Source of the DNA: Candidatus Palauibacter polyketidifaciens | GTDB taxonomy: Bacteria; Gemmatimonadota; Gemmatimonadetes; Palauibacterales; Palauibacteraceae | Direction: 5' to 3' | Assembly (NCBI RefSeq): GCF_947581785.1 | Contig: NZ_CANPVO010000018.1 | Span: forward strand, 1-64,000 | DNA length: 64,000 nucleotides | Part shown: positions 1 to 64,000 of the stretch, in pieces | Position numbering within the stretch: the stretch's first letter is position 1 | Layout: each line of letters opens with the position of its first letter | Position numbers and translations under genes: made by a program | Notes under the pieces: generated by a model | The model's database searches: none | What the model was told of the DNA's origin: nothing | Seen by the model: only the letters and a program-made list of their open reading frames with translations

Positions 1-67
1 CATCCAGAGACACGTTTCGTGTATTGGACATTGGCCGATAATACGGAACTTACGGAATATCCGCAAT

Positions 68-1623
<1,556 letters not shown>

Positions 1624-1627
<4 letters not shown>

Positions 1628-3060
1628 TTCGCCTCCTCGTGATAGCCGAGGATCGCCTTCAGCTCGAGGAACTCCTCGAGCCCGTGGCGACCCCATTCAC
1701 GCCCGTTGCCGGATTGCTTGTAGCCGCCGAACGGCACCCTGAAGTCCGGACGCGCGCCGTTAAGGTTGACCTGGCCCGATCGGATCCGGCGCGCGACGGA
1801 CCGTCCACGTTCGCGGTCGCCCGCCGACACGTAGCCGGCGAGACCGTAGAGTGTGTCGTTCGCGATGCGAACGGCGTCATCATCGTCCTCGTATCCGATG
1901 AGCACGAGGACCGGTCCGAAGATCTCCTCGCGCGCGACGACCATCTCGTTGCTCACGTGCGAGAAAACCGTCGGCCGGACGTAGTACCCCCGCTCCAGTC
2001 CCTCCGGCCGCCCGGGCCCTCCCGTCGCGAGGTGCGCACCCTCCTCGATCCCCCGCTCAATCAGCCGCTGGATCCTGTCGAACTGCACATCGGACACCGC
2101 CGGACCGATCGTTGTCCCCTCGCCGCCGGGCTCGCCGACCACGACCTTCCCTGCCGCCGCGGCCGCGATCTCCGCCGCCTCGTTCATGCGCGAATGCGGC
2201 ACCAGCATGCGCGTCGGCGCGTTGCAGGACTGTCCCGTGTTGTTGCACACCGCGAAGACCCCCCGGGACACCGCCCGCCCGAAATCGGCGTCATCCAGGA
2301 TGATGTTCGCCGACTTGCCGCCCAGTTCCTGCGCCACGCGCTTCACCGTCGGCGCCGCGTTCCGGGCGACCTCCACCCCGGCCCGGGTGGAGCCGGTGAA
2401 GGAGACCATGTCGACGTCGGGGTGCGCGGAAAGCGCCGCTCCCACGACTGGACCCGCCCCGTTCACGAGATTGAAGACCCCGGGCGGCACACCGGCCTCA
2501 TGCAGGATCTCCGCGAAGATCAGGGCGTTCAGCGGTGCGACCTCCGACGGTTTGAGCACCATCGTGCACCCCGCCGCGAGCGCCGGCGCCACCTTGCAGG
2601 CGATCTGGTTCAGCGGCCAGTTCCACGGCGTGATGAAGGCGCACACCCCCACCGGTTCCCTCACGAGGAGAGACGTTCCGAGGTCCGTCTCGAATTCGAA
2701 GTCCGCGAGGATCTTCAGCATGGTTCGAAAGTGCCCCATGCCGGAAGGGACCTGCGCCTGCACGGCCAGGGCCATCGGCGCGCCCATCTCCGAGCTGACG
2801 GTCGCGGCCAACTCCGCCGAACGGGCCGCGTAGCCCTCACAGATGCGTTCCAGCAGCGCGACCCTTTCCTCCCGGTCGGTCTGTGAGAAGGCGTCGAAGG
2901 CGTCGGTCGCGGCCGCCACCGCGGCGTCCACGTCGGCCTGCTCACCCATCGCGATGGCTCCGATCACTTCCTCGGTCGCCGGGTTGACCACGTCCAGCGT
3001 ATCGTCGACCGACGGTTCGACCCACGCCCCGTCGATGTAGAACTTGCGGAGGTTCTCCAC
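1624..3060 (-). CDS. Aldehyde dehydrogenase family protein
   Basis: A 478-residue NAD(P)-dependent aldehyde dehydrogenase. Visible family motifs are PWNWPL near residue 150, FTGST, ELGGKS and the catalytic Cys in GQSCNAP, which differs from the CoA-acylating neighbour and suggests ordinary hydrolytic oxidation to a free acid. GTG at 3060 is preferred: the family N-terminus begins there and an AAGGGG lies just upstream. The in-frame ATG at 3096 would add 12 Arg-rich residues. It is the first gene of a two-gene operon with mmsA, overlapping it by four bases, so its aldehyde substrate may belong to the same catabolic route. The exact substrate cannot be read from the sequence. Confidence 0.85.
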
Positions 3061-3118
3061 GGATCCCCTTCCCCGCGCCGCGCGATGCGGCGCCATGATG
3101 TTCGGTACGAATACACAA

Positions 3119-3153
3119 CCCCGGCGGGGGGCGGCCTTCGCCTCCCGCCGGGG
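3119..3153 (-). terminator. Hairpin, probable terminator of the TonB receptor gene
   Basis: Perfect 10-base inverted repeat, ccccggcggg (3119-3128) and cccgccgggg (3144-3153), about 70 bases past the stop of the TonB receptor gene and just before the aldehyde dehydrogenase start. On the minus strand it is followed by a modest T-rich stretch (ttgtgtatt), so it could act as an intrinsic terminator separating the two transcription units. Confidence 0.55.
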
Positions 3154-3224
3154 TCGGATCCTACGCTCCGGGCTCGGCCTCGACTACCGGCGACCCCGGG
3201 TCCCGCCTGACTACGCTTCGGAAC

Positions 3225-5990
3225 TCACCCCGTGAGCCACGACCACCGGTAGTTCACGCGAACGTAGTAGTATCCGCCGTTGAATCCGAACGGCGAGCTC
3301 TCCGGATAGAGCAGACCCACATTGTCCGCCGTGTCCGGATCCTGCGCCGCCGGATACGTGTCGAACAGGTTGTTCGCGCCGATCGTGAGTTCGGCATCGT
3401 CCGTGAGGTCCGTGGACAACTCGAAGTCGACGAGGAACCGGCCGGGGAAGGCCGTGCCTTCCACACCGCCGATCACGACGCCACCAACGTCCACCCACGA
3501 ATCGTACCAGGTGCCGCGCACGAGGCCGCGCACCCCGCCGATCGTGTGCAGGACGTTGAGCGAGCCCCGCCACGAGGGGACGGACTGCTCAAGCTGGTCG
3601 ACCCGGTCCTGGTTGATGACGTCGGGGTTGAAGTCGGTGACCGACGTCCCGTTGTAGTTGAAGAGCACGCTGAAGCTCGTCGCGCCGCCCATCGACGGGG
3701 GCGTGTAGTTCGCCACGATGTCCAGCCCCTGCGTCCTCGTGCTGAAGTCGTTCGTGAAGAACCGGAACTCGGCGAGGTTCGCCGCGCTCGTGATCCCCTC
3801 GCCCAGGAGTCGCGCGACCTCGGTGTCGGTGAGCGAGAACGTCTGCGTCTGCGCGAAGCGGTCCGAGATCGAGATCCGGTAGTAGTCCATCGTCAGCTTG
3901 AACGCATCCGCGTCGAACACGGCCCCCGCCGTCAGGCTGAACGCCTTCTCGGGCTTCAGCTGCTCCCCGCCTCGAAGGGCCGCCACGGCCGACGTCGAGG
4001 GGATCGTACCGCGGTTGACGAGGTCGCCGATCGTCGCGTCGAACACCGTCGACACGTTGAAGGCGTTCTGCTGCCCCGGCGTCGGCGCGCGGAAGCCGGT
4101 GCTCCCGCCGGCGCGCAGGGCAACCGCGTCGCTCACCTCGAGACGACCCGAGACCTTCCCCGTCAGCTGGCTTCCGAAGTCGGAGAAGTCCTCCCAGCGC
4201 AACGCGGCGCCGAGCGTCCACGGATCTTCGCTGCCGCCCAGCTGAACGTCTCCGTAGACCGCCACGTTCTGGCGATCCCATTCTCCCGCGGCGATCGGGC
4301 TGAAGCCGGGGAAACCGTTGGAGGACGAACTGAATCCCTGCGCGGCGTAGGGCCCGATCTTCCACGACTCGTCCTGCCCCTGCCCGATCGTGAAGCGCTC
4401 TTCCCGCCGCTCGAGCCCGCCCGCGAGGTGGACCTGGTCGCTGGCCTCGTACGCGACGTCGAAGTTCAGGTTGAACTCATCCTGCCGGTACAGCCCCGGG
4501 TCGAAATGCGTGGGCGTCTCTGGCCCGAGCGCCGCGTTCACCGTGTTGTAGATGAAGAAGTCGGCGGTGTGGCTGCCGAAGCCGGCGCTGGCGTCCCACG
4601 TGAAGCCGTCCTCGTTGCCGCCCTTGACGCCGCTCACGACGGACCAGTCGGTGACGTTGCCGCCGAACTGGGGCGTGAAGCCGCCCGGGAACATCTCCTG
4701 GAACGAGAAGCAGTTCGGGTCGGCGAAGACCTGCGCCAGCGCCACCGGGTCGGGCACATGGTTCGTGATGGGGACCTCGGGGCAGTTCGCCGATCCGAGA
4801 CCCTTCGCCTGCAGCACGTCGCCGATGAGGAGCGACTCGCCCCCGTCGCCGCTGAACACCGCGCCCCGCGTGTTCGGATTACGGAAGAAGAACCCGCCGT
4901 CCACCTCCTTGGTGGAGAGGTTACCGAACGCGTAGAACTGCTCGTCGTCGCTGAACGTATAGCCCGTGTTGAGCCACACCTTGAGGTCGTCGTTGACCTC
5001 GGGCGACCCCCAGATCTGGGCCGTGGGCGTGCGCACGGCGCTGTTGCCGGCCCCGAGGAGCGCGATGGCGTCGGCGCGCTGGATGGCCCGGTCCGTCGGA
5101 TCCTGGTTCCCGTATTCGACGCTGAGGTTGGCGAAGCCCGTGGCCCCCAGCGGGACCCCGACGTTTCCGGAGACGGTGAGCATGTCGCCGTCGCCTTCGT
5201 AGTAGCTGCCGGTCTTCACCTCGATCATGCCGCCGTCGCGGTCGTCCTTGAGGATGAAGTTCATCACGCCGGCGATGGCGTCCGAGCCGTACTGGGCCGA
5301 GGCGCCGTCGCGGAGGACTTCCACCTGCCGCAGCGCGATGCCGGGAATGGAACCGATGTCAACGCCCTGGGCCCCATCCGAGAGACCGGCCCCGAGCCAC
5401 GTGATGATCGACCCGCGGTGCCGCCGCTTCCCGTTGATCAGCACCATGGTGTGGTCGGACGCGAGCCCCCGCAGGTTCGCCGGGCGCGTGATCGTCGCCG
5501 CGTCGCTGATGGGCTCGACCCGGACGTTGTAGGATGGCACCACGGTGCGGAGCAGGAAGTCGATGTTCGTCTCCGCCTGGCTCGTGATCTCGGACACCGG
5601 GATCACGTCCACCGGCACCATCGACTCGGTCACCGTTCGCGGCTGCGCGCGGCTTCCGACGACCACCAGCTCTCCGAGGTTGATCGCCTGGAGTTCCAGC
5701 GAGAAGTCCTGGTTCGCGGTCTGACCGCTCACGACCGAGACCGTCTGCGTCTGAATGGCGTAACCGATGATCCGGACTTCGACCACATGGTCGCCGGCCG
5801 GGACATCGGAAATCGAATAGGCGCCGCCGGCACCCGAGCCCACCGATATGTCGAGCGCGGGGATCGCGACCCTCGCGCCGCTGAGGCCGGCGCCGGATTG
5901 GTTGGTGACCCTGCCCTCGATCGTCCCCTGGGCAAAGGCCGCCGCCGGCACCGCCAGAAAGGCAAGGGCCAGGAATGCACGTTTCAGCAT
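3225..5990 (-). CDS. TonB-dependent outer-membrane receptor with N-terminal carboxypeptidase-like domain
   Basis: A 921-residue outer-membrane receptor for energised uptake of an unknown ligand. It has a signal peptide ending near AFAQG, then a carboxypeptidase regulatory-like Ig domain (about residues 25-110), a plug domain (VPVDVIPVSEI onward, with RGL..DHTMVLINGKR) and a long beta-barrel rich in alternating aromatic residues, ending YRWSWLTG. Start choice: an ATG at 5996 directly abuts GGAG (5997-6000), whereas ATG 5990 has six bases of spacing, so 5990 is preferred. The domain order resembles SusC-like and Gemmatimonadota receptors. I see no SusD-like partner nearby. It is transcribed alone, ahead of a hairpin. 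Confidence 0.9.
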   Translation of the reverse strand: MLKRAFLALAFLAVPAAAFAQGTIEGRVTNQSGAGLSGARVAIPALDISVGSGAGGAYSISDVPAGDHVVEVRIIGYAIQTQTVSVVSGQTANQDFSLELQAINLGELVVVGSRAQPRTVTESMVPVDVIPVSEITSQAETNIDFLLRTVVPSYNVRVEPISDAATITRPANLRGLASDHTMVLINGKRRHRGSIITWLGAGLSDGAQGVDIGSIPGIALRQVEVLRDGASAQYGSDAIAGVMNFILKDDRDGGMIEVKTGSYYEGDGDMLTVSGNVGVPLGATGFANLSVEYGNQDPTDRAIQRADAIALLGAGNSAVRTPTAQIWGSPEVNDDLKVWLNTGYTFSDDEQFYAFGNLSTKEVDGGFFFRNPNTRGAVFSGDGGESLLIGDVLQAKGLGSANCPEVPITNHVPDPVALAQVFADPNCFSFQEMFPGGFTPQFGGNVTDWSVVSGVKGGNEDGFTWDASAGFGSHTADFFIYNTVNAALGPETPTHFDPGLYRQDEFNLNFDVAYEASDQVHLAGGLERREERFTIGQGQDESWKIGPYAAQGFSSSSNGFPGFSPIAAGEWDRQNVAVYGDVQLGGSEDPWTLGAALRWEDFSDFGSQLTGKVSGRLEVSDAVALRAGGSTGFRAPTPGQQNAFNVSTVFDATIGDLVNRGTIPSTSAVAALRGGEQLKPEKAFSLTAGAVFDADAFKLTMDYYRISISDRFAQTQTFSLTDTEVARLLGEGITSAANLAEFRFFTNDFSTRTQGLDIVANYTPPSMGGATSFSVLFNYNGTSVTDFNPDVINQDRVDQLEQSVPSWRGSLNVLHTIGGVRGLVRGTWYDSWVDVGGVVIGGVEGTAFPGRFLVDFELSTDLTDDAELTIGANNLFDTYPAAQDPDTADNVGLLYPESSPFGFNGGYYYVRVNYRWSWLTG

Positions 5991-6117
5991 ACTCATCTCC
6001 TGAGGTTGGTTGTCTCAATTCCCGAAGTTTGTCGGTTCAAGCAGATCGGCTCTGAACTTCCCGTCCTCGAGGGCCCGAGCCGATGGGCCCGCGGGACGTC
6101 CGATGTCCGAAGATGCG

Positions 6118-7026
6118 CTAGAGCGGAGCCCAAGGCATCTCGATGGACCTCCACATGTGTGCGACCGGACTGTTGTCGTACCCGAGACCCTCCTTTGGCT
6201 GCTTGAAATGTCGCCCGATGATGTCGATGAACGGATCCAGCGAGACCTCCATGCCATCCTGGAAGGCATACGTGTCGTTCACGCAGATCATGCGAGCCGA
6301 AACATACAGCGGATGACCCTTCGCGTACTCCGCAGCCTGCTTGATGTAATCCGGCGGGATGTAATCCTCGCCGAAGATCCGGTTGTACAGCTCCGGGTAT
6401 TCGTACCCGTACTCCTCGTCCGGGTAGAAGCGCAGCGCCCCATGATACCGGATGCCCCAGCTCACGTACTCCGGCACATACGGTTCGTAGAGCTGTGCGC
6501 CCCACCAGCCATGATCCACCTTGATCAGGTTCTGCACGGTGTCGTGGAGCAGGCCGGCGAGGACATTCTCCTCGGGCTGCCCGTCATTCAACGCGTGAGT
6601 CGCGCTCTGCAGGACATGACGGGCGGGCCAGAACCTCAGGCGGAAGAAATCTTCCAGCGTCGGATTCGCGGGCAGGGGTTCGAGGACCTCATCGCTGGGC
6701 CTGAACAGGTTGCCGGTTCCGCGCGGGGCGCGGACTTCCTGTCCGGCATCATGGTCGTCGTCGTGGTGGTGTTCGTCCGCGAACTCGGCTTCGGCCTCCG
6801 CCGCTTCCGCCAGCAGGTCGTTCTCGTCGAGGAGCCGCGGGTCGAGGTCTTCGGTCCGCGGAACGGGACCGTGGTGGTGATGATGGTCGTGGACGTGACC
6901 CGGATCCTCGCCGTCGAGGAGATCGCACATGTAGTGCTCCAGAGCCTCCGCCTTGTCCTCGGGCGTCATCACCGCGAGGGCACCGGCACCAACCGATGCA
7001 AGGAACCTTCTCCGGTCGATCTCCAT
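6118..7026 (-). CDS. Exported His-rich HD-domain protein, candidate PhnZ/MIOX-type di-iron oxygenase
   Basis: A 302-residue protein with a Tat-type N-terminus (DRRRFLAS then a short hydrophobic run), two His/Asp-rich stretches (about residues 44-52 and 85-93) that could hold metal, and a C-terminal HD domain (about 125-260). Candidate metal ligands are H137 (in HVLQSA), H161-D162 (LLHD), H172, H195 and D251. From memory of PhnZ (H34, H58, D59, H80, H104, D161), most of these spacings match closely; the gap before H172 is shorter. It could therefore be an oxygenase of the HD mixed-valence di-iron group, or an HD phosphohydrolase. An export signal on such a fold is unusual. It stands alone between the TonB receptor and the cold-shock gene. 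Confidence 0.6.
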   Translation of the reverse strand: MEIDRRRFLASVGAGALAVMTPEDKAEALEHYMCDLLDGEDPGHVHDHHHHHGPVPRTEDLDPRLLDENDLLAEAAEAEAEFADEHHHDDDHDAGQEVRAPRGTGNLFRPSDEVLEPLPANPTLEDFFRLRFWPARHVLQSATHALNDGQPEENVLAGLLHDTVQNLIKVDHGWWGAQLYEPYVPEYVSWGIRYHGALRFYPDEEYGYEYPELYNRIFGEDYIPPDYIKQAAEYAKGHPLYVSARMICVNDTYAFQDGMEVSLDPFIDIIGRHFKQPKEGLGYDNSPVAHMWRSIEMPWAPL

Positions 7027-7046
7027 GATTCCATCCCGGCGCTGGA

Positions 7047-7068
7047 GGTTACGCGACGGTTACACCCT
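7047..7068. promoter_or_regulatory. Two 11-bp direct repeats upstream of the HD-domain gene
   Basis: ggttacgcgac followed directly by ggttacaccct, 21 bases upstream of the HD-protein start. The GGTTAC core and 11-base period resemble the repeats upstream of phoB at 51489. The repeats read on the plus strand, opposite to the gene, so a PhoB/PhoP role is only a possibility. Confidence 0.35.
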
Positions 7069-7194
7069 CAAGTTGATTAAACGAGTGCGGGACCGCTAGT
7101 GGCGTGCCCGGAAATCCGCGAGCTACCGGGAGTGCCGTGACATTTCCGGACACGACACCGGATGTGGCGGTGGGGAGGGTCGCGCCAGGCCACG

Positions 7195-7226
7195 AAAAAA
7201 GGGGGCGTCCCATCCCGGACGCCCCC
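7195..7226 (-). terminator. Rho-independent terminator of the cold-shock gene
   Basis: Perfect 10-bp stem gggggcgtcc (7201-7210) and ggacgccccc (7217-7226) with a six-base loop. On the minus strand it is followed by six Ts (7200-7195). It lies about 46 bases after the cold-shock stop codon and is the clearest intrinsic terminator in the window. Confidence 0.9.
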
Positions 7227-7272
7227 TCCCTTCTACGTGCCCCTCAACGCGATGCGCCATGCTGCCGGTGGG

Positions 7273-7485
7273 TCAGTAGGCCTGCTTGACCACGTTCTCG
7301 GCCTTGGGGCCCTTCGGTCCGTCGACGACATCGAGCTCGACCTTCTCGCCTTCCGCCAGACTCCGAAAACCGTCCGCCTGGATCGCCGTGTGGTGAACGA
7401 AGACCTCCGCGGATCCATCATCGAGCGCGATGAACCCGAAGCCCTTCTGATCGTTGAACCACTTGACTGTGCCGCTTCTGCGCAT
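7273..7485 (-). CDS. CspA-family cold-shock protein
   Basis: A 70-residue single OB-fold, single-stranded nucleic-acid-binding protein. The RNP1 motif KGFGFI and the RNP2-like VFVHH are intact, as is GTVKWFN at the N-terminus, and the length is standard for the family. The ATG at 7485 is preferred over upstream in-frame codons because an AGGAG lies seven bases before it and it matches the usual family start. About 150 bases of upstream leader separate it from the DUF6065-like gene, and a strong terminator follows, so it is probably a single-gene unit. It likely acts as an RNA chaperone; whether it is cold-induced cannot be told. Confidence 0.93.
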
Positions 7486-7637
7486 GCCCGTGCTCCTGAA
7501 GGTATTGGTGTCGCCGAGAGTACGGGCCTTGCCGCACATGCCGACCACAATGCCGGCGAACCTGATCCGGTTCGCATTTTCCGGAGCCCAGAATACACAG
7601 CCAATTTGCGGTTGTCCATGCGCCGGGCGGGATGCGC

Positions 7638-8468
7638 CTACTTCCCCACAGAGAGGAAATCGCGAAGCCGGAGCTTCGTCTGGTGGTCCTGCATCCGCAT
7701 GCCGCGCATGTTCTGGCCGCGAATATAGGTCCGCTGCCAGCCCTCTCGAACCGTCTCTTCATCCCGGGCGTGGAGGTCGTCAATGAACTGGGCTCTGGAC
7801 TCGTTCCATTCCGTGTACTGCCGGGCGACGAGCCTGTCGTCCCACAGCTCTCGCGTGCGGGGGCGCGCGTTCTCGAGATAGTGCCGCGGCATGGGGAGGA
7901 TCCGGCAGATGGGCTCTGCCTCGTCGAAGCGGATCCAATGCTTGGGCCGCGTGACCTTCCAGTTCATCGTGAACGAGAACGGGGCCCAGTCCGTCTCGAT
8001 GATCCCGTCGAGCGGAACGATGCCGTCCTTGGGGAGGTTCGGGCAGCCTCGCGCCCAGAGGTTGTGGCCCTTCGTGGTGCGGAACAGGTAGCCGGGCGTG
8101 AACGTCACGACTCCGCTCCCGAAATGGCTCGAGATGGCCGGGTGCGGTTCGTCCTCCCAGCGAAAACGGATGGACTCCAACCCGACCCCGCCGTCCCAGC
8201 GAAGCCAGAACTTCGTCGGACAGAGCAGATCCCAGCCGGCCTGGTTCGCGATGAGGAGCGGCAGGCAGCGGTACGCGAAGCGGTCGGGCGTCTCGTCCAT
8301 CCACTCGCGACGCTGGTCGCCCGTCTCGATCTCGAGGGCGGTGTCCGCGACCCGGAACGCCGTCAGTTCGATGCCGCGCGCGGATCGGGGCCGCGCCTTC
8401 GCCTTCTTCGCCACCGGGACGCCGTACGCGTTACCGCGCCGAGACGCGGTTCGCCGGCCCACCTCCAC
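7638..8468 (-). CDS. DUF6065-like protein of unknown function
   Basis: A 276-residue cytosolic protein without signal peptide or membrane segment. It has a run of Trp- and Pro-rich conserved-looking blocks ([26 protein letters not shown]-like [19 protein letters not shown]) that match my recollection of the DUF6065 family, whose function is unknown. The start is uncertain. GTG 8468 has a GAGGG upstream but overlaps the preceding lipoprotein gene by 38 bases; GTG 8414 lies just after that gene's stop but has no ribosome site. It is downstream of the two paralogous lipoprotein genes and may be co-transcribed with them. Confidence 0.6.
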
Positions 8469-8979
8469 CGCCGCCCTCGATCGGATCGAAGAGCGACTTG
8501 CCCAGATCCAGAGGCACGAGCCGGCCGCCGATCTCCGCGACGCCCTGTATGCGGACCCAGCGGTCGAGAAGCGTCACCTGGAGCACGGTCTCGAACCCCG
8601 CGATCGTCGCCGAGGGGTCGATCTTCATCGTGATCCGCCGCGCATTGACGTCGTACTCCCACGAACCGTAGAGCCGGGTGTCGAGGGTCGTACCGCCCGA
8701 CCCGAATCCGGTCAGCGTTATCCGTGAACTCAGGTTCTGGACAGACCCGAAGACGAGACGAACATCCGAGCCGGCGGGGAGAGGCTGGAAGTCGTCGGGA
8801 AGATCCGGCACCTCGCGCTGGAGGAGTTCGAGGGGCCGGTAGGCGCCGACGATGGTGTGATGGACCGTTCGGTATGCGGGCCCGTACGGATTGTTGTCCA
8901 GTTCGCACGCCGTCATGCCGCCGGCGAAGGTAGCGACCGTGGCCGCGCACACCATGTTCCGGACCCGCGGGTATCTCAT
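8431..8979 (-). CDS. Small exported lipoprotein, paralog A
   Basis: A 182-residue probable lipoprotein of unknown function. The signal ends in a lipobox-like MTAC before E, and the mature part begins DNNPYG. It shares a block pattern with the next upstream gene: NPYG, VGAYRPL, LPDDF, RLVFGS, GSW.YD, WVR.QG and a DLGK near the C-terminus. It ends with a Gly-rich tail. The ATG at 8979 has GGAGG five bases upstream, and the in-frame ATG at 9057 would add 26 Pro/Gly-rich residues over a hairpin, so it was rejected. The sequence suggests a small beta-rich domain anchored in a membrane; no function is recognised. Confidence 0.7.
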   Translation of the reverse strand: MRYPRVRNMVCAATVATFAGGMTACELDNNPYGPAYRTVHHTIVGAYRPLELLQREVPDLPDDFQPLPAGSDVRLVFGSVQNLSSRITLTGFGSGGTTLDTRLYGSWEYDVNARRITMKIDPSATIAGFETVLQVTLLDRWVRIQGVAEIGGRLVPLDLGKSLFDPIEGGGGGGPANRVSAR

Positions 8980-9016
8980 GAAGCCTCCAGCACTGGTTTC
9001 GACCGGTCTGCCGCCG

Positions 9017-9048
9017 CCCCCCGGGCACGGCCGGGCCGGCCCGGGGGG
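9017..9048. other. GC-rich inverted repeat between the paralogous lipoprotein genes
   Basis: Perfect 10-base inverted repeat ccccccgggc (9017-9026) and gcccgggggg (9039-9048), with a 12-base loop that is itself self-complementary. No T-run follows on either strand, so it may be an attenuator or RNA-processing element rather than an intrinsic terminator. Confidence 0.55.
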
Positions 9049-9132
9049 GCGCGACACCCCTCTGATAAGAAACGCTACTACCTCTTGCGGGCAACCCGCC
9101 GTCCGCGCGTCGGGCGCCGGGAGGCCTGCTCG

Positions 9133-9651
9133 TCAGAGCGACATGGGTCCTCCGCCGCCGCCGATGGTTTCCGGGGTTCTCGGAGTCGGCTTGCCGAGAT
9201 CCACGTGGATCAGCTGCCCATCGATTTCGCCCGCACCCTGGAGTCGAACCCAGCCGTCGAAGGACGTCGCGTGCAGGATCAGCTCGAACGCCGCCGTCGA
9301 GGCCGTGGCGGCCACGCTCAGCGCAACTTGCCGGGAGGACCGGTCATAGTCCCAGGAACCGTTCAGCCGCGCGTTCAGGCCGGTTTCTCCCGGTATCTGC
9401 GACGGCAGGATCACCCAGCCCGTGAGACTCCCGCTGGATCCGAAGACGAGCCGGAGGTCTCCCCCCGGGGGCAGCGCGCGGAAGTCGTCCGGCAGATTGC
9501 TTACGATCGAGAGGCTGGTGAGCGGGCGGTACGCCCCGACGAGATTGGACTGGGCGTCTTGCCACGCGGCGCCGTACGGGTTTCCGTCCCGTTCGCACGC
9601 GGCCGCGCCGGCCAGGAGGAGGGCGAGGGAGAGTATTGTTCGCGATCTCAT
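9133..9651 (-). CDS. Small exported lipoprotein, paralog B
   Basis: A 172-residue probable lipoprotein with a clear signal (LALLLAGAAAC, then E). The mature protein starts RDGNPYG and follows the same block order as the protein encoded at 8431-8979, so the pair arose by tandem duplication and has diverged considerably. It also ends in a Gly-rich tail, GGGGGPMSL. No enzymatic motif is visible. It is the first gene of a likely minus-strand set (paralog B, paralog A, DUF6065-like) that is divergent from the DUF1015 gene. The role is unknown; a structural or binding function at the cell envelope is the most that can be said. Confidence 0.7.
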   Translation of the reverse strand: MRSRTILSLALLLAGAAACERDGNPYGAAWQDAQSNLVGAYRPLTSLSIVSNLPDDFRALPPGGDLRLVFGSSGSLTGWVILPSQIPGETGLNARLNGSWDYDRSSRQVALSVAATASTAAFELILHATSFDGWVRLQGAGEIDGQLIHVDLGKPTPRTPETIGGGGGPMSL

Positions 9652-9881
9652 GGTTGTCCTCGACGTGATGGGGGGACGCGAAGCCGCGGACTTTCCGCTG
9701 ACGCGCCACCGGTTTCGAAGAAGCCGCCTACCCGCCCGGTGCGGCCGGGTTCCGCTCCCGCGGAGCGCGTCCCCGGCGTCCAGCGGTCCGTGCCGGGCGT
9801 TGCGCGGGATGTCCCCGGTTGGCAGGGTCTTGGCGAGGTCAACCGTGCGCCGACTGATACTCCAACCCGGTTCATTGCGAA

Positions 9882-11126
9882 ATGCTCACGATACGCCCCA
9901 TCCGCCGCGCGCTCGTGCCCGTCGACTCGGCGGCCGCGCACCGCGTCTCCGCGCTCAACTACGACGAGTTTCAGGGAGACCACGAGATCTGGGAAGCCAT
10001 TCGGGACGCACCGGACTCGGTGCTGAGCGTCACCATGGCGCACTGCGCCGTGGCGAGCCCGGACCGGATCCTGAGGGGGGACTCGGAGGAGTCGCTCGCG
10101 CGGGCGCGCCGCAACTTCGAGCGCCTGTGCGGCTCCCCGCTCACGCACGAGGTGCAGAGGACCCTGTACATCTATGAGATCGTGGATCCGCAGCGCCCCG
10201 GCGTGCGCCAGATCGGCCTCGGGGGGCTGGCGCGCACGGCCCAGATCCGGACGGAGGCGACGGCGAACGGGCCGATTATCCGCAACGAGGGAGTCCGCCC
10301 GCCCAAGGCGAGGGGACGAGCACGGCTGATCGAGGCGACCGGCGCCATCATCGGGACCGTCAACAACGCGGTGCCCGACGCGTCGGGGGCGTTCGCGGCG
10401 GCCCTCGAGCGCCACGCCGATGGAACGGCGGTCGACTTCGAGGTGGAGGGACACCTCGGGACGACGCATCGCATCTGGCTCGTCTCGGAGCCGGGCGCCG
10501 TCACGCGCCTGCAGCGTCTCCTGGCGGGCGAGCCGGAAGCGTACGTGGCCGACGGGAACCACCGGAGCGCCGCCGCGGCCATGCTGGGACACGAGTCCTT
10601 TCTCGCGGTGTTCTTTCCGGCCGACCGGATGGGGATCTCCCCCTACAACCGGCTGGTCCGGCTCCCCGGCGATCGCGACGCGTCGGTGGAGTCGGCGCTG
10701 GCGCGCTCGTTCGACGTGGCGCCTGCGGGAGACGGGCCTCTGCAGCCGGACGAAACACACGTGGTCGGCGTGTACACGGCGGACGGAGGTTGGCGGCGCG
10801 CCTTGCCGCGGGCCGGCGTCTACGACGAGACGGACGCTGCGGCCTCCATCGACCACGATATCGTGCAGCGGACGCTCCTCGCGGATCTGGGCATCCCCGA
10901 TGCGGCCGACGAGCGGCTCACCTTCGTCGGCGCCAACAGGGACGCGGCGTGGCTCGCGGCCGAAGTGGACGGGGGTCGCGCCGACCTGGCCGTCACACTG
11001 CCCGCAGTGACCATGGACCAGTTCGTCGCGGTCTGTCGGCAGCGCCGGATGATGCCGCCCAAGTCGACCTGGTTCGAGCCCAAGATCCGCAGCGGACTCG
11101 TCATGGCGCTCCTCGGCGACGACTGA
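9882..11126 (+). CDS. DUF1015 family protein
   Basis: A 414-residue cytosolic protein of the DUF1015 family. The diagnostic ADGNHRSAAA motif (near residue 225) and the C-terminal K-STWFEPKIRSGLV block are present, and the length is normal. The family is widespread in bacteria and some archaea; members related to a ParB/sulfiredoxin-like kinase fold have been linked to serine kinase activity, but the function here is not established. It is alone on the plus strand, divergent from the lipoprotein genes, and its 3' end overlaps the convergent CoA-ligase gene by 26 bases. Confidence 0.85.
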   Translation: MLTIRPIRRALVPVDSAAAHRVSALNYDEFQGDHEIWEAIRDAPDSVLSVTMAHCAVASPDRILRGDSEESLARARRNFERLCGSPLTHEVQRTLYIYEIVDPQRPGVRQIGLGGLARTAQIRTEATANGPIIRNEGVRPPKARGRARLIEATGAIIGTVNNAVPDASGAFAAALERHADGTAVDFEVEGHLGTTHRIWLVSEPGAVTRLQRLLAGEPEAYVADGNHRSAAAAMLGHESFLAVFFPADRMGISPYNRLVRLPGDRDASVESALARSFDVAPAGDGPLQPDETHVVGVYTADGGWRRALPRAGVYDETDAAASIDHDIVQRTLLADLGIPDAADERLTFVGANRDAAWLAAEVDGGRADLAVTLPAVTMDQFVAVCRQRRMMPPKSTWFEPKIRSGLVMALLGDD

Positions 11127-12750
11127 CCCCCGTCACGGTCTCGCGGAGCGCCGCGCGGTCGACCTTCCCCAGGTGCGTGCGGGGGAGCGCGTCCACGACG
11201 TGAACGGCGGCCGGCGCCTTGTACGACGCCAGGCGCGAAGCCACGAATGTCCGCAGCGTCGCCGCCAGTCCGGTGGCGTCGGAGTTCGCCCCGGCCGGTA
11301 CGATCCAGGCCACCGGCTGCACGAGCCCGTCGCGGCCCGGGACGCCGACCACGGCCGCGTCCGCCACGGCCGCGTGCTGCAGCAGGCAGTCCTCCACTTC
11401 GCCGGGCGACAACCATTTCCCCTTCACCTTGAGCATGTCGTCGCCGCGCCCGCAGTAGCGGAAGACGCCCCGTTCGTCGCGGACGACCATATCTCCGGAT
11501 ACGTACCACTCGCCCCGGAACGCCTCCGCCGTCGCGTCCGCCCGCTGCCAGTAGCCCAGGGCCCGGGATCCCCCGCGGACCCGGAGCCAGCCCACTTCGC
11601 CATCCGGCAGCTCCCGGCCTTCGTCATCGCAGACCCGCACGTCGAACCCGGGGACGGCGCGGCCCAGGGTCCCGGGATGAACCTCCTCCGGGCGATTGCT
11701 CAGGAAGATGTGCCACATCTCCGCCGTCCCCAGTCCGTCCAGGAGCGGGACGCCCCACGTGTCCCGCCAGCGCCGGTGAAGCTCGGGCGGCAGCGCCTCG
11801 CCCGCCGAAGTCGCCAGGCGGAGGGAGGACAGGTCGCGGCCGGCGGCGTCCGGCTGCGCCACCATGAGCCGGATCATGGTGGGGACATTCACGAGTATCG
11901 TCGGGCGGAACGTCTCGATGCGATGGAAGAGGACCTCGGGCGTGCAGCGTTCCGGGAAGAGGGCCGCCGTCGCGCCGACCGAAAAGGGGAAGAAGAGGTT
12001 GGACCCGGTGGCGTATCCGAAGAACAGCTTGGGGACGGAGAGCGTGATGTCGTCCTCCGTCAGGCCCAGCACGCGCTTCCCGTAACACTCCGTCGTATTC
12101 GCGAACGAGGCGTGCGTCTGCACGACGCCTTTCGGGCGTCCCGTCGTTCCTCCGCTGAACAGCCAGAGGGCGGGATCGTGTCGGTGAGTGGGGAACGGAT
12201 CCAGCGTCGCCGGTTGGCCGTGCAGACGCTCCCTGAACCGCGGCCGGTCCACAACGAACGTTTCGCGAGGGGCGGAGATCTCTTCGCCCCAGCGGAGCCC
12301 CTCCCCGTCATCCGCCGCGGATCCCGCTCCGGCATCGGCCACACCGGGCGACGCGGCTTCGCGGAAGGCGTCCGCGCGGCCGGAATCCACGAGCAGGACG
12401 GCGCCGCGCGTATAACGGAAGAAGTACGAGATCTCGTCGCGCCGAAGGTACGGGTTCAGCATGACGCCCACGGCGCCGATCCGCAGCGTCCCGAAGAGGG
12501 CGCCGACGAAGTCCGGTCCGTCCGGGAGCGCGATGAGGACCCGCTCCTCCGGCCGCACGCCGGCGCGGCGCAGGAGGTGACCGTAGCGGTTCGCGAGCGC
12601 GTCGACCTCGGCATAGGTCTTCTCGCCGCCATCGGTGAGGAGCGCGCGGCGGCCGCCCCACCCCTCCCGGATGCGGTCGCCGAGGAAATACTCGGCGATG
12701 TTGAAGCGCTCGGGCGGATCGAAGATCGGCTGCGGAACGGCGGCTCGCAT
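11101..12750 (-). CDS. Benzoate/2-aminobenzoate-CoA ligase family protein
   Basis: A 549-residue adenylate-forming enzyme predicted to activate an aromatic acid, most likely anthranilate given its neighbours, to its CoA thioester using ATP. The AMP-binding P-loop (FSGGTTGRPKGVV, near residue 200), the LGTAEMWHIFLSN motif typical of benzoate-type ligases, YVSGDM, and the C-terminal catalytic Lys in THLGKVDR are all visible. It is divergent from the kynurenine cluster, sharing a 139-base intergenic region with it, which fits co-regulation. A benzoate or another aryl acid substrate remains possible. The 3' end overlaps the DUF1015 gene tail to tail. Confidence 0.85.
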   Translation of the reverse strand: MRAAVPQPIFDPPERFNIAEYFLGDRIREGWGGRRALLTDGGEKTYAEVDALANRYGHLLRRAGVRPEERVLIALPDGPDFVGALFGTLRIGAVGVMLNPYLRRDEISYFFRYTRGAVLLVDSGRADAFREAASPGVADAGAGSAADDGEGLRWGEEISAPRETFVVDRPRFRERLHGQPATLDPFPTHRHDPALWLFSGGTTGRPKGVVQTHASFANTTECYGKRVLGLTEDDITLSVPKLFFGYATGSNLFFPFSVGATAALFPERCTPEVLFHRIETFRPTILVNVPTMIRLMVAQPDAAGRDLSSLRLATSAGEALPPELHRRWRDTWGVPLLDGLGTAEMWHIFLSNRPEEVHPGTLGRAVPGFDVRVCDDEGRELPDGEVGWLRVRGGSRALGYWQRADATAEAFRGEWYVSGDMVVRDERGVFRYCGRGDDMLKVKGKWLSPGEVEDCLLQHAAVADAAVVGVPGRDGLVQPVAWIVPAGANSDATGLAATLRTFVASRLASYKAPAAVHVVDALPRTHLGKVDRAALRETVTGVSRRRGAP

Positions 12751-12889
12751 CGGGCTCCGTCGGCGAGGGTCTTCCGGGCGGTCCGGGGTCGGGTTCGGGT
12801 TTCGCAGGGTATGTCCGGCCCGGCGCGTCTACAACCGACGCCAGCCTCCCGGACTTGCGCCCCTCCCCGGCACGGCGTAGCGAGATTCC

Positions 12890-13657
12890 ATGACTCTGTA
12901 CAGGCTGTCGGACCTCACCTGGGAGGAGTTCGGGGCGCTCGACCTCGATCGAACGGTCGCCATCCTGCCCGTGGGAGCTACCGAAGCGCACGGCCCCCAT
13001 CTGCCTCTCGACACCGACGTCATCATCGCGGAAGCGATGGCGGAAGCCGGCGCCCGGCGACTCTCGGCTCGCGGTCTGGAGACCGTGCTCCTCGACGGCC
13101 TCCGGTACACGCCCGCCGCCTTCGCCGCGAACTTCCCCGGCACCATCGATATCGGGACCGCGACATTCACCGCCCTCGTCGTCGATATCGCCGCCAGCCT
13201 GGGCCGGGCCGGGATCGCTACGCTGGCGATCGCGAACGCACACTTCGACCCCGCTCACGTCGAGACGCTTCGGGCGGCGGCCGCGGCGGTCGGCGAGGGG
13301 GACGCCATTCGCGTCGTATTTCCGGACGTCACGCGCCGGCCGTGGGGAAGCCGGCTGACGGAGGAGTTCCGAAGCGGGGCGTGTCACGCCGGGCAGTACG
13401 AGGGTTCGATCGTTCTCGCCCGTAGCCCCGGGTGCGTGCGCATGGAAATAATGCGCGAACTGGAGGACAATCCGGTCTCCCTCTCCGCCGCGATCGGGGC
13501 CGGACTCGGAGACTTCGCGGAAGCGGGGGGGACGCGGGCCTACTTCGGTTATCCGTCGCAGGCGACGGCGGAAGAGGGACGTGCTACGATTGAGACGCTC
13601 GGAGACATCCTCGCGGAAGCGGTGAGCGCAGCCCTGGAAGAGGAGAAAGAGTCGTGA
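12890..13657 (+). CDS. Creatininase-family metal-dependent amidohydrolase, candidate N-formylkynurenine formamidase
   Basis: A 255-residue protein of the creatininase superfamily, which hydrolyses cyclic amides or formamides using two divalent metals. Candidate ligands are E32, H34, D43, H118 and D120, which line up with E34, H36, D45, H120 and E122 of creatininase at a constant offset of two, with Asp in place of the last Glu. The HAGQYEGS motif is also present. It is the first gene of the tryptophan cluster, which has a dioxygenase and kynureninase but no KynB-type formamidase. I therefore infer formamidase activity, or hydrolysis of a later ring-opened intermediate. ATG 12890 has only a weak ribosome site. 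Confidence 0.65.
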   Translation: MTLYRLSDLTWEEFGALDLDRTVAILPVGATEAHGPHLPLDTDVIIAEAMAEAGARRLSARGLETVLLDGLRYTPAAFAANFPGTIDIGTATFTALVVDIAASLGRAGIATLAIANAHFDPAHVETLRAAAAAVGEGDAIRVVFPDVTRRPWGSRLTEEFRSGACHAGQYEGSIVLARSPGCVRMEIMRELEDNPVSLSAAIGAGLGDFAEAGGTRAYFGYPSQATAEEGRATIETLGDILAEAVSAALEEEKES

Positions 13658-14436
13658 GTCTCGCCGGACGTGGCGCTCTCATCACGGGCGGGGGACGCGG
13701 CATCGGGGCCGCGACCGCCCGCACGCTGGCGGACCGGGGCGTCCGACTCGTCCTCGCGGCGCGGAGCACGCCGGAGATCGAGGCCGTCGCCGCCGAGCTT
13801 CGGGACCGCGGCGGAGAGGCGTGGGCGGCGACGTGCGACGTGTCGGACCCGGCGAGCGTGGAAGCCCTGTGCCGCGAGGCCGCGAATCGGCTCGGAGCCG
13901 TGGACATCCTCGTGAACAACGCCGGCGTGGCGAGTTCCGCCCCGGTCGTGAAGCTCGCGCTGGAGGAATGGGAACGGCTGTGGCGCATCAACGCGACCGG
14001 CGCGCTCCTCGCAATGCAGGGCGTGCTGCCGGGCATGGTGGAACGCGGCTGGGGCCGGATCGTGAACGTGGCCTCGGTCGCCGCGTTGCGGGGAGGGCGC
14101 TACATGGGGGGCTACGCCGCGTCGAAGCATGCCCTTGTCGGACTCACGCGCTCTGCCGCGGCCGAAGTGGCGCGAGCCGGGGTCACGGTGAACGCGGTCT
14201 GTCCCGGCTACGTCGACACGCCGATGACGGATGCGACGATAGAGAACATCGTGAAGCGAACGGACATGGAGGAGACCGACGCCGTCGAGGCGATTCTCGC
14301 GACGACGCCGCAGCGGCGGCTCATCGCCCCCGGGGAGGTCGCGGCGTCCATCGCGTTCCTGTGCGAAGATGAAGCGCTGAGCATCAACGGCCAGACCGTC
14401 GTGCTGGACGGCGGCGCCACATCGGCCCTCCAGTGA
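13654..14436 (+). CDS. SDR-family 3-hydroxyacyl-CoA dehydrogenase-like oxidoreductase
   Basis: A 260-residue short-chain dehydrogenase/reductase. It has the cofactor motif TGGGRGIG near residue 10, the NNAG motif, the catalytic Ser in NVASVA and the YAASK active site, and ends in the usual DGG. In this operon it most likely oxidises a 3-hydroxyacyl-CoA formed after hydration in the aromatic-ring degradation route. It begins with GTG at 13654, overlapping the creatininase-family stop by four bases (GTGA), so the two are translationally coupled. The exact substrate and NAD/NADP preference are not resolved. Confidence 0.82.
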   Translation: MSLAGRGALITGGGRGIGAATARTLADRGVRLVLAARSTPEIEAVAAELRDRGGEAWAATCDVSDPASVEALCREAANRLGAVDILVNNAGVASSAPVVKLALEEWERLWRINATGALLAMQGVLPGMVERGWGRIVNVASVAALRGGRYMGGYAASKHALVGLTRSAAAEVARAGVTVNAVCPGYVDTPMTDATIENIVKRTDMEETDAVEAILATTPQRRLIAPGEVAASIAFLCEDEALSINGQTVVLDGGATSALQ

Positions 14437-14455
14437 CGTGTCGGGGAACGCCCGC

Positions 14456-14890
14456 ATGAGCGCCGATGGCGGGGCCGATGCCCGCACCGACCCGTTCGAG
14501 GTCCTGAATCCGGCCGCGCTGGGCGAGCCGCAGGGCTGGAATCACGGACTCCTCGCGCCTCGCGGAGGGCGGGTGCTGTTCGTCGCCGGGCAAACCGCGA
14601 CCGGCCCGGGCGGAGACATCGAGACGCCGGACTTCGCCGCACAGTTCGCGCTCGCGCTCGATCGCGTGCTGGCGGTCATCCGGGCGGCCGGCGGAGAACC
14701 TTCGCACATCGGACGCATGACCATCTACGTTACGGATCTCGCCGCCTACCGGGACGCGCGTTCCGAACTCGGGGCGGCGTGGCGCGCCCGGCTGGGCCGA
14801 CACTATCCCGCCATGTCGCTCGTCGAGGTCGGCGGGCTAGTCGATGTCGGCGCGCAGGTCGAGATCGAAGCGACCGCCGTCGTGCCGTGA
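14456..14890 (+). CDS. RidA/YjgF-family protein lacking the canonical arginine
   Basis: A 144-residue RidA-like protein. The fold markers are there: LFVAGQTA, the internal IYVTDL block and a C-terminal VEIEATAVV containing the conserved Glu. The Arg that in true imine deaminases precedes the S.VEV block is replaced (HYPAMSLVEV), so it probably does not act on 2-aminoacrylate and may belong to another Rid subgroup. The pathway produces enamine/imine CoA esters after ring dearomatisation, and this protein may promote loss of ammonia from one of them (inference). ATG 14456 with GGGGA upstream is preferred over GTG 14438. Confidence 0.75.
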   Translation: MSADGGADARTDPFEVLNPAALGEPQGWNHGLLAPRGGRVLFVAGQTATGPGGDIETPDFAAQFALALDRVLAVIRAAGGEPSHIGRMTIYVTDLAAYRDARSELGAAWRARLGRHYPAMSLVEVGGLVDVGAQVEIEATAVVP

Positions 14891-14921
14891 CGCCGCACCA
14901 CTCCCTGGAAGGAAGCGCGCC

Positions 14922-15722
14922 GTGCCTCTGAACCCGACTTCATTCCTGTACGAGGTCGATGCCGCGACCTCCGTCGCGACGATCACGCTGAACCGTCCCG
15001 AACGGCGCAACGCCCTGACCTTCGAGATCTACGACGAACTCCGAACCACCTTCCGCGCGCTCGACCGGGAACCGGGGGTCCGCGCGGTCGTGATCACGGG
15101 GTCCGGCACCGCCTTCTGCACGGGCGGAGATGTGCGGGACATCATCGGACCGCTCCTCGAGATGGACTCCGGCGAACTGCTGGAATTTGCGCAGATGACG
15201 TGCGACCTGATCGCCGCCATGCGGGAGTGCGGCAAGCCCGTCGTCGGCGCCCTGAACGGAACGGTGGCGGGGGCCGGGGCCGTGATCGCGACCGCCTGCG
15301 ATGTGCGGATCGCGGCGGAATCCGCGAAGATCGCCTACCTGTTCACCCGGGTCGGGCTTTCGGGCGCCGACATGGGCATCGCCTGGCTCCTGCCGCGCAT
15401 CATCGGTCTCGGGCGGGCGACGGAGCTTCTGATGACGGGCGACTTTCTCGACGCGCGGGAGGCGCTTCGTCTCGGACTGTACAATCGTGTCGTACCCGCT
15501 GGCGAAGCGCTCGCCGCGGGAACCGAGTGGGCGGCGCGGCTGGCGGCGGGACCCTCCTCCGCGCTGTCCGTCACCAAGCGCGCTCTGGAGAAGGAGGCGC
15601 ACATGACGCTGCGCGACGCGCTCGCCGAGGAGGCCCGCTTGCAGGCCGCCTGCATGGAGGACCCGAACTTCCGCGAGGGCTTCCGGGCCTTCGTCGAGAA
15701 GCGGGCCGCGGTGTTCTCGTGA
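14922..15722 (+). CDS. Enoyl-CoA hydratase/isomerase family protein
   Basis: A 266-residue crotonase-fold enzyme, predicted to hydrate or hydrolyse a CoA-bound intermediate of the aromatic degradation route. It has TLNRPERRNAL at the N-terminus, the oxyanion-hole region GSGTAFCTGGDV, and the second oxyanion block NGTVAGAGAVIA, followed by the ADMGIAWLLPR region where one catalytic residue normally sits. The start is GTG 14922, with GGAAGGA about eight bases upstream; the open frame reaches back to 14844 but that part overlaps the RidA-like gene. Its stop overlaps the next start, so it is coupled to the acyl-CoA dehydrogenase. Confidence 0.85.
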   Translation: MPLNPTSFLYEVDAATSVATITLNRPERRNALTFEIYDELRTTFRALDREPGVRAVVITGSGTAFCTGGDVRDIIGPLLEMDSGELLEFAQMTCDLIAAMRECGKPVVGALNGTVAGAGAVIATACDVRIAAESAKIAYLFTRVGLSGADMGIAWLLPRIIGLGRATELLMTGDFLDAREALRLGLYNRVVPAGEALAAGTEWAARLAAGPSSALSVTKRALEKEAHMTLRDALAEEARLQAACMEDPNFREGFRAFVEKRAAVFS

Positions 15723-16879
15723 TCGACCTCCATCCCGTCCGCGCCTTTCTCGAACCGGGGCACTTCGAACTCGGTGAGGGCCTCGGGCGCTATGCGGCCG
15801 CGGAGTTCGCCGAACACGCGCATCGGGACGACGATGATCTCGCCCGACGGTACGCACGGGAGATCTGCGCGTCCCTCGGGCGGGGCGGCTGGCTGAAGGC
15901 GATCGCCCGGCAGGACTTCCGGGCCTGTTCCGTGATTCGCGAGACGCTCGCCTTCTACTCGCCGCTCGCGGACGCGATGTTCGCACTCCAGGCATTGGGC
16001 TCGACCCCGATCGCGCTGGCCGGCGACGAGAGGCAGCGGCGACTGTGGCTCGACCGCGCCGTCCGGGGGCGAGCCGTGGCCGCCTTCGCGATGAGCGAGC
16101 CGGAGGCCGGGTCCGATGTCGCCGCCATGCGCACGACCGCCGTCCGGGACGGGAACGATTACGTCCTCAACGGCGTGAAGACGTTCATCTCGAACGCGGG
16201 GATCGCGGACTTCTACCTCCTGTTCGCGGTCACCGACCCCGGCGAGGGCGTGGATGGGATCTCCGCCTTCCTCCTCCCGGCGGATACGAAGGGGTTCCGC
16301 TTCGTGCGGCCGCTTGTGATGGCCGACCCCCACCCGCTGGGCGAGATCGCGCTGGAGGACTGCCGACTGCCGGCCAAGGCCCGTGTCGGAGGCGAGGGTG
16401 AAGGGTACAAGCTCGGGCTCGCGACGCTCGACCGTCTCCGCCCCACCGTCGGAGCCGCTGCGTGCGGGATGGCGGGCCGCGCGCTGCACGAGGCGCTCCA
16501 CCACGCTCTCTCGCGGCGGCAGTTCGGACGGGCGCTCGCCGATTTCCAGATCACGCAGGAGAAGGTGGGACGCATGGGCACCGACCTCACCGCCGCGCGG
16601 CTCCTCGTATACCGGGCGGCGTGGGAGCGCGACGGCGGGGCGGACCGCACCGACCTCGAGGCCGCGATGGCCAAGTCCTTCGCGACCGAGATCGCGCAGG
16701 GGGTGGTGGACGACGCCGTGCAGATCCTCGGCGGACGCGGCGTGCTGGCGGACCACCCGGTCGACCGGCTGTATCGCTCCGTGAGAGCCCTCCGCATCTA
16801 CGAGGGCGCGACGGAGATCCAGCGTCTCATCATCGCGCGTCATCTGCTCGACGCCGCGCGCGCCGAGGGCGACCCCTGA
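15719..16879 (+). CDS. Acyl-CoA dehydrogenase family protein
   Basis: A 386-residue FAD-dependent acyl-CoA dehydrogenase. The signature AMSEPEAGSD in the beta domain, the FISNAG block and the C-terminal RIYEGATEIQR with the expected catalytic Glu are intact. It is predicted to introduce a double bond into an alicyclic or straight-chain acyl-CoA during degradation of the dearomatised ring; electrons would pass to an electron-transfer flavoprotein that is not in this window. It starts at GTG 15719 with a GTGA overlap to the hydratase gene. Its own stop overlaps the unusual CTG start of the next gene. Confidence 0.87.
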   Translation: MIDLHPVRAFLEPGHFELGEGLGRYAAAEFAEHAHRDDDDLARRYAREICASLGRGGWLKAIARQDFRACSVIRETLAFYSPLADAMFALQALGSTPIALAGDERQRRLWLDRAVRGRAVAAFAMSEPEAGSDVAAMRTTAVRDGNDYVLNGVKTFISNAGIADFYLLFAVTDPGEGVDGISAFLLPADTKGFRFVRPLVMADPHPLGEIALEDCRLPAKARVGGEGEGYKLGLATLDRLRPTVGAAACGMAGRALHEALHHALSRRQFGRALADFQITQEKVGRMGTDLTAARLLVYRAAWERDGGADRTDLEAAMAKSFATEIAQGVVDDAVQILGGRGVLADHPVDRLYRSVRALRIYEGATEIQRLIIARHLLDAARAEGDP

Positions 16880-19182
16880 GGATCGTCTGCGTCGGAGGCG
16901 GGCCCGCCGGCCTGTACTTCGCGATCCTGATGAAGCGCTCGGATCCGGCGCACGACGTCATCGTCCTCGAGCGCAACCGCCCCGGCGACACCTACGGATT
17001 CGGCGTCGTCTTCTCCGACGCGACGCTGGAGGAACTCGCCGCCGCGGACCGCGAGAGCTACGAGGCGATCACGCGGTCCTTCCACCACTGGGACGACATC
17101 GACATCCACTACCGGGGCCACCGGCTCACGTCGACCGGCCACGGGTTCAGCGGCCTCGCCCGCACCACCCTTCTCGAGATCCTGGAGGCGCGAGCGCGCG
17201 AACTCGGTGTCGATCTGAGGTGCGGCGTGGAAGTCGAGTCGGAGGAGGCGTACGCCGACGCCGATCTCGTGCTCGCCGCGGATGGAGTGAACAGCCGCAT
17301 GCGGGACCGATACGCCCGCGCGTTCGGCCCCCGCGTCGATCTCCGTCCGAACCGGTTCGTGTGGCTCGGCACGACGAAGCCCTTCCCCGCCTTCACCTTC
17401 CATTTTCGTGAGACCACACACGGTCTGTGGCGCGTGCACGCGTACCAGTACCGGCCCGGCGGCGCCGGGGAGGAAGCCGTCTCCACCTTCATCGTCGAGG
17501 CGACCGAGGCGACGTGGCGCGCCGCCGGCATGGACGCCGGGTCCGAAGAGGAGACCGTCGCCTTCCTCGAGGACACCTTCCGCGAGGAGCTGGACTCCCA
17601 TCGACTCGTCGCGAACCGCTCGATCTGGCGGGGCTTCCCGACCGTGCGGAACCGGTCTTGGCGCCACGGCAACATCGTGCTCGTCGGCGACGCCGCGCAC
17701 TCGGCCCACTTCTCCATCGGGTCGGGCACCCGGCTCGCGATGATCGATGCGATCTCGCTCCACGAATCGCTCCTCGCCCACGATCTCGCCGTCGCTCCCG
17801 CGCTGGAGGCCTACGAGACGGCCCGCCGGCCGGAGGTCGAGAGCGTGCAGAGGGCGGCCCAGGCGAGCCTCGAGTGGTTCGAGGGGACGGAGCGTTTCCT
17901 GGAGACGGAACCCGTGCAGTTCGCCTTCAACCTCATCACGCGCAGCCTCCGGATCACCCACTCCAACCTCGCGCTGCGCGACCCGGAGTTCACCGCGCGC
18001 GTCGACCGCTGGTTCGCGGAGCGGGCCGCGGCGGATGCGGCGACGGGAGCCGGGAGGCCTCCCCCCGGGAGCGTCGCGTCCGGTCCGGCTCCTCCTCCGC
18101 TCCTCGCCCCGTTCCGTCTCCGGGAACTCGAGTTGAAGAACCGGGTCGTCGTCTCAGCCATGTGTCAGTACTCGGCGGAGGACGGCACGCCGGACGACTG
18201 GCACCTGGTGAACCTCGGCAGCCGTGCGATCGGCGGCGCCGGACTCGTGATGTCGGAGATGACGGACGTGAGCCGCGAAGGACGTATCTCGCTGGGCTGC
18301 ACGGGGATGTACGCTCCCGCGCACGTGGGCGCGTGGAAGCGGATCGTCGATTTCGTCCACCGCCACTCCGAGGCGGCGATCGGGATGCAGCTCGGCCACG
18401 CGGGACGGAAGGCGTCCACGCGGCTGTCCTGGGAGGGCGACAACGAACCGCTGGAAGAGGGCGGCTGGCCCATCATGGCCGCTTCTCCCGTGTCCTGGTT
18501 CGAGCACAGCCCGGTTCCGCGCGAAATGACTCGGCGGGACATGGACCGGGTGACGGCCGAGTTCCGTCGCGCGGCCGAGATGTCCGAGGAGGCCGGGTTC
18601 GACCTGCTGGAGATTCACTTCGCGCACGGCTACCTGCTCGCCAGCTTCATCTCTCCTCTCACGAACCTCCGTGAGGACGAGTACGGGGGAGACGCGGACG
18701 GGCAGCTTCGCTTCCCGCTCGAGGTGCTCGCGGCGGTGCGAGCCGTGTGGCCAGCGGAGAAGCCGATTTCCGTCCGGATCTCCGCGGTGGACTGGGCGGA
18801 GGGCGGGATGACGCCGGACGGGGCCGTCGAGGTCGCGCGCCGCCTGAGGGATGCGGGCGTGGACATCATCGACGTCTCGGCGGGGCAGACCGTCCCCTGG
18901 CAGGAGCCGGTCTACGGCCGCCAGTACCAGACCCCCTTCTCGGACCGCATCCGGCACGAGGCGGCAATCGCGACCATGGCCGTGGGCAACATCTCCTCCT
19001 TCATGGACGTGAACACGATCCTCGCGGCGGGGCGTGCGGACCTCTGCTGTCTCGCCCGCGCACACCTCTGGGACCCATACTGGACCCGGCACGCAGCCTA
19101 CGCTTCAGGGGCGCCGATCCCCTGGCCTCCGCAGTATTCGTCGCTGGATGGCTACACGCCGCGCTTCGAGTGGGGGTACTGA
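16876..19182 (+). CDS. 2-aminobenzoyl-CoA monooxygenase/reductase-like fusion (salicylyl-CoA 5-hydroxylase type)
   Basis: A 768-residue two-domain flavoenzyme. Residues 1 to about 380 form an FAD aromatic hydroxylase (IVCVGGGPAGLYFA at the start, VVFSDATL, GDAAHSAHF). Residues from about 405 form an Old-Yellow-Enzyme FMN barrel (CQYSAEDG, QLGHAGRK, HFAHGYLLASFISP, REDEYGG). This arrangement is known from the Azoarcus anthranilate pathway, where it hydroxylates and then reduces 2-aminobenzoyl-CoA; salicylyl-CoA is the alternative substrate. The reading frame fits a start at CTG 16876: the family N-terminus begins exactly there, GAGGG lies six bases upstream, and CTGA overlaps the preceding stop. 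No nearby ATG, GTG or TTG is available in frame. Confidence 0.85.
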   Translation: MRIVCVGGGPAGLYFAILMKRSDPAHDVIVLERNRPGDTYGFGVVFSDATLEELAAADRESYEAITRSFHHWDDIDIHYRGHRLTSTGHGFSGLARTTLLEILEARARELGVDLRCGVEVESEEAYADADLVLAADGVNSRMRDRYARAFGPRVDLRPNRFVWLGTTKPFPAFTFHFRETTHGLWRVHAYQYRPGGAGEEAVSTFIVEATEATWRAAGMDAGSEEETVAFLEDTFREELDSHRLVANRSIWRGFPTVRNRSWRHGNIVLVGDAAHSAHFSIGSGTRLAMIDAISLHESLLAHDLAVAPALEAYETARRPEVESVQRAAQASLEWFEGTERFLETEPVQFAFNLITRSLRITHSNLALRDPEFTARVDRWFAERAAADAATGAGRPPPGSVASGPAPPPLLAPFRLRELELKNRVVVSAMCQYSAEDGTPDDWHLVNLGSRAIGGAGLVMSEMTDVSREGRISLGCTGMYAPAHVGAWKRIVDFVHRHSEAAIGMQLGHAGRKASTRLSWEGDNEPLEEGGWPIMAASPVSWFEHSPVPREMTRRDMDRVTAEFRRAAEMSEEAGFDLLEIHFAHGYLLASFISPLTNLREDEYGGDADGQLRFPLEVLAAVRAVWPAEKPISVRISAVDWAEGGMTPDGAVEVARRLRDAGVDIIDVSAGQTVPWQEPVYGRQYQTPFSDRIRHEAAIATMAVGNISSFMDVNTILAAGRADLCCLARAHLWDPYWTRHAAYASGAPIPWPPQYSSLDGYTPRFEWGY

Positions 19183-19206
19183 GGACCGGCCGCCGAAGGG
19201 AGATCC

Positions 19207-20010
19207 ATGGCGCACGGGAAATACCTGACCTATGCCGGATATCTGCACCTCGACGAGTTGCTGTCGCTCCAGCGGGAGCAGTCGGGCGAGGGCGGGGACC
19301 CCGAGCACGATGAGATGCTGTTCATCATCATCCATCAGGTGTACGAGCTGTGGTTCAAGCAGCTCCTGCACGAGCTCGAGTTCGCGCGCGACCGGATGGG
19401 CGCGGACGACATGCCGCGGCTGCTGCACACCATGGGGCGCATCCTCACGATCCTGAAGGTGCAGGTCCATCAACTCGACATCCTGGAGACGATGCGGCCG
19501 CTGGAGTTCCTCGCCTTCCGGCAGCGGCTGGAAGAGGCGAGCGGCCTGCAGTCGTACCAGTTCCGGGAACTCGAATTCATTCTCGGCCACAAGCGGCGGG
19601 ACGTGTTCGACCGATACCCGGAGGGAAGCGACGCGCGCCGGCGGCTCGACTCCCGCTACGGGGAGCCGTCGCTCTGGGCCGCCTTCCTCCGGTTCCTCCA
19701 CGCGCACGGGTACGCGATCCCGGCGGAGGACCTGGAGCGGGACGTCACGGCACCGACCGAGCCGTCCGCGGGCGTGCGGGCCGCCCTCATCCGGTTGTAC
19801 CGGGAGGATCCGCAGCTCGTCCAGCTGTGCGAGCGCTTCGTGGATCTCGACGAGGGACTCCAGGAGTGGCGCTACCGGCACGTGAAGATGGTGGAGCGCA
19901 CGATCGGGGCGCGGCCCGGGACCGGCCAGACGGGGGGCGCCGCCTACCTCAGGAAGTCGCTGAACCGCCCGGTGTTTCCCGACCTGTGGGCGATCCGCAC
20001 CGACCTGTGA
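19207..20010 (+). CDS. kynA: Tryptophan 2,3-dioxygenase
   Basis: A 267-residue haem dioxygenase that opens the indole ring of L-tryptophan to give N-formylkynurenine, the entry step of the pathway. The hallmark HDEMLFIIIHQVYELWFKQ block near residue 40 contains the distal His and substrate-contact residues, and the C-terminal RYRHVKMVERTIG carries the expected haem-ligand His, followed by GTGGAAYL-like GQTGGAAYLRKS. Length is normal for bacterial enzymes. It follows the monooxygenase/reductase by 24 bases with a GAAGGGAG-type ribosome site, and its stop overlaps the kynureninase GTG start. Confidence 0.95.
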   Translation: MAHGKYLTYAGYLHLDELLSLQREQSGEGGDPEHDEMLFIIIHQVYELWFKQLLHELEFARDRMGADDMPRLLHTMGRILTILKVQVHQLDILETMRPLEFLAFRQRLEEASGLQSYQFRELEFILGHKRRDVFDRYPEGSDARRRLDSRYGEPSLWAAFLRFLHAHGYAIPAEDLERDVTAPTEPSAGVRAALIRLYREDPQLVQLCERFVDLDEGLQEWRYRHVKMVERTIGARPGTGQTGGAAYLRKSLNRPVFPDLWAIRTDL

Positions 20011-21248
20011 CCGGACACCACACCCGTCTGGCGCCGGAGGATCTGTACCGGGAGCCGAACGCGCTCGCTCCGCACTATTCCCGCTTCCGGGTCGCGGAGC
20101 GGCTGCTCCTCACCGGACATTCGCACCAGGCGTGGCCCGACTGCGGATTCGCGGGACAGCTCCGGGCCTGGGAGGACGCAGCCCGCCTCGTGGACGGGAA
20201 GTGGGAGGAGGCGTTCGCCCGCGGGAACCGGGTCCGCGCCGGGTACGCCGAACTCCTCGGACGCCCGGGGCGCCCGGACGAAGGGGACTATGCGCTGGGC
20301 TCGAACACGCACGAACTCGTGGTCCGCTTTCTCTCCGCCCTGCCGCTGCGCGCGCGGCCCCGGCTCGTGACGACGGCGGGGGAGTTCCACTCCATCCGGC
20401 GCCAGCTCGACCGCCTGGAGGAGGAGGGACCGACCATCGTTCGCGTGCCCGTGGACCCGATCGACTCGCTCTCCGAGCGGCTCCGTCTCGCGACAGACGA
20501 CGAGACGGCCGGCGTGCTGGTCTCCGCCGTCCTCTACCGCGACGCCCGTATCGTCGGCGGGCTGGACCGCGTGGCGGAACGCTGCGAAGAAGTAGGGTGC
20601 CACCTCCTCGTGGACGCCTATCACGCGCTGAACGCGATCCCCTTCGACCTCTCGAAGCTGGGGCTCGAAGGCGCGTTCGTCGTGGGGGGCGGGTACAAGT
20701 ACTGTCAGCTCGGTGAGGGGAACTGCTTCCTGCGCGTACCTCCGGACTGCGGGCTGCGCCCCGCGGTCACGGGGTGGTTCGCGGAGTTCTCGGCGCTGCA
20801 CGGGGCGGAGGACGAGGGGCGGGTAAGCTACGGGTCGGGGGCGGAGCGGTTCGCGGGCAGCACGTACGATCCGACGAGTCACTACCGGGCGGCCGAGGTG
20901 TTCGACTTCTTCCGCGAGCGGGGACTCGCGCCGGCGTTTCTGCGCGCGGTGAGCCGGCACCAGATGGACCGCCTCGCGCGAGGCTTCGACGGGCTCGACG
21001 CGGACCCGGAACTCGTGGACCGCGACCGGGAGACGCCGCCCGATGCGGTGGGCGGCTTCCTCGCGCTCCGGACGCCGCGGGCACGCGACTTCCACGAGGC
21101 GCTCGCGGCTCGGGGCGTGGCGACGGACTACCGCGACGATCTGCTGCGGCTCGGCCCGGCCCCCTATCTCAGCGACCGTCAACTGGACGACGCGGTCGCC
21201 GCTCTGGGAGAGGTGGCGGCCGGGTTCCAGGCCGTGTCCCGGCGCTAG
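20007..21248 (+). CDS. kynU: Kynureninase-type PLP enzyme
   Basis: A 413-residue aminotransferase class V fold enzyme, predicted to cleave kynurenine to anthranilate and alanine. The PLP-binding Lys lies in GGGYKYCQLGEG (near residue 232), preceded by VDAYHAL that holds the cofactor-contact Asp; GSNTHELV near residue 100 is the phosphate-side loop. Some motifs differ from classical KynU (DAYHALNAIP rather than DLAHAAG), so it is a divergent member, but its place next to tryptophan dioxygenase supports the call. GTG 20007 overlaps the kynA stop (GTGA). Its TAG stop shares the palindrome CTAG with the convergent mobA stop. Confidence 0.8.
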   Translation: MTGHHTRLAPEDLYREPNALAPHYSRFRVAERLLLTGHSHQAWPDCGFAGQLRAWEDAARLVDGKWEEAFARGNRVRAGYAELLGRPGRPDEGDYALGSNTHELVVRFLSALPLRARPRLVTTAGEFHSIRRQLDRLEEEGPTIVRVPVDPIDSLSERLRLATDDETAGVLVSAVLYRDARIVGGLDRVAERCEEVGCHLLVDAYHALNAIPFDLSKLGLEGAFVVGGGYKYCQLGEGNCFLRVPPDCGLRPAVTGWFAEFSALHGAEDEGRVSYGSGAERFAGSTYDPTSHYRAAEVFDFFRERGLAPAFLRAVSRHQMDRLARGFDGLDADPELVDRDRETPPDAVGGFLALRTPRARDFHEALAARGVATDYRDDLLRLGPAPYLSDRQLDDAVAALGEVAAGFQAVSRR

Positions 21249-21952
21249 TCGGATCCGGCGGCGCGCCGCACGGCCCAGGCCAGGTCGGCCCGGCTGTCCA
21301 CGCCGCGGACCATCGCCTCGAGGTCGCCGAGCCGCTTCAGTTGTTCGGGCGAGACGGTTCGCACCCGCAATCGATCGAGGAAGCTCATCATCGAGGGAGA
21401 CGGGGCGCCGGACGCGGCGGAGCGCGCAAGGAGCCGCGCGGCGAGCCGGCCAACCCCGCGCCGATAGGCGGCGCACAACGGCTGGGCCCGGCCGCGCGCG
21501 CGCGGCACGACGGCGTCCAGCTCCGGGTCGTTCGCGAGTTCGCCGCTCAGGCGGTCGACGAGGTCCGGCGTGACGAAGGGGAGGTCGCCCGCCAGCACGA
21601 CGCAGATCGCGCCCCGCGCCGCATCAAGCCCGGAGGCCACGCCGGCGAGCGGGCCGAGGTCGGGCACCGGGTCGGGCACAGCGACGAGGGCGCGGCCCTG
21701 CGGGCTCCGGAACGCGACCGAGCCGGGTGGGCCCGCGCTATCCGAGTCGGATTCCCAGCCTTCCGCGGCGAGGGCGCGCCGGAAGGGCGGAACCTCGCGC
21801 ACCGCGAGGACCACGTCCGAGATCTGCTCAGTGGCTTCCAGGATCCGCGACAGCACGGTGCGGCCGTCGATCTCGACCAGAGGCTTGTCGCGGCCGAGGC
21901 GGCGTGAACGCCCGCCGGCCACGATCACGAGCGACCGGTCCGGCCCGCTCAC
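21245..21952 (-). CDS. mobA: Molybdenum cofactor guanylyltransferase
   Basis: A 235-residue nucleotidyltransferase that would attach GMP to molybdopterin to form the bis-MGD type cofactor. The N-terminal VIVAGGRSRRLGRDKPL is the family nucleotide-binding loop, DLGPLAGVASGL and AGDLPFVTP follow in the expected order, and the C-terminal part carries the usual LGDLEAM..VDS block. It starts with GTG at 21952, overlapping the upstream gene stop by four bases, and its own stop coincides with that of kynU on the other strand. A related nucleotidyltransferase role cannot be excluded. No molybdoenzyme is seen in the window. Confidence 0.82.
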   Translation of the reverse strand: MSGPDRSLVIVAGGRSRRLGRDKPLVEIDGRTVLSRILEATEQISDVVLAVREVPPFRRALAAEGWESDSDSAGPPGSVAFRSPQGRALVAVPDPVPDLGPLAGVASGLDAARGAICVVLAGDLPFVTPDLVDRLSGELANDPELDAVVPRARGRAQPLCAAYRRGVGRLAARLLARSAASGAPSPSMMSFLDRLRVRTVSPEQLKRLGDLEAMVRGVDSRADLAWAVRRAAGSD

Positions 21953-22392
21953 GCCCCGGGATCCCCTCCGGGCCCTGCCGCCTTCACCCCGGGCGGCACG
22001 CCCAGATCCACCAGCAACGCGGCCACGCGCCGGCGGATGTCATCCCTGACCGCCCGGAACTCGTCCGGGGGCAGGTCCTTCGGGTCCTTCACCTCCCAGT
22101 CCTCCCGCCGCCGCGCGGGCACGTGCGGACACGCGTCGCCGCACCCCATCGTGACGACCGCATCGAACGGCCCGGGCGGCACGTCGTCCAGCCCCTCCGA
22201 CCGGTGGACGCCGAGATCGTAGCCCAACTCCGCCATGGACTCGATCGCCCGCGGGTTCACGACGCCTGAAGGCCGCGAGCCCCCGCTCGACGCCTCCACG
22301 CCGGCACCCGCCAGCATGCGGGCGAATGCCTCCGCGATCTGGCTGCGGCAGGAGTTCTCCACGCAGACGAAAAGGAGCCGCGGGCGCGTCAT
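21949..22392 (-). CDS. arsC: Arsenate reductase-like low-molecular-weight phosphatase-fold protein
   Basis: A 147-residue protein of the low-molecular-weight tyrosine phosphatase fold, thioredoxin-coupled arsenate reductase branch. The P-loop C10-x5-R (CVENSCRS) is intact, and TMGCGDACPH supplies the additional Cys residues (C84, C88) used to relay the disulfide, followed by EDWEVKDPKD with the general-acid Asp. It is predicted to reduce arsenate to arsenite in the cytosol. No arsenite pump or ArsR regulator is adjacent, so a tyrosine-phosphatase role is the alternative. It overlaps mobA by four bases and is the first gene of that pair. Confidence 0.78.
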   Translation of the reverse strand: MTRPRLLFVCVENSCRSQIAEAFARMLAGAGVEASSGGSRPSGVVNPRAIESMAELGYDLGVHRSEGLDDVPPGPFDAVVTMGCGDACPHVPARRREDWEVKDPKDLPPDEFRAVRDDIRRRVAALLVDLGVPPGVKAAGPGGDPGA

Positions 22393-22434
22393 GGTCAGGT
22401 CCGCCGCACCGATCCCCGCTCGCGCCCGCGGCGC

Positions 22435-24732
22435 TCAGCCGCCGAGGACGTTGAACTGCCGGCTGAACTTGACGATCAGCGAGCGGCCCTGCGGCCCGTG
22501 CAGGTCCTGGATCCCCTGGATGTCGTTGTAGACGATGAACAGGCCGGTCCCCGCCGTGTTGAGCCATCCGAAGCGCACGTTGGCGGAGAAGGTGTCGAGC
22601 TGGGTCGAGTACTGAACGAGCGACTGCAGGTAGATCCGCGGCGTGAAGAAGTAGCCCAAGTTCACCCCGGCCAGCGTGGCGACGAAATCCCCTTCCTCCA
22701 ACGTCACGTTGTTGTAGTCGAGCCGCAGCGACGTACTGAACGAGGAGCCCGGCCGCACGGTCAACGTCCCGTTCAGGCTGCGGCGCGAACCCGACAGGAA
22801 CTGGCCGATGTTCGCCCCGCTGCGGAAGGAGACCTTCGCCGATTCGTTCGTCCAGAAACGGAGCTGCGTCTCCCACCCGTCGTAGGTCCCCGCGGGCACG
22901 ATGATGTCCGTTCCGGGCATCGGGAACGGCTCGTACAGCCCCTCCCGGTTCCAGTTCATGCCGGTGTGGGCCTCCATCCCGTCGTTGAACTCCCAGTGGT
23001 TGTCGATGTGGAGCCGGGCCGACTCCTCGAACCCCCGCGTCACCCCGGTCTTGTCGCTCCGGAAGGTGAAGTAGGAGATGTGCGGGCGGATCTCGCGGAA
23101 GGTCTCCTCCGGATGGATGTTGTACATGAGGAAGAGTTGGTAGTACTTGTGGCCCGTCCGCCGCAGGAAGCCCACTTCGGGGTTGAAGTTCTCGCCGAAG
23201 TGCTGATACTGGAGGTTCCCCCGCCACTTGCGGGTCGTGAGACCGAAGGTCGCGTCGAACGCCCCGTCCGCGTCCGTCAGACCGGGAGTCGCCGTCCTCG
23301 CCCCCCACGCCGTCAACGTCCACGCCTCCCCCAGTCCCAGCTGTCCATCCACCGCCCAGGTCCGGTTGTAGTCGCCGGACGCGCTCCCGTCGCGGTTGAT
23401 GAAGGCCCCGCCGATCCGCGACCGGTTCGGCAGTTCACGGGCCACGCGGGCGACCGAGTACGCGTTCGCCCCCTGGACGCCCTCGATCCCGTCCGTCCCG
23501 ATGTGGAGCATCCCGACGTTGAACCCGGCCGCGCGCCCGGAGACGCGGGCGCCGCCGGTGATCGGGACCTGCCGTCCGTTGGCGATGCCGATGCGGCGGC
23601 TGAAGAAGAGATCCGCCCCGCCACCGCCGACTGCGAAGAAACCCGCGTTCTCGAGGAAGAAGGGGCGTTTTTCCGGGAATAGCAGGCTGAAGCGCGTCAG
23701 GTTGACCTGCTGGTCGTCGACCTCCACCTGAGCGAAGTCCGTGTTGTACGTCGCGTCGAGCGTCAATCCACGCGTAAGCTGGAGCTTGGCCTCGCCGCCG
23801 AAATCGTAGTTCTGCTCGAACGCCGTCTGCCCGCCCGCGTAGTCGCGCGCCGTCGCACCGAGCATGTACGGCGTGACCGAGCCGAGACGCCGGAATGGAA
23901 GCTCGAGCCCCGTCAGGTTCCCCGCGTAGTTGAGCCGGTAGAGGTTGAACTCGCGGGGGACCGCGGACCAGAAGGATTCCTCGTTCCGGCGCCGGATCTG
24001 ACGGGCGACGTTGAAGCCCCAGGTCGGATCGGTCCCGTAGCGGAGCGTGTTGAAGGGAATCCGAAACTCGGCGTACCAGCCCTCGCCGTCGCGGCTCGTC
24101 GCGACGTTCCAGGAGCCATCCCAGTTCTTGTTGAAGCCTCCGCCGGCGCCCGACTGCATCCGCCGCTGGGTGTTGAAGCCGCCCCCTAGGAAGAAGCCGC
24201 CGCCGCGGCCTTCGTTGGCGACCTGTCCATCGTACTCGATACCCGCCGGCGTCGTCCCGAACACGAACGCGTTCTGGTCGTCGTGGTACGTATCGAAGGC
24301 GAGCAGCACGTGGTCCGCCTCGGACACCTCGGCGTCCCGGATCCGGTCCCCGGAGATAATCCCCGCCGGGTCTTCGTCGAGAGCCCACACACCCACGTAG
24401 ATCGCCTCGTCGTCGAACACCATGCGCACTTCGGTCCGTTCGGACGCCGGCTGCCCGTCGAAGGGTTCGCGCTGGATGAAGTCCGTCATCACCGGAGCCC
24501 CGTCCCAGGCCGCATCGTCCAGGACGCCATCGATGGCGGGCGCCTGCGCCGCGCGCACCGCGAGGCCTTCGAGCGTAGAGGGCGATACCCCTTCCGGTTC
24601 GCGCTGCCCCGGACCGTCCTGCGCGCGCAACTCCGGCGCCGGCACGAACAGGACGATGAGACAGGCGATACCGAAGCCGAGTCGACAGCCGAGTCGATGG
24701 CAGGGTAGACCATGGGTTTTTCGGAAGCTCAT
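22435..24732 (-). CDS. DUF5916 outer-membrane protein with N-terminal carbohydrate-binding-like domain
   Basis: A 765-residue exported protein. After a signal peptide ending near LRAQDG, a carbohydrate-binding family 9-like domain (about residues 55-240, with PAIDGVLDDAAW and the WYAEFRIPF block) leads into a long barrel-like DUF5916 region containing LLFPEKRPFFLENAGFF and ending with a KFSRQFNVLGG tail typical of outer-membrane barrels. The family is common in Bacteroidota and Gemmatimonadota; its job is not known, though uptake or binding of a glycan-like ligand is suspected. ATG 24732 is chosen over 24834, because the signal peptide starts there and GAGGT lies upstream. It is divergent from the HTH regulator. 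Confidence 0.82.
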   Translation of the reverse strand: MSFRKTHGLPCHRLGCRLGFGIACLIVLFVPAPELRAQDGPGQREPEGVSPSTLEGLAVRAAQAPAIDGVLDDAAWDGAPVMTDFIQREPFDGQPASERTEVRMVFDDEAIYVGVWALDEDPAGIISGDRIRDAEVSEADHVLLAFDTYHDDQNAFVFGTTPAGIEYDGQVANEGRGGGFFLGGGFNTQRRMQSGAGGGFNKNWDGSWNVATSRDGEGWYAEFRIPFNTLRYGTDPTWGFNVARQIRRRNEESFWSAVPREFNLYRLNYAGNLTGLELPFRRLGSVTPYMLGATARDYAGGQTAFEQNYDFGGEAKLQLTRGLTLDATYNTDFAQVEVDDQQVNLTRFSLLFPEKRPFFLENAGFFAVGGGGADLFFSRRIGIANGRQVPITGGARVSGRAAGFNVGMLHIGTDGIEGVQGANAYSVARVARELPNRSRIGGAFINRDGSASGDYNRTWAVDGQLGLGEAWTLTAWGARTATPGLTDADGAFDATFGLTTRKWRGNLQYQHFGENFNPEVGFLRRTGHKYYQLFLMYNIHPEETFREIRPHISYFTFRSDKTGVTRGFEESARLHIDNHWEFNDGMEAHTGMNWNREGLYEPFPMPGTDIIVPAGTYDGWETQLRFWTNESAKVSFRSGANIGQFLSGSRRSLNGTLTVRPGSSFSTSLRLDYNNVTLEEGDFVATLAGVNLGYFFTPRIYLQSLVQYSTQLDTFSANVRFGWLNTAGTGLFIVYNDIQGIQDLHGPQGRSLIVKFSRQFNVLGG

Positions 24733-24814
24733 ATCGCGAACACCTCGAAGGATGGATCTGCGCGTACCGGGACTGGAAGATAACGCTGAGTCAACACGTA
24801 CCGGTGCCACACAG

Positions 24815-24844
24815 TTGCAACCGTGCGTCGCCAATCGGTATGTT
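24815..24844 (+). promoter_or_regulatory. Candidate promoter giving a leaderless regulator mRNA
   Basis: ttgcaa (24815-24820) and tatgtt (24839-24844) are separated by 18 bases, and the ATG at 24852 follows after seven bases. No ribosome-binding site is visible, so transcription would begin at or next to the start codon. The same tatgtt-7-ATG arrangement precedes the ferredoxin gene. Confidence 0.45.
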
Positions 24845-24851
24845 CAGATAT

Positions 24852-25532
24852 ATGGACACTGTTCAATCTCGTCTCGGATTCTTCCGTAAAGATGTTCAGG
24901 GCTTGTCGCTGCGCGATTTTCGGAGCCGCGTCAACGCGGAGTTGCCCGAGCGCGCTCGCGTGAGCCTCGGCACGCTCTCGAACTACGAACGGGACGGCGG
25001 CGGGTCCCCGAGGGCGGGCCCGCGGGCCGAGTTTCTTGCGGCGCTGAAACGAGCCTTCCCTCCCCTTCGACTCGAATGGCTGATCCTGGGCGACGGAGAG
25101 CCGACGACGATCGCCGAGCGGCTCGCCGCGCCCGAGGGCCTCGAGACGAAGGCGGCGTCAGCGACGGGGGAAGGTCCCTCCTTCGCCGTCCGGGTCCTGG
25201 CGCGCTACCCCGACCTCGAGCTGCTCTCGCCGGAAGCGTCGGCCCTGTTCATGGCCGCGCTGACGCGGCTTGCCATGGGCGAACCCAGGCTCGCGCTGGA
25301 TGAGGGGGACCTGATCGAGCTGGCGGGCGACCTGCGCTGGCTCCTCCTCCTTCCGCCGGGAGCGTGGGGGTTCCGCCACGCGCCGCCTTACCGGGCGTTC
25401 TCCGACTACGCCGTCGCAATGCTGCACGCGCTGAGCCGGCTCATGCCCGAGAGCGGGGAGGGCGATCCGATCTCGGACCACCCGGCCTCGATTCTCCCCC
25501 GGCTGCGCCGATTTCGGACGGTCGGTTTCTAG
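24852..25532 (+). CDS. HTH (XRE-like) transcriptional regulator
   Basis: A 226-residue cytosolic protein with an N-terminal helix-turn-helix-like region (about residues 15-70: LSLRDFRSRVN, then VSLGTLSNYERDG, then EFLAALKRAFP) resembling XRE/Cro domains, where the third helix contacts DNA. The block EWLILGDGEPT is typical of phage-repressor-like regulators. The remaining two thirds is helical with no recognised ligand domain. The start is uncertain: ATG 24852 lies seven bases after a good -10, while ATG 24840 and 24804 are also in frame. It is divergent from the DUF5916 gene and might control it; the target is unknown. Confidence 0.65.
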   Translation: MDTVQSRLGFFRKDVQGLSLRDFRSRVNAELPERARVSLGTLSNYERDGGGSPRAGPRAEFLAALKRAFPPLRLEWLILGDGEPTTIAERLAAPEGLETKAASATGEGPSFAVRVLARYPDLELLSPEASALFMAALTRLAMGEPRLALDEGDLIELAGDLRWLLLLPPGAWGFRHAPPYRAFSDYAVAMLHALSRLMPESGEGDPISDHPASILPRLRRFRTVGF

Positions 25533-25674
25533 ACGCGGGAGGGGCGCGTAGATTCCTCGCCGGGTCTTCGTCGCGGTTGGGGCGGGGAGGTTGCGGAAGG
25601 CGAAGGCGGAGTCGTGGCGAGTCTCCCGAGCCCGGAGACCCGGCACTCAACTCTTCCTGAATATCTGGACATAC

Positions 25675-27843
<2,169 letters not shown>

Positions 27844-27847
27844 CGGA

Positions 27848-28801
27848 TCATGCGCCCCCCTCGGGAGCCGCGGGCGGTCCGCCCGACCTGAGCTCTTCGA
27901 GCGCCTCCAGGCTGCGGGGCCAGTCCTTCCCCAGCAGCCGGGAGAGGGCCCGGTCCGCGAGCACCTTCCCGCCGGTCTGGCAGGCGGCGCAGTAGTTCGT
28001 TTCGTTGTCCGCGTAGCGGATCCGCTGCACCGGAGCCGCGCAGGCCGGACACGGACGCCCGTACTTCCCGTGTACCGCCATCGCGTCGTGGAACGCGGTC
28101 ACCTTCTCCGGGAACTTCCCCGCCAGCTCGTCGCGCAGCCGCCTCGTCCACTCCTCGAGCGTGCGGCGCGTGGCGTCATGAAGCCGGCCGATCTCCTCAT
28201 CGTCCAGCCGGCTCGTCCACTTGATCGGGGACAGCTTCGCCCGGTGCAGGATCTCGTCGGAATACGCGTTGCCGATGCCCGAGAAGAGCCGCGGGTCCGT
28301 GAGCGCGCGCTTGAGCGTGTGGTTGCGTGCGGTGAGCGTCTCGCGGAAGAGGGCCGCGTCCGCGGTCACGGGGTCGATGCCGCCGGGGTCGTGCCGGGCG
28401 AGAGCCTCCGCACCCTTCACAACGTGGAGTGACGCCCGCTTCTTCGTCCCGGCCTCCGTGAGCAGGAGGCTCCCGTCGACGAAATCGAAGGCGGCGAGAC
28501 CGAGCCGACGCGGGATCTTCACGCCGGGATCCCGCCACCGGAGCCGCCCCGCGATCATGAGGTGGAGGACGAGCCACAGTTCCGGTTCGTCTTCCCGGTC
28601 ATCCGGGGCGGCGAGTCCGATCGCGATTCGCTTCCCCAGCCGGCGCAGCGCCACAACCTCGCGTCCGTGCGCGTCCGTCAGGGGCGGATCGACGCTCCGG
28701 AGCAGGAAGGGACTGCCGAGCCGCACCCGCTCCAGCGTACGCCCGAGGAGACGCGCTTCGAGCCCCTCCAGGTAAATCGTGATGTCGGGCAGTTCGGGCA
28801 T
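27848..28801 (-). CDS. Formamidopyrimidine-DNA glycosylase (Fpg/Nei family)
   Basis: A 317-residue base-excision repair enzyme. It begins MPELPD, giving the catalytic N-terminal Pro and Glu after Met removal, has the helix-two-turn-helix region with [18 protein letters not shown], and ends in a zinc finger (CPAC and CAAC separated by 16 residues). Substrate is oxidised purine or pyrimidine bases in DNA. It is somewhat longer than E. coli Fpg (269 residues), with an acidic insertion (DDREDEPE) and a C-terminal tail after the zinc finger. It is convergent with the E1 gene, four bases apart. Fpg versus Nei specificity is not decided from sequence alone. Confidence 0.88.
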
Positions 28802-28833
28802 GGGCGCCGCCTGGCGAAAAACCCCGGGTACGG

Positions 28834-29955
28834 CTAGCCGCCGCGGCCCGAGCCGGATGCGTGGCCGTGGCCGCGCCCCTGGGCAACTTCGTTCGGTTTC
28901 TCGAGGGTATTGCGAAGATCCTGGACGTAGTCCGGGTGCGCGCGGCTGAACGCGGGCCAGTCCTCATCCGCGGCGATGATGATGCCGCCGACCGCGCCCA
29001 TCCCACCGTCCGGCGCCGGGTGCCCGAGCGGATTCGAGTACTGGACGGAGATGCGGTAGACGTGGTCCTTCCGGATCCGCACGCCCCCGCGCCACCAGAG
29101 CCGGCTCGTCGGCACGCCGACCGTGCGGCCTTCGCCGTCCACCTCGGGCCCCGCCTCCCAGATCACCTTGCCCGCCGTGACATCCTCGAGCCGAATCCAC
29201 TCCCCGTAGTCGTGCAGGTGCCCGCCGATGCCGAGGATTCGCCCGTCCACGGCGGGGCTGCCCTCCCAGCTCCGCCCGTGCGTCCCGGGCGGAAGCGGAA
29301 ACTCCTTCTCGCCGACCGGGCCCATCACGTCGAGATAGAACGGATAGACGTCCACGGGCTCGACGAAGCCCGGATCCTCGAACGGCGTGTACGGAAGCCG
29401 GACGTGCAGGAAGGCCTCGCCGTGCGACGCGTCGGGGAGCGGGGCGAACATCGCGCTCACAAGGACCCGGGTGCCCGGCGCGAGGGGAACGCCCAGCACG
29501 CCGGGCAGAAGCTCGCTCTTCGTCTCGCGGCCCGCAGCGAGGATCCGGCGCGGGACCGCGGAGAAGAGTTCGCGGTTGTCGGGGTCGATGACGTTCACGT
29601 GATGGAGGAGCCGGTCGGGGAGCGGGTTGCCCGCCCGGTCCCTCATCCGCCACGAGAAGCCGTGCATCCAGCCGGCGACGGGCAGCTCCGCGAGTTGCAC
29701 CGGGGGCCGGAGGTGCGGACCGCCGGCCGGCAGCGACACGGGGCCGACGACGATCTCGAACTCGCGCTCGGCCGCGTGCACCCGCACGTCGATGAGCGGG
29801 CTCGCGGCAGGCAGGCGCGGCGGGTCCGGGTCGCCGGCGTGCGCCGAAGCTCCGTGTGCGTGCTGCTGCGCGGCGGGGGTGTCCGGCGTCTGAACATGCG
29901 GCGCGGGCTCGCGCGACGAGAGCGGGTGCGGCAACAGCAGGAGGCCGAGGCTCAT
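28834..29955 (-). CDS. Exported protein with HLHDYG motif, SURNod19-like
   Basis: A probable 373-residue secreted or envelope protein. The N-terminus [14 protein letters not shown] is a weak signal sequence followed by a His/Ala/Pro-rich linker (about 25-55). The C-terminal half has [15 protein letters not shown] (H246 and H248), a WWRGG stretch, and a YSNPLGHP...GGMG block with H312. That order recalls the SURNod19/copper-type-monooxygenase-like beta proteins where His pairs hold a metal, but the similarity is only at motif level. The reading frame opens far upstream over the ferredoxin gene; ATG 29955 is chosen as the first start after that gene. Function unknown. Confidence 0.5.
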
Positions 29956-30043
29956 GATGCGCGGCACCGACAGGCCGCGCGGACACCGGTGCCACACCGC
30001 GGCGGCTCGCCTCAGGGGTCGGACTCGAGGCTCACGCCCGGGA

Positions 30044-30292
<249 letters not shown>

Positions 30293-30299
30293 GCGCGGG

Positions 30300-30328
30300 A
30301 ACATACCGGGGGTCCGAAGGCTGAGCAA
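30300..30328 (-). promoter_or_regulatory. Candidate leaderless promoter of the ferredoxin gene
   Basis: On the minus strand ttgctc (30328-30323), a 17-base spacer and tatgtt (30305-30300) are followed after seven bases by the ATG at 30292. No ribosome-binding site is present. The layout is almost the same as that before the HTH regulator at 24852. Confidence 0.5.
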
Positions 30329-30487
30329 TTCCGCAACGCCGCCCGCGGGAGCGGGGCGCATCGGGTTGGTCCGTCGCGCAACAGCCGGTATCTTGGAGGG
30401 TTCCGGGCGGACGGGATGCGGACGTGTCGGCCGGGTTCGCGGGAACGGCGAATACGGCGCGGATCACACAGCGAGAAGGCGGCGACG

Positions 30488-31417
30488 TTGAAGCCACTCG
30501 AGGTCATACAGGGAGGGAGCACGGCCGATTCCTGGCCTTCGCGGAAGCCGCGATGGCTCAAGGTGCGCGCGCCCGGAGGCCCCAACTATCAGCGCCTCAA
30601 GGAACTGATGAGAGGGCTGGAACTCAGCTCGGTCTGCGAGGAGGCGCAGTGCCCCAACATCGGCGAGTGCTGGGAGGCGGGCACGGCGACGTTCCTCATC
30701 ATGGGCGACGTGTGCACGCGCAACTGCCCCTACTGCGCGATCGCGCACGGCCGGCCGGAGGAACTCGACGAGGACGAGCCGCGGCGGGTCGCGGAGGCCA
30801 TCGAGCGGCTGCAACTCAACCACTGCGTCATCACGTCCGTCGACCGCGATGACCTCCCCGACGGCGGCGCCTGGATCTTCGCCGAAATGATCCGCGAGAT
30901 CCGGTTGCGCCGTCCCGAGTGTTCGATCGAGGTCCTGACGCCGGACTTCCAGGGGAATCCCGAGGCGATCCGCACGGTGATCGCCGCGAGGCCGGAGATC
31001 TTCAACCACAACATGGAGACCGTGCGCCGGTTGCACCGGGTCGCCCGGCCGGGCGGCCGCTACGACCGCTCCCTGAACGTCCTGACGACGGGCCGGCAGT
31101 TGGACGACCAGGTCCTCATCAAGACGGGGATCATGCTCGGGCTGGGGGAGACGGCCGCCGACATCGACGAGTTCATGGGAGACGCGCTCGAAGCCGGCGT
31201 ACAGATCCTCACCCTGGGCCAGTACCTGAGGCCATCGCCGGACCATCTTCCGATCGACCGCTACGTGTCCCCGGAGGAGTTCATGAACTGGAAGGAGATC
31301 GGGGAATCGCGGGGGTTCCTGCACGTCGAGAGCGGGCCGCTGGTGCGGTCCAGCTATCACGCGCGCGAGCAGGTGGTCGAACTGCGCCGGCGGGTCGCGG
31401 CGCTGGCGGCGGGATGA
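30488..31417 (+). CDS. lipA: Lipoyl synthase
   Basis: A 309-residue radical-SAM enzyme that inserts two sulfur atoms into octanoyl groups on E2 proteins. It has the auxiliary-cluster motif CEEAQCPNIGEC, the radical-SAM CxxxCxxC in CTRNCPYC, GIMLGLGE, and the C-terminal RSSYHA with the conserved Ser. TTG 30488 is taken as start: GAGAAGG lies eight bases upstream and it gives the family-normal length. It heads an operon lipA-pdhA-pdhB-E2-lpd-lipB, with an ATGA overlap to pdhA, so the complex and its lipoylation enzymes are made together. Confidence 0.95.
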   Translation: MKPLEVIQGGSTADSWPSRKPRWLKVRAPGGPNYQRLKELMRGLELSSVCEEAQCPNIGECWEAGTATFLIMGDVCTRNCPYCAIAHGRPEELDEDEPRRVAEAIERLQLNHCVITSVDRDDLPDGGAWIFAEMIREIRLRRPECSIEVLTPDFQGNPEAIRTVIAARPEIFNHNMETVRRLHRVARPGGRYDRSLNVLTTGRQLDDQVLIKTGIMLGLGETAADIDEFMGDALEAGVQILTLGQYLRPSPDHLPIDRYVSPEEFMNWKEIGESRGFLHVESGPLVRSSYHAREQVVELRRRVAALAAG

Positions 31418-32535
31418 GCGCGGCGAACGCGGACCGGTCCACGGCCACGGTCTCCGACGCTCCGGCGGCGGGAGCCCCCGGCGGGGAATCGAGCGAAGAC
31501 CCCGACGCCTTCCTCGGACTCTCGACGGAGGAATGCGTCGGACTCCTCCGTGAGATGATCATCGAGCGCCGGTTCGAGGAGAAGGCGGCGGAGGTCTACC
31601 AGGTCGGCAAGATCGGCGGCTTCTGCCACCTCTACATCGGGCAGGAGGCGGTCTCCGCAGGATCGATCTCGCCGCTGCGGGACGACGACTACGTGGTCAC
31701 CGCGTACCGCGACCACGCGCAGGCGATCGCGCGCGGGATGACGCCGAACGCCGTCATGGCCGAACTCTATGGACGGGCGGACGGCTGCTCGAAGGGCTTC
31801 GGCGGCTCGATGCACATGTTCGACAAGACGCTCAACTTCATGGGCGGGCACGGCATCGTCGGGAGCCACCTGCCGCTCGCGGTCGGGGTCGGCTACACGA
31901 TCCGGTACCGGGGCGGAGACCAGGTCTGCCTCTGCTTCTTCGGAGATTCGGTCGTCAACATCGGCGCGTTCCACGAGTCGATGAACATGGCGGCGCGCTG
32001 GAAGCTGCCCGTCATCTTCCTCCTCGAGAACAACCGGTACGGGATGGGGACCGATTTCCGGCGCGTGGCCGCGGTGAAGGAACTGAAGGACCGCGGCCGG
32101 GCGTACGAGGGCCTCACCTCGCTCGATGTGGACGGCATGGACGTGCTGGCGGTCCGCCAGGCCGTGGAGGAGGCGATCGAGCGGGGACGGAACGAGAAGA
32201 CGCCCAGCTTCATCGAGGCGCGCTGCTTCCGCTACATGGGCCACTCGATGGCGGACCCGATGCACGGGACGTACCGGACGCGCGAGGAAGTCGAGAAGTG
32301 GCGGTCGGATGACCCGATCCTCTCCTTCACCCGGCAACTCATGGACGCGGGGCGGCTGACGGAGGAGGAGTACCAGGCGATCGACCGCGAGGCGAAGGAG
32401 ATCGCCGAGGAGTCCGCGGCCTTTGCGGACCGGAGCCCCTTCCCCGATTCGGACGCGCTCTATCGCTACGTGTATTCGGACGGGTACCCGGACGACATGC
32501 GGCGGCGCGACGCGTGGCGGAAGGAGCTGCGCTGA
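31414..32535 (+). CDS. pdhA: Pyruvate dehydrogenase E1 alpha subunit
   Basis: A 373-residue thiamine-diphosphate subunit of the pyruvate dehydrogenase complex. Family blocks are present: YRDHAQAIARG, GCSKGFGGSMHMFD, GIVGSHLPLAVG, the cofactor motif (here GDSVVNIGAFHESMN...ENNRYGMGT) and RYMGHSMADP with the regulatory-loop region. The third residue of the usual GDG motif is Ser. A roughly 30-residue Ala/Ser-rich N-terminal extension precedes the fold. It overlaps lipA by ATGA and pdhB by one base (TGATG). Confidence 0.93.
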   Translation: MSAANADRSTATVSDAPAAGAPGGESSEDPDAFLGLSTEECVGLLREMIIERRFEEKAAEVYQVGKIGGFCHLYIGQEAVSAGSISPLRDDDYVVTAYRDHAQAIARGMTPNAVMAELYGRADGCSKGFGGSMHMFDKTLNFMGGHGIVGSHLPLAVGVGYTIRYRGGDQVCLCFFGDSVVNIGAFHESMNMAARWKLPVIFLLENNRYGMGTDFRRVAAVKELKDRGRAYEGLTSLDVDGMDVLAVRQAVEEAIERGRNEKTPSFIEARCFRYMGHSMADPMHGTYRTREEVEKWRSDDPILSFTRQLMDAGRLTEEEYQAIDREAKEIAEESAAFADRSPFPDSDALYRYVYSDGYPDDMRRRDAWRKELR

Positions 32536-33518
32536 TGGCCGTCCTCACGTATCGGGAAGCGCTGAACGACGCCCTCCGGGAGGAGATGGAGCGCGACGAC
32601 TCGATCTTCATCATCGGCGAGGAGGTCGGGGAGTACGACGGCGCCTACAAGGTCACGAAGGGGCTGCTCGAGCAGTTCGGGGAATGGCGCGTCCGGGACG
32701 CCCCCATCGCCGAACTGGGGTTCGCGGGGCTCGGCGTGGGCGCGGCGATGGCGGGCCTGCGGCCGATCGTCGAGTTCATGACGTGGAACTTCGCCCTGCT
32801 CGCGATCGACGAGGTCGTGAACGCGGCGGCGAAGATGTTCCAGATGTCGGGCGGACAGTACAACGTCCCCATCGTCTTCCGGGGACCGGGCGGCGCGGCG
32901 CTCCAGCTCGCGGCGCAGCACTCGCAGTCGCCGGAGCCCTGGTACAGCTACGTACCCGGGCTGAAGGTGATCGCGCCCGCCACGGCGAAGGACGCGAAGG
33001 GGCTCCTGAAGAGCGCGGTCCGCGACAACGACCCCGTCGTGTTCATCGAGAGCGAGATCATGTACAACCTCGTCCGGGATGAGGTGCCGGAGGAGGAATA
33101 TCTGATCCCGATCGGCAAGGCCGAGGTGAAGCGCGAGGGGTCGGACGTGACCGTCGTGTGCCACTCGAAGATGGTGCACCAGGCGCTCGCGGCGGCCCGC
33201 GCCCTGGAGAAGGAAGACATCGATGTCGAGGTCCTGGACCTGCGCACCGTGCGTCCGCTGGACGTGGACGCAGTCGTGGCGTCGGTGAAGAAGACCAACC
33301 GGGCCGTGGTCGCGGAGGAGGGGTGGCCGATGTGCAACGTCGGGGCCCAAGTCGTCGATGACATTCAGCGCGAGGCCTTCGATTCGCTGGACGCGCCGGT
33401 GGCGCGCGTGAACGGGCTGGATGTGCCCATGCCCTACGCGAAGAACCTCGAGAAGCTCGCAACTCCGAACGCGGACCATGTGGCGGCGGCGGTGCGCCAC
33501 GTGTGCTACGCGGACTAG
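32535..33518 (+). CDS. pdhB: Pyruvate dehydrogenase E1 beta subunit
   Basis: A 327-residue transketolase-like subunit that pairs with the E1 alpha just upstream to decarboxylate pyruvate and acetylate E2. It shows IGEEVGEYDGAYKVTKGL at the N-terminus, APIAELGFAGLGVGAAM, the FRGPGGAALQLAAQHSQ block and the C-terminal EEGWPMCNVGAQV. ATG 32535 is chosen because AAGGAG (32521-32526) is eight bases upstream and TGATG overlaps the pdhA stop; the frame opens at 32514 but that would overlap pdhA further. Length is normal for the family. Confidence 0.94.
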   Translation: MAVLTYREALNDALREEMERDDSIFIIGEEVGEYDGAYKVTKGLLEQFGEWRVRDAPIAELGFAGLGVGAAMAGLRPIVEFMTWNFALLAIDEVVNAAAKMFQMSGGQYNVPIVFRGPGGAALQLAAQHSQSPEPWYSYVPGLKVIAPATAKDAKGLLKSAVRDNDPVVFIESEIMYNLVRDEVPEEEYLIPIGKAEVKREGSDVTVVCHSKMVHQALAAARALEKEDIDVEVLDLRTVRPLDVDAVVASVKKTNRAVVAEEGWPMCNVGAQVVDDIQREAFDSLDAPVARVNGLDVPMPYAKNLEKLATPNADHVAAAVRHVCYAD

Positions 33519-33538
33519 CCCCCGGGACGCCGACCGAT

Positions 33539-34897
33539 ATGCCTACGAGAGTCGTGATGGCGCAGCTGAGCCCGACGATGGAGGAGGGCAAGCTCATCGA
33601 GTGGAAGGTCGCCGAAGGCGATGCCGTGGCGCAGGGGGATGTCGTCGCGGAGATCGAGACGGACAAGGCGAACATGGACGTCGAGGCGCTCGGCGGCGGC
33701 GTGCTGCGCAAGATCGTCGTGCCGGCGGGCGCCACGGTCCCGGTGGGCGCGCTCATCGGCGTGATCGCCGAGCCCGACGAGTCGATCGACGACATGCTCG
33801 CGGAGGCGCAGGCGGCCGACGGCACCGGGACGGCGGAAGGTCCGGCCGGGGAGCCTGCCGCGCCCGCCGCCGAGCCGGAGCCCGCGGAGCCGGTCGAGGT
33901 CGCGGCGGAGCCGGCAGGGGCCGACCCGGCCGGGGCGGCGACCGGGGCCGGCGCGGCTACTGCCGCCAGGGGCCGCATCAAGGCCTCGCCCGTCGCGCGG
34001 CGGATGGCCGCGGAGAGCGGGATCGCGCTGGCCGGCCTCGCCGGATCCGGGCCGGGCGGCCGGATCGTCAAGGCCGACGTCGAGGCCGCGCTGGCCGCCG
34101 GCGCCCCGGGCATCGCCCCGGCGCCCGCGCCCGCGCCGCCCACGGCGCCCGGTCCTCCGGCGCCCGTGCCGCCGGCACCCGTGCCGCCGGCGCCCGCACC
34201 GATCCCTCCCGGGCTGGAGGACCGGGTCGAAGAGGCGAGCCAGATGCGGAAGGCGATCGCGCGCCGGCTTGGCCAGTCGATCGGGCCTGTCCCCCACTTC
34301 TTCCTCACGACCGAGGTCGACATGGGCCGGGCGCTCGAGTTGCGCGCCGACCTCAACGCTCGCTTCGCGGACGGCAAGATCGGGGTGACGGACCTGCTCC
34401 TGAAGGCGACCGCGGAGGCCCTGAACCGTCACCCGGCGGTCAACGCGTCGTGGGAGGAGAACGCGATCCGCTACCACGGCGCGGTCCACCTCGGCATCGC
34501 GGTGGCGCTCGACGAAGGCCTCATCACGCCGGTGCTGCGCGACGCGGGCCGCAAGGGGCTGCGACAGATCTCGGTCGAGGCGCGCGACCTCATCGCCCGG
34601 GCGCGGGCGCGGAAGCTCGCGCCGGAGGAATACCAGGGCGGGACCTTCTCGGTCAGCAACCTCGGCATGTTCGAGATCGACCAGTTCACGGCGATCATCA
34701 ACCCGCCGGAAGCCGGCATCCTCGCCATCGGCCAGACGGTCGAGAAGCCCGTCGCGGTGGACGGCCAGGTCGTCGTCCGCAAGCGGATGCGGGTGACGAT
34801 GTCGTGCGATCACCGCGTCATCGACGGCGCCACGGGCGCGGCGTTCCTCGGCACCTTCAAGGCGATGCTCGAGAACCCGCTCGAGATGATCCTCTAG
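33539..34897 (+). CDS. pdhC: Dihydrolipoamide acetyltransferase (E2)
   Basis: A 452-residue core enzyme of the complex. Domains in order: one lipoyl domain (about 1-80, lipoyl Lys43 in ETDKANMD), an Ala/Pro/Glu-rich linker, a peripheral-subunit-binding domain (KASPVARRMAAESG, about 145-180), a second linker made of Pro/Ala repeats, and the acyltransferase domain (about 220-452) ending in DHRVIDGA with catalytic His425 and Asp429. It accepts the acetyl group from E1 and moves it to CoA. The frame opens at 33503 over the pdhB end; ATG 33539 is the family start. Confidence 0.94.
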   Translation: MPTRVVMAQLSPTMEEGKLIEWKVAEGDAVAQGDVVAEIETDKANMDVEALGGGVLRKIVVPAGATVPVGALIGVIAEPDESIDDMLAEAQAADGTGTAEGPAGEPAAPAAEPEPAEPVEVAAEPAGADPAGAATGAGAATAARGRIKASPVARRMAAESGIALAGLAGSGPGGRIVKADVEAALAAGAPGIAPAPAPAPPTAPGPPAPVPPAPVPPAPAPIPPGLEDRVEEASQMRKAIARRLGQSIGPVPHFFLTTEVDMGRALELRADLNARFADGKIGVTDLLLKATAEALNRHPAVNASWEENAIRYHGAVHLGIAVALDEGLITPVLRDAGRKGLRQISVEARDLIARARARKLAPEEYQGGTFSVSNLGMFEIDQFTAIINPPEAGILAIGQTVEKPVAVDGQVVVRKRMRVTMSCDHRVIDGATGAAFLGTFKAMLENPLEMIL

Positions 34898-34985
34898 CGG
34901 CCATGGCCTCCTCCAGGGCCACGGGCCTCTTCCAGCGGCCATGGGCTGCTCTAACCCTCCAGGAACAGAGAGAGTGAAGGGATAG

Positions 34986-36398
34986 ATGTCGGAGACATAC
35001 GACGTCGTCGTAGTCGGGGCCGGACCGGCCGGCTACGTATGCGCGATCCGGGCCGCGCAACTCGGCCTCCGGACGGCCTGCGTCGAGAGCGGGTCGTACG
35101 AGGGCGGCCTCGGCGGCACCTGCCTCAACTGGGGCTGCATTCCCGCCAAGGCGCTGCTCGAGAGCGCCGCGCTCGCGCACAACCTCCAGCACCACGGCGC
35201 CCGCATGGGCGTGAAGCCGGTCGAAGTGGAGTACGACTTCCCTGCGGCCGTGAAGCGCAGCCGCATCATCACCCGGAAGCTCACCGCTGGCGTCAAATAC
35301 CTGCTCGGGAAGAACAAGGTCGACATCGCGCAGGGCCGCGGCCGGCTGGCGGGGGCGGGCCGCGTCGCCGTGGAGACGGAGGACGGCGAAACCCGGGAGA
35401 TCGCGACCCGGAATGTCGTGTTCGCGACCGGCTCCGTGATGAAGACCTTCCCCGGCTTCGAACTGGACAGCGAGAAGGTGATCGGCAGCCGGGAAGCGCT
35501 GGGTCTCCAGGAACTCCCGGCGAAGATGGCGATCGTCGGGGCCGGATTCGTGGGCGTCGAGTTCGCCGACGTCTTCAACGCCTTCGGAGTCGACGTCACG
35601 CTGATCGAGGCGCTCGACACGCTCGTGCCCTTCGAGGACCCCGAGATCGGCAAGGCGCTCGAACGCTCGTTCAGGAAGCGGGGCATCCGCAACCTCACGA
35701 ACACCCGCGTCAAGCACCTGGACCGTGACGCGAGCCCGATGGTCCTCACGGTCGTGAACCCGGACGGCAGCGAGACCGCCGAGGAGACGGATCTCGTGCT
35801 CATGGCCGTCGGACGGCGGCCCGTGAGCGAGAATCTCGGCCTCGAGAAGAACGGGGTCGCCGTGGAGGACGGCTTCATCCGGATCGACGAGTGGTGCCGG
35901 ACGAACCAGCCCGGCGTCTACGCGATCGGGGATGTGGCCGGGCAGCCGATGCTGGCGCACGTCGGGTCGCACGAGGGCATCGTCGCCGCCGAGCATATCG
36001 CGGGCGTGGCCAAGCACCCCATGACGTACGGGAACATCCCGTCCGTCGGGTACTGCCACCCCGAAGTCGCCTCGATCGGCATGTCCGTGGCGCAGGCCGA
36101 GGAGGCGGGCCACGAGGTCGTCACCGGCAAGTACCCGCTCGGAGCGCACGGACGCGCGCTGACGGCCGAATCCGCGGACGGGTTCGTGAAGATCGTGGCG
36201 GACGCCAAGTACGGCGAAGTGCTGGGCGTCCACATGATCGGTCACAACGTGAGCGAACTCGTGGCGGAGGTCGGCATGGCGCGCGAACTGGAAGCCACGC
36301 TGGACGAGATCGTGCGGCACTCGCACGCACACCCCAGCATGGCCGAGGCCGTGATGGAGGCCGCGTTCGCCGCGCTCGGGCGTTCCATCCACATGTAG
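34986..36398 (+). CDS. lpdA: Dihydrolipoyl dehydrogenase (E3)
   Basis: A 470-residue FAD disulfide reductase that reoxidises the lipoyl groups of E2 with NAD. It has the FAD motif VVGAGPAGY, the redox pair in GGTCLNWGCIPAK, an NAD motif IVGAGFVGVE near residue 180, GDVAG, and the C-terminal HAHPSMAEA with the catalytic His-Glu base. GGATAG and upstream GAGAGTGAAG provide a weak ribosome site. Eighty-eight bases separate it from E2; that gap contains two copies of gcggccatgg but no terminator-like hairpin that I can identify, so transcription probably continues. Confidence 0.95.
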   Translation: MSETYDVVVVGAGPAGYVCAIRAAQLGLRTACVESGSYEGGLGGTCLNWGCIPAKALLESAALAHNLQHHGARMGVKPVEVEYDFPAAVKRSRIITRKLTAGVKYLLGKNKVDIAQGRGRLAGAGRVAVETEDGETREIATRNVVFATGSVMKTFPGFELDSEKVIGSREALGLQELPAKMAIVGAGFVGVEFADVFNAFGVDVTLIEALDTLVPFEDPEIGKALERSFRKRGIRNLTNTRVKHLDRDASPMVLTVVNPDGSETAEETDLVLMAVGRRPVSENLGLEKNGVAVEDGFIRIDEWCRTNQPGVYAIGDVAGQPMLAHVGSHEGIVAAEHIAGVAKHPMTYGNIPSVGYCHPEVASIGMSVAQAEEAGHEVVTGKYPLGAHGRALTAESADGFVKIVADAKYGEVLGVHMIGHNVSELVAEVGMARELEATLDEIVRHSHAHPSMAEAVMEAAFAALGRSIHM

Positions 36399-36432
36399 GC
36401 TGGCGGGGCAGGCGGAGACAGGTGGAGCTTCG

Positions 36433-37212
36433 ATGAGCGGGGAGCGGCAACTCCGGGTGGTCGACCTCGGCCGCCGCGAGTACCGGGAGGTGCTCGAGCT
36501 GCAGCGCTCCATCGCCCGCTGGCGCCGGAGTTCCCCGCCGGACCACGACCTCCTGCTCCTCGTCGAACACCTGCCGGTCCTCACCTTCGGGCGGGGATCG
36601 AGGGAGGACGTCACGCCCCCCGACCCGGCATGGCTCGCCGAGGCGGGGCTGGATCTGGTCGAGATCGAGCGCGGCGGCGACCTCACGTATCACGGCCCCG
36701 GCCAGCTCGTGGGCTATCCGATCCTCGACCTCCGCGCGCACCGGAAGGACCTCCACTGGTATCTGCGCCGCATCGAAGAGGTGCTGCTGCGCGTCCTGGC
36801 CGAGTGCGGCCTTCCCGCCTTCCGGGTCGCTTCGTACACGGGCGTGTGGACGGGTTCTCCACCCGCCGGGAGCCTCGAGACGATCGAGGAGGACGGGTTC
36901 GGGACGGTCGCCGCCGGACGCGCGGAGGCGCTCATCGGGGCCGGCGCGATCCGCAAGGTCGCATCGATCGGCGTGCACGCGAGCCGCTGGATCACCTCGC
37001 ACGGCTTCGCGCTCAACGTGACGCCCGAGCCTCTCCTGAACTTCCGCGGGATCGTCGCGTGCGGCATCCACGGCGTCCGCATGACGAGCCTCGCCTCCGA
37101 GGGCGCCTCCCTCACCCTGGAAGAGGCCGGCGAAGCCGTCGTGCGCGCCTTCCCCGCCGCGTTCCCGAACCTCGCGCCGTCACCGGTGCCGGCAGCCGGC
37201 CTGCGCATCTGA
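36433..37212 (+). CDS. lipB: Octanoyl-[acyl-carrier protein]:protein octanoyltransferase
   Basis: A 259-residue enzyme that transfers octanoate from acyl carrier protein to E2 (and other lipoyl domains), before LipA adds sulfur. The signature RGGDLTYHGPGQLVGYP is complete, IRKVASIGVH carries the catalytic Lys, and GIVACGI carries the catalytic Cys. A 25-residue insertion (around TGSPPAGSLETIEEDG, about 140-160) is longer than in typical LipB. It ends the lipA-PDH-lipB operon. Confidence 0.93.
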   Translation: MSGERQLRVVDLGRREYREVLELQRSIARWRRSSPPDHDLLLLVEHLPVLTFGRGSREDVTPPDPAWLAEAGLDLVEIERGGDLTYHGPGQLVGYPILDLRAHRKDLHWYLRRIEEVLLRVLAECGLPAFRVASYTGVWTGSPPAGSLETIEEDGFGTVAAGRAEALIGAGAIRKVASIGVHASRWITSHGFALNVTPEPLLNFRGIVACGIHGVRMTSLASEGASLTLEEAGEAVVRAFPAAFPNLAPSPVPAAGLRI

Positions 37213-37626
37213 CGTTCCCGAGGGAATGTACTCCACGCGATACCCCACGCAGTTGCCCATCGTCCTTGAACACGGCCCGACCGACCCACGCGGCTCGGCG
37301 TCGGGCTTGAGCCCGGCCGCGCGGCGCTGAGCGCTTCCATGTAACGTCTGGCCGCCTCGCCGCATATGAGGGATAAGGGTGCCCCACCATGTTTCCCGCA
37401 CGATCGAAGCCGACGCGAGTCTGGAGCCTGGAGTTGTACGATGGCCGCATCAGACGTGACGCAGAGACACCATGCAGCCTGAGGCGCGCGGGCGGGGGCG
37501 CTCGCAGCCCCTCTCCTTGCGCCTGAGAGGGGCTGCAGGAAACAGCGCCGGGCGCGATCAACCACACAGATCGCCCGTTCGCGAGAGTGGGACAATTCCG
37601 ATCTACTCTGGCACAAGGAGGAAAGC
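37213..37626 (+). other. Intergenic region between lipB and the first small exported peptide
   Basis: This 414-base gap holds no convincing gene. Besides the inverted repeat at 37504-37536, only the ribosome site aaggaggaaagc just before the ATG at 37627 is clear. The last 70 bases are AT-richer than the flanks and probably contain the promoter of the peptide cluster, but I see no confident -35/-10 pair. Confidence 0.5.
37504..37536. other. Perfect 12-bp inverted repeat
   Basis: gcagcccctctc (37504-37515) and gagaggggctgc (37525-37536) with a nine-base loop. It lies about 290 bases past lipB and 90 bases before the peptide genes. No T-run follows on either strand, so it is either a bidirectional boundary hairpin that works without a U tract, or a protein-binding site. 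Confidence 0.6.
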
Positions 37627-37833
37627 ATGCTGAAGCGTGCGAAGATGGCCGCGCTCGCGGCGATGATTGCCGTGGCGTCACTCGCCGTACCGGTTCCCCA
37701 CGCCCCCACAGGACCGGCACAAGTTGTCGCCGAGGAATCGGCCTTGAAGGTGTTTTTGATACCGCCCTTCGGATTTATCTGCTTCTGGTCGTGCGGTGAC
37801 AACTTGTTGTGCTGCCGAATCGTCATCGAGTAA
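37627..37833 (+). CDS. Short exported Cys-rich peptide 1
   Basis: A 68-residue peptide with a clear signal sequence (MLKRAKMAALAAMIAVASLA...) and a mature part of about 35 residues. The C-terminus carries ICFWSC then a CC pair (C52, C56, C62, C63) after a FLIPPF hydrophobic stretch. The strong AAGGAGG ribosome site just upstream supports real translation. A similar ending occurs in the next gene. The layout recalls NVEALA-type peptides in Bacteroidota, which sit near propeller lipoproteins, but the sequence is not recognisably the same. Role unknown; it may be a secreted disulfide or modified peptide. Confidence 0.72.
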   Translation: MLKRAKMAALAAMIAVASLAVPVPHAPTGPAQVVAEESALKVFLIPPFGFICFWSCGDNLLCCRIVIE

Positions 37834-37893
37834 GGCGCGTGCCGGGGGTCCGGTACGTGTGAAGGGACGTAAACACCAGCAAGGAGTAGGGTC

Positions 37894-38118
37894 ATGCGCG
37901 GACGAGGACGACGTATCACACGGAAGAACATGCTAGCGGCGTTTGCGCTGGCGATCGTAGCGAGCTTCGCTCTGCCTTTCACGGCATCGCCCGACCGCAC
38001 TTACGCCAGCGTGTCGGCACAGCTTGTTCTTCAAGCCCGCAAGATTCCTTTCATACCCGTCTGGATTTGTCTAGGCACGTGTGACGGCGGGCAGTGCTGC
38101 TACATCGGCCCGGCGTAA
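37894..38118 (+). CDS. Short exported Cys-rich peptide 2
   Basis: A 74-residue peptide with a basic N-terminus, hydrophobic signal segment (about 13-30) and a C-terminal WICLGTC...CC pattern (C59, C63, C68, C69). Its tail aligns with peptide 1: a Pro/aromatic hydrophobic stretch, I-C-x3-C, four or five residues, then CC. AAGGAG precedes the ATG. It sits 60 bases after peptide 1 and 14 bases before the propeller lipoprotein gene, so all three are likely one transcript. No function is known. Neither peptide shows a Gly-Gly leader or other export-processing motif beyond the signal. Confidence 0.72.
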   Translation: MRGRGRRITRKNMLAAFALAIVASFALPFTASPDRTYASVSAQLVLQARKIPFIPVWICLGTCDGGQCCYIGPA

Positions 38119-38132
38119 GACGGGAGCATACC

Positions 38133-39185
38133 ATGAACGCGCCCGGTTCACGCTGCATGCGAGGGGTGTTCCCGCTTATTGCTTTCGTGACGGTCGCATG
38201 TGCCGAAGATCCCGCACCACGCGTCTCGGCGGAACCGGTGGTGGACATGGAGGCGTTCGAGGAAGCGTTCGAGGTGGTGCGTGTGGTGACCTTGGAGGAG
38301 ACCGACGATGTAATATCGGTCACACCTAGGATCGTCGCCGACGGCCAGGATGGCTTGATCATAGTGGAACCGCAGGAGTCACAGGTTAGGGAGTACGGTC
38401 GCGATGGCACGCTCCGGGCCGTACATGGCCGGGCGGGCGGAGGACCGGGCGAGTTCCAGATGCCCATCTCGGCACGCCGTACGTCGGACGGTACGCTCGT
38501 CGTGCCGGACATCATGCTAGGTCGTCTGACGTTCCTCGGTGCGGACACGCTGGTCGACGCTGCGCCGGTGGCCATGCTGCTTGATGCGCATGACCTAGGA
38601 GGCGGAGAGCTTCTCTTGACAGGCATGGGGAACCAGTCGGCCGACCGCCCGCGTTTCCTTCACATATGGGACATGGAGGCCGACCGCATCGAGCGCAGCT
38701 TCTTCCCCATGGGTATCTCGGACCGGGATCGGCCCACGGCCAGCGCCTTCGCGTCGGCCAGCGCTTCTTTGGTCGGTGACACCATTTGGGCTGTGTGGTC
38801 CCTGTCCGATACGGTCTACCAGTACAGCTTGGGCGGTGACCTGTTATCCGCCATCCCTATCCCGCTCGTTCGACCACGTGCGGCGCTACCTAGCTTCGCC
38901 CGCCAGATCGACGTGTCGGAAGCGGGCACCGCATTGGACTCGGTTTCGCAAGTGTCCCGCGTATTAGTTGCTGAGGGCGACGGGCTGGCCGTTACCGTAG
39001 CGCACATGCGCGGCATCGAATACGAGTGGGATCTGGTGGTCATGGACCGCGACGGCACACCGCGAGTGCAGCTACGCGCCGCACCGAGGCTACTTCTTGT
39101 GGACCGTGACGAGTTTTGGTTCTCCGACCCGCAGGGTCTACAGCCCAACCGCATTCTAGTCGCCCGGCGAAGGGATGCACCATGA
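38133..39185 (+). CDS. Six-bladed beta-propeller lipoprotein (BF3164/TolB-like)
   Basis: A 350-residue probable lipoprotein: the signal ends VTVAC, giving a lipidated Cys. The mature protein has repeated blades of the kind ...IVEPQESQVREYGRDGTLRAV and G-GGPGEF, a motif typical of six-bladed propellers of the BF3164 group (the family name is recalled, not searched). The likely role is binding at the periplasmic side of a membrane. Leu codons TTA and CTA are frequent, unlike most of the window. ATG 38133 has GGGAG upstream. The stop overlaps the next gene (ATGA). Confidence 0.75.
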   Translation: MNAPGSRCMRGVFPLIAFVTVACAEDPAPRVSAEPVVDMEAFEEAFEVVRVVTLEETDDVISVTPRIVADGQDGLIIVEPQESQVREYGRDGTLRAVHGRAGGGPGEFQMPISARRTSDGTLVVPDIMLGRLTFLGADTLVDAAPVAMLLDAHDLGGGELLLTGMGNQSADRPRFLHIWDMEADRIERSFFPMGISDRDRPTASAFASASASLVGDTIWAVWSLSDTVYQYSLGGDLLSAIPIPLVRPRAALPSFARQIDVSEAGTALDSVSQVSRVLVAEGDGLAVTVAHMRGIEYEWDLVVMDRDGTPRVQLRAAPRLLLVDRDEFWFSDPQGLQPNRILVARRRDAP

Positions 39186-39661
39186 AGAACGTTTCCCTTC
39201 TTGCCGCGCTGTTCCTGTGCGTGGCATGCCGCCCACCGGGACCGACGGTTGTAGGTGACGCCGCCCCCGTAGCGGTCGCTACGGACCGCCCTGCGGTCGT
39301 GTGGGCGTTCAATGCAGACCGGTGTCTTAGCTGTACCCTTACGGACCCTTCTCGCATCCTGCGTGGCATTCAGCACCGTCACGGGGACGCCGTGGACTTC
39401 GTGGTCGTTGCCATCACCGCTGACCGCGAACGCGACGAAGCACTCGTGGACGCGTTCTTGCGGACGGCACGGCTGTCGGCCCGCGTTGAGTTACAAAGCG
39501 CGATGGCGTTCACGATGGCCTTTGGCCTAGGTGGACCCGAACCGGCGGTCTACGTGGCCGACGCAGGCCGTGTGGTAGCGGTTTACGGCGAGGATCTGGA
39601 AGGTTTGTCGGATCAAGTAGCTTCGCTCGTGACCCCGGACCTCGTGGAGGGAAAGACGTAG
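39182..39661 (+). CDS. Thioredoxin-like lipoprotein with CxxC motif
   Basis: A 159-residue protein with a lipobox (LCVAC16) and a single thioredoxin-like domain. Residues around ADRCLSCTL supply the pair C48-x2-C51 directly after a hydrophobic strand (PAVVWAF), the place where thioredoxin-fold proteins keep their active site. The classic WC..C is not fully preserved, so reductase or isomerase activity is a guess. Next to the exported Cys-rich peptides it could form or break their disulfides, or reduce a bound metal. It is overlapped with the propeller gene and followed two bases later by the sigma factor gene. Confidence 0.68.
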   Translation: MKNVSLLAALFLCVACRPPGPTVVGDAAPVAVATDRPAVVWAFNADRCLSCTLTDPSRILRGIQHRHGDAVDFVVVAITADRERDEALVDAFLRTARLSARVELQSAMAFTMAFGLGGPEPAVYVADAGRVVAVYGEDLEGLSDQVASLVTPDLVEGKT

Positions 39662-39663
39662 GT

Positions 39664-40191
39664 TTGCTAGAATCCCGTCAGGAGCGACGATTAGCCGACG
39701 AGATCGAGCAGGGCGAGAGCAAGCCGCTGGAGCGCCTGTACAAGGCGTATTCGAAGGAGTTGTACAACATCGCGTATCGCTTCACCGGGTCGACGGCGGA
39801 TGCTCGCGATGCCCTACATGACGTGTTCTGTCGGCTCCCCGAGGCTCTGCGGAGCTATGATCGGAGGCGCCCGCTCGGGCCGTGGCTCCGTGCTGTGACG
39901 GCTAACGCTGCGCTGGAGCGACTTCGGCGGGAGCGTCGTCGAAACGAAGTCTCCCTATCGGACGAATCGGTTAGCGGGGCGCTGGCTGGGGGGACCCCCG
40001 CCATAGATTCAATCGTGCTGGAAGAAGCGCTGTCCTCGCTCTCGGACGGATTGCGGCACGTGATCGTCCTGAAGGAACTCGCCGGTTATTCGCACCGGGA
40101 GATTGGCAAGCTGCTGGGAATAACGCCCGCAGCCTCACGGGTGCGGCTATGCAGGGCACGAGCGACCCTCCGTGCCATGTTCGAGGAGTAG
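39664..40191 (+). CDS. ECF-type RNA polymerase sigma factor
   Basis: A 175-residue extracytoplasmic-function sigma factor. Region 2 (about 20-85) shows YKAYSKELYNIAYRFTGSTADARDALHDVF, and region 4 (about 115-170) shows LSDGLRHVIVLKELAGYSHREIGKLLGI, giving the usual -10 and -35 binding helices. The start is TTG 39664, with GGAGG 12 bases upstream. It lies between the thioredoxin-like lipoprotein and its probable anti-sigma factor, so it most likely controls this cluster; the recognised promoter is unknown. TTA and CTA codons are used, as in its neighbours. Confidence 0.88.
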   Translation: MLESRQERRLADEIEQGESKPLERLYKAYSKELYNIAYRFTGSTADARDALHDVFCRLPEALRSYDRRRPLGPWLRAVTANAALERLRRERRRNEVSLSDESVSGALAGGTPAIDSIVLEEALSSLSDGLRHVIVLKELAGYSHREIGKLLGITPAASRVRLCRARATLRAMFEE

Positions 40192-40202
40192 GGGACTGTA
40201 CG

Positions 40203-42338
40203 ATGTCAACCGACAGACGAAACGAACACCTCGACGATCTGACCCTGAGCCGCTTCGCGGACGGCGAGTTATCTGTGCGTTCTTCTCGCCGCGTCCGGTC
40301 GCATCTTCGATCGTGCGAAGCGTGTCGCGAAGAAGTCCAGTTTATTCGCACCTTGAGCGCTGCGATCCGGAGCATTCCCTCTCCGAAGCCGCCGGACGAG
40401 TTGTTCGACGATCTCTTCCGCCAGGAGCCAGACGGTGCGGCGGTCGTCCAATTCCGGGCTCCGCAGCGGCGGTGGAGCGCGCTTTCCCGAGTTCCGTTCC
40501 TGTCGGCATGGGCCGTTCTGCCGGTGCTGATCGCGGTCGTTCTGGCGCTCGCGGTTGGAACCGACCGGGTGATGGCCGGCTCGAGCTCGCTGAGCCTTCA
40601 ATGGGAAGAGCCGGATGAGCTGGCGCTCCAGTATGAGACGGTCTCGTTCGCTGCAGAATCCCGCCTTCGCGCCAGGCTGCGCTACTGGGTCCCAGACTCG
40701 CTACGCTACGGCCAGACCGCGTCGGGATACGCCGTGGTCGAACTCTCCGGGCGGGGACCAGGTGTCTTCTCCGGCGCCGTGGACCTGCCGCCCGGCACCG
40801 CCTACGCCGTCGCCGCTGTCGAAGACCTGGCTGGAACCTACATCGACACCGACTTCGGCCGGCTCTGGGAATACCTTGAGACAGAAGAGCGGGAACGACC
40901 TACCTTGCAGGCGCGGCGCCACCAACTGCTGGCAACTTCCGAATTGAGCGCGGCCAGAACGGCAGCGGTCGCAGAGGAGGCAGCCGCACAGTTCCCCGAG
41001 CAGCCCGAGTTCCGGGTCTGGCAGTTGTTGTTCGCGCAGGGGGCGGTTCCACCCGAATCGCGGGATTCTCTCCTACGGGAACACGCCGCGCGCCTCGTGG
41101 CGATGGACCGGCTGGCTCGGGAAGGGAATCCCGACCCGGTGGAACTCGATGCTCTCCATCGCTACTCGGCGCTACTCGGGCGGCCGGACTTGGCGAGCTA
41201 CTGGTCGGACCAGCTGATGAGCCTGTACCCGCAACACGAAGCGGCGGTGCTGCTCCGCCTGCAAGCGATCGCCCGTTCCTCCATGACGACTCGAAGAAAG
41301 CTGGAGGCTCTCGAGGAGAGCTGGACGAGTGTGAGGGTGCCGATCACCGCGCAGATCGGACTCCGGCTCGCCCTCGAACTTGCAGAGCCCGACGTCGTCG
41401 GGATATGGCTGGATCGCCACTCGCGAGCCTCGGTGTTTCGTGACCTGACGTACGACGCTGAGCTTGCCCGGGATCTGATGGCCGTACCCAAGCTGGCGTC
41501 ACTCGCCGAAGTGTGGATCCTCGACCGGCTCGCCGATGGAGACCATCAACTGGAACCGGACCGGCCGCTGGATCAAGCCCGTCGGAACTTTCGAGCCGCG
41601 CGGAGCCGACTCCGCGCACAGCTCAACATCGACCTCGCCAATCTCCGACTCGTGCGAGGGCAGCTACGTGGGGCGCTCGAGGCGGCGGACAGGGCCGTTG
41701 AACAGACTTGGAGTTCCGAGGTCTTTCTCGAGGCGGCCGAGATCCATCGGGCTGCCGGCTCCGATCTCCGCGCCGCTGAATTGTTGTCGTTCGCTCAGGT
41801 GGACCCGATCACGCCCTCGAGTTCCCGTCCACGCACCGATCCGCCTGGGGGACTCCCCAGCCCTTCGGAGGGGGAACTGGCGACAGCTCGGGCGACCATG
41901 TACAACCGTGTCACGGCCACATTGCTCGACGAACACGTCGACCTCAATGCGCACATCCGGTTCGCGACGGGCACCGAGACGACGCTCCGCGATGCTGCGG
42001 GCGGGAGTCCCGTCGTAGTGGTGTACGCAGTACGACCCGACTTCGTAGCCGACGAAGCGTTAGCACTGCTGGACGCGAACCTGGAGCGGTTAGGTTCGGC
42101 CGGCGTGCAGGTTCTCCGCATAGCCCAGCAGACAGCCCCGGCCCCGTTGGAACGATCCGGCTTCGACTCACGCTTCCATTACGACGTGCGATACGAAGCC
42201 TGGGACAATCTTCGGGCGTGGCGCGAGGTCCAATACTTCGTGTTGGATTCGGGCCGAATCCGCCACCGCGGCGCGGATCTTGGAGAGGCCCTCCGCGTCT
42301 CTCTCGTGCTCTCGACACGAGCCGTCGCGTCCGATTGA
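40203..42338 (+). CDS. Membrane anti-sigma factor with large periplasmic domain
   Basis: A 711-residue protein. Residues 34-41 (H-x3-C-x2-C, in SHLRSCEAC) form a zinc-binding anti-sigma motif, and one membrane helix lies at about 99-119. The rest is predicted periplasmic: a beta-like region (about 120-240), a long helical stretch that looks TPR-like (about 240-540), and a C-terminal region (about 590-700) resembling a thioredoxin fold (SPVVVVYAVRP..., then QYFVLDSGRIRHRG). That fold has no Cys, so it could only bind, not do redox chemistry. Such a sensor arrangement is unusual for anti-sigma factors. It presumably holds back the sigma factor encoded just upstream. Confidence 0.7.
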   Translation: MSTDRRNEHLDDLTLSRFADGELSVRSSRRVRSHLRSCEACREEVQFIRTLSAAIRSIPSPKPPDELFDDLFRQEPDGAAVVQFRAPQRRWSALSRVPFLSAWAVLPVLIAVVLALAVGTDRVMAGSSSLSLQWEEPDELALQYETVSFAAESRLRARLRYWVPDSLRYGQTASGYAVVELSGRGPGVFSGAVDLPPGTAYAVAAVEDLAGTYIDTDFGRLWEYLETEERERPTLQARRHQLLATSELSAARTAAVAEEAAAQFPEQPEFRVWQLLFAQGAVPPESRDSLLREHAARLVAMDRLAREGNPDPVELDALHRYSALLGRPDLASYWSDQLMSLYPQHEAAVLLRLQAIARSSMTTRRKLEALEESWTSVRVPITAQIGLRLALELAEPDVVGIWLDRHSRASVFRDLTYDAELARDLMAVPKLASLAEVWILDRLADGDHQLEPDRPLDQARRNFRAARSRLRAQLNIDLANLRLVRGQLRGALEAADRAVEQTWSSEVFLEAAEIHRAAGSDLRAAELLSFAQVDPITPSSSRPRTDPPGGLPSPSEGELATARATMYNRVTATLLDEHVDLNAHIRFATGTETTLRDAAGGSPVVVVYAVRPDFVADEALALLDANLERLGSAGVQVLRIAQQTAPAPLERSGFDSRFHYDVRYEAWDNLRAWREVQYFVLDSGRIRHRGADLGEALRVSLVLSTRAVASD

Positions 42339-42368
42339 TGTAGTCACTCACCGAAAGGACCCAGAAAC

Positions 42369-42572
42369 ATGACTTGTAAGCGCTTGCTGACAGCCGCCGT
42401 GATCGCCCTCGTCACCGCGATCATCCCCGTCACAAACGAGACCAGCGCCGCATTTGGCGTGGAATTGTCGACCGCTGCCTGCGCGGAAGCGGGTTGTGGA
42501 TACGTGACCTGGGTGGACTGCATCTGTCCCGACATTCAGATGCCCAACCGTAGCCCGCAATGCGACGAGTAG
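42369..42572 (+). CDS. Short exported Cys-rich peptide 3
   Basis: A 67-residue peptide with a signal sequence (MTCKRLLTAAVIALVTAI...) and a mature part containing C38, C43, C51, C53 and C65. Spacing differs from peptides 1 and 2 (no CC pair), so it is a related type rather than a close copy. AAAGGA precedes the ATG at a usable distance. It follows the anti-sigma gene by 30 bases and overlaps the end of the next frame if that starts at 42560. Function unknown; again paired with a propeller gene. Confidence 0.65.
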   Translation: MTCKRLLTAAVIALVTAIIPVTNETSAAFGVELSTAACAEAGCGYVTWVDCICPDIQMPNRSPQCDE

Positions 42573-42583
42573 TCTCTGGTGGT

Positions 42584-43651
42584 ATGAGCAGGGCGTTGGC
42601 CAAATGGACCGTCGGCGGGGTCATCGCGGTCGTGATCTGCGCGCTGGGGCTGGTCCGGTCAACGGGGGAGGAGGCGAGGCCAGCGGTCCCGGTACGTCCG
42701 ACTCTCGTCCCCGAAGTCGTGTACTCTGACGACTCGCTGGGCTGGGTCGTCGACCTCGGGCTGGCAGGTGGGCGCCTCGTGGGCATCGACGCGTTGCTGG
42801 ACCCCAGTGTGCATGTCTTCGATCTCGGGAGCCTGGAGCGTCTGGCTTCCTACGGGCGGCGCGGCGACGGACCGGGCGAATTCAAGGACCCCGAACAGAT
42901 CGTGCCGGGAGGCACGGACTCGCCCGATGAGGTGTGGATTCTGGACGGCGTCCACCAACGACTGACGCGGCTATCCCTCGACGAGATCGTAACGGGATCC
43001 CTTGTCGAGCCCGAAACGTTCCAGATGGACGGCCCGAACGCCGGGTCGCTGGTCCGTGCCCCCGACAGCCACTGGTTCGCCGGTGGCTGGATCACCGGAG
43101 GCCGGGTGGCGCGGTACCGGCCTGATCGAAGCTACGATCGCACGATCCTCGGCTTTCCCGCGGGAGCCGCAGCGCCCGGAATGACACTCCTTCAAGCGTA
43201 CGAAAGCCGTGTTGTAGCGGACCCCGCCGGGGGCAGGCTGGCGGCGGCTACGCTCCTTGGAGGACTCCTCGAGATCTTCGACTACGATGGCGCGTCCATC
43301 GCGCAGGCCGCTGTCCCGGACGCCTTTCAGCCGACGTGGCGACAGGGACGATCGCGGGGCGGAAGGGCCGTCATGTCCCTGGGACCGGAGACGCGCTACG
43401 GATTCACGGATCTGGTCGCGACGGAGCGTCGCGTTTACGGCCTCTTCTCGGGACGTAGCGTGGCTGAGCCCGGAACACCTTGGGCCACGACGCAAGTTCA
43501 GCTCTACTCTTGGGACGGCGCCTACCTTGGAACACTGCAACTCGGCCGAGCTGCGGAGGCGATCACGGTGGACGCTTCCGACACCTGGCTCTACGCGAGC
43601 GGACCCGATCCCGAGCCGTGGGTCGGACGGTTTCGGCTGCCGAAACCATAG
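42584..43651 (+). CDS. Six-bladed beta-propeller protein 2, membrane-anchored
   Basis: A 355-residue protein with an N-terminal hydrophobic segment (WTVGGVIAVVICALGLV) acting as signal or anchor and a propeller made of repeats such as ...VHVFDLGSLERLASYGRRGDGPGEF, where the GDGPGEF turn recurs in this propeller family. It parallels the lipoprotein at 38133 but without a lipobox. ATG 42584 is chosen over 42560, which would overlap the peptide gene; neither has a strong ribosome site. Ligand and role are unknown. It ends convergently with the gene at 43676. Confidence 0.7.
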   Translation: MSRALAKWTVGGVIAVVICALGLVRSTGEEARPAVPVRPTLVPEVVYSDDSLGWVVDLGLAGGRLVGIDALLDPSVHVFDLGSLERLASYGRRGDGPGEFKDPEQIVPGGTDSPDEVWILDGVHQRLTRLSLDEIVTGSLVEPETFQMDGPNAGSLVRAPDSHWFAGGWITGGRVARYRPDRSYDRTILGFPAGAAAPGMTLLQAYESRVVADPAGGRLAAATLLGGLLEIFDYDGASIAQAAVPDAFQPTWRQGRSRGGRAVMSLGPETRYGFTDLVATERRVYGLFSGRSVAEPGTPWATTQVQLYSWDGAYLGTLQLGRAAEAITVDASDTWLYASGPDPEPWVGRFRLPKP

Positions 43652-43675
43652 CAACGCACGTTCAACGCTAAACAA

Positions 43676-44806
43676 CTATAGCGGGACTACGCTCAAGACT
43701 CTCCCACTGGTCGTCACCGGAAAAGCCACTGGCGTGACGAACGTCCCCATTACGCCAGTCGCGAGTTCATAAAGGAGGATAGGTCGGTCGATCTTCCACT
43801 CCTGGATCACCCACCGGTCAGGGGCGATCATGCCGAATCGGAGCCAGCCGCGGAAGCGGGACTCCAGGATTCTGGTTCGGGCAAACCTTGGGCGCGGAAA
43901 GCGCGATTGGATGTCCGCCCTCAGAGCTGGCTCCAGGTGTCGCCGCAGGAAGGGGCCCAGCGAGACGTACCGGAACTCGAGCTCCCGCGGTTCGACGGCC
44001 ATGGTATCGATCCACAGGACACCCGACACTTCAACGACCTCACGTCCTGGCCGGGGCTCGAACGCCAGCCCAGCCGTGCCCTCATCCTCGGCCTCGGTCG
44101 TACTCAGGCAATGCGTCGCAAGGAAGCCCGGAGACACCAGGGCGTCTCCGTCCGGGACGTAGAAGGTGGTCAACGTATCGTTGATGGCCTCGGCGTATCC
44201 GTGCGTCGCGAGGTATCCGGGCGAAGCGTTATACAGAGATCTTGACTGAACGACGGCTGTGGTGTCGTACCCGTACAGGAACTGCCCGCGCCTCCACTCC
44301 TTGATCGGTCGTACGATTCGCATCCTCAGGTGACCGATGTCTTCGGTGTGCGAGACGGAAGCGAGGATGGGGACGACCGATTCGTAGAGGTCGAACGCAC
44401 GCTGCCGCTCCTCGGGCGTCGTCGGACAGTCGGTCTGCTCCGTGACCATCAGCTCCGGGAGCGGTATCGGCTGCACCGGGATCTCGAGGCGCAGGGGGCC
44501 GGTCGCCTGGGCTGAGTCGATGCGGATCGGGCCGGAGGTCCACGAATCGTAGCCGATGCGCGACACCCGCACGCGGTACGTGCCCGGAGGCGGCGACGGC
44601 AGGCTGAACGCGCCGCTGACGTTCGACAGCGTCTCCCACACGACGACGCCGTCGAGACCATCGAGCGACACGACCGCCCCGTCCACCGGCGCGCCGTCGC
44701 CCTCGGACACGAGGACGCCCGCCAGCCGCGGGCCCGGCTCCTGCGCGGCGACCGGAACCGCCGCCATGCCAGCCGCGAAGAAGACTGCAAACGAGCCCAC
44801 GTTCAT
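43676..44806 (-). CDS. Exported protein with carboxypeptidase regulatory-like domain
   Basis: A 376-residue protein with a signal peptide (VFFAAGMAAVPVAAQEP) and one carboxypeptidase-regulatory-like Ig domain at about residues 30-120 (GAPVDGAVVSLDG, PPPGTYRVRVSRIGY). A second half of unknown fold carries Cys pairs (DCPTTPEE and THCLSTTE). It resembles the front end of a TonB receptor but has no plug or barrel. The start at 44806 follows the signal peptide; no good ribosome site is visible. It is convergent with the second propeller gene, and the intervening bases show no clear hairpin. Role not known. Confidence 0.62.
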   Translation of the reverse strand: MNVGSFAVFFAAGMAAVPVAAQEPGPRLAGVLVSEGDGAPVDGAVVSLDGLDGVVVWETLSNVSGAFSLPSPPPGTYRVRVSRIGYDSWTSGPIRIDSAQATGPLRLEIPVQPIPLPELMVTEQTDCPTTPEERQRAFDLYESVVPILASVSHTEDIGHLRMRIVRPIKEWRRGQFLYGYDTTAVVQSRSLYNASPGYLATHGYAEAINDTLTTFYVPDGDALVSPGFLATHCLSTTEAEDEGTAGLAFEPRPGREVVEVSGVLWIDTMAVEPRELEFRYVSLGPFLRRHLEPALRADIQSRFPRPRFARTRILESRFRGWLRFGMIAPDRWVIQEWKIDRPILLYELATGVMGTFVTPVAFPVTTSGRVLSVVPL

Positions 44807-45088
44807 CAACTTAAGGTCGTGTGTCAGGGATTCCTCCAAGGGAAACCGTGAGCCGGAAGCGGCGGCCCAATGTCCACCCACACGCCTCATATGCCTGGAA
44901 TTAGGCGGACGTTACATGCCCGTTCCGGGACGACCGTGCGTACGGCAGGAAGGGGTGGAGCAGTCCGCGGGGACTCGTGGGCGGAAATGTTGCCGAAACG
45001 CGGGCTTGGACCGACCTTGTGGCCCGTCGCTCACCTATGGGGGTGACCCGATGTCCGTCGTCGAATCGCACAAGGATGGCTTGCGAAG

Positions 45089-45259
45089 ATGAGTACGATT
45101 CTCGGAATCCTGCTGCTCAGCACGGTCGTCGTTGCACTGCTGCTCGGACAACTCGCGAAGCTGTCACTCCGGGAGCGCGTCCTTCAGACCGGCGCCATGC
45201 TCGCCGCCGCGTTCGTCTTCTACGGCCTCGTCGTCCTGGTCGAGTCCGCCACGCACTAG
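45089..45259 (+). CDS. Small two-helix membrane protein
   Basis: A 56-residue open frame beginning ATGAGTACG and ending in TAG. It encodes two hydrophobic segments (about residues 3-21 and 34-52) separated by KLSLRERV, and has no other motif. It is short, but the codon use looks like a real gene and the hydrophobicity pattern is strong. The 3' end lies in a 16-base direct duplication (gtcgagtccgccacgc at 45239 and 45263). Function unknown; it could be a spurious frame. Confidence 0.4.
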   Translation: MSTILGILLLSTVVVALLLGQLAKLSLRERVLQTGAMLAAAFVFYGLVVLVESATH

Positions 45260-45278
45260 CTCGTCGAGTCCGCCACGC
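45239..45278. repeat. 16-base tandem direct duplication
   Basis: gtcgagtccgccacgc occurs at 45239-45254 and again at 45263-45278, a 24-base period spanning the stop codon of the small membrane protein. It looks like a local replication-slippage duplication. Confidence 0.75.
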
Positions 45279-45310
45279 GCCAGATGTTCGGGCGCGACAC
45301 GCGCGGACGG

Positions 45311-45775
45311 CTAACCGCCGTGAACCGTCGTGGCGGATACGGCCGCGGCGGCGGTTTCGTTCGGGCCGTGGACGATCTTGGAGCCCTGCCAGGCGGCGAT
45401 TCCGATCATGAAGGTCGCGAACAGGCCCAGCAGGAGTACGAAACGCCGCAGCCGGCGGTCGTCGCGCTCGTGCAGCGCGAAGGCGGCGAGCGCGCCGGCG
45501 GTGAAGGCGGGGACGGCCGCCCACGTGGCCCAGAAGCGGTGGGTCTGGACGATGCCGGGCCGCACAAAGGTGCGGTCCGCGACGACGTCGGCGGCGGCGA
45601 GGCCGGTCAGATAGGCCGGGGCCACGAAGGCGCCGGCGATGACGAGGGCCACCAGCCCCCACAACTCGAGCGGCTCGCGGTCGCGCGCCCACCCGTACAG
45701 ACCGACGGCGCTCCCGGTCGCGGCGAGGACGATGGGGAAGGCGTGCATGATGTTGTGCAGGTATTCCCAACTCAC
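45311..45775 (-). CDS. Four-helix membrane protein, DUF2231-like
   Basis: A 154-residue integral membrane protein with four predicted helices. The N-terminus has HNIMHAFPIVLAATGSAVGLYGW, and a second His lies in VQTHRFWATW, a pattern resembling DUF2231 and cytochrome-b-like four-helix membrane proteins where paired His can hold haem. It is single, upstream of the tRNA, with a start at 45775. Function unknown; a redox or quinone-related role is possible. Confidence 0.62.
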   Translation of the reverse strand: MSWEYLHNIMHAFPIVLAATGSAVGLYGWARDREPLELWGLVALVIAGAFVAPAYLTGLAAADVVADRTFVRPGIVQTHRFWATWAAVPAFTAGALAAFALHERDDRRLRRFVLLLGLFATFMIGIAAWQGSKIVHGPNETAAAAVSATTVHGG

Positions 45776-45882
45776 CGCACCCCACCCCCGCTCCGTACTC
45801 CACCACCGCTCCGCGCGCTGCCCCGACTCTTCATCATCTTGACACGCCTTCCAGCCCGACTAGAATATCGCTTCCCAACTCG

Positions 45883-45955
45883 GCCCCCTTCGTCTAGTGG
45901 CCCAGGATACCTGGTTCTCAGCCAGGAGACAGGGGTTCGATTCCCCTAGGGGGTA
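45883..45955 (+). tRNA. tRNA-Glu (anticodon CTC)
   Basis: Acceptor stem gccccct (45883-45889) pairs with agggggt (45948-45954), with a G-U at the first pair, and A45955 is the discriminator. The anticodon arm is cctgg / ttctcag / ccagg, giving CTC, and the T-arm is ggggttcgattcccc. It reads GAG codons. No CCA is encoded. I found no direct repeat of the 3' end that would suggest an integration site. Confidence 0.95.
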
Positions 45956-46015
45956 TGCGCCGCGGCGGGTCCCGACCGGATCCGCGCGGCGTTTGTCATG
46001 CCACGACGGTTCACG

Positions 46016-46846
46016 TCACGGCGTGTCCGGCGCGTTCAGGCTCCAGTCGTATTCGTGGTCGAGCGACCCGTCGAAATCCCGAAGCTGCTCGGCCAGGTCG
46101 CCCTCGGCGTACTTCCGCAGGTGTTCGAGCACGCCCGCCTCGGAATCCCCGAAGTCCTCCTGGTACCAGAAGTAGATGCTGGAGACGACGCCGGACGCCT
46201 GGCCGCGGAGCGTCACGCCCCGCGGGTGATTCACGTAGTCCCGCGCCGCCTGGTCCAGGAGGCGCTCCAGGTTCTCCGCGGTGTAAGGCTCCGGGGCGAG
46301 GTTCGGACAGCCGATGCTGGCGCAGTTCACGCCGTAGTGGATCCGGGCGTCCCGCCAGATGGGACGCAGGATGTCGTGCTCGATGTTGTCCAGCGTCAGC
46401 GGGTGTCCGGCCACGTTCGCGTGGATGTCGCGCCACGGGCCCGTGCCGGGAATCAGGCCTTCGTGGATGTCCTTGATCGACTCGACGGGATACTCTTCCA
46501 CGACGACCCGCAGGGTGACGGCGTTGTAGAGGTTGATCCAGTACGCCATCTGCACGTCCTTCGCGTACTCTCGCGGATCCAGTTCCTGCAGGTAGTCGAT
46601 GTAGCCGGCCAGGCGCGCCCGGTCGGCGGCATTCGCCCGCAGCTTCGCGTAGTCGACGAGGGTGACGCCGGACGGGTCGTCGGTGATCAGGTAGGCGTCG
46701 AGCAGCGCCTGCCATTCGCTGTGGTCGAGCGTGGCGGTATTGGCTGGGTCGTGCGCGTCCCACTCGACGTCGGTGGACGGCCCGGCGCACGAAATCCCGC
46801 CGAGCGCCAGGAGGCCGAGCAGCCCCCACGGGGCGAAGCGTGTCAT
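46016..46846 (-). CDS. DUF547 domain lipoprotein
   Basis: A 276-residue probable lipoprotein (signal ending GGISC). The DUF547 signature AYWINLYNAVTLRVV and the block HYGVNCASIGCPNL with two Cys are both present. The family is common in bacteria and plants, and its biochemical role is not established. It is the last gene of a minus-strand set after the glycosyltransferase (25-base gap). The block order and length match the family well. Confidence 0.85.
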   Translation of the reverse strand: MTRFAPWGLLGLLALGGISCAGPSTDVEWDAHDPANTATLDHSEWQALLDAYLITDDPSGVTLVDYAKLRANAADRARLAGYIDYLQELDPREYAKDVQMAYWINLYNAVTLRVVVEEYPVESIKDIHEGLIPGTGPWRDIHANVAGHPLTLDNIEHDILRPIWRDARIHYGVNCASIGCPNLAPEPYTAENLERLLDQAARDYVNHPRGVTLRGQASGVVSSIYFWYQEDFGDSEAGVLEHLRKYAEGDLAEQLRDFDGSLDHEYDWSLNAPDTP

Positions 46847-46871
46847 CGACGAGGAATCCCTTTCCGTCCGT

Positions 46872-47627
46872 TCATTTTCCTGCCTCCTGCGGCCGGGTGG
46901 AGCGGGCGGCGCGCCACTGCCGCCAGCGGAGCCGCGCGATCATCGAGAGGATGCCGGCGCTGGCGCCGACGACTCCCCGAACCGTGCCTCCCACCTTCGA
47001 CCGGCCGAAACGGCGCCGCAAGGTGTCCACGGGCACTTCGACGACCCGCAGACCGTGCTGGATGGCCTTGACCTGCATCTCCACGGTCCAGCCGTACGTG
47101 CGGTCGCGCATGTCGATGCGGCGCAACGCCTCGGCGCGGATGGCGCGGTAGGGCCCGAGGTCGGTCACCGCCGCCCCCCACAGCAGACGTATGAGCAGCG
47201 CGGCCACCCGGTTGCCCGCGATCTGCGGCGCCGACAGGGCGCGCGGCTCCCTCCGGCCCAGCGCGCGCGACCCGATGGCCAGGTCGGCCCCGCCGGCGAC
47301 GGCTTCGAGCAACCGGAGTCCCTGCGCCGCCTCGAACGACCGGTCGCCGTCGGTGAACAGCACGATGTCGACGGGGCGCAGGTGCGCGAGGGCGGTCAGG
47401 CAGGCCAGTCCGTAGCCCGGCGTGTCCTGCCGGACGATCCGCGCCCCGGCCTCGCGCGCGCGGGTCGCGGTCGCGTCCGTCGACCCGTTGTCGCAGACGA
47501 CGAGATCGTCGACCACGGGCCGGCCCCGATCATCGCGCAGCGCCAGCAGGTCGGCGACGACACCTCCGATATTCTGCTCCTCGTCCCTCGCCGGCACGAC
47601 CGCGCCCACCGTCATTCCCGCGTACAC
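46872..47627 (-). CDS. Family 2 glycosyltransferase (dolichol-phosphate-mannose synthase-like)
   Basis: A 251-residue GT-A fold transferase. The N-terminal VPARDEEQNIGGVV, the nucleotide/metal DGDRSFEAA (DxD-type), and RSKVGGTVRG in the acceptor region are visible; it has no clear membrane helices, apart from a weakly hydrophobic C-terminal part. It probably transfers a sugar from a nucleotide donor to a lipid or polymer acceptor. GTG 47627 has GGAG upstream. It sits between the porin and DUF547 genes with small gaps, so they may be one operon. Confidence 0.82.
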   Translation of the reverse strand: MYAGMTVGAVVPARDEEQNIGGVVADLLALRDDRGRPVVDDLVVCDNGSTDATATRAREAGARIVRQDTPGYGLACLTALAHLRPVDIVLFTDGDRSFEAAQGLRLLEAVAGGADLAIGSRALGRREPRALSAPQIAGNRVAALLIRLLWGAAVTDLGPYRAIRAEALRRIDMRDRTYGWTVEMQVKAIQHGLRVVEVPVDTLRRRFGRSKVGGTVRGVVGASAGILSMIARLRWRQWRAARSTRPQEAGK

Positions 47628-47645
47628 GCCGCTCCGGCCCTCCGC

Positions 47646-48710
47646 TCAGAAGTCGACCTGGGCGAGGAACTGAAACTGGCCATCGGACAGCGTCGGCGCG
47701 TGGGGCGAGTCGTCGAGGGCGCTGGCGTACTGCAGCCCGAACCTCGCGTAGCCGTCGGGATACAGATTCAGTCCGAACACCATGAACTTCCGGTCGGCGC
47801 CCAGAGCCGGCCGGAATCCATCATACCGCACGACGGCCTCGAGCAACCCCCAGGGCCGATAGCCGAACTGCACCCAGCCGCCGTAGGCCTCCGTCTCGGC
47901 CGGCCCGCTCCCGGTGAGCGGCGCATCGAGATCGAAATCCGCCCGCAGGTACTCGCCCGTCAGCGTAAGGCTGTGGTAGGAGACCTGAACGTCCGCACCC
48001 CAGTACAGGCGGCTGCCCGCAAAATCGGACGTGATCCCGGGTGCCGCCGATCGATCCCCGGTGATGATGCCCTTTCCGAGCGGCGCGGATGTGTCCTCCG
48101 AATAACTGAGGGAAGCTCCCGCCTGTACGACGAGTTCGTCGTAGAAGGCGATCGTGCCGATCGAGTTGTACTGCAGGCGGCCGGCAAACATGTAGTTGTC
48201 ACCGTCGTTCGTGACGGACCGGCCGTTGCCATTGTAGAGGCCGGCCCCGTAGGTGAACCGCCCATCGAGCGCCTGCCCGCCCGCCTGCACGCCGATCTGC
48301 CGGTCCGGCCTGAGGGCGGTCGCGGCCTGCGAGCGTTCGACGAACGTGATGTCGCTTCGCGACACCGTGGCTTCGTAGCCAAAGTAGGGCTTGAACATGC
48401 CGAGGCTGAGTTCGAATTCCGGAATCACCGGCATCGTGACCACCGCGTCGTGGATCCGGTACGTGTCACGCCCGGCGTCGTAGCGGACGACGAACTTGTA
48501 GTCGAAGACGAGTCCGACGGCGCCCTCCACCTTGAGGCGGGATTCGAAGAGCCGGAATCCCTGCCCGCCCAGGGTGGAATCGGCATGCGCCCGGGCTCCG
48601 GCCCGCAGCAGCCCCCCGACCTCGATCGGGGAGGCCTCCTGCGCCGCCATTCCCGACGGAATGGCCAGGCCAAGCGCGACGACCGTGCGCGCGCAAATTC
48701 TCGCGATCAT
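47646..48710 (-). CDS. Phosphate-selective porin O/P-like outer-membrane protein
   Basis: A 354-residue outer-membrane beta-barrel with a signal peptide (LGLAIPSGMAAQEASP). The repeated aromatic strand pattern, LGMFKPYFGYEATVSRSDITFVERS and RQIGVQAGG are typical of the OprO/OprP porin family, and the C-terminus is an outer-membrane type ending in F. It would let phosphate or polyphosphate pass. It lies 13 bases after the CPBP gene stop with no clear promoter between. A Pst/Pho block occurs 3 kb away, so phosphate use is a plausible link. Confidence 0.75.
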   Translation of the reverse strand: MIARICARTVVALGLAIPSGMAAQEASPIEVGGLLRAGARAHADSTLGGQGFRLFESRLKVEGAVGLVFDYKFVVRYDAGRDTYRIHDAVVTMPVIPEFELSLGMFKPYFGYEATVSRSDITFVERSQAATALRPDRQIGVQAGGQALDGRFTYGAGLYNGNGRSVTNDGDNYMFAGRLQYNSIGTIAFYDELVVQAGASLSYSEDTSAPLGKGIITGDRSAAPGITSDFAGSRLYWGADVQVSYHSLTLTGEYLRADFDLDAPLTGSGPAETEAYGGWVQFGYRPWGLLEAVVRYDGFRPALGADRKFMVFGLNLYPDGYARFGLQYASALDDSPHAPTLSDGQFQFLAQVDF

Positions 48711-48723
48711 GTATCACTCCTCA

Positions 48724-49443
48724 TCATGTCTCGGGTTCATCGGGTTCGTCGACATCGAAGTTCGCGTGGAGGTGGCGCCAACCTCCCAGGCCGATCGCCG
48801 CGTTGATCCAGAAGTGCCCGACGATGGACGGGAACAGACTGTCCGTCCAGATGACGGTCGCCGCGAGCACGACGCCGAGCGCCGTCGCCCGGACCACGCC
48901 GACCAGCTTCTGGTATCCGTGAGCGAGTCCGAAGGACACGGAGACCAGGGCCACGCCGAGCCACGGGTTGCCGGTCCATGCCGAGACGGCCCACAGGCCG
49001 AATCCACGATAGGCATACTCCTCGCAGACCGCAGCGATCCCGGAGAGCGCGAGAAACCAGCGTTTTTCCGAGGCGTTTCGCGGCATCAGCAGCAGCACGG
49101 CCGCGGTCTCCCGGAGCCCGGCGAGCCGCCCGGCCGCGGTGATCAGCCAGGCGGCCAGGAGCCCGACGGCGGCCACGCCCAGGCCCCCGAGCAGCGCGGG
49201 CGCCGGCGCGTCGACCCTCCAGCCCAGCGCGGCCGCGGGGACGCTCTGCCACGCCGCGACGCCGAGCGTCACCAGGCCGAGCACGACGAGCGATGCCCCT
49301 ACCGACACGTACAGCAGACGGCGGTGTTTCGCCGCTGCGGCGAGATCGGCCCCGCGACGGGCATCGAGGGCGGCGAGGAGGGGCATGCCGATCAGGAGCA
49401 GCAGGGCGTACGCCGCCGCGATCGGGGTCGGAGTCTCCGGCAT
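48724..49443 (-). CDS. CPBP-family intramembrane metalloprotease
   Basis: A 239-residue integral membrane protein with about six to seven helices. The family motifs are EEYAYRGF (Glu-Glu plus Arg), FGLAHG and a third His in SIVGHFWIN, which form the membrane-embedded zinc site seen in the Rce1/CPBP group. Substrate is unknown; members act in prenyl-peptide processing, bacteriocin self-protection or unknown regulated proteolysis. ATG 49443 is chosen, since the frame extends to 49542 but that adds a Pro/Arg-rich stretch. It is the first of a minus-strand set with the porin. Confidence 0.8.
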   Translation of the reverse strand: MPETPTPIAAAYALLLLIGMPLLAALDARRGADLAAAAKHRRLLYVSVGASLVVLGLVTLGVAAWQSVPAAALGWRVDAPAPALLGGLGVAAVGLLAAWLITAAGRLAGLRETAAVLLLMPRNASEKRWFLALSGIAAVCEEYAYRGFGLWAVSAWTGNPWLGVALVSVSFGLAHGYQKLVGVVRATALGVVLAATVIWTDSLFPSIVGHFWINAAIGLGGWRHLHANFDVDEPDEPET

Positions 49444-49600
49444 CGCGGAGGGATAACGCGGCGCGGGCGCCGCGTGCAACACGCGCACCGGACGACGGTG
49501 GCCGGGCCCGTTGACAGCGGCGCGCGGTTCGGGGACGTTCACCCGACCGCCGGCCTCCGGACCGACGGCATTTCACTCGAACGACGACTGCGGAACGCGC

Positions 49601-50494
49601 ATGCCGCTCGATATCGCGATCGCCCAGTTCCGGCCCTCCAAGGGCAACTTCGACGCGACGCTGGACGGCTGCGCGGGGCTCATCCGGCGCGCGGCCGGAG
49701 CGGAACGGCGGCCGCGCCTGATCGTGTTCCCGGAGACCGCGCTCACCGGCTATTTCCTGGAGGGCGGAGTTCGCGAACAGGCCATCGCGGCCCCGGAACT
49801 GTTCGAGGCCCTCAACGCGCGCGTCGGCGAAGATGCGGACGGTCTCGATGTCGCGATCGGCTTTTACGAGCGGGACGCGGCGGGCATCTACAACTCGGCC
49901 CTGTACGCGACGCTGGGGCCCGGCGGCGGGATCCTTCACGTCCACCGCAAGGTGTTCCTCGCCACCTACGGCGTCTTCCAGGAAGAGCGGTTCGTCGAGG
50001 CGGGGGCCGGAATCCGGGCGTTCGACGCGCCGCCGGGACGCACTGCGCTGCTGATCTGCGAAGACGGTTTTCACTCGGTCTCCGGCACGCTCGCCGCGCT
50101 CGACGGGGCGTCGATCATCCTCATTCTCAGCGCCTCGCCGGCGCGGGGGGCCGCCCCCGGGGCCGGAGTGCCCGGCAACCTCGTCCGCTGGGACGCCCTC
50201 GCGAGCGGGATCGCCGCCGAGCATGGGGTGTTCGTCATCGTGTCCCAGCTGGTCGGGTTCGAAGGGGGCAAGGGATTCGCCGGCGGGTCCGCGGCCTACG
50301 ACCCGCGCGGACACCGGCTCCTCGCGGGGCCGCTTTGGGAGGAAGCGGTGCTGCCCGTGCGGGTCGACCTCGACGAGGCCGCCCGCGCCCGCACCGAAGA
50401 GCCGCTTTTTTCGGACCTCGAACGGTCCTGGACCCGTCTTCTCGTGAACAGTCCGGGATCCGGCGTGCGCCGGCCGGCTCCCGACGGCGAATGA
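49601..50494 (+). CDS. Nitrilase-superfamily glutaminase/amidase, likely NAD synthetase ammonia source
   Basis: A 297-residue carbon-nitrogen hydrolase. The Glu-Lys-Cys triad is visible: E in FPETALTGY, K in VHRKVFL and C in LICEDGF. In glutamine-dependent NAD synthetases this domain hydrolyses glutamine and channels ammonia to the synthetase; here it is a separate gene, overlapping the synthetase by ATGA. ATG 49601 is the start that gives the family N-terminus (the frame opens at 49511 in GC-rich sequence). Confidence 0.78.
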   Translation: MPLDIAIAQFRPSKGNFDATLDGCAGLIRRAAGAERRPRLIVFPETALTGYFLEGGVREQAIAAPELFEALNARVGEDADGLDVAIGFYERDAAGIYNSALYATLGPGGGILHVHRKVFLATYGVFQEERFVEAGAGIRAFDAPPGRTALLICEDGFHSVSGTLAALDGASIILILSASPARGAAPGAGVPGNLVRWDALASGIAAEHGVFVIVSQLVGFEGGKGFAGGSAAYDPRGHRLLAGPLWEEAVLPVRVDLDEAARARTEEPLFSDLERSWTRLLVNSPGSGVRRPAPDGE

Positions 50495-51369
50495 CCGGCG
50501 CCTGGCCGCCGGCGGGCACCGCGGAGGCCCGCGCTCCACACCCCGCCGACCGGGGCCCGCTCGACATCGATACGGACCTCGTGCGGGATTGGCTCGTCCA
50601 GTTCCTTCGAGAGGAGATCGAGCGTCGGCGCGGTTTCCGCCGCGTCGTGGTCGGGTTGTCGGGAGGGGTGGATTCCGCCCTCACCGCTGCGCTGTGCGTG
50701 GAGGCTCTCGGTCCCGAAGCAGTGCTCGCCCTCCTGTTGCCCTACCGGACCTCGAGCCCCCGGAGCCGCGAGCACGCGCTCCTCGTGGCGGGGAAATTCG
50801 GGATTCCGACGCGCACGATCGATATCACGCGGGCCGTGGACGGCTATCTCGACGAATTCGAGCCCGAGGCGGGCGGACACCGGAGGGGCAATGTGGCAGC
50901 GCGCCAGCGCATGATCGTCCTCTTCGACCAGGCCTTCAAGCTCTCCGCCCTCCCCGTCGGTACCGGAAACAAATCCGAGCGTCTCCTCGGCTACTATACC
51001 TGGCACGCGGACGACTCCCCGCCGGTGAACCCGCTCGGAGACCTGTTCAAGAGCCAGGTATGGGCGCTCGCGCGGGCCATCGGCGTTCCCGTCGAGGTGG
51101 TCGACAAGCCGGCGACGGCGGATCTGATCCAGGGGCAGACGGATGAGGACGACCTTGGCGCCACGTACCCCGAAGCCGACCTCATCCTCCACCACCTCAC
51201 TTCCGGACGCGGGGCGGATGATCTCGTCGAAGCGGGGTTCGAGAGAACGAAGGTCGAACTCGTCGCCCGGCGACTCGAAAGCACGCACTGGAAACGCCAC
51301 CTGCCGACGGTCGCGATGCTCTCGCCGACCGCGATCGGGGAATGGTACCTGAGACCGGTGGACTACTGA
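50491..51369 (+). CDS. nadE: NAD(+) synthetase (synthetase domain, separate polypeptide)
   Basis: A 292-residue adenylating ligase that converts nicotinate adenine dinucleotide to NAD. The pyrophosphate loop LSGGVDSALTAAL, TGNKSERLLGYYTWHADDSPPVNPLGDLFKSQV (in parts) and LIQGQTDEDDLG show the ATP and substrate loops. Many bacteria fuse it to a glutaminase domain; here the glutaminase-like gene is separate and overlaps (ATGA). The first 20 residues are Ala/Pro-rich and probably disordered. Confidence 0.92.
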   Translation: MTGAWPPAGTAEARAPHPADRGPLDIDTDLVRDWLVQFLREEIERRRGFRRVVVGLSGGVDSALTAALCVEALGPEAVLALLLPYRTSSPRSREHALLVAGKFGIPTRTIDITRAVDGYLDEFEPEAGGHRRGNVAARQRMIVLFDQAFKLSALPVGTGNKSERLLGYYTWHADDSPPVNPLGDLFKSQVWALARAIGVPVEVVDKPATADLIQGQTDEDDLGATYPEADLILHHLTSGRGADDLVEAGFERTKVELVARRLESTHWKRHLPTVAMLSPTAIGEWYLRPVDY

Positions 51370-51425
51370 CGGACTTGTCATGGGGAGAGGATAGGCGGGT
51401 CGGGTAACGCCCCCGGACGGGAAGC

Positions 51426-51447
51426 GTCACGAGTTTGTCACAACCGG
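51426..51447 (+). promoter_or_regulatory. Upstream pair of 11-bp direct repeats before phoB
   Basis: gtcacgagttt (51426-51436) followed directly by gtcacaaccgg (51437-51447). This GTCAC pair and the triple repeat at 51478 share the 11-base period that suits a tandem-dimer response regulator of the PhoB/PhoP family. Confidence 0.45.
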
Positions 51448-51477
51448 TTGCCGGGAAACGCGTCACGCCGCGCGGAT

Positions 51478-51510
51478 GTTTACGATATGGTTACAAAAAC
51501 GTTACGATTC
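51478..51510 (+). promoter_or_regulatory. Triple 11-bp direct repeat (candidate Pho box) before phoB
   Basis: Three consecutive 11-base units: gtttacgatat (51478-51488), ggttacaaaaa (51489-51499) and cgttacgattc (51500-51510), sharing a (G)TTAC(G/A) core. It ends 28 bases before the phoB start, and a tacgat hexamer inside it (51503-51508) may double as a -10. This matches the way PhoB/PhoP proteins bind 11-base direct repeats and implies autoregulation of the whole block. Confidence 0.6.
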
Positions 51511-51538
51511 CGACGGCAGCCATGAGCCAGGTTAGCGC

Positions 51539-52243
51539 ATGGTGAAGATGGCGGACGCACGGATCCTGGTAGTGGATGACGAGCCGGATATCCTCAGCGT
51601 ACTCGTGTATCACCTGAGTCGCGAAGGATACCGGGTGACCACGGCCGTGAACGGTCAGGGGGCGCTGACCATGGCGGACGCCGAGCGCCCAGACCTCATC
51701 ATCCTCGATCTCATGCTGCCGGGCATGGACGGATACGAGGTGCTGCAGCGGCTCAGGCGGGCTGACCGCACGAGCGCGATACCCGTCATCCTGCTCACGG
51801 CGAGGCGGGCAGAGGACGAGAGGGTCAGGGGATTCGAGGTCGGGGCCGACGACTACATCACGAAGCCGTTCAGCGCACGCGAACTCACGCTCCGCGTCGA
51901 GGCGCTGCTGCGGCGCGCGAAGGCGGAACCCGTTTCCGCTTCGCGGAGGATTGCCGTGGGTCCGGTGGAACTCGACCGCGAGGCGCATCGGGCCTTCTCG
52001 GACGGCGCCGAGGTCGACCTGACACCGCTGGAGTACCGGTTGCTCGAAGTTCTGCTGGAGCGGCGGGGACGGGTGCAGAGTCGCCGCCAACTGCTCCAGG
52101 CCGTCTGGGATACGAACGCGGCGATCGAGACGCGCACGGTCGACATGCACGTCGCCCGCCTGCGCACGAAGCTCGGGGGCGCCGCCCCGCTGATCGAGAC
52201 GGTTCGAGGGATCGGCTACCGGTTCCGGGCACTCGACAAGTAG
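51539..52243 (+). CDS. phoB: PhoB-like response regulator
   Basis: A 234-residue OmpR/PhoB-type regulator. The receiver domain (about 8-125) has the acidic pocket VVDDEPD, phospho-acceptor D57 in LDLMLPGMDG, and the conserved Lys in YITKPFS; the C-terminal winged helix (about 140-230) has TPLEYRLLEVLL and TVDMHVARLRTKLG. It should bind DNA to control phosphate genes. It heads the block phoB-phoR-pstS-pstC-pstA-pstB-phoU. ATG 51539 follows an AGG; ATG 51548 is an alternative. Direct repeats upstream are likely its own sites. Confidence 0.92.
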   Translation: MVKMADARILVVDDEPDILSVLVYHLSREGYRVTTAVNGQGALTMADAERPDLIILDLMLPGMDGYEVLQRLRRADRTSAIPVILLTARRAEDERVRGFEVGADDYITKPFSARELTLRVEALLRRAKAEPVSASRRIAVGPVELDREAHRAFSDGAEVDLTPLEYRLLEVLLERRGRVQSRRQLLQAVWDTNAAIETRTVDMHVARLRTKLGGAAPLIETVRGIGYRFRALDK

Positions 52244-52253
52244 TCCGCGCAAG

Positions 52254-53612
52254 GTGAGACTCGCGAACCGCTTTTTCCTCGCCGCGGGGGCGGTGCTCTT
52301 CGTGGCGTATATCGCCGCCTGGTTCGTGTTCCGGCTCGACACGAGAGGCGTAGTGGTCGAGTCGGCCGTTCTCGGCGGCATTCTGATCCTGCTGTGGCCC
52401 GCCACCCGGCTCGCGGCCCGCCGGATCGAGGCGGAAGTCGACCAGGCGCGGGAGACCGTGGACCGCATCGCTTCCGGCGATCTCGATCCTTCCATCGGCC
52501 CGACGGGTTCGGGCCCGATCAGTTCCCTGAACCGGGCGATCGACCGCATGGCCGACCGGGTGCGGGACCGCGTGGCCCATTCCGAACGGGAATCCAGCGA
52601 TCTCCGGATCCTGTTCGACGAGCTGGAGGACGGGCTCGCCTTCATCGACCGGGACGGGCTCGTGAGCCTCTGCAACGCGGCGTTCGAACGCTGGGCGGGA
52701 CGCGCCGTCTCGCCGGGCGTTCGCATAGGGACGCTGTTCCGGTCGCCCCGCATCGCCCAGGCGGTGAGCGCCGCGCGGCAGGGCGAATCCACCACTGTCG
52801 AGGTCGAACTCGGCGAGCATACCGTGTTGATGTCGACCCGTCCCCACCGCTCGGGCGCGGTCATCGTGCTGCACGATCTCACGGTGATGCGGCGTCTCGA
52901 AGGGGTCCGGCGCGATTTCGTCGCGAACGTGTCCCACGAACTCAAGACCCCGCTGACGAGCGTCGTCGGGTTCGCGGAGGCGCTCTCGGAGGGTGGACTC
53001 GACTCCAGCCACGCGCGCGATTTCGCCCGGCGCATCCTCGTCAACGCGACGCGCATGCGGCACTTGGTGGAGGACCTCCTCGACCTCTCGCTGCTGGAGT
53101 CCGGCAGTTGGAGTCCGGAGCCGCAGCCGGTGTCCGTGGGGGCCGTCGCCCTGGAGGTCTGGGAGACGCTCTCGCCGCGGGTGCGCGGAGAGGAGGTGAC
53201 GCTGGACGTCTCCGGCCCGCGGGAGCCCGCGTACGTCGACCCGGACGCGATTCGGCAGGTGTTGCGCAACCTCCTGGACAACGCGGCGCGCTACAGCGAT
53301 GACGACCCGAACATCGCCGTGCGGATCCGGTCCGACGGGGAGTTCCAGCGCGTCGAGGTCACGGACCGGGGGCCGGGAATCCCGTCGGTGCACGTGGAGC
53401 GCGTGTTCGAGCGGTTTTACCGGGTCGATCCGGCGCGTTCGCGCGCCCGCGGGGGCACCGGACTCGGACTCGCGATCGTCAAGCACTTCGTCGAGGCGCA
53501 CGGGGGCGAGGTCGGCATCGACAGCGCGCTCGGCCGCGGCACGACCGTGTGGTTCACCCTTCCCGTCGCGGCGCAGATCCCGGACGAGGAGACGTTCGAT
53601 GTCCCGGCCTAG
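52254..53612 (+). CDS. phoR: PhoR-like sensor histidine kinase
   Basis: A 452-residue membrane kinase. Two hydrophobic segments (about 7-24 and 36-52) are followed by a HAMP-like region, a PAS-like domain (about 115-205, with LFDELEDGLAFIDRDG), the dimerisation helix with phospho-acceptor His228 (FVANVSHELKTPL) and an ATPase domain (NLLDNAARYS, DRGPGIP, GGTGLGLAIVKHFVEAHGG). It lacks a large periplasmic sensor, as in phosphate-sensing PhoR, which reads Pst-PhoU state instead. GTG start at 52254, ten bases after phoB. Confidence 0.92.
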   Translation: MRLANRFFLAAGAVLFVAYIAAWFVFRLDTRGVVVESAVLGGILILLWPATRLAARRIEAEVDQARETVDRIASGDLDPSIGPTGSGPISSLNRAIDRMADRVRDRVAHSERESSDLRILFDELEDGLAFIDRDGLVSLCNAAFERWAGRAVSPGVRIGTLFRSPRIAQAVSAARQGESTTVEVELGEHTVLMSTRPHRSGAVIVLHDLTVMRRLEGVRRDFVANVSHELKTPLTSVVGFAEALSEGGLDSSHARDFARRILVNATRMRHLVEDLLDLSLLESGSWSPEPQPVSVGAVALEVWETLSPRVRGEEVTLDVSGPREPAYVDPDAIRQVLRNLLDNAARYSDDDPNIAVRIRSDGEFQRVEVTDRGPGIPSVHVERVFERFYRVDPARSRARGGTGLGLAIVKHFVEAHGGEVGIDSALGRGTTVWFTLPVAAQIPDEETFDVPA

Positions 53613-54549
53613 CAGCCCGTGGCAAGACCGTGCGTCAGCGCCGAGCGTTGGCGCGCTGCGGGTGCTGGCGGTCCTCTCAGGCTGGGGCTGCGGCGCCGGC
53701 GGAAGCGCCGGAGCCTCATCGGAACTCATCGAGATTGATGGCTCGAGCACCGTGTTTCCGATCAGCCAAGCGATGGCCGAGGAGTTCCAGATCGCCGGCG
53801 GGCGCGCGGTCCGCGTGTCCGTCGGCGTCTCCGGCACGGGCGGCGGGTTCCAGCGGTTCTGCAATGGCGAGACGGACATCACGAACGCTTCGCGGCAGAT
53901 CGACGAAGCCGAGGCGGCGTCCTGCCGGGCGGAGGGCATCGAACCGGTCGAACTCCAGATCGCCCGGGACGGCCTCACGCTGGTCGTGCACCCCTCCAAC
54001 GACTGGGTCGCCTGTGTCAGCGTGGCTGAACTCCGGCGCGTATGGATGCCCGGGTCCGGGATCGAGCGATGGAGCCAACTCCGCCCGGACTGGCCGGATG
54101 AGGAACTGAAGCTGTACGGCCCCGACACCGATTCCGGCACCTTCGACTACTTCACGGCCGCCGTGGTCGGCGAGGCGGGCGCGAGCCGGAGCGACTACAC
54201 CGCCAGCGCAGACGACAACATGCTCGTCGGGGGGGTGAGCGGCGACCCCGGCGCGCTCGGCTACTTCGGCTACGCGTACTTCGAGGACAACCAGGAGCAG
54301 CTGCGCGCCCTCGAAGTCGACGGGGGCGACGGTTGCGTCGCGCCGTCCCGCGAAACGATCCTGAACGGCACGTATACGCCGCTCGCTCGACCGATGTACA
54401 TCTACATTCGGCGCGACGCGCTCGACCGGCCGGAGGTCCGCGCGTTCGTGCACTTCTACCTCGAACAGGCGGCGACCCTGATCCCGGAGACGGGATACAT
54501 ACCGCTCGAGCCGGACGCCTATGCGGAAATCCGAGCCCGGATCGGTTAG
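53599..54549 (+). CDS. pstS: Phosphate-binding protein PstS
   Basis: A 316-residue periplasmic phosphate-binding protein of the ABC importer. The lipobox-like GWGC follows a hydrophobic stretch (VLAVLSGW). The family blocks [21 protein letters not shown] and [11 protein letters not shown], which hold phosphate contacts, are present. ATG 53599 overlaps the phoR end by 14 bases and has GAGGAG seven bases upstream; the open frame extends much further up but that is inside phoR. It has one Cys pair in the mature protein that may form a disulfide. The gene is translationally coupled at both ends. Confidence 0.92.
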
Positions 54550-55432
54550 CCGTCACACCAGGGTCGGCGAGCGCCTGATCGGGGCGCTCCTCTTCGGCTC
54601 CGAAGCGCTCTCGATCCTGGCGACGGTCGGGATCGTCGTCGTGCTGCTCACCGAATCGCTGGGTTTCTTCGCCGAGGTATCCCCCGTCGAGTTCCTCGCG
54701 GGGACGCGATGGTCTCCGGACCTCGTGCCGCGGTCGTTCGGCATCCTCCCGCTCGTCAACGGAACCCTTCTCGTCGCGGCCGGCGCAGCGCTGATCGCGC
54801 TTCCGACCGGGCTCGCGACGGCCATCTACCTGAGCGAGTTCGCGTCGCTCCGGACGAAGCGGACCGTGAAGCCGGCGCTCGAGATTCTCGCGGGGATCCC
54901 GACGGTCGTCTACGGATATTTCGCCGTGACCCTCGTCACGCCGGTCCTCCGAACGCTCTTTCCGGGGGTCGGGGTCTTCAACGCCGCGAGCGCCGCCATC
55001 GTCGTGGGTATCATGATCCTTCCGATGGTGTCGTCCCTTTCCGAGGACGCGCTGAGCGCGGTCCCCGGGTCCCTGCGCGAGGCCGCGTACGGCGTCGGGG
55101 CCACCCGGTTCGAGGTGGCGACCCGGATCGTGGTGCCGGCGGGTCTGCCCGGCATCGCCGCCAGCTTCATCCTCGCGATCTCGCGCGCCATCGCCGAAAC
55201 GATCGTCGTGACGCTGGCCGCCGGCGCGACGCCGGGGATGACGCTGGACCTCCTCCAGAGCGTTCAGACGATGACGGCCTACATCGTGCAGGTGAGCCTG
55301 GGCGACGCGCCCTCCGGGTCGATCGAGTACCGGACGCTGTTCGCCGTCGGCCTCCTTCTATTCCTCATCACGCTGGTCCTCAACCTGCTGAGCCAGCGCA
55401 TGACGACCCGTTTCCGGGAGAGCTTCCGGTGA
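54521..55432 (+). CDS. pstC: Phosphate ABC transporter permease PstC
   Basis: A 303-residue inner-membrane permease with about six helices. The ABC-permease loop ([26 protein letters not shown]), which contacts the ATPase, is intact, and the second large periplasmic loop ([12 protein letters not shown]) matches PstC rather than PstA. It overlaps pstS by 29 bases and pstA by four (GTGA). Channel for phosphate with PstA. Confidence 0.93.
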
Positions 55433-56307
55433 GCCCCCGGGCGCCCCGCGGTGGCCGGTTCGACCCGCGCCTCGAGGCCCGCCGCCGGGCCGGGGTCCGG
55501 TTCATGTGGCTCTGCCGCCTCGCGGTGGCCTTCGGGGTCGCGTCCCTCGTCGTCCTCCTCGTGAGCCTCGCGGCGGACGGACTCCCGGCGCTCTCCTTCG
55601 AGTTCCTGACCAGCTACCCGTCCCGCTTCCCGGAGCGGGCCGGCATCCGCTCCGCGATCCTCGGGAGCGCGTGGATGCTCGCGCTCGTCGCCGTGATGTC
55701 CTTCCCGCTCGGCGTCGGCGCTGCGCTGTACCTCGAGGAGTACGCCCCGACGAACCGCTTCACGACTCTCCTGAAGATGAACATCGCGAACCTCGCCAGC
55801 GTGCCCTCCATCGTGTACGGCATCCTCGGACTCGCCGTGTTCGTCCGCTTCCTGGCGCTCGAACGGAGCCTGCTCGCGGGAGCGGCGACGCTGTCGCTGC
55901 TCGTGCTGCCGATCGTGAACATCGCCGCCCGGGAGGCGATCCGCGCCGTTCCGGACTCGCTGCGGGAAGCCGCCTACGCGCTCGGCGCCACGCGCTGGCA
56001 GGCCATCCGCCACCACGTGCTCCCCGCGGCCATGCCCGGCATCCTCTCCGGCACCATCCTCGGTCTCTCGCGGGCGGGGGGAGAGACCGCCCCGCTGCTC
56101 ATCATCGGGGCGCTGACGTTCATCGCCTTCGACCCGCTCTCGCCCATGGATCCCTTCACGGCCCTGCCGATCCAGATCTTCAACTGGACCACGGATCCGC
56201 GCGGGGAGTTCCATGCGCTGGCGGCAGGGGCCATTGTGGTACTGCTGGGCGTGCTGCTCATGATGAACGCGGCCGCGATTCTGATTCGTAACCGATTCGA
56301 GAGGTGA
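55429..56307 (+). CDS. pstA: Phosphate ABC transporter permease PstA
   Basis: A 292-residue permease, partner of PstC, with about six membrane helices. The ATPase-contact loop [26 protein letters not shown] is intact, and [14 protein letters not shown] identifies the PstA type. Start is GTG 55429, overlapping pstC; the frame opens upstream at 54709 but that part runs over pstC. An Arg/Gly-rich segment of about 20 residues precedes the first helix. Confidence 0.93.
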
Positions 56308-57065
56308 CGGTGGCTCCGGAAGCGGTCCTCGAGACCGTCGGGCTCGGCGTTCGCTACGGCGAGACGCGGGTGATCGAGGACATCTCGCTCACGATTCCGA
56401 AACGGCGGGTAGTCGCCTTCATCGGGCCCTCGGGCTGCGGCAAGAGCACGCTCCTGCGCTGCTTCAACCGGATGAACGACCTCGTGCCGACGGCCCGCGT
56501 CACCGGCCAGGTCCTCTTCCGCGGCCGGGACCTCTATGCACCCGGTGTCGAGCCGGCCGACGTCCGGCGCGCCATCGGGATGGTGTTCCAGAAGCCGAAC
56601 CCGTTCCCGAAGTCGATATTCGAGAACATCGCGTTCGGCCTGCGGATCAACGGGTTCCAGGATGACATCGGCGACCGGGTGGAGGCATCGCTCCGCGCGG
56701 CCGCGCTCTGGGACGAGGTGAGCCACCGTCTCGACGCGGACGCCCTCGGGCTCTCGGCCGGACAGCAGCAGCGGCTCTGCATCGCGAGGGCGCTGGCCGT
56801 GGAACCGGAGGTTCTTCTCATGGACGAACCGGCGAGCGCGCTCGACCCGATCGCGACCGGCCGCATGGAGGACCTCATCGGAGAACTGCGCGGAGGCTAC
56901 ACGATCGTGATCGTGACCCATAACATGCAGCAGGCCGCGCGCATCAGCGACGACACGGCCTTCCTCTACATGGGCGAACTCGTCGAGTACAAGGAGACGC
57001 AGCGCTTGTTCACCAATCCCGAGGACGAGCGAACCGAGGCCTACATCACGGGCCGGCGGGGCTGA
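56304..57065 (+). CDS. pstB: Phosphate ABC transporter ATPase PstB
   Basis: A 253-residue ATPase driving phosphate import. Walker [10 protein letters not shown], the signature LSAGQQQR, Walker B LLMDEP and the switch His in [11 protein letters not shown] are all visible; [14 protein letters not shown] is the PstB-specific segment. GTG start overlaps pstA (GTGA). The ABC signature has Ala in place of the usual Gly (LSAGQ), as often in PstB. Confidence 0.95.
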
Positions 57066-57082
57066 CGGACCGGCGGCGATCG

Positions 57083-57751
57083 ATGTCCTTCAGGCAATTC
57101 GACGACCGGGTCAGCGACGTCACGCGGACGCTGCACCAGATGGCGCACGATATCGAGGAGTTGGTGCGGCGCGCGATGGCGCTCGTGGGCCAGCCCGCGG
57201 TGGATGCGGAACCGATCCGGGCGGCGGACGACGCCATCGACCGGGCCGAAGTGGAGGTCGAGGAATCCACGGTGGAGATCCTCGCGCTCCATCACCCGGT
57301 GGCGAGCGACCTGCGCGTGCTCGTCACCGTCCTCAAGATCAACAACGACCTCGAGCGGATCGGCGACCATGCGGTCAACATCGCCGAAGCGGCGGAACGG
57401 CTGGCGAAGGCCGAGAAGAAGGTGCCGGTCCCGCCCGAACTCGACGAGATGAGCCGCATGGCCAGGGCGATGCTGCGCGATGCGCTCGACGCGTTCGTCC
57501 ACCGGAACGCGAACGCCGCACGCTCCGTGATCGCGCGGGACGACCGGCTGGATCAGCTCCAGGACTCGCTGAGCCGGGTGATGATCACCCATATGCCGGA
57601 ATACAACCTCTCCGGGTGCCTGCAGGTCATCCTCATCGGCCGCAACCTCGAGCGGATCGGCGACCTCGCGACGAACATCGGGGAAGACGTCGTCTACATG
57701 GTCCAGGGAATCACGATCCGGCACCAGGAGGGCTCGCCGGACCCCGCTTAG
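57083..57751 (+). CDS. phoU: Phosphate-signalling protein PhoU
   Basis: A 222-residue helical protein that damps PhoR/PhoB signalling through the Pst transporter and controls phosphate uptake. It has two PhoU repeats, each with the metal-binding motif E/DRIGDHAVNIAE (about residues 90-100) and ERIGDLATNIGEDVVY (about 190-205). It is the last gene of the pst-pho block, 17 bases after pstB, and is convergent with ppk. Confidence 0.94.
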   Translation: MSFRQFDDRVSDVTRTLHQMAHDIEELVRRAMALVGQPAVDAEPIRAADDAIDRAEVEVEESTVEILALHHPVASDLRVLVTVLKINNDLERIGDHAVNIAEAAERLAKAEKKVPVPPELDEMSRMARAMLRDALDAFVHRNANAARSVIARDDRLDQLQDSLSRVMITHMPEYNLSGCLQVILIGRNLERIGDLATNIGEDVVYMVQGITIRHQEGSPDPA

Positions 57752-57789
57752 CGGGCCGCGGGCGCCTCCCCGTCGCCGCCGTCCGCCCG

Positions 57790-60189
57790 TCAGTGCGAGG
57801 CGCTCCAGTGGTCGTCCACCTTGCGGCGGCGTTTCCGGACCGCCTTCAACATCCGGCTCTGGTAGTCGATGGGGCGCTCGCCCGGCTCCGGCTCGCACAG
57901 CACGTACTCTCCGGTCGGCCGCAGTTCCCAGGCTCGCTGATTGTCGCGAAGGGCGAAGCGCAGCGTCTTGCGAAGGCGCTTCCGGATCCGCTTGTCGCGG
58001 ACGGGCAGCAGCACTTCGACGCGGTCGTCGAGGTTTCGGCGGCGCCAGTCCGCGCTCCCGATCCACACCTCGGGATCCCCGTCGTTTCCCCACCAGAAGA
58101 TCCGGTCGTGCTCCAGGAACCGTCCGACGATGCTCCGCACGCGAATGTTCTCGCTGAAGCCGGGGATCCCGGGGCGGAGCCGGCACTGGCCGCGGACGAT
58201 GAGGTCGACCTTCACCCCGGCGGCGGACGCCGCGTAGAGGGCGCGGATCATCTTCGGATCGTCGAGACCGTTCAGCTTCATGATCATGCGGCCCTGCCGG
58301 CCGGCCTCGACATGCGAGATCTCGCGCTCGATCCGGGCGGTGAGGGCCCGTCGCAGGTCGCGGGGGGCGACGACGAGTTCCTCGTACTGCTGGTCGGGGG
58401 CGTATCCGGTCAGGTAGTGGAACAGGTTCACCGCATCGCGCCCGATCTCCGGACGCGCCGTGAGGATCCCGATGTCCGCGTAGATCTGTGCCGTCTCGGA
58501 GTTGTAGTTGCCGGTGCCGATGTGGCAGTAGGTGCGGATCTCGTCCCCTTCCTCGCGGACGACGAGCGCGACCTTCGCGTGCGTCTTCAGCCCGACGAGC
58601 CCGTACGTGACGTTGACACCGGCCTCCTCCAGCACGGAAGCCCACTCCATGTTGTCGGCCTCGTCGAAGCGGGCCGTGACCTCCACGAGCACGGCGACCG
58701 CCTTGCCCGCCTCGGCCGCCCGCACCAGCGCAGCGATGATCCGCGAGTGCTCCGCCGTCCGGTAGAGTGTCTGCTTGATGGCCACGACCGCGGGGTCCGC
58801 GGCGGCCTCTTCGATGAACTGCTGCACCGTCGCGGTGAAGGACTCGTACGGGTGGTGCACCATGAGGTCGCCCGCCCGGATCACCGTGAAGATGTCGGGA
58901 CGGTCCTCCGTCTCGCCTTCGCGGATCAGGCGGGGCGGGATCATCGCCTCCCAGGGTTCGTGGCGGTGCTCCCAGGGGCCCTCGGCGGCGATCTGCCAGA
59001 AGCCCGACATCTCGAGCAGTCCCGGGATCTCGTACAGGTCTTCCTCATCCAGCTTGAGTTGGCGAACGAGGAACTGTCGCACGTCGTCGGGCATGCCCGG
59101 CTCCACCTCCAGACGAACGACGCGCGCAAAGCGCCGCTCGCGGATCTCCTCCGAGATCATCTGCAGGAGGTCGTCCGCCACCTCTTCGTCCCGGGCCACG
59201 TCCGCGTTGCGGGTGACGCGGAAGAGGGAAGCGCTCTCGATCTTCATCCCGCGGAAGAGTTCGCCCGCGAAGTGCCGCACGACCTGCTCGACGGGGACCA
59301 CGTGCCCGCTCTCCGGGAGTTCGACCCAGCGCAGCGCGGTGGGGATCTTCACCCGGGCGAAGTGGCGGGTCCGGCGTTCCGGGTGCTCGAGCATCAGGGC
59401 GAGCGAGAGGCTCATGTTGGAGAGGAAGGGGAACGGGTGTCCAGGATCGACGGCCAGGGGCGTTAGGACCGGGTAAATTCTATCCGCGAACACGCGACGC
59501 ACCTGCTCGCGTTCCTCGTCGTTCAGGTCCTCGAAGTCGCGCACGGCGATGTCGAGTTCCGCCGCGAGGCGCGGCCGGAGGTCGTCCTCCCACACCTCGG
59601 CCAGCCGGGTACGCATGGTGCGGACGCCCTCCCGCACGAGGTCGAGTTGTTCGGCGGGCCCCAGGCCGTCCAGCGATGGCTTCACGACGCCCGCGCCGAG
59701 CACGCGCTTGAGGCCGCCGACCTGCTTCATCACGAATTCGTCGAGGTTGTTCTCCGTGATGGCGAGGAAACGGAGCCGCTCCAGCAGCGGGGTCCGCTCG
59801 TCCATGGCCTGGTAGAGCACGCGCCAGTTGAAATCCAGCCAGCTGAGTTCCGCGTTGAAGTAGAGCGACGGGTCGCTCGGCTTCGCGCCGTCGGGAACGG
59901 GGTTTGGCGCTACGGCCCTCGGGAGGACCGGGACGCCATTCACGCGGTGGCCGAACTCCGGACCCGGCGGACGGGGAGCGGAGTCGGTCTCGCGCTCCGG
60001 AGCCGGCGCGGTCTCGGCGGGCGGCGGCGCGGTCTCGGCCGGAGGCGGCGCCTCGCGCGTCGGGGCGGGGTTCACGGCCGCGGAGCGGGACGCCGCCGTC
60101 GGAGAAACTCCGCCCGGACTCCCGCCCGGACGGCGGCTCCCGTGGTGGACCCACGGGCGGCGCGAAATCTCGTTCGACTCCGATGACAT
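57790..60189 (-). CDS. ppk1: Polyphosphate kinase 1
   Basis: A 799-residue enzyme making polyphosphate from ATP. The catalytic His lies in THAKVALVV and HIGTGNYNSETAQIYADIG; the N-domain has SWLDFNWRVL and the ENNLDEFVMK block; VWIGSADWRRRNLDDRVEV ends the active site. The first 100 residues form a Pro/Ala/Glu-rich extension with PPPAETAP repeats, so the protein is longer than usual (about 690). GGGAGAG lies upstream of the ATG. Next to the pho genes and ppx, it belongs to phosphate storage. Confidence 0.94.
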   Translation of the reverse strand: MSSESNEISRRPWVHHGSRRPGGSPGGVSPTAASRSAAVNPAPTREAPPPAETAPPPAETAPAPERETDSAPRPPGPEFGHRVNGVPVLPRAVAPNPVPDGAKPSDPSLYFNAELSWLDFNWRVLYQAMDERTPLLERLRFLAITENNLDEFVMKQVGGLKRVLGAGVVKPSLDGLGPAEQLDLVREGVRTMRTRLAEVWEDDLRPRLAAELDIAVRDFEDLNDEEREQVRRVFADRIYPVLTPLAVDPGHPFPFLSNMSLSLALMLEHPERRTRHFARVKIPTALRWVELPESGHVVPVEQVVRHFAGELFRGMKIESASLFRVTRNADVARDEEVADDLLQMISEEIRERRFARVVRLEVEPGMPDDVRQFLVRQLKLDEEDLYEIPGLLEMSGFWQIAAEGPWEHRHEPWEAMIPPRLIREGETEDRPDIFTVIRAGDLMVHHPYESFTATVQQFIEEAAADPAVVAIKQTLYRTAEHSRIIAALVRAAEAGKAVAVLVEVTARFDEADNMEWASVLEEAGVNVTYGLVGLKTHAKVALVVREEGDEIRTYCHIGTGNYNSETAQIYADIGILTARPEIGRDAVNLFHYLTGYAPDQQYEELVVAPRDLRRALTARIEREISHVEAGRQGRMIMKLNGLDDPKMIRALYAASAAGVKVDLIVRGQCRLRPGIPGFSENIRVRSIVGRFLEHDRIFWWGNDGDPEVWIGSADWRRRNLDDRVEVLLPVRDKRIRKRLRKTLRFALRDNQRAWELRPTGEYVLCEPEPGERPIDYQSRMLKAVRKRRRKVDDHWSASH

Positions 60190-60307
60190 GCGGCTCTCCC
60201 GGCCCCTCTCTCCTGGTCGCCTCGCCAGCCATTTGCGGACGCAGGGCCCGTAATATAAGCCCGGCGCCGCCTTTCCCGCTCGTTCCGGACGTCTCGGCGT
60301 GGATGCC

Positions 60308-61891
60308 TCAGTCGGAGGAGAGGTCGAACGTGACGTACGGTTCGAGGCCGAAGATGCGGGCGAAGAGCTTCCCCTTCTTGCGCAGCGCCCACTGCTCGAG
60401 GAGCAGGCGTCCCCTGCGCTCGAGACGCAGTTCGAGCCGGTGTTCGTGCACCCGCGCCTCGACGCTGTGCACGCGCTGGAGGTGCTCGCGGTCGAGGGAG
60501 TCCGCGATGCGGAGGAGGGCGGCGAGCCTCTCCACCCGCCGGCGATCCGGAGAGGTCAGATCGCGGTAGAGGTAGTGGCCGCGGCGCGGTTCGGCGCGCC
60601 GGTGGTAGCGCGCGACGAGGGCGACGAGAGGGAGTTCGTTCGGCGCGATCCCCGGTATCTCGCTGTGATGGATCAGGTAGAGCGAGTGCTTGTGGTGTTT
60701 CGCGTAGGAGATGTGCTGCCCGATGTCGTGCAGCATCGCTCCGGCGAGCAGGATCCGCCGGTCGCGCGGTTCGAGGCCGTGGACGTCGGCGAGCTGATCG
60801 AACAGGGAGACGGCCAGCGACGCGACGTGTCTTCCGTGATCCTCGTCGAAGAGGTACCTGCGCCCGAGCGTGAGCGCCCCCTCGTGGACGATCCGCTCCA
60901 GCCGCCCGAAACCGGCCCCGCTCGTCAGCTCATCGACGAGGTCGAAGAGCACTCCCTCCTTCACCCCGACCCCGGGGACGAGAATCTGCTCGGCTCCCGC
61001 GAGTTCGGCGACGCGGTCGTACACGATCGCGGCGGGGAGAATCACATCGGCCCGATCCTCCCGCAGACCCAGCCGTCCGATGCGCTGGCTGTAGGAGAGG
61101 TGGGAGAACTCCTCGATCGCCATGGCGAGTTCCGCCCGCGCGATGCGGCGCGTCCCGCGGGGTGCGCGGTGGCCCGCGAGGCGGGCGAGTTCCTCGATAT
61201 TGCCGCCGGTGGCGATGAGCTGGACCGGCGTCCAGTGCTTGCTCGCGTGCGGAATGCGGAGGGTGGCCGCGTACTCCGCGAGCAGATTCGCGAAGTGCGC
61301 GGGGGCGTCGTCCGCCCCCTTGAGTTCCTCGAGCAGCCGAACCGATCCCATCCGGTGCGACTCGCTCCACATGATCCCGGACCGGTCCGCCAGCGAGACT
61401 TCCACGCTCCCGCCGCCGAGATCCACGAGCATCCACTTCAAATCGCCGAAGTCGATCCGCTGCTTCGCGGACATCCACACGAACCGCGCCTCATCCGTGC
61501 CGGAGATGAGGTCGAGCCGGATCCCCGCCTCCTCCTCGACGCGGCGGACGAGATCCGCGCCGTTGCGGCTCTCCCGAACCGCGCTCGTGGCCACGGCGCG
61601 CACATGCTCGATGCCCAGGCGGTCGATCTCCTCCCGGAAGCGCCGGAACCCCTCGACGGTCCGGTCGATGGCGGAAGGCGACAGTTCGCCGGTGAGGAAG
61701 GCCGAATGTCCCAGCCGGACCGGAACCCGCTCCGACGCGAGTTCGATGTAACGGTTCGGGTCGCTGAACTCGGCCGCGATGAAGCGGAACGCGTTCGACC
61801 CCACATCGATGGCGGCGACGCGCAGCGGGAACGGGAGCGGTTCCCGACTGTCGGCGGTCTCGCGTGGCAGGGGTGGCGTCGTATGCCGCAT
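60308..61891 (-). CDS. ppx: Ppx/GppA-family exopolyphosphatase with C-terminal HD domain
   Basis: A 527-residue phosphatase of the actin-like fold. The N-domain IDVGSNAFRF and the VDLGGGSVEVSL phosphate loop with a Glu base (TSAVRESRNG) are seen, and the C-terminal part carries an HD-type region (GAMLHDIGQHISYAKHHKHSLY). It would degrade polyphosphate, or ppGpp precursor in the GppA case. It is 118 bases downstream of ppk in the same direction with respect to the minus strand order (ppx is upstream of ppk in reading direction). ATG 61891 directly follows GGAGG, closer than usual. Confidence 0.88.
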   Translation of the reverse strand: MRHTTPPLPRETADSREPLPFPLRVAAIDVGSNAFRFIAAEFSDPNRYIELASERVPVRLGHSAFLTGELSPSAIDRTVEGFRRFREEIDRLGIEHVRAVATSAVRESRNGADLVRRVEEEAGIRLDLISGTDEARFVWMSAKQRIDFGDLKWMLVDLGGGSVEVSLADRSGIMWSESHRMGSVRLLEELKGADDAPAHFANLLAEYAATLRIPHASKHWTPVQLIATGGNIEELARLAGHRAPRGTRRIARAELAMAIEEFSHLSYSQRIGRLGLREDRADVILPAAIVYDRVAELAGAEQILVPGVGVKEGVLFDLVDELTSGAGFGRLERIVHEGALTLGRRYLFDEDHGRHVASLAVSLFDQLADVHGLEPRDRRILLAGAMLHDIGQHISYAKHHKHSLYLIHHSEIPGIAPNELPLVALVARYHRRAEPRRGHYLYRDLTSPDRRRVERLAALLRIADSLDREHLQRVHSVEARVHEHRLELRLERRGRLLLEQWALRKKGKLFARIFGLEPYVTFDLSSD

Positions 61892-62002
61892 CCTCCAACG
61901 TACCCGAATCGGTGGCGGCGCGCCCCATCCCGGTCCGCTTCTACCGCCGCCCCCCGGCCGGAGGCATCTTGGTACATCACGATCAAGATGCCGGAGGTTC
62001 GA

Positions 62003-63313
62003 ATGTCTTCCATCACTTCAGCGCCGGCCGCGTTCCGACGCTTCCGACCCGCTCGCTGCGCGGGCGTCCTGCTCGTCGGTCTGGCCGTCCCGGCGCCGTC
62101 GGCGGGCCAGAGCGAGACGATCGCCTTTACCGGCGCCTCGGTGATCGATCCGGGGACCTCCGGCGTCCTCTTGAACGCGACGGTCGTCGTGCGGGACGGG
62201 GTCATCGTCTCGGTGGAGGAAGGGGGCGGGGCACCCGCCGCGGCGCGGGCGATCGACCTCGGCGGCCGCTTCCTCGTGCCGGGCCTGATCGACGCGCACG
62301 TCCACATCGGGACGCTCGAGGCGGCCCGCCGGGCGCTGCGCTCCGGAGTCACGACGGCGCGCAGCATGGGGGCGGGATTCTTCGCCGATGTCGGCCTGCG
62401 GGAACTCTTCCGGCGCGGGGGCCTGGAGGGGCCGGAGATCCTCGCCGCGGGCTACCATGTGCGGCCCCGCCCGGCGGAGGGACTCTTCCTCGATGAGCCG
62501 GGGCTCGGCGATCTCCTCGGACGCGATGTGCGCGGCCCCGAGGCCATGGGACGCGTGGCGCGCGCGATGCTCGATCGCGGCGTGGATTTCGTCAAGGTCA
62601 ACGCGACCGAACGCGCGGGCCTGCCGGAAACCGACCCCCGCAAGCCGTTCTTCACGGAGGCCGAGCTGTCGGCGCTCGTGGCCGAAGCGGAGGGGGGCGG
62701 CGTCCCGGTGGCCGCGCACGCGCACGGAGACCGCGGCGGCCGGGCCGCAGTCGCGGCGGGCGTGCGGAGCATCGAGCACGGGACGTACCTGCGCGACGAA
62801 ACGCTCCGCCTCATGCGGGAGCGGGGCACCTACCTGGTGCCGACGATCGCCGTCGTATCGGATCTCACCGTCCCCGGCGGCGACTACGACGACCCGGTGC
62901 TCCAGGTCCGCGGACGACACATGCTGCCGCGGGTCCGGGAGACGGCGGCGGCCGCCCACGCGCTCGGCGTGCCGGTCGTCGCGGCCACCGACACGGGTTA
63001 CGGGTCCGAGAGCGTCCTTCGGATGAGCCACGAACTCATCGAATTCGTCGGAATCGGAATGAGCGAGATCGAGGCGATCCGGGCCGCGACCACGGTCGCC
63101 GCGGAGTTGCTCGGAATCGGAGACCGGACGGGGCGGGTGGCCCCGGGTTTCGAGGCGGACCTCCTCGTCCTCGACCGGAACCCGCTCGACGACATCGGCC
63201 AGTACCAGGACGTCCTGTTCGTCATGAGCGACGGGACCATCGCCCTCGACCGGCTCGACTTCCGCGCCGATGCGGTCGGGGGCCGGCGCGTGCCGGACGC
63301 GGATTGGCAATGA
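62003..63313 (+). CDS. Exported amidohydrolase-family protein
   Basis: A 436-residue metal-dependent hydrolase, probably exported: a signal-like segment (AGVLLVGLAVPAPSAGQ) precedes a typical imidazolonepropionase/dihydroorotase-type fold. Metal ligands are HVH in DAHVHIG, H in AHAHGD, H in IEHGTYL and D in ATDTGY. The C-terminal composite domain ends GFEADLLVLDRNPLDD. Substrate is unknown; relatives cleave dipeptides, cyclic amides or lactones. ATG 62003 has GGAGG five bases upstream and is preferred over ATG 61988. The stop overlaps the next start (ATGA). Confidence 0.85.
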   Translation: MSSITSAPAAFRRFRPARCAGVLLVGLAVPAPSAGQSETIAFTGASVIDPGTSGVLLNATVVVRDGVIVSVEEGGGAPAAARAIDLGGRFLVPGLIDAHVHIGTLEAARRALRSGVTTARSMGAGFFADVGLRELFRRGGLEGPEILAAGYHVRPRPAEGLFLDEPGLGDLLGRDVRGPEAMGRVARAMLDRGVDFVKVNATERAGLPETDPRKPFFTEAELSALVAEAEGGGVPVAAHAHGDRGGRAAVAAGVRSIEHGTYLRDETLRLMRERGTYLVPTIAVVSDLTVPGGDYDDPVLQVRGRHMLPRVRETAAAAHALGVPVVAATDTGYGSESVLRMSHELIEFVGIGMSEIEAIRAATTVAAELLGIGDRTGRVAPGFEADLLVLDRNPLDDIGQYQDVLFVMSDGTIALDRLDFRADAVGGRRVPDADWQ

Positions 63314-64000
63314 GCGAGTTCGGACAACTGGGGTACCTGGCGCTCCTCGCCTTCCTCGCCCCCTTCGGGGCGCACCGGCTGCGTCTGCTGTGGCTGCGGG
63401 TGCGCCGGCCCGCCAGGGCGGAGGCACCCGCTTGGCCCGGCCGGCTCCCGGTCGTCACGGTACAGCTGCCGGTCTTCAACGAAGCGAACGTCGTCGAACG
63501 GCTCATCGACGCGGCCTGCCGCCTGCGCTATCCCGCAGACCGCCTCGAAATCCAGCTGCTCGACGACTCGGACGACGAGACGGTGGCGATCGCGGCGCGG
63601 CGGGTGCGCGAGTGGCGGGCGCGCGGGATCGACATCCGCCACGTGCGGCGGGGATCCCGCGAGGGGTTCAAGGCCGGCGCGCTCGCTCACGGCGTATCCC
63701 TCGCCCGCGGCGACTTCCTGCTCGTCCTGGACGCGGACTTCGTTCCGCCCCCGGAGCTGATTCGGAATCTGCTCCCTCCCTTCGCGGACCCCGGCGTGGG
63801 GGCCGTGCAGGCAGCCTGGGACCACCTGTCGCCCGACGCGAGCTGGCTGACGCGAGCTCAGGCGCTCTTCCTCGACGCGCACTTCGCGATCGAGCACGAA
63901 GCGCGATACCGGGCCGGCCTCTACTTCAACTTCAACGGTTCCGGCGGAATGTGGCGCAAGGCGTGCGTACAGGCGGCCGGAGGCTGGCAGAGCGACACCC
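63310..64000 (+). CDS. Family 2 glycosyltransferase, cellulose-synthase-like (truncated by the window end)
   Basis: The first 230 residues of a membrane glycosyltransferase; the window stops before its end. A helix at the N-terminus (LGYLALLAFLAPFGAHRL) is followed by the GT-A catalytic domain with VQLPVFNEANVVERLI, the DDSDD substrate block, DADF (the DxD metal site) and FNFNGSGGMWRKACV. It resembles processive glucan- or mannan-type synthases. It overlaps the amidohydrolase by four bases, so both may be in one operon. Product unknown. Confidence 0.8.
   Translation, partial: MSEFGQLGYLALLAFLAPFGAHRLRLLWLRVRRPARAEAPAWPGRLPVVTVQLPVFNEANVVERLIDAACRLRYPADRLEIQLLDDSDDETVAIAARRVREWRARGIDIRHVRRGSREGFKAGALAHGVSLARGDFLLVLDADFVPPPELIRNLLPPFADPGVGAVQAAWDHLSPDASWLTRAQALFLDAHFAIEHEARYRAGLYFNFNGSGGMWRKACVQAAGGWQSDT

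Follow-up and report, generated by a model that had tools for sequence, protein, structure and literature searches.

Eight genes are encoded on the forward strand (Table 1) of a 64,000-nucleotide stretch of DNA, hereafter called the window, from Candidatus Palauibacter polyketidifaciens (contig NZ_CANPVO010000018.1, positions 1 to 64,000). They specify three short exported peptides, two six-bladed propellers, a thioredoxin (Trx)-like lipoprotein, an ECF sigma factor, and an anti-sigma factor. The Palauibacter order (Gemmatimonadota) occurs in marine sediment, sponges, and corals (PMC10469786). Spacing across the cluster is tight: the start of the Trx gene overlaps the stop of propeller 1, 2 bases separate the Trx stop from the sigma start, and the start of propeller 2 can overlap pep3. 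An earlier sequence-only reading had placed the same eight genes, and all of its coordinates are confirmed. Genes were called with a simple codon-usage caller, and key genes were checked by profile matches. Profiles firmly identify the sigma factor, the zinc-finger anti-sigma factor, and propeller 2; as single sequences, none of the three peptides, nor propeller 1, nor the Trx-like lipoprotein, reaches the cut-off of any profile. The genomes used for comparison are mostly MAGs, and several of the neighbourhoods stop at contig ends.

Table 1. Features of the locus, with window coordinates
Feature	Coordinates	Strand	Evidence
pep1, module A exported peptide, 68 aa, tail C-x3-C-x5-CC	37627..37833	+	G004 orthologue; family in 22 loci
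pep2, module A exported peptide, 74 aa, tail C-x3-C-x4-CC	37894..38118	+	Orthologues in G004 and G235
Propeller 1, module A lipoprotein, NHL-type six-bladed	38133..39185	+	Profile A9; kept in 24/24 loci
Trx-like lipoprotein (module A), C48-L-S-C51	39182..39661	+	Cys conservation; weak ResA/YkuV profile matches; L204 fusion
ECF sigma factor, TTG start	39664..40191	+	PF04542, PF08281; sigma70-ECF
Anti-sigma factor	40203..42338	+	zf-HC2, ectodomain profiles, model
pep3, module B exported peptide, 67 aa, core C-x4-C-x7-C	42369..42572	+	Alignments; Ka/Ks 0.10-0.42
Propeller 2, module B, start 42560 or 42584	42560..43651	+	PF15869; six-bladed NHL-like model

Two modules that meet in one species

The cluster was previously taken to be a single system. 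Rather, it is made up of two modules, independent of each other, that are joined only in the Palauibacter polyketidifaciens species of the window. Module A (37627-39661) contains pep1, pep2, the NHL-type propeller, and the Trx-like CLxC lipoprotein. Module B (39664-43651) contains the sigma factor, the anti-sigma factor, pep3, and the PF15869 propeller. In genome G004, pep1, pep2, propeller 1, and Trx reside on a separate contig without sigma. Conversely, G007, many congeners, and a second locus of the window's own genome (G000:C1) carry sigma, anti-sigma, pep3, and propeller 2 without module A, usually with a 99-residue protein and DNA-binding regulators lying 3' of them. The same-species genome G235 carries a module B that is 99.5% identical to that of the window and a decayed module A, in which pep1 is absent and a deletion joins propeller 1 to Trx. 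No sigma gene lies beside module A in the other 23 loci of the examined set. A single eight-gene system is thus ruled out, as either module can exist without the other and module A has decayed where module B persists, and these separations make the eight-gene order local to the window species. Regarding relatives, each module recurs among them; it is the full eight-gene order that they lack. Likewise, the co-occurrence of peptide, propeller, and sigma that the sequence-only reading had suggested looking for in Gemmatimonadota is found in part: peptide–propeller pairs recur, accompanied by sigma in module B and without it in module A.

Two features of individual module B copies deserve mention. 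The second copy in the window's own genome (L069, 7280-12166) is complete, has a 33-base promoter-like motif, and is followed by a 99-residue protein and an ORF resembling a regulator. In G235 (L124, 8123-9500), approximately 2 kb with transposase-like genes is inserted 3' of propeller 2 relative to the window.

Peptides tied to particular propellers

Sequence conservation indicates that the peptides are real genes on which purifying selection acts: Ka/Ks ranges from 0.10 to 0.52, and orthologues exist across many genomes. Specifically, Ka/Ks against G004 is 0.23 for pep1 and 0.21 for pep2, among pep3 pairs it is 0.10-0.42, and the value of 0.52 for pep2 against same-species G235 comes from few changes. 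The peptides carry Sec-type signals, and their earlier description as conserved, exported, and Cys-rich stands. They match no family in Pfam or NCBIfam and none of the RiPP models; weak matches to COX6C and SecM (E 0.16-0.18) are dismissed as chance. The sequence-only reading had linked them to the NVEALA peptides of Bacteroidota. At E 0.5-1, PF14055 (NVEALA) matches neither the window peptides nor their relatives, and nothing in the genome scores above its cut-off; the link has no homology support, and NVEALA membership is ruled out.

Propeller 1 and Trx are kept in all 24 module A loci examined, and 22 of these loci encode exported peptides, 38 in all, with the tail C-x3-4-C-x4-6-CC. There are 1-3 diverged copies per locus, and the predicted mature length after signal cleavage is mostly 31-45 residues. 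The C-termini in the window are FIC-FWS-C-GDNLL-CC (pep1) and WIC-LGT-C-DGGQ-CC (pep2). As for the two other loci, L195 keeps the mature peptide region with a signal region that is not intact, and L208 lies close to a contig end. Outside module A, such a tail is almost absent, occurring in 3 exported ORFs in ~0.7 Mb, two of which adjoin other propellers.

Propeller 1 carries the lipobox VAC. Its profile, A9, matches the NHL domains of TRIM71 and Thin (E 1e-33 to 1e-27). Propeller 1 does not score above cut-off with PF15869 (TolB_like) or PF17170 (DUF5128); for the latter, the window protein reaches 10.9 bits against a cut-off of 22.9, and relatives reach up to 5e-7. The Trx-like partner proposed earlier is borne out as a lipoprotein with a conserved CxxC, present in 24/24 loci: across 22 sequences the second Cys is invariant and the first is at least 90% conserved, and the motif is CLxC or CFxC in all loci but one. 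Profiles built from this lipoprotein give weak ResA/YkuV matches (E about 0.015-0.09), nearly all to thiol-disulfide oxidoreductases, and Pfam Redoxin weakly matches one member of the set. In L204, propeller 1 and Trx are fused in one reading frame. A profile search across 395 genomes of the phylum places strong relatives of this Trx in ~20 of them, which belong to families f1, f6, and f8; the larger tally of 48 takes in weak general matches.

In module B, propeller 2 matches PF15869 (1.3e-12, 48.1 bits against a gathering cut-off of 29.2), and its structure model is six-bladed and NHL-like (pLDDT 76). A pep3-type peptide is present in 21/21 loci that possess sigma, anti-sigma, and propeller 2, namely in family f1 (the window, L124, L068-L076, L078-L083, and L085), f3 (L135), and f5 (L133 and L144). 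The pep3–propeller 2 pair is co-directional with sigma in f1 and f3 and convergent with it in f5, which marks the pair as a unit of its own. The conserved unit of module B is, thus, the pep3–propeller pair, and six loci (L269, L271, L272, L276, L278, and L282) possess it with no sigma seen nearby. Five relatives of propeller 2 (L274, L275, L279, L280, and L283) have no detectable peptide beside them. All 19 aligned pep3-type peptides share the core C-x4-12-C-x6-8-C, and the pep3 peptides of the genus have five cysteines, an odd number. The sequence-only reading was correct in calling pep3 a third exported Cys-rich peptide; its family, however, differs from that of pep1 and pep2. Together, the two modules show that the suggested tie between peptides and particular propellers is strict (24/24 module A loci keep propeller 1; 21/21 module B loci keep pep3), and the tie of such a pair to a sigma/anti-sigma pair holds in several lineages (f1, f3, and f5). 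Among random propellers of the superfamily, 2/20 have such a peptide neighbour, and this count rules out a rule that all such propellers come with peptides.

Variants on this theme also exist. In L278 (1048-1365), one pep3-type ORF contains the Cys core twice and precedes two tandem propellers. Small exported Cys-rich peptides of other types adjoin six-bladed propellers at L092 (10527-12130), L075 (1669-1905), L088 (6550-6816), and L230 (1509-1679).

The sigma/anti-sigma pair and its Trx-fold ectodomain

The sigma factor is of the ECF type, with sigma-70 regions 2 and 4 only (PF04542, 2e-14; PF08281, 4e-12; sigma70-ECF, 1e-26). The adjoining anti-sigma gene encodes an HxxxCxxC zinc finger that scores above cut-off with zf-HC2 (4e-7) and has conserved H34, C38, and C41; its close relatives include proteins from MAGs labelled Candidatus Palauibacter. 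The anti-sigma protein is laid out as a zinc finger (1-56), a TM segment (~105-122), a beta domain (129-216), a TPR region (235-570), and a Cys-less Trx fold (584-706). The Trx fold is recognized by profile (3kcm, 2e-8; AhpC-TSA in members, 6e-9), and a fold search with the ectodomain model (mean pLDDT 71) retrieves TPR proteins and a peroxiredoxin. The active site is graded. Specifically, some ectodomain-only lipoproteins possess CGPC, most anti-sigmas of other families possess CxxS or similar, and the f1 anti-sigmas, that of the window included, have a Trx fold without Cys. This stepwise loss hints, at the level of sequence, at a route from redox enzyme to sensor.

The ectodomain is not confined to anti-sigma factors. 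In L154, L155, and L160, BlaI-BlaR1-like (M56) operons hold a lipoprotein that is homologous to the anti-sigma ectodomain (CGPC or similar) together with six-bladed propellers; L154 (987-5875) has the order BlaI, BlaR1 (M56), ectodomain lipoprotein, propeller. Two kinds of transmembrane switch therefore share the ectodomain, and propellers lie near both.

How far does the pair depend on peptides? It is widespread in the class, with matches in 90 of 395 genomes, many through the zinc finger alone, and most class pairs have no adjoining peptide or propeller; thus, the sensor can work without either. The greater age and wider spread of the sigma/anti-sigma pair, compared with the peptides, fit an alternative in which the peptide–propeller pairs are output only: envelope effectors such as a redox buffer, a metal chelator, or a structural complex, with those that follow sigma being regulon members and the anti-sigma factor sensing something else. 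The existence of the pep3–propeller pair without sigma, and of module A without sigma, fits it too. However, the convergent f5 pair lies outside the sigma operon and is still adjacent to it, and the ectodomain also occurs beside propellers in BlaR1-type operons. We consider the output-only explanation possible, if on the unlikely side.

A promoter-like motif is conserved upstream of sigma in relatives. The motif, AAGTTTTGCCCTCGGGNGGNNNWTWANNTGTAG, is present 5' of sigma in eight module B loci with at most 3 mismatches. In G002 it is recognized by eye and by a weight matrix for which G002 was among the building sequences, and G004 has a degenerate form. Across 16 genomes, the motif occurs at only two other sites, one each in G004 and G007, and a control pattern at none. 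Both sites are 5' of the gene for a putative AraC-type regulator, similar to a gene that neighbours module B, and this regulator (L247, 581-1465; L253, 581-1465) is the only other gene in the 16 genomes found downstream of the motif. The motif is absent upstream of the window sigma gene because module A abuts sigma there. The idea that module A runs from the sigma promoter motif is rejected, as none exists 5' of pep1 in the window or in G004.

Candidate function and comparison with known systems

Our best reading of the sequences is that the peptides are dedicated exported disulfide peptides, bound by the propeller, with a Trx-fold partner that handles or senses them. Both modules would follow the same logic: tiny secreted peptides with a fixed Cys pattern, a dedicated six-bladed propeller situated outside the inner membrane, and a Trx-fold partner. 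For module A, we envisage two disulfides in each mature peptide once it is in the envelope. The CLxC lipoprotein would act on the peptides as an oxidase, reductase, or isomerase, and the mature peptide would be kept or displayed by the propeller. The Trx fold of module B forms the non-catalytic end of the anti-sigma ectodomain; what it, or the TPR solenoid, could detect is the peptide, the propeller, or the redox state of these. Sensing would release the ECF sigma factor, and since the sigma operon encodes the sensed peptide and propeller, a feedback loop could result. That propeller and Trx-fold partner jointly handle the peptides, with sigma feedback, is plausible, and we hold it tentatively. 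In its favour count the strict pairings in both modules, the scarcity of such peptides beside random propellers, the L204 fusion, the kept CLxC or CFxC, purifying selection on the peptides, the anti-sigma Trx fold with its graded active site, and the motif 5' of sigma in relatives. Against it count the many sigma/anti-sigma pairs with neither peptide nor propeller beside them, the five propeller 2 relatives that lack a peptide, the odd cysteine number of pep3, and the missing motif 5' of the window sigma gene. More speculatively, and with greater doubt, the modules may represent an undescribed class of Gemmatimonadota envelope signalling, in which disulfide mini-peptides, each with a propeller receptor of its own, serve as ligands or report redox state and are read by catalytic (CxxC) or degenerate, anti-sigma-fused Trx folds, with a related ectodomain beside BlaR1-type receptors.

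Alternatively, the peptides could be bacteriocin-like weapons, with the propeller and Trx as maturation or immunity proteins. The peptides are indeed small, exported, and Cys-rich, they vary as 1-3 diverged copies per locus, and RiPP precursors lie near two loci. Nonetheless, they match no bacteriocin family, the gene calls around the modules (the neighbours being partly profile-scanned) include no modifying enzyme or dedicated exporter, and in f6 the module A cassette occupies one fixed chromosomal site in most genomes. We judge antagonism improbable. Regarding the RiPP-like genes, L207 (326-670) encodes an NHLP-leader peptide (TIGR03793), and L271 (2705-3331) encodes two Cys-rich RiPP-like proteins with KIxLDLDAL-type starts and no family match.

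The Mau proteins offer one comparison. MauD matures MauA of methylamine dehydrogenase, and MauB, MauD, and MauA are a propeller, a Trx-like protein, and a small exported Cys-rich polypeptide from one operon, the same kinds of gene as in module A. By analogy, a periplasmic enzyme could be built from the peptide as small subunit and the propeller as large subunit, the former matured by Trx; we regard this as highly improbable, as the peptides are much shorter, with no sequence match and no universally conserved Trp or Tyr, and propeller 1, whose invariant residues are mostly structural, has profiles that match NHL six-bladed domains rather than MauB and retrieve no Mau chain in the PDB.

Returning to disulfide peptides read by a Trx-fold partner, we note likenesses to better-known systems. 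TlpA/ResA-type oxidoreductases share the extracytoplasmic Trx fold, with CxxC in module A and CGPC in some ectodomain homologues; however, the module A Trx matches their profiles weakly, and the window anti-sigma domain lacks both Cys. RsiW/DdvA-type pairs of ECF sigma and transmembrane zinc-finger anti-sigma share the sigma domains, the zinc finger, and the TM segment. Unlike them, the anti-sigma factor here combines a beta domain, a TPR solenoid, and a degenerate Trx fold in its ectodomain, and a peptide–propeller pair is attached.

The closest parallel in layout comes from Bacteroidota, in which NVEALA peptides (PF14055) occur near BF3164-type propellers. In both cases, a short exported Cys-rich peptide adjoins a six-bladed propeller, and propeller 2 belongs to PF15869; the peptides here do not match PF14055, and a sigma/anti-sigma or Trx partner is added. 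The peptide–propeller pairing is not categorically new because it loosely resembles this arrangement. The peptides themselves are two new families, outside Pfam and NCBIfam. Our search of open-access papers on NVEALA, BF3164, peptide–propeller, and sigma/Trx/TPR systems returned nothing relevant; within that literature the assembly is undescribed, as the sequence-only reading had supposed. Two exported peptide families strictly tied to particular propellers provide a first handle on the function of such pairs, a question that extends to the NVEALA peptides of Bacteroidota. If the peptide is the ligand, extracellular control of a sigma factor would gain a new mechanism. That each peptide family is inherited with its own propeller and a Trx-fold partner is suggestive of a novel form of peptide or redox signalling beyond the cell boundary.
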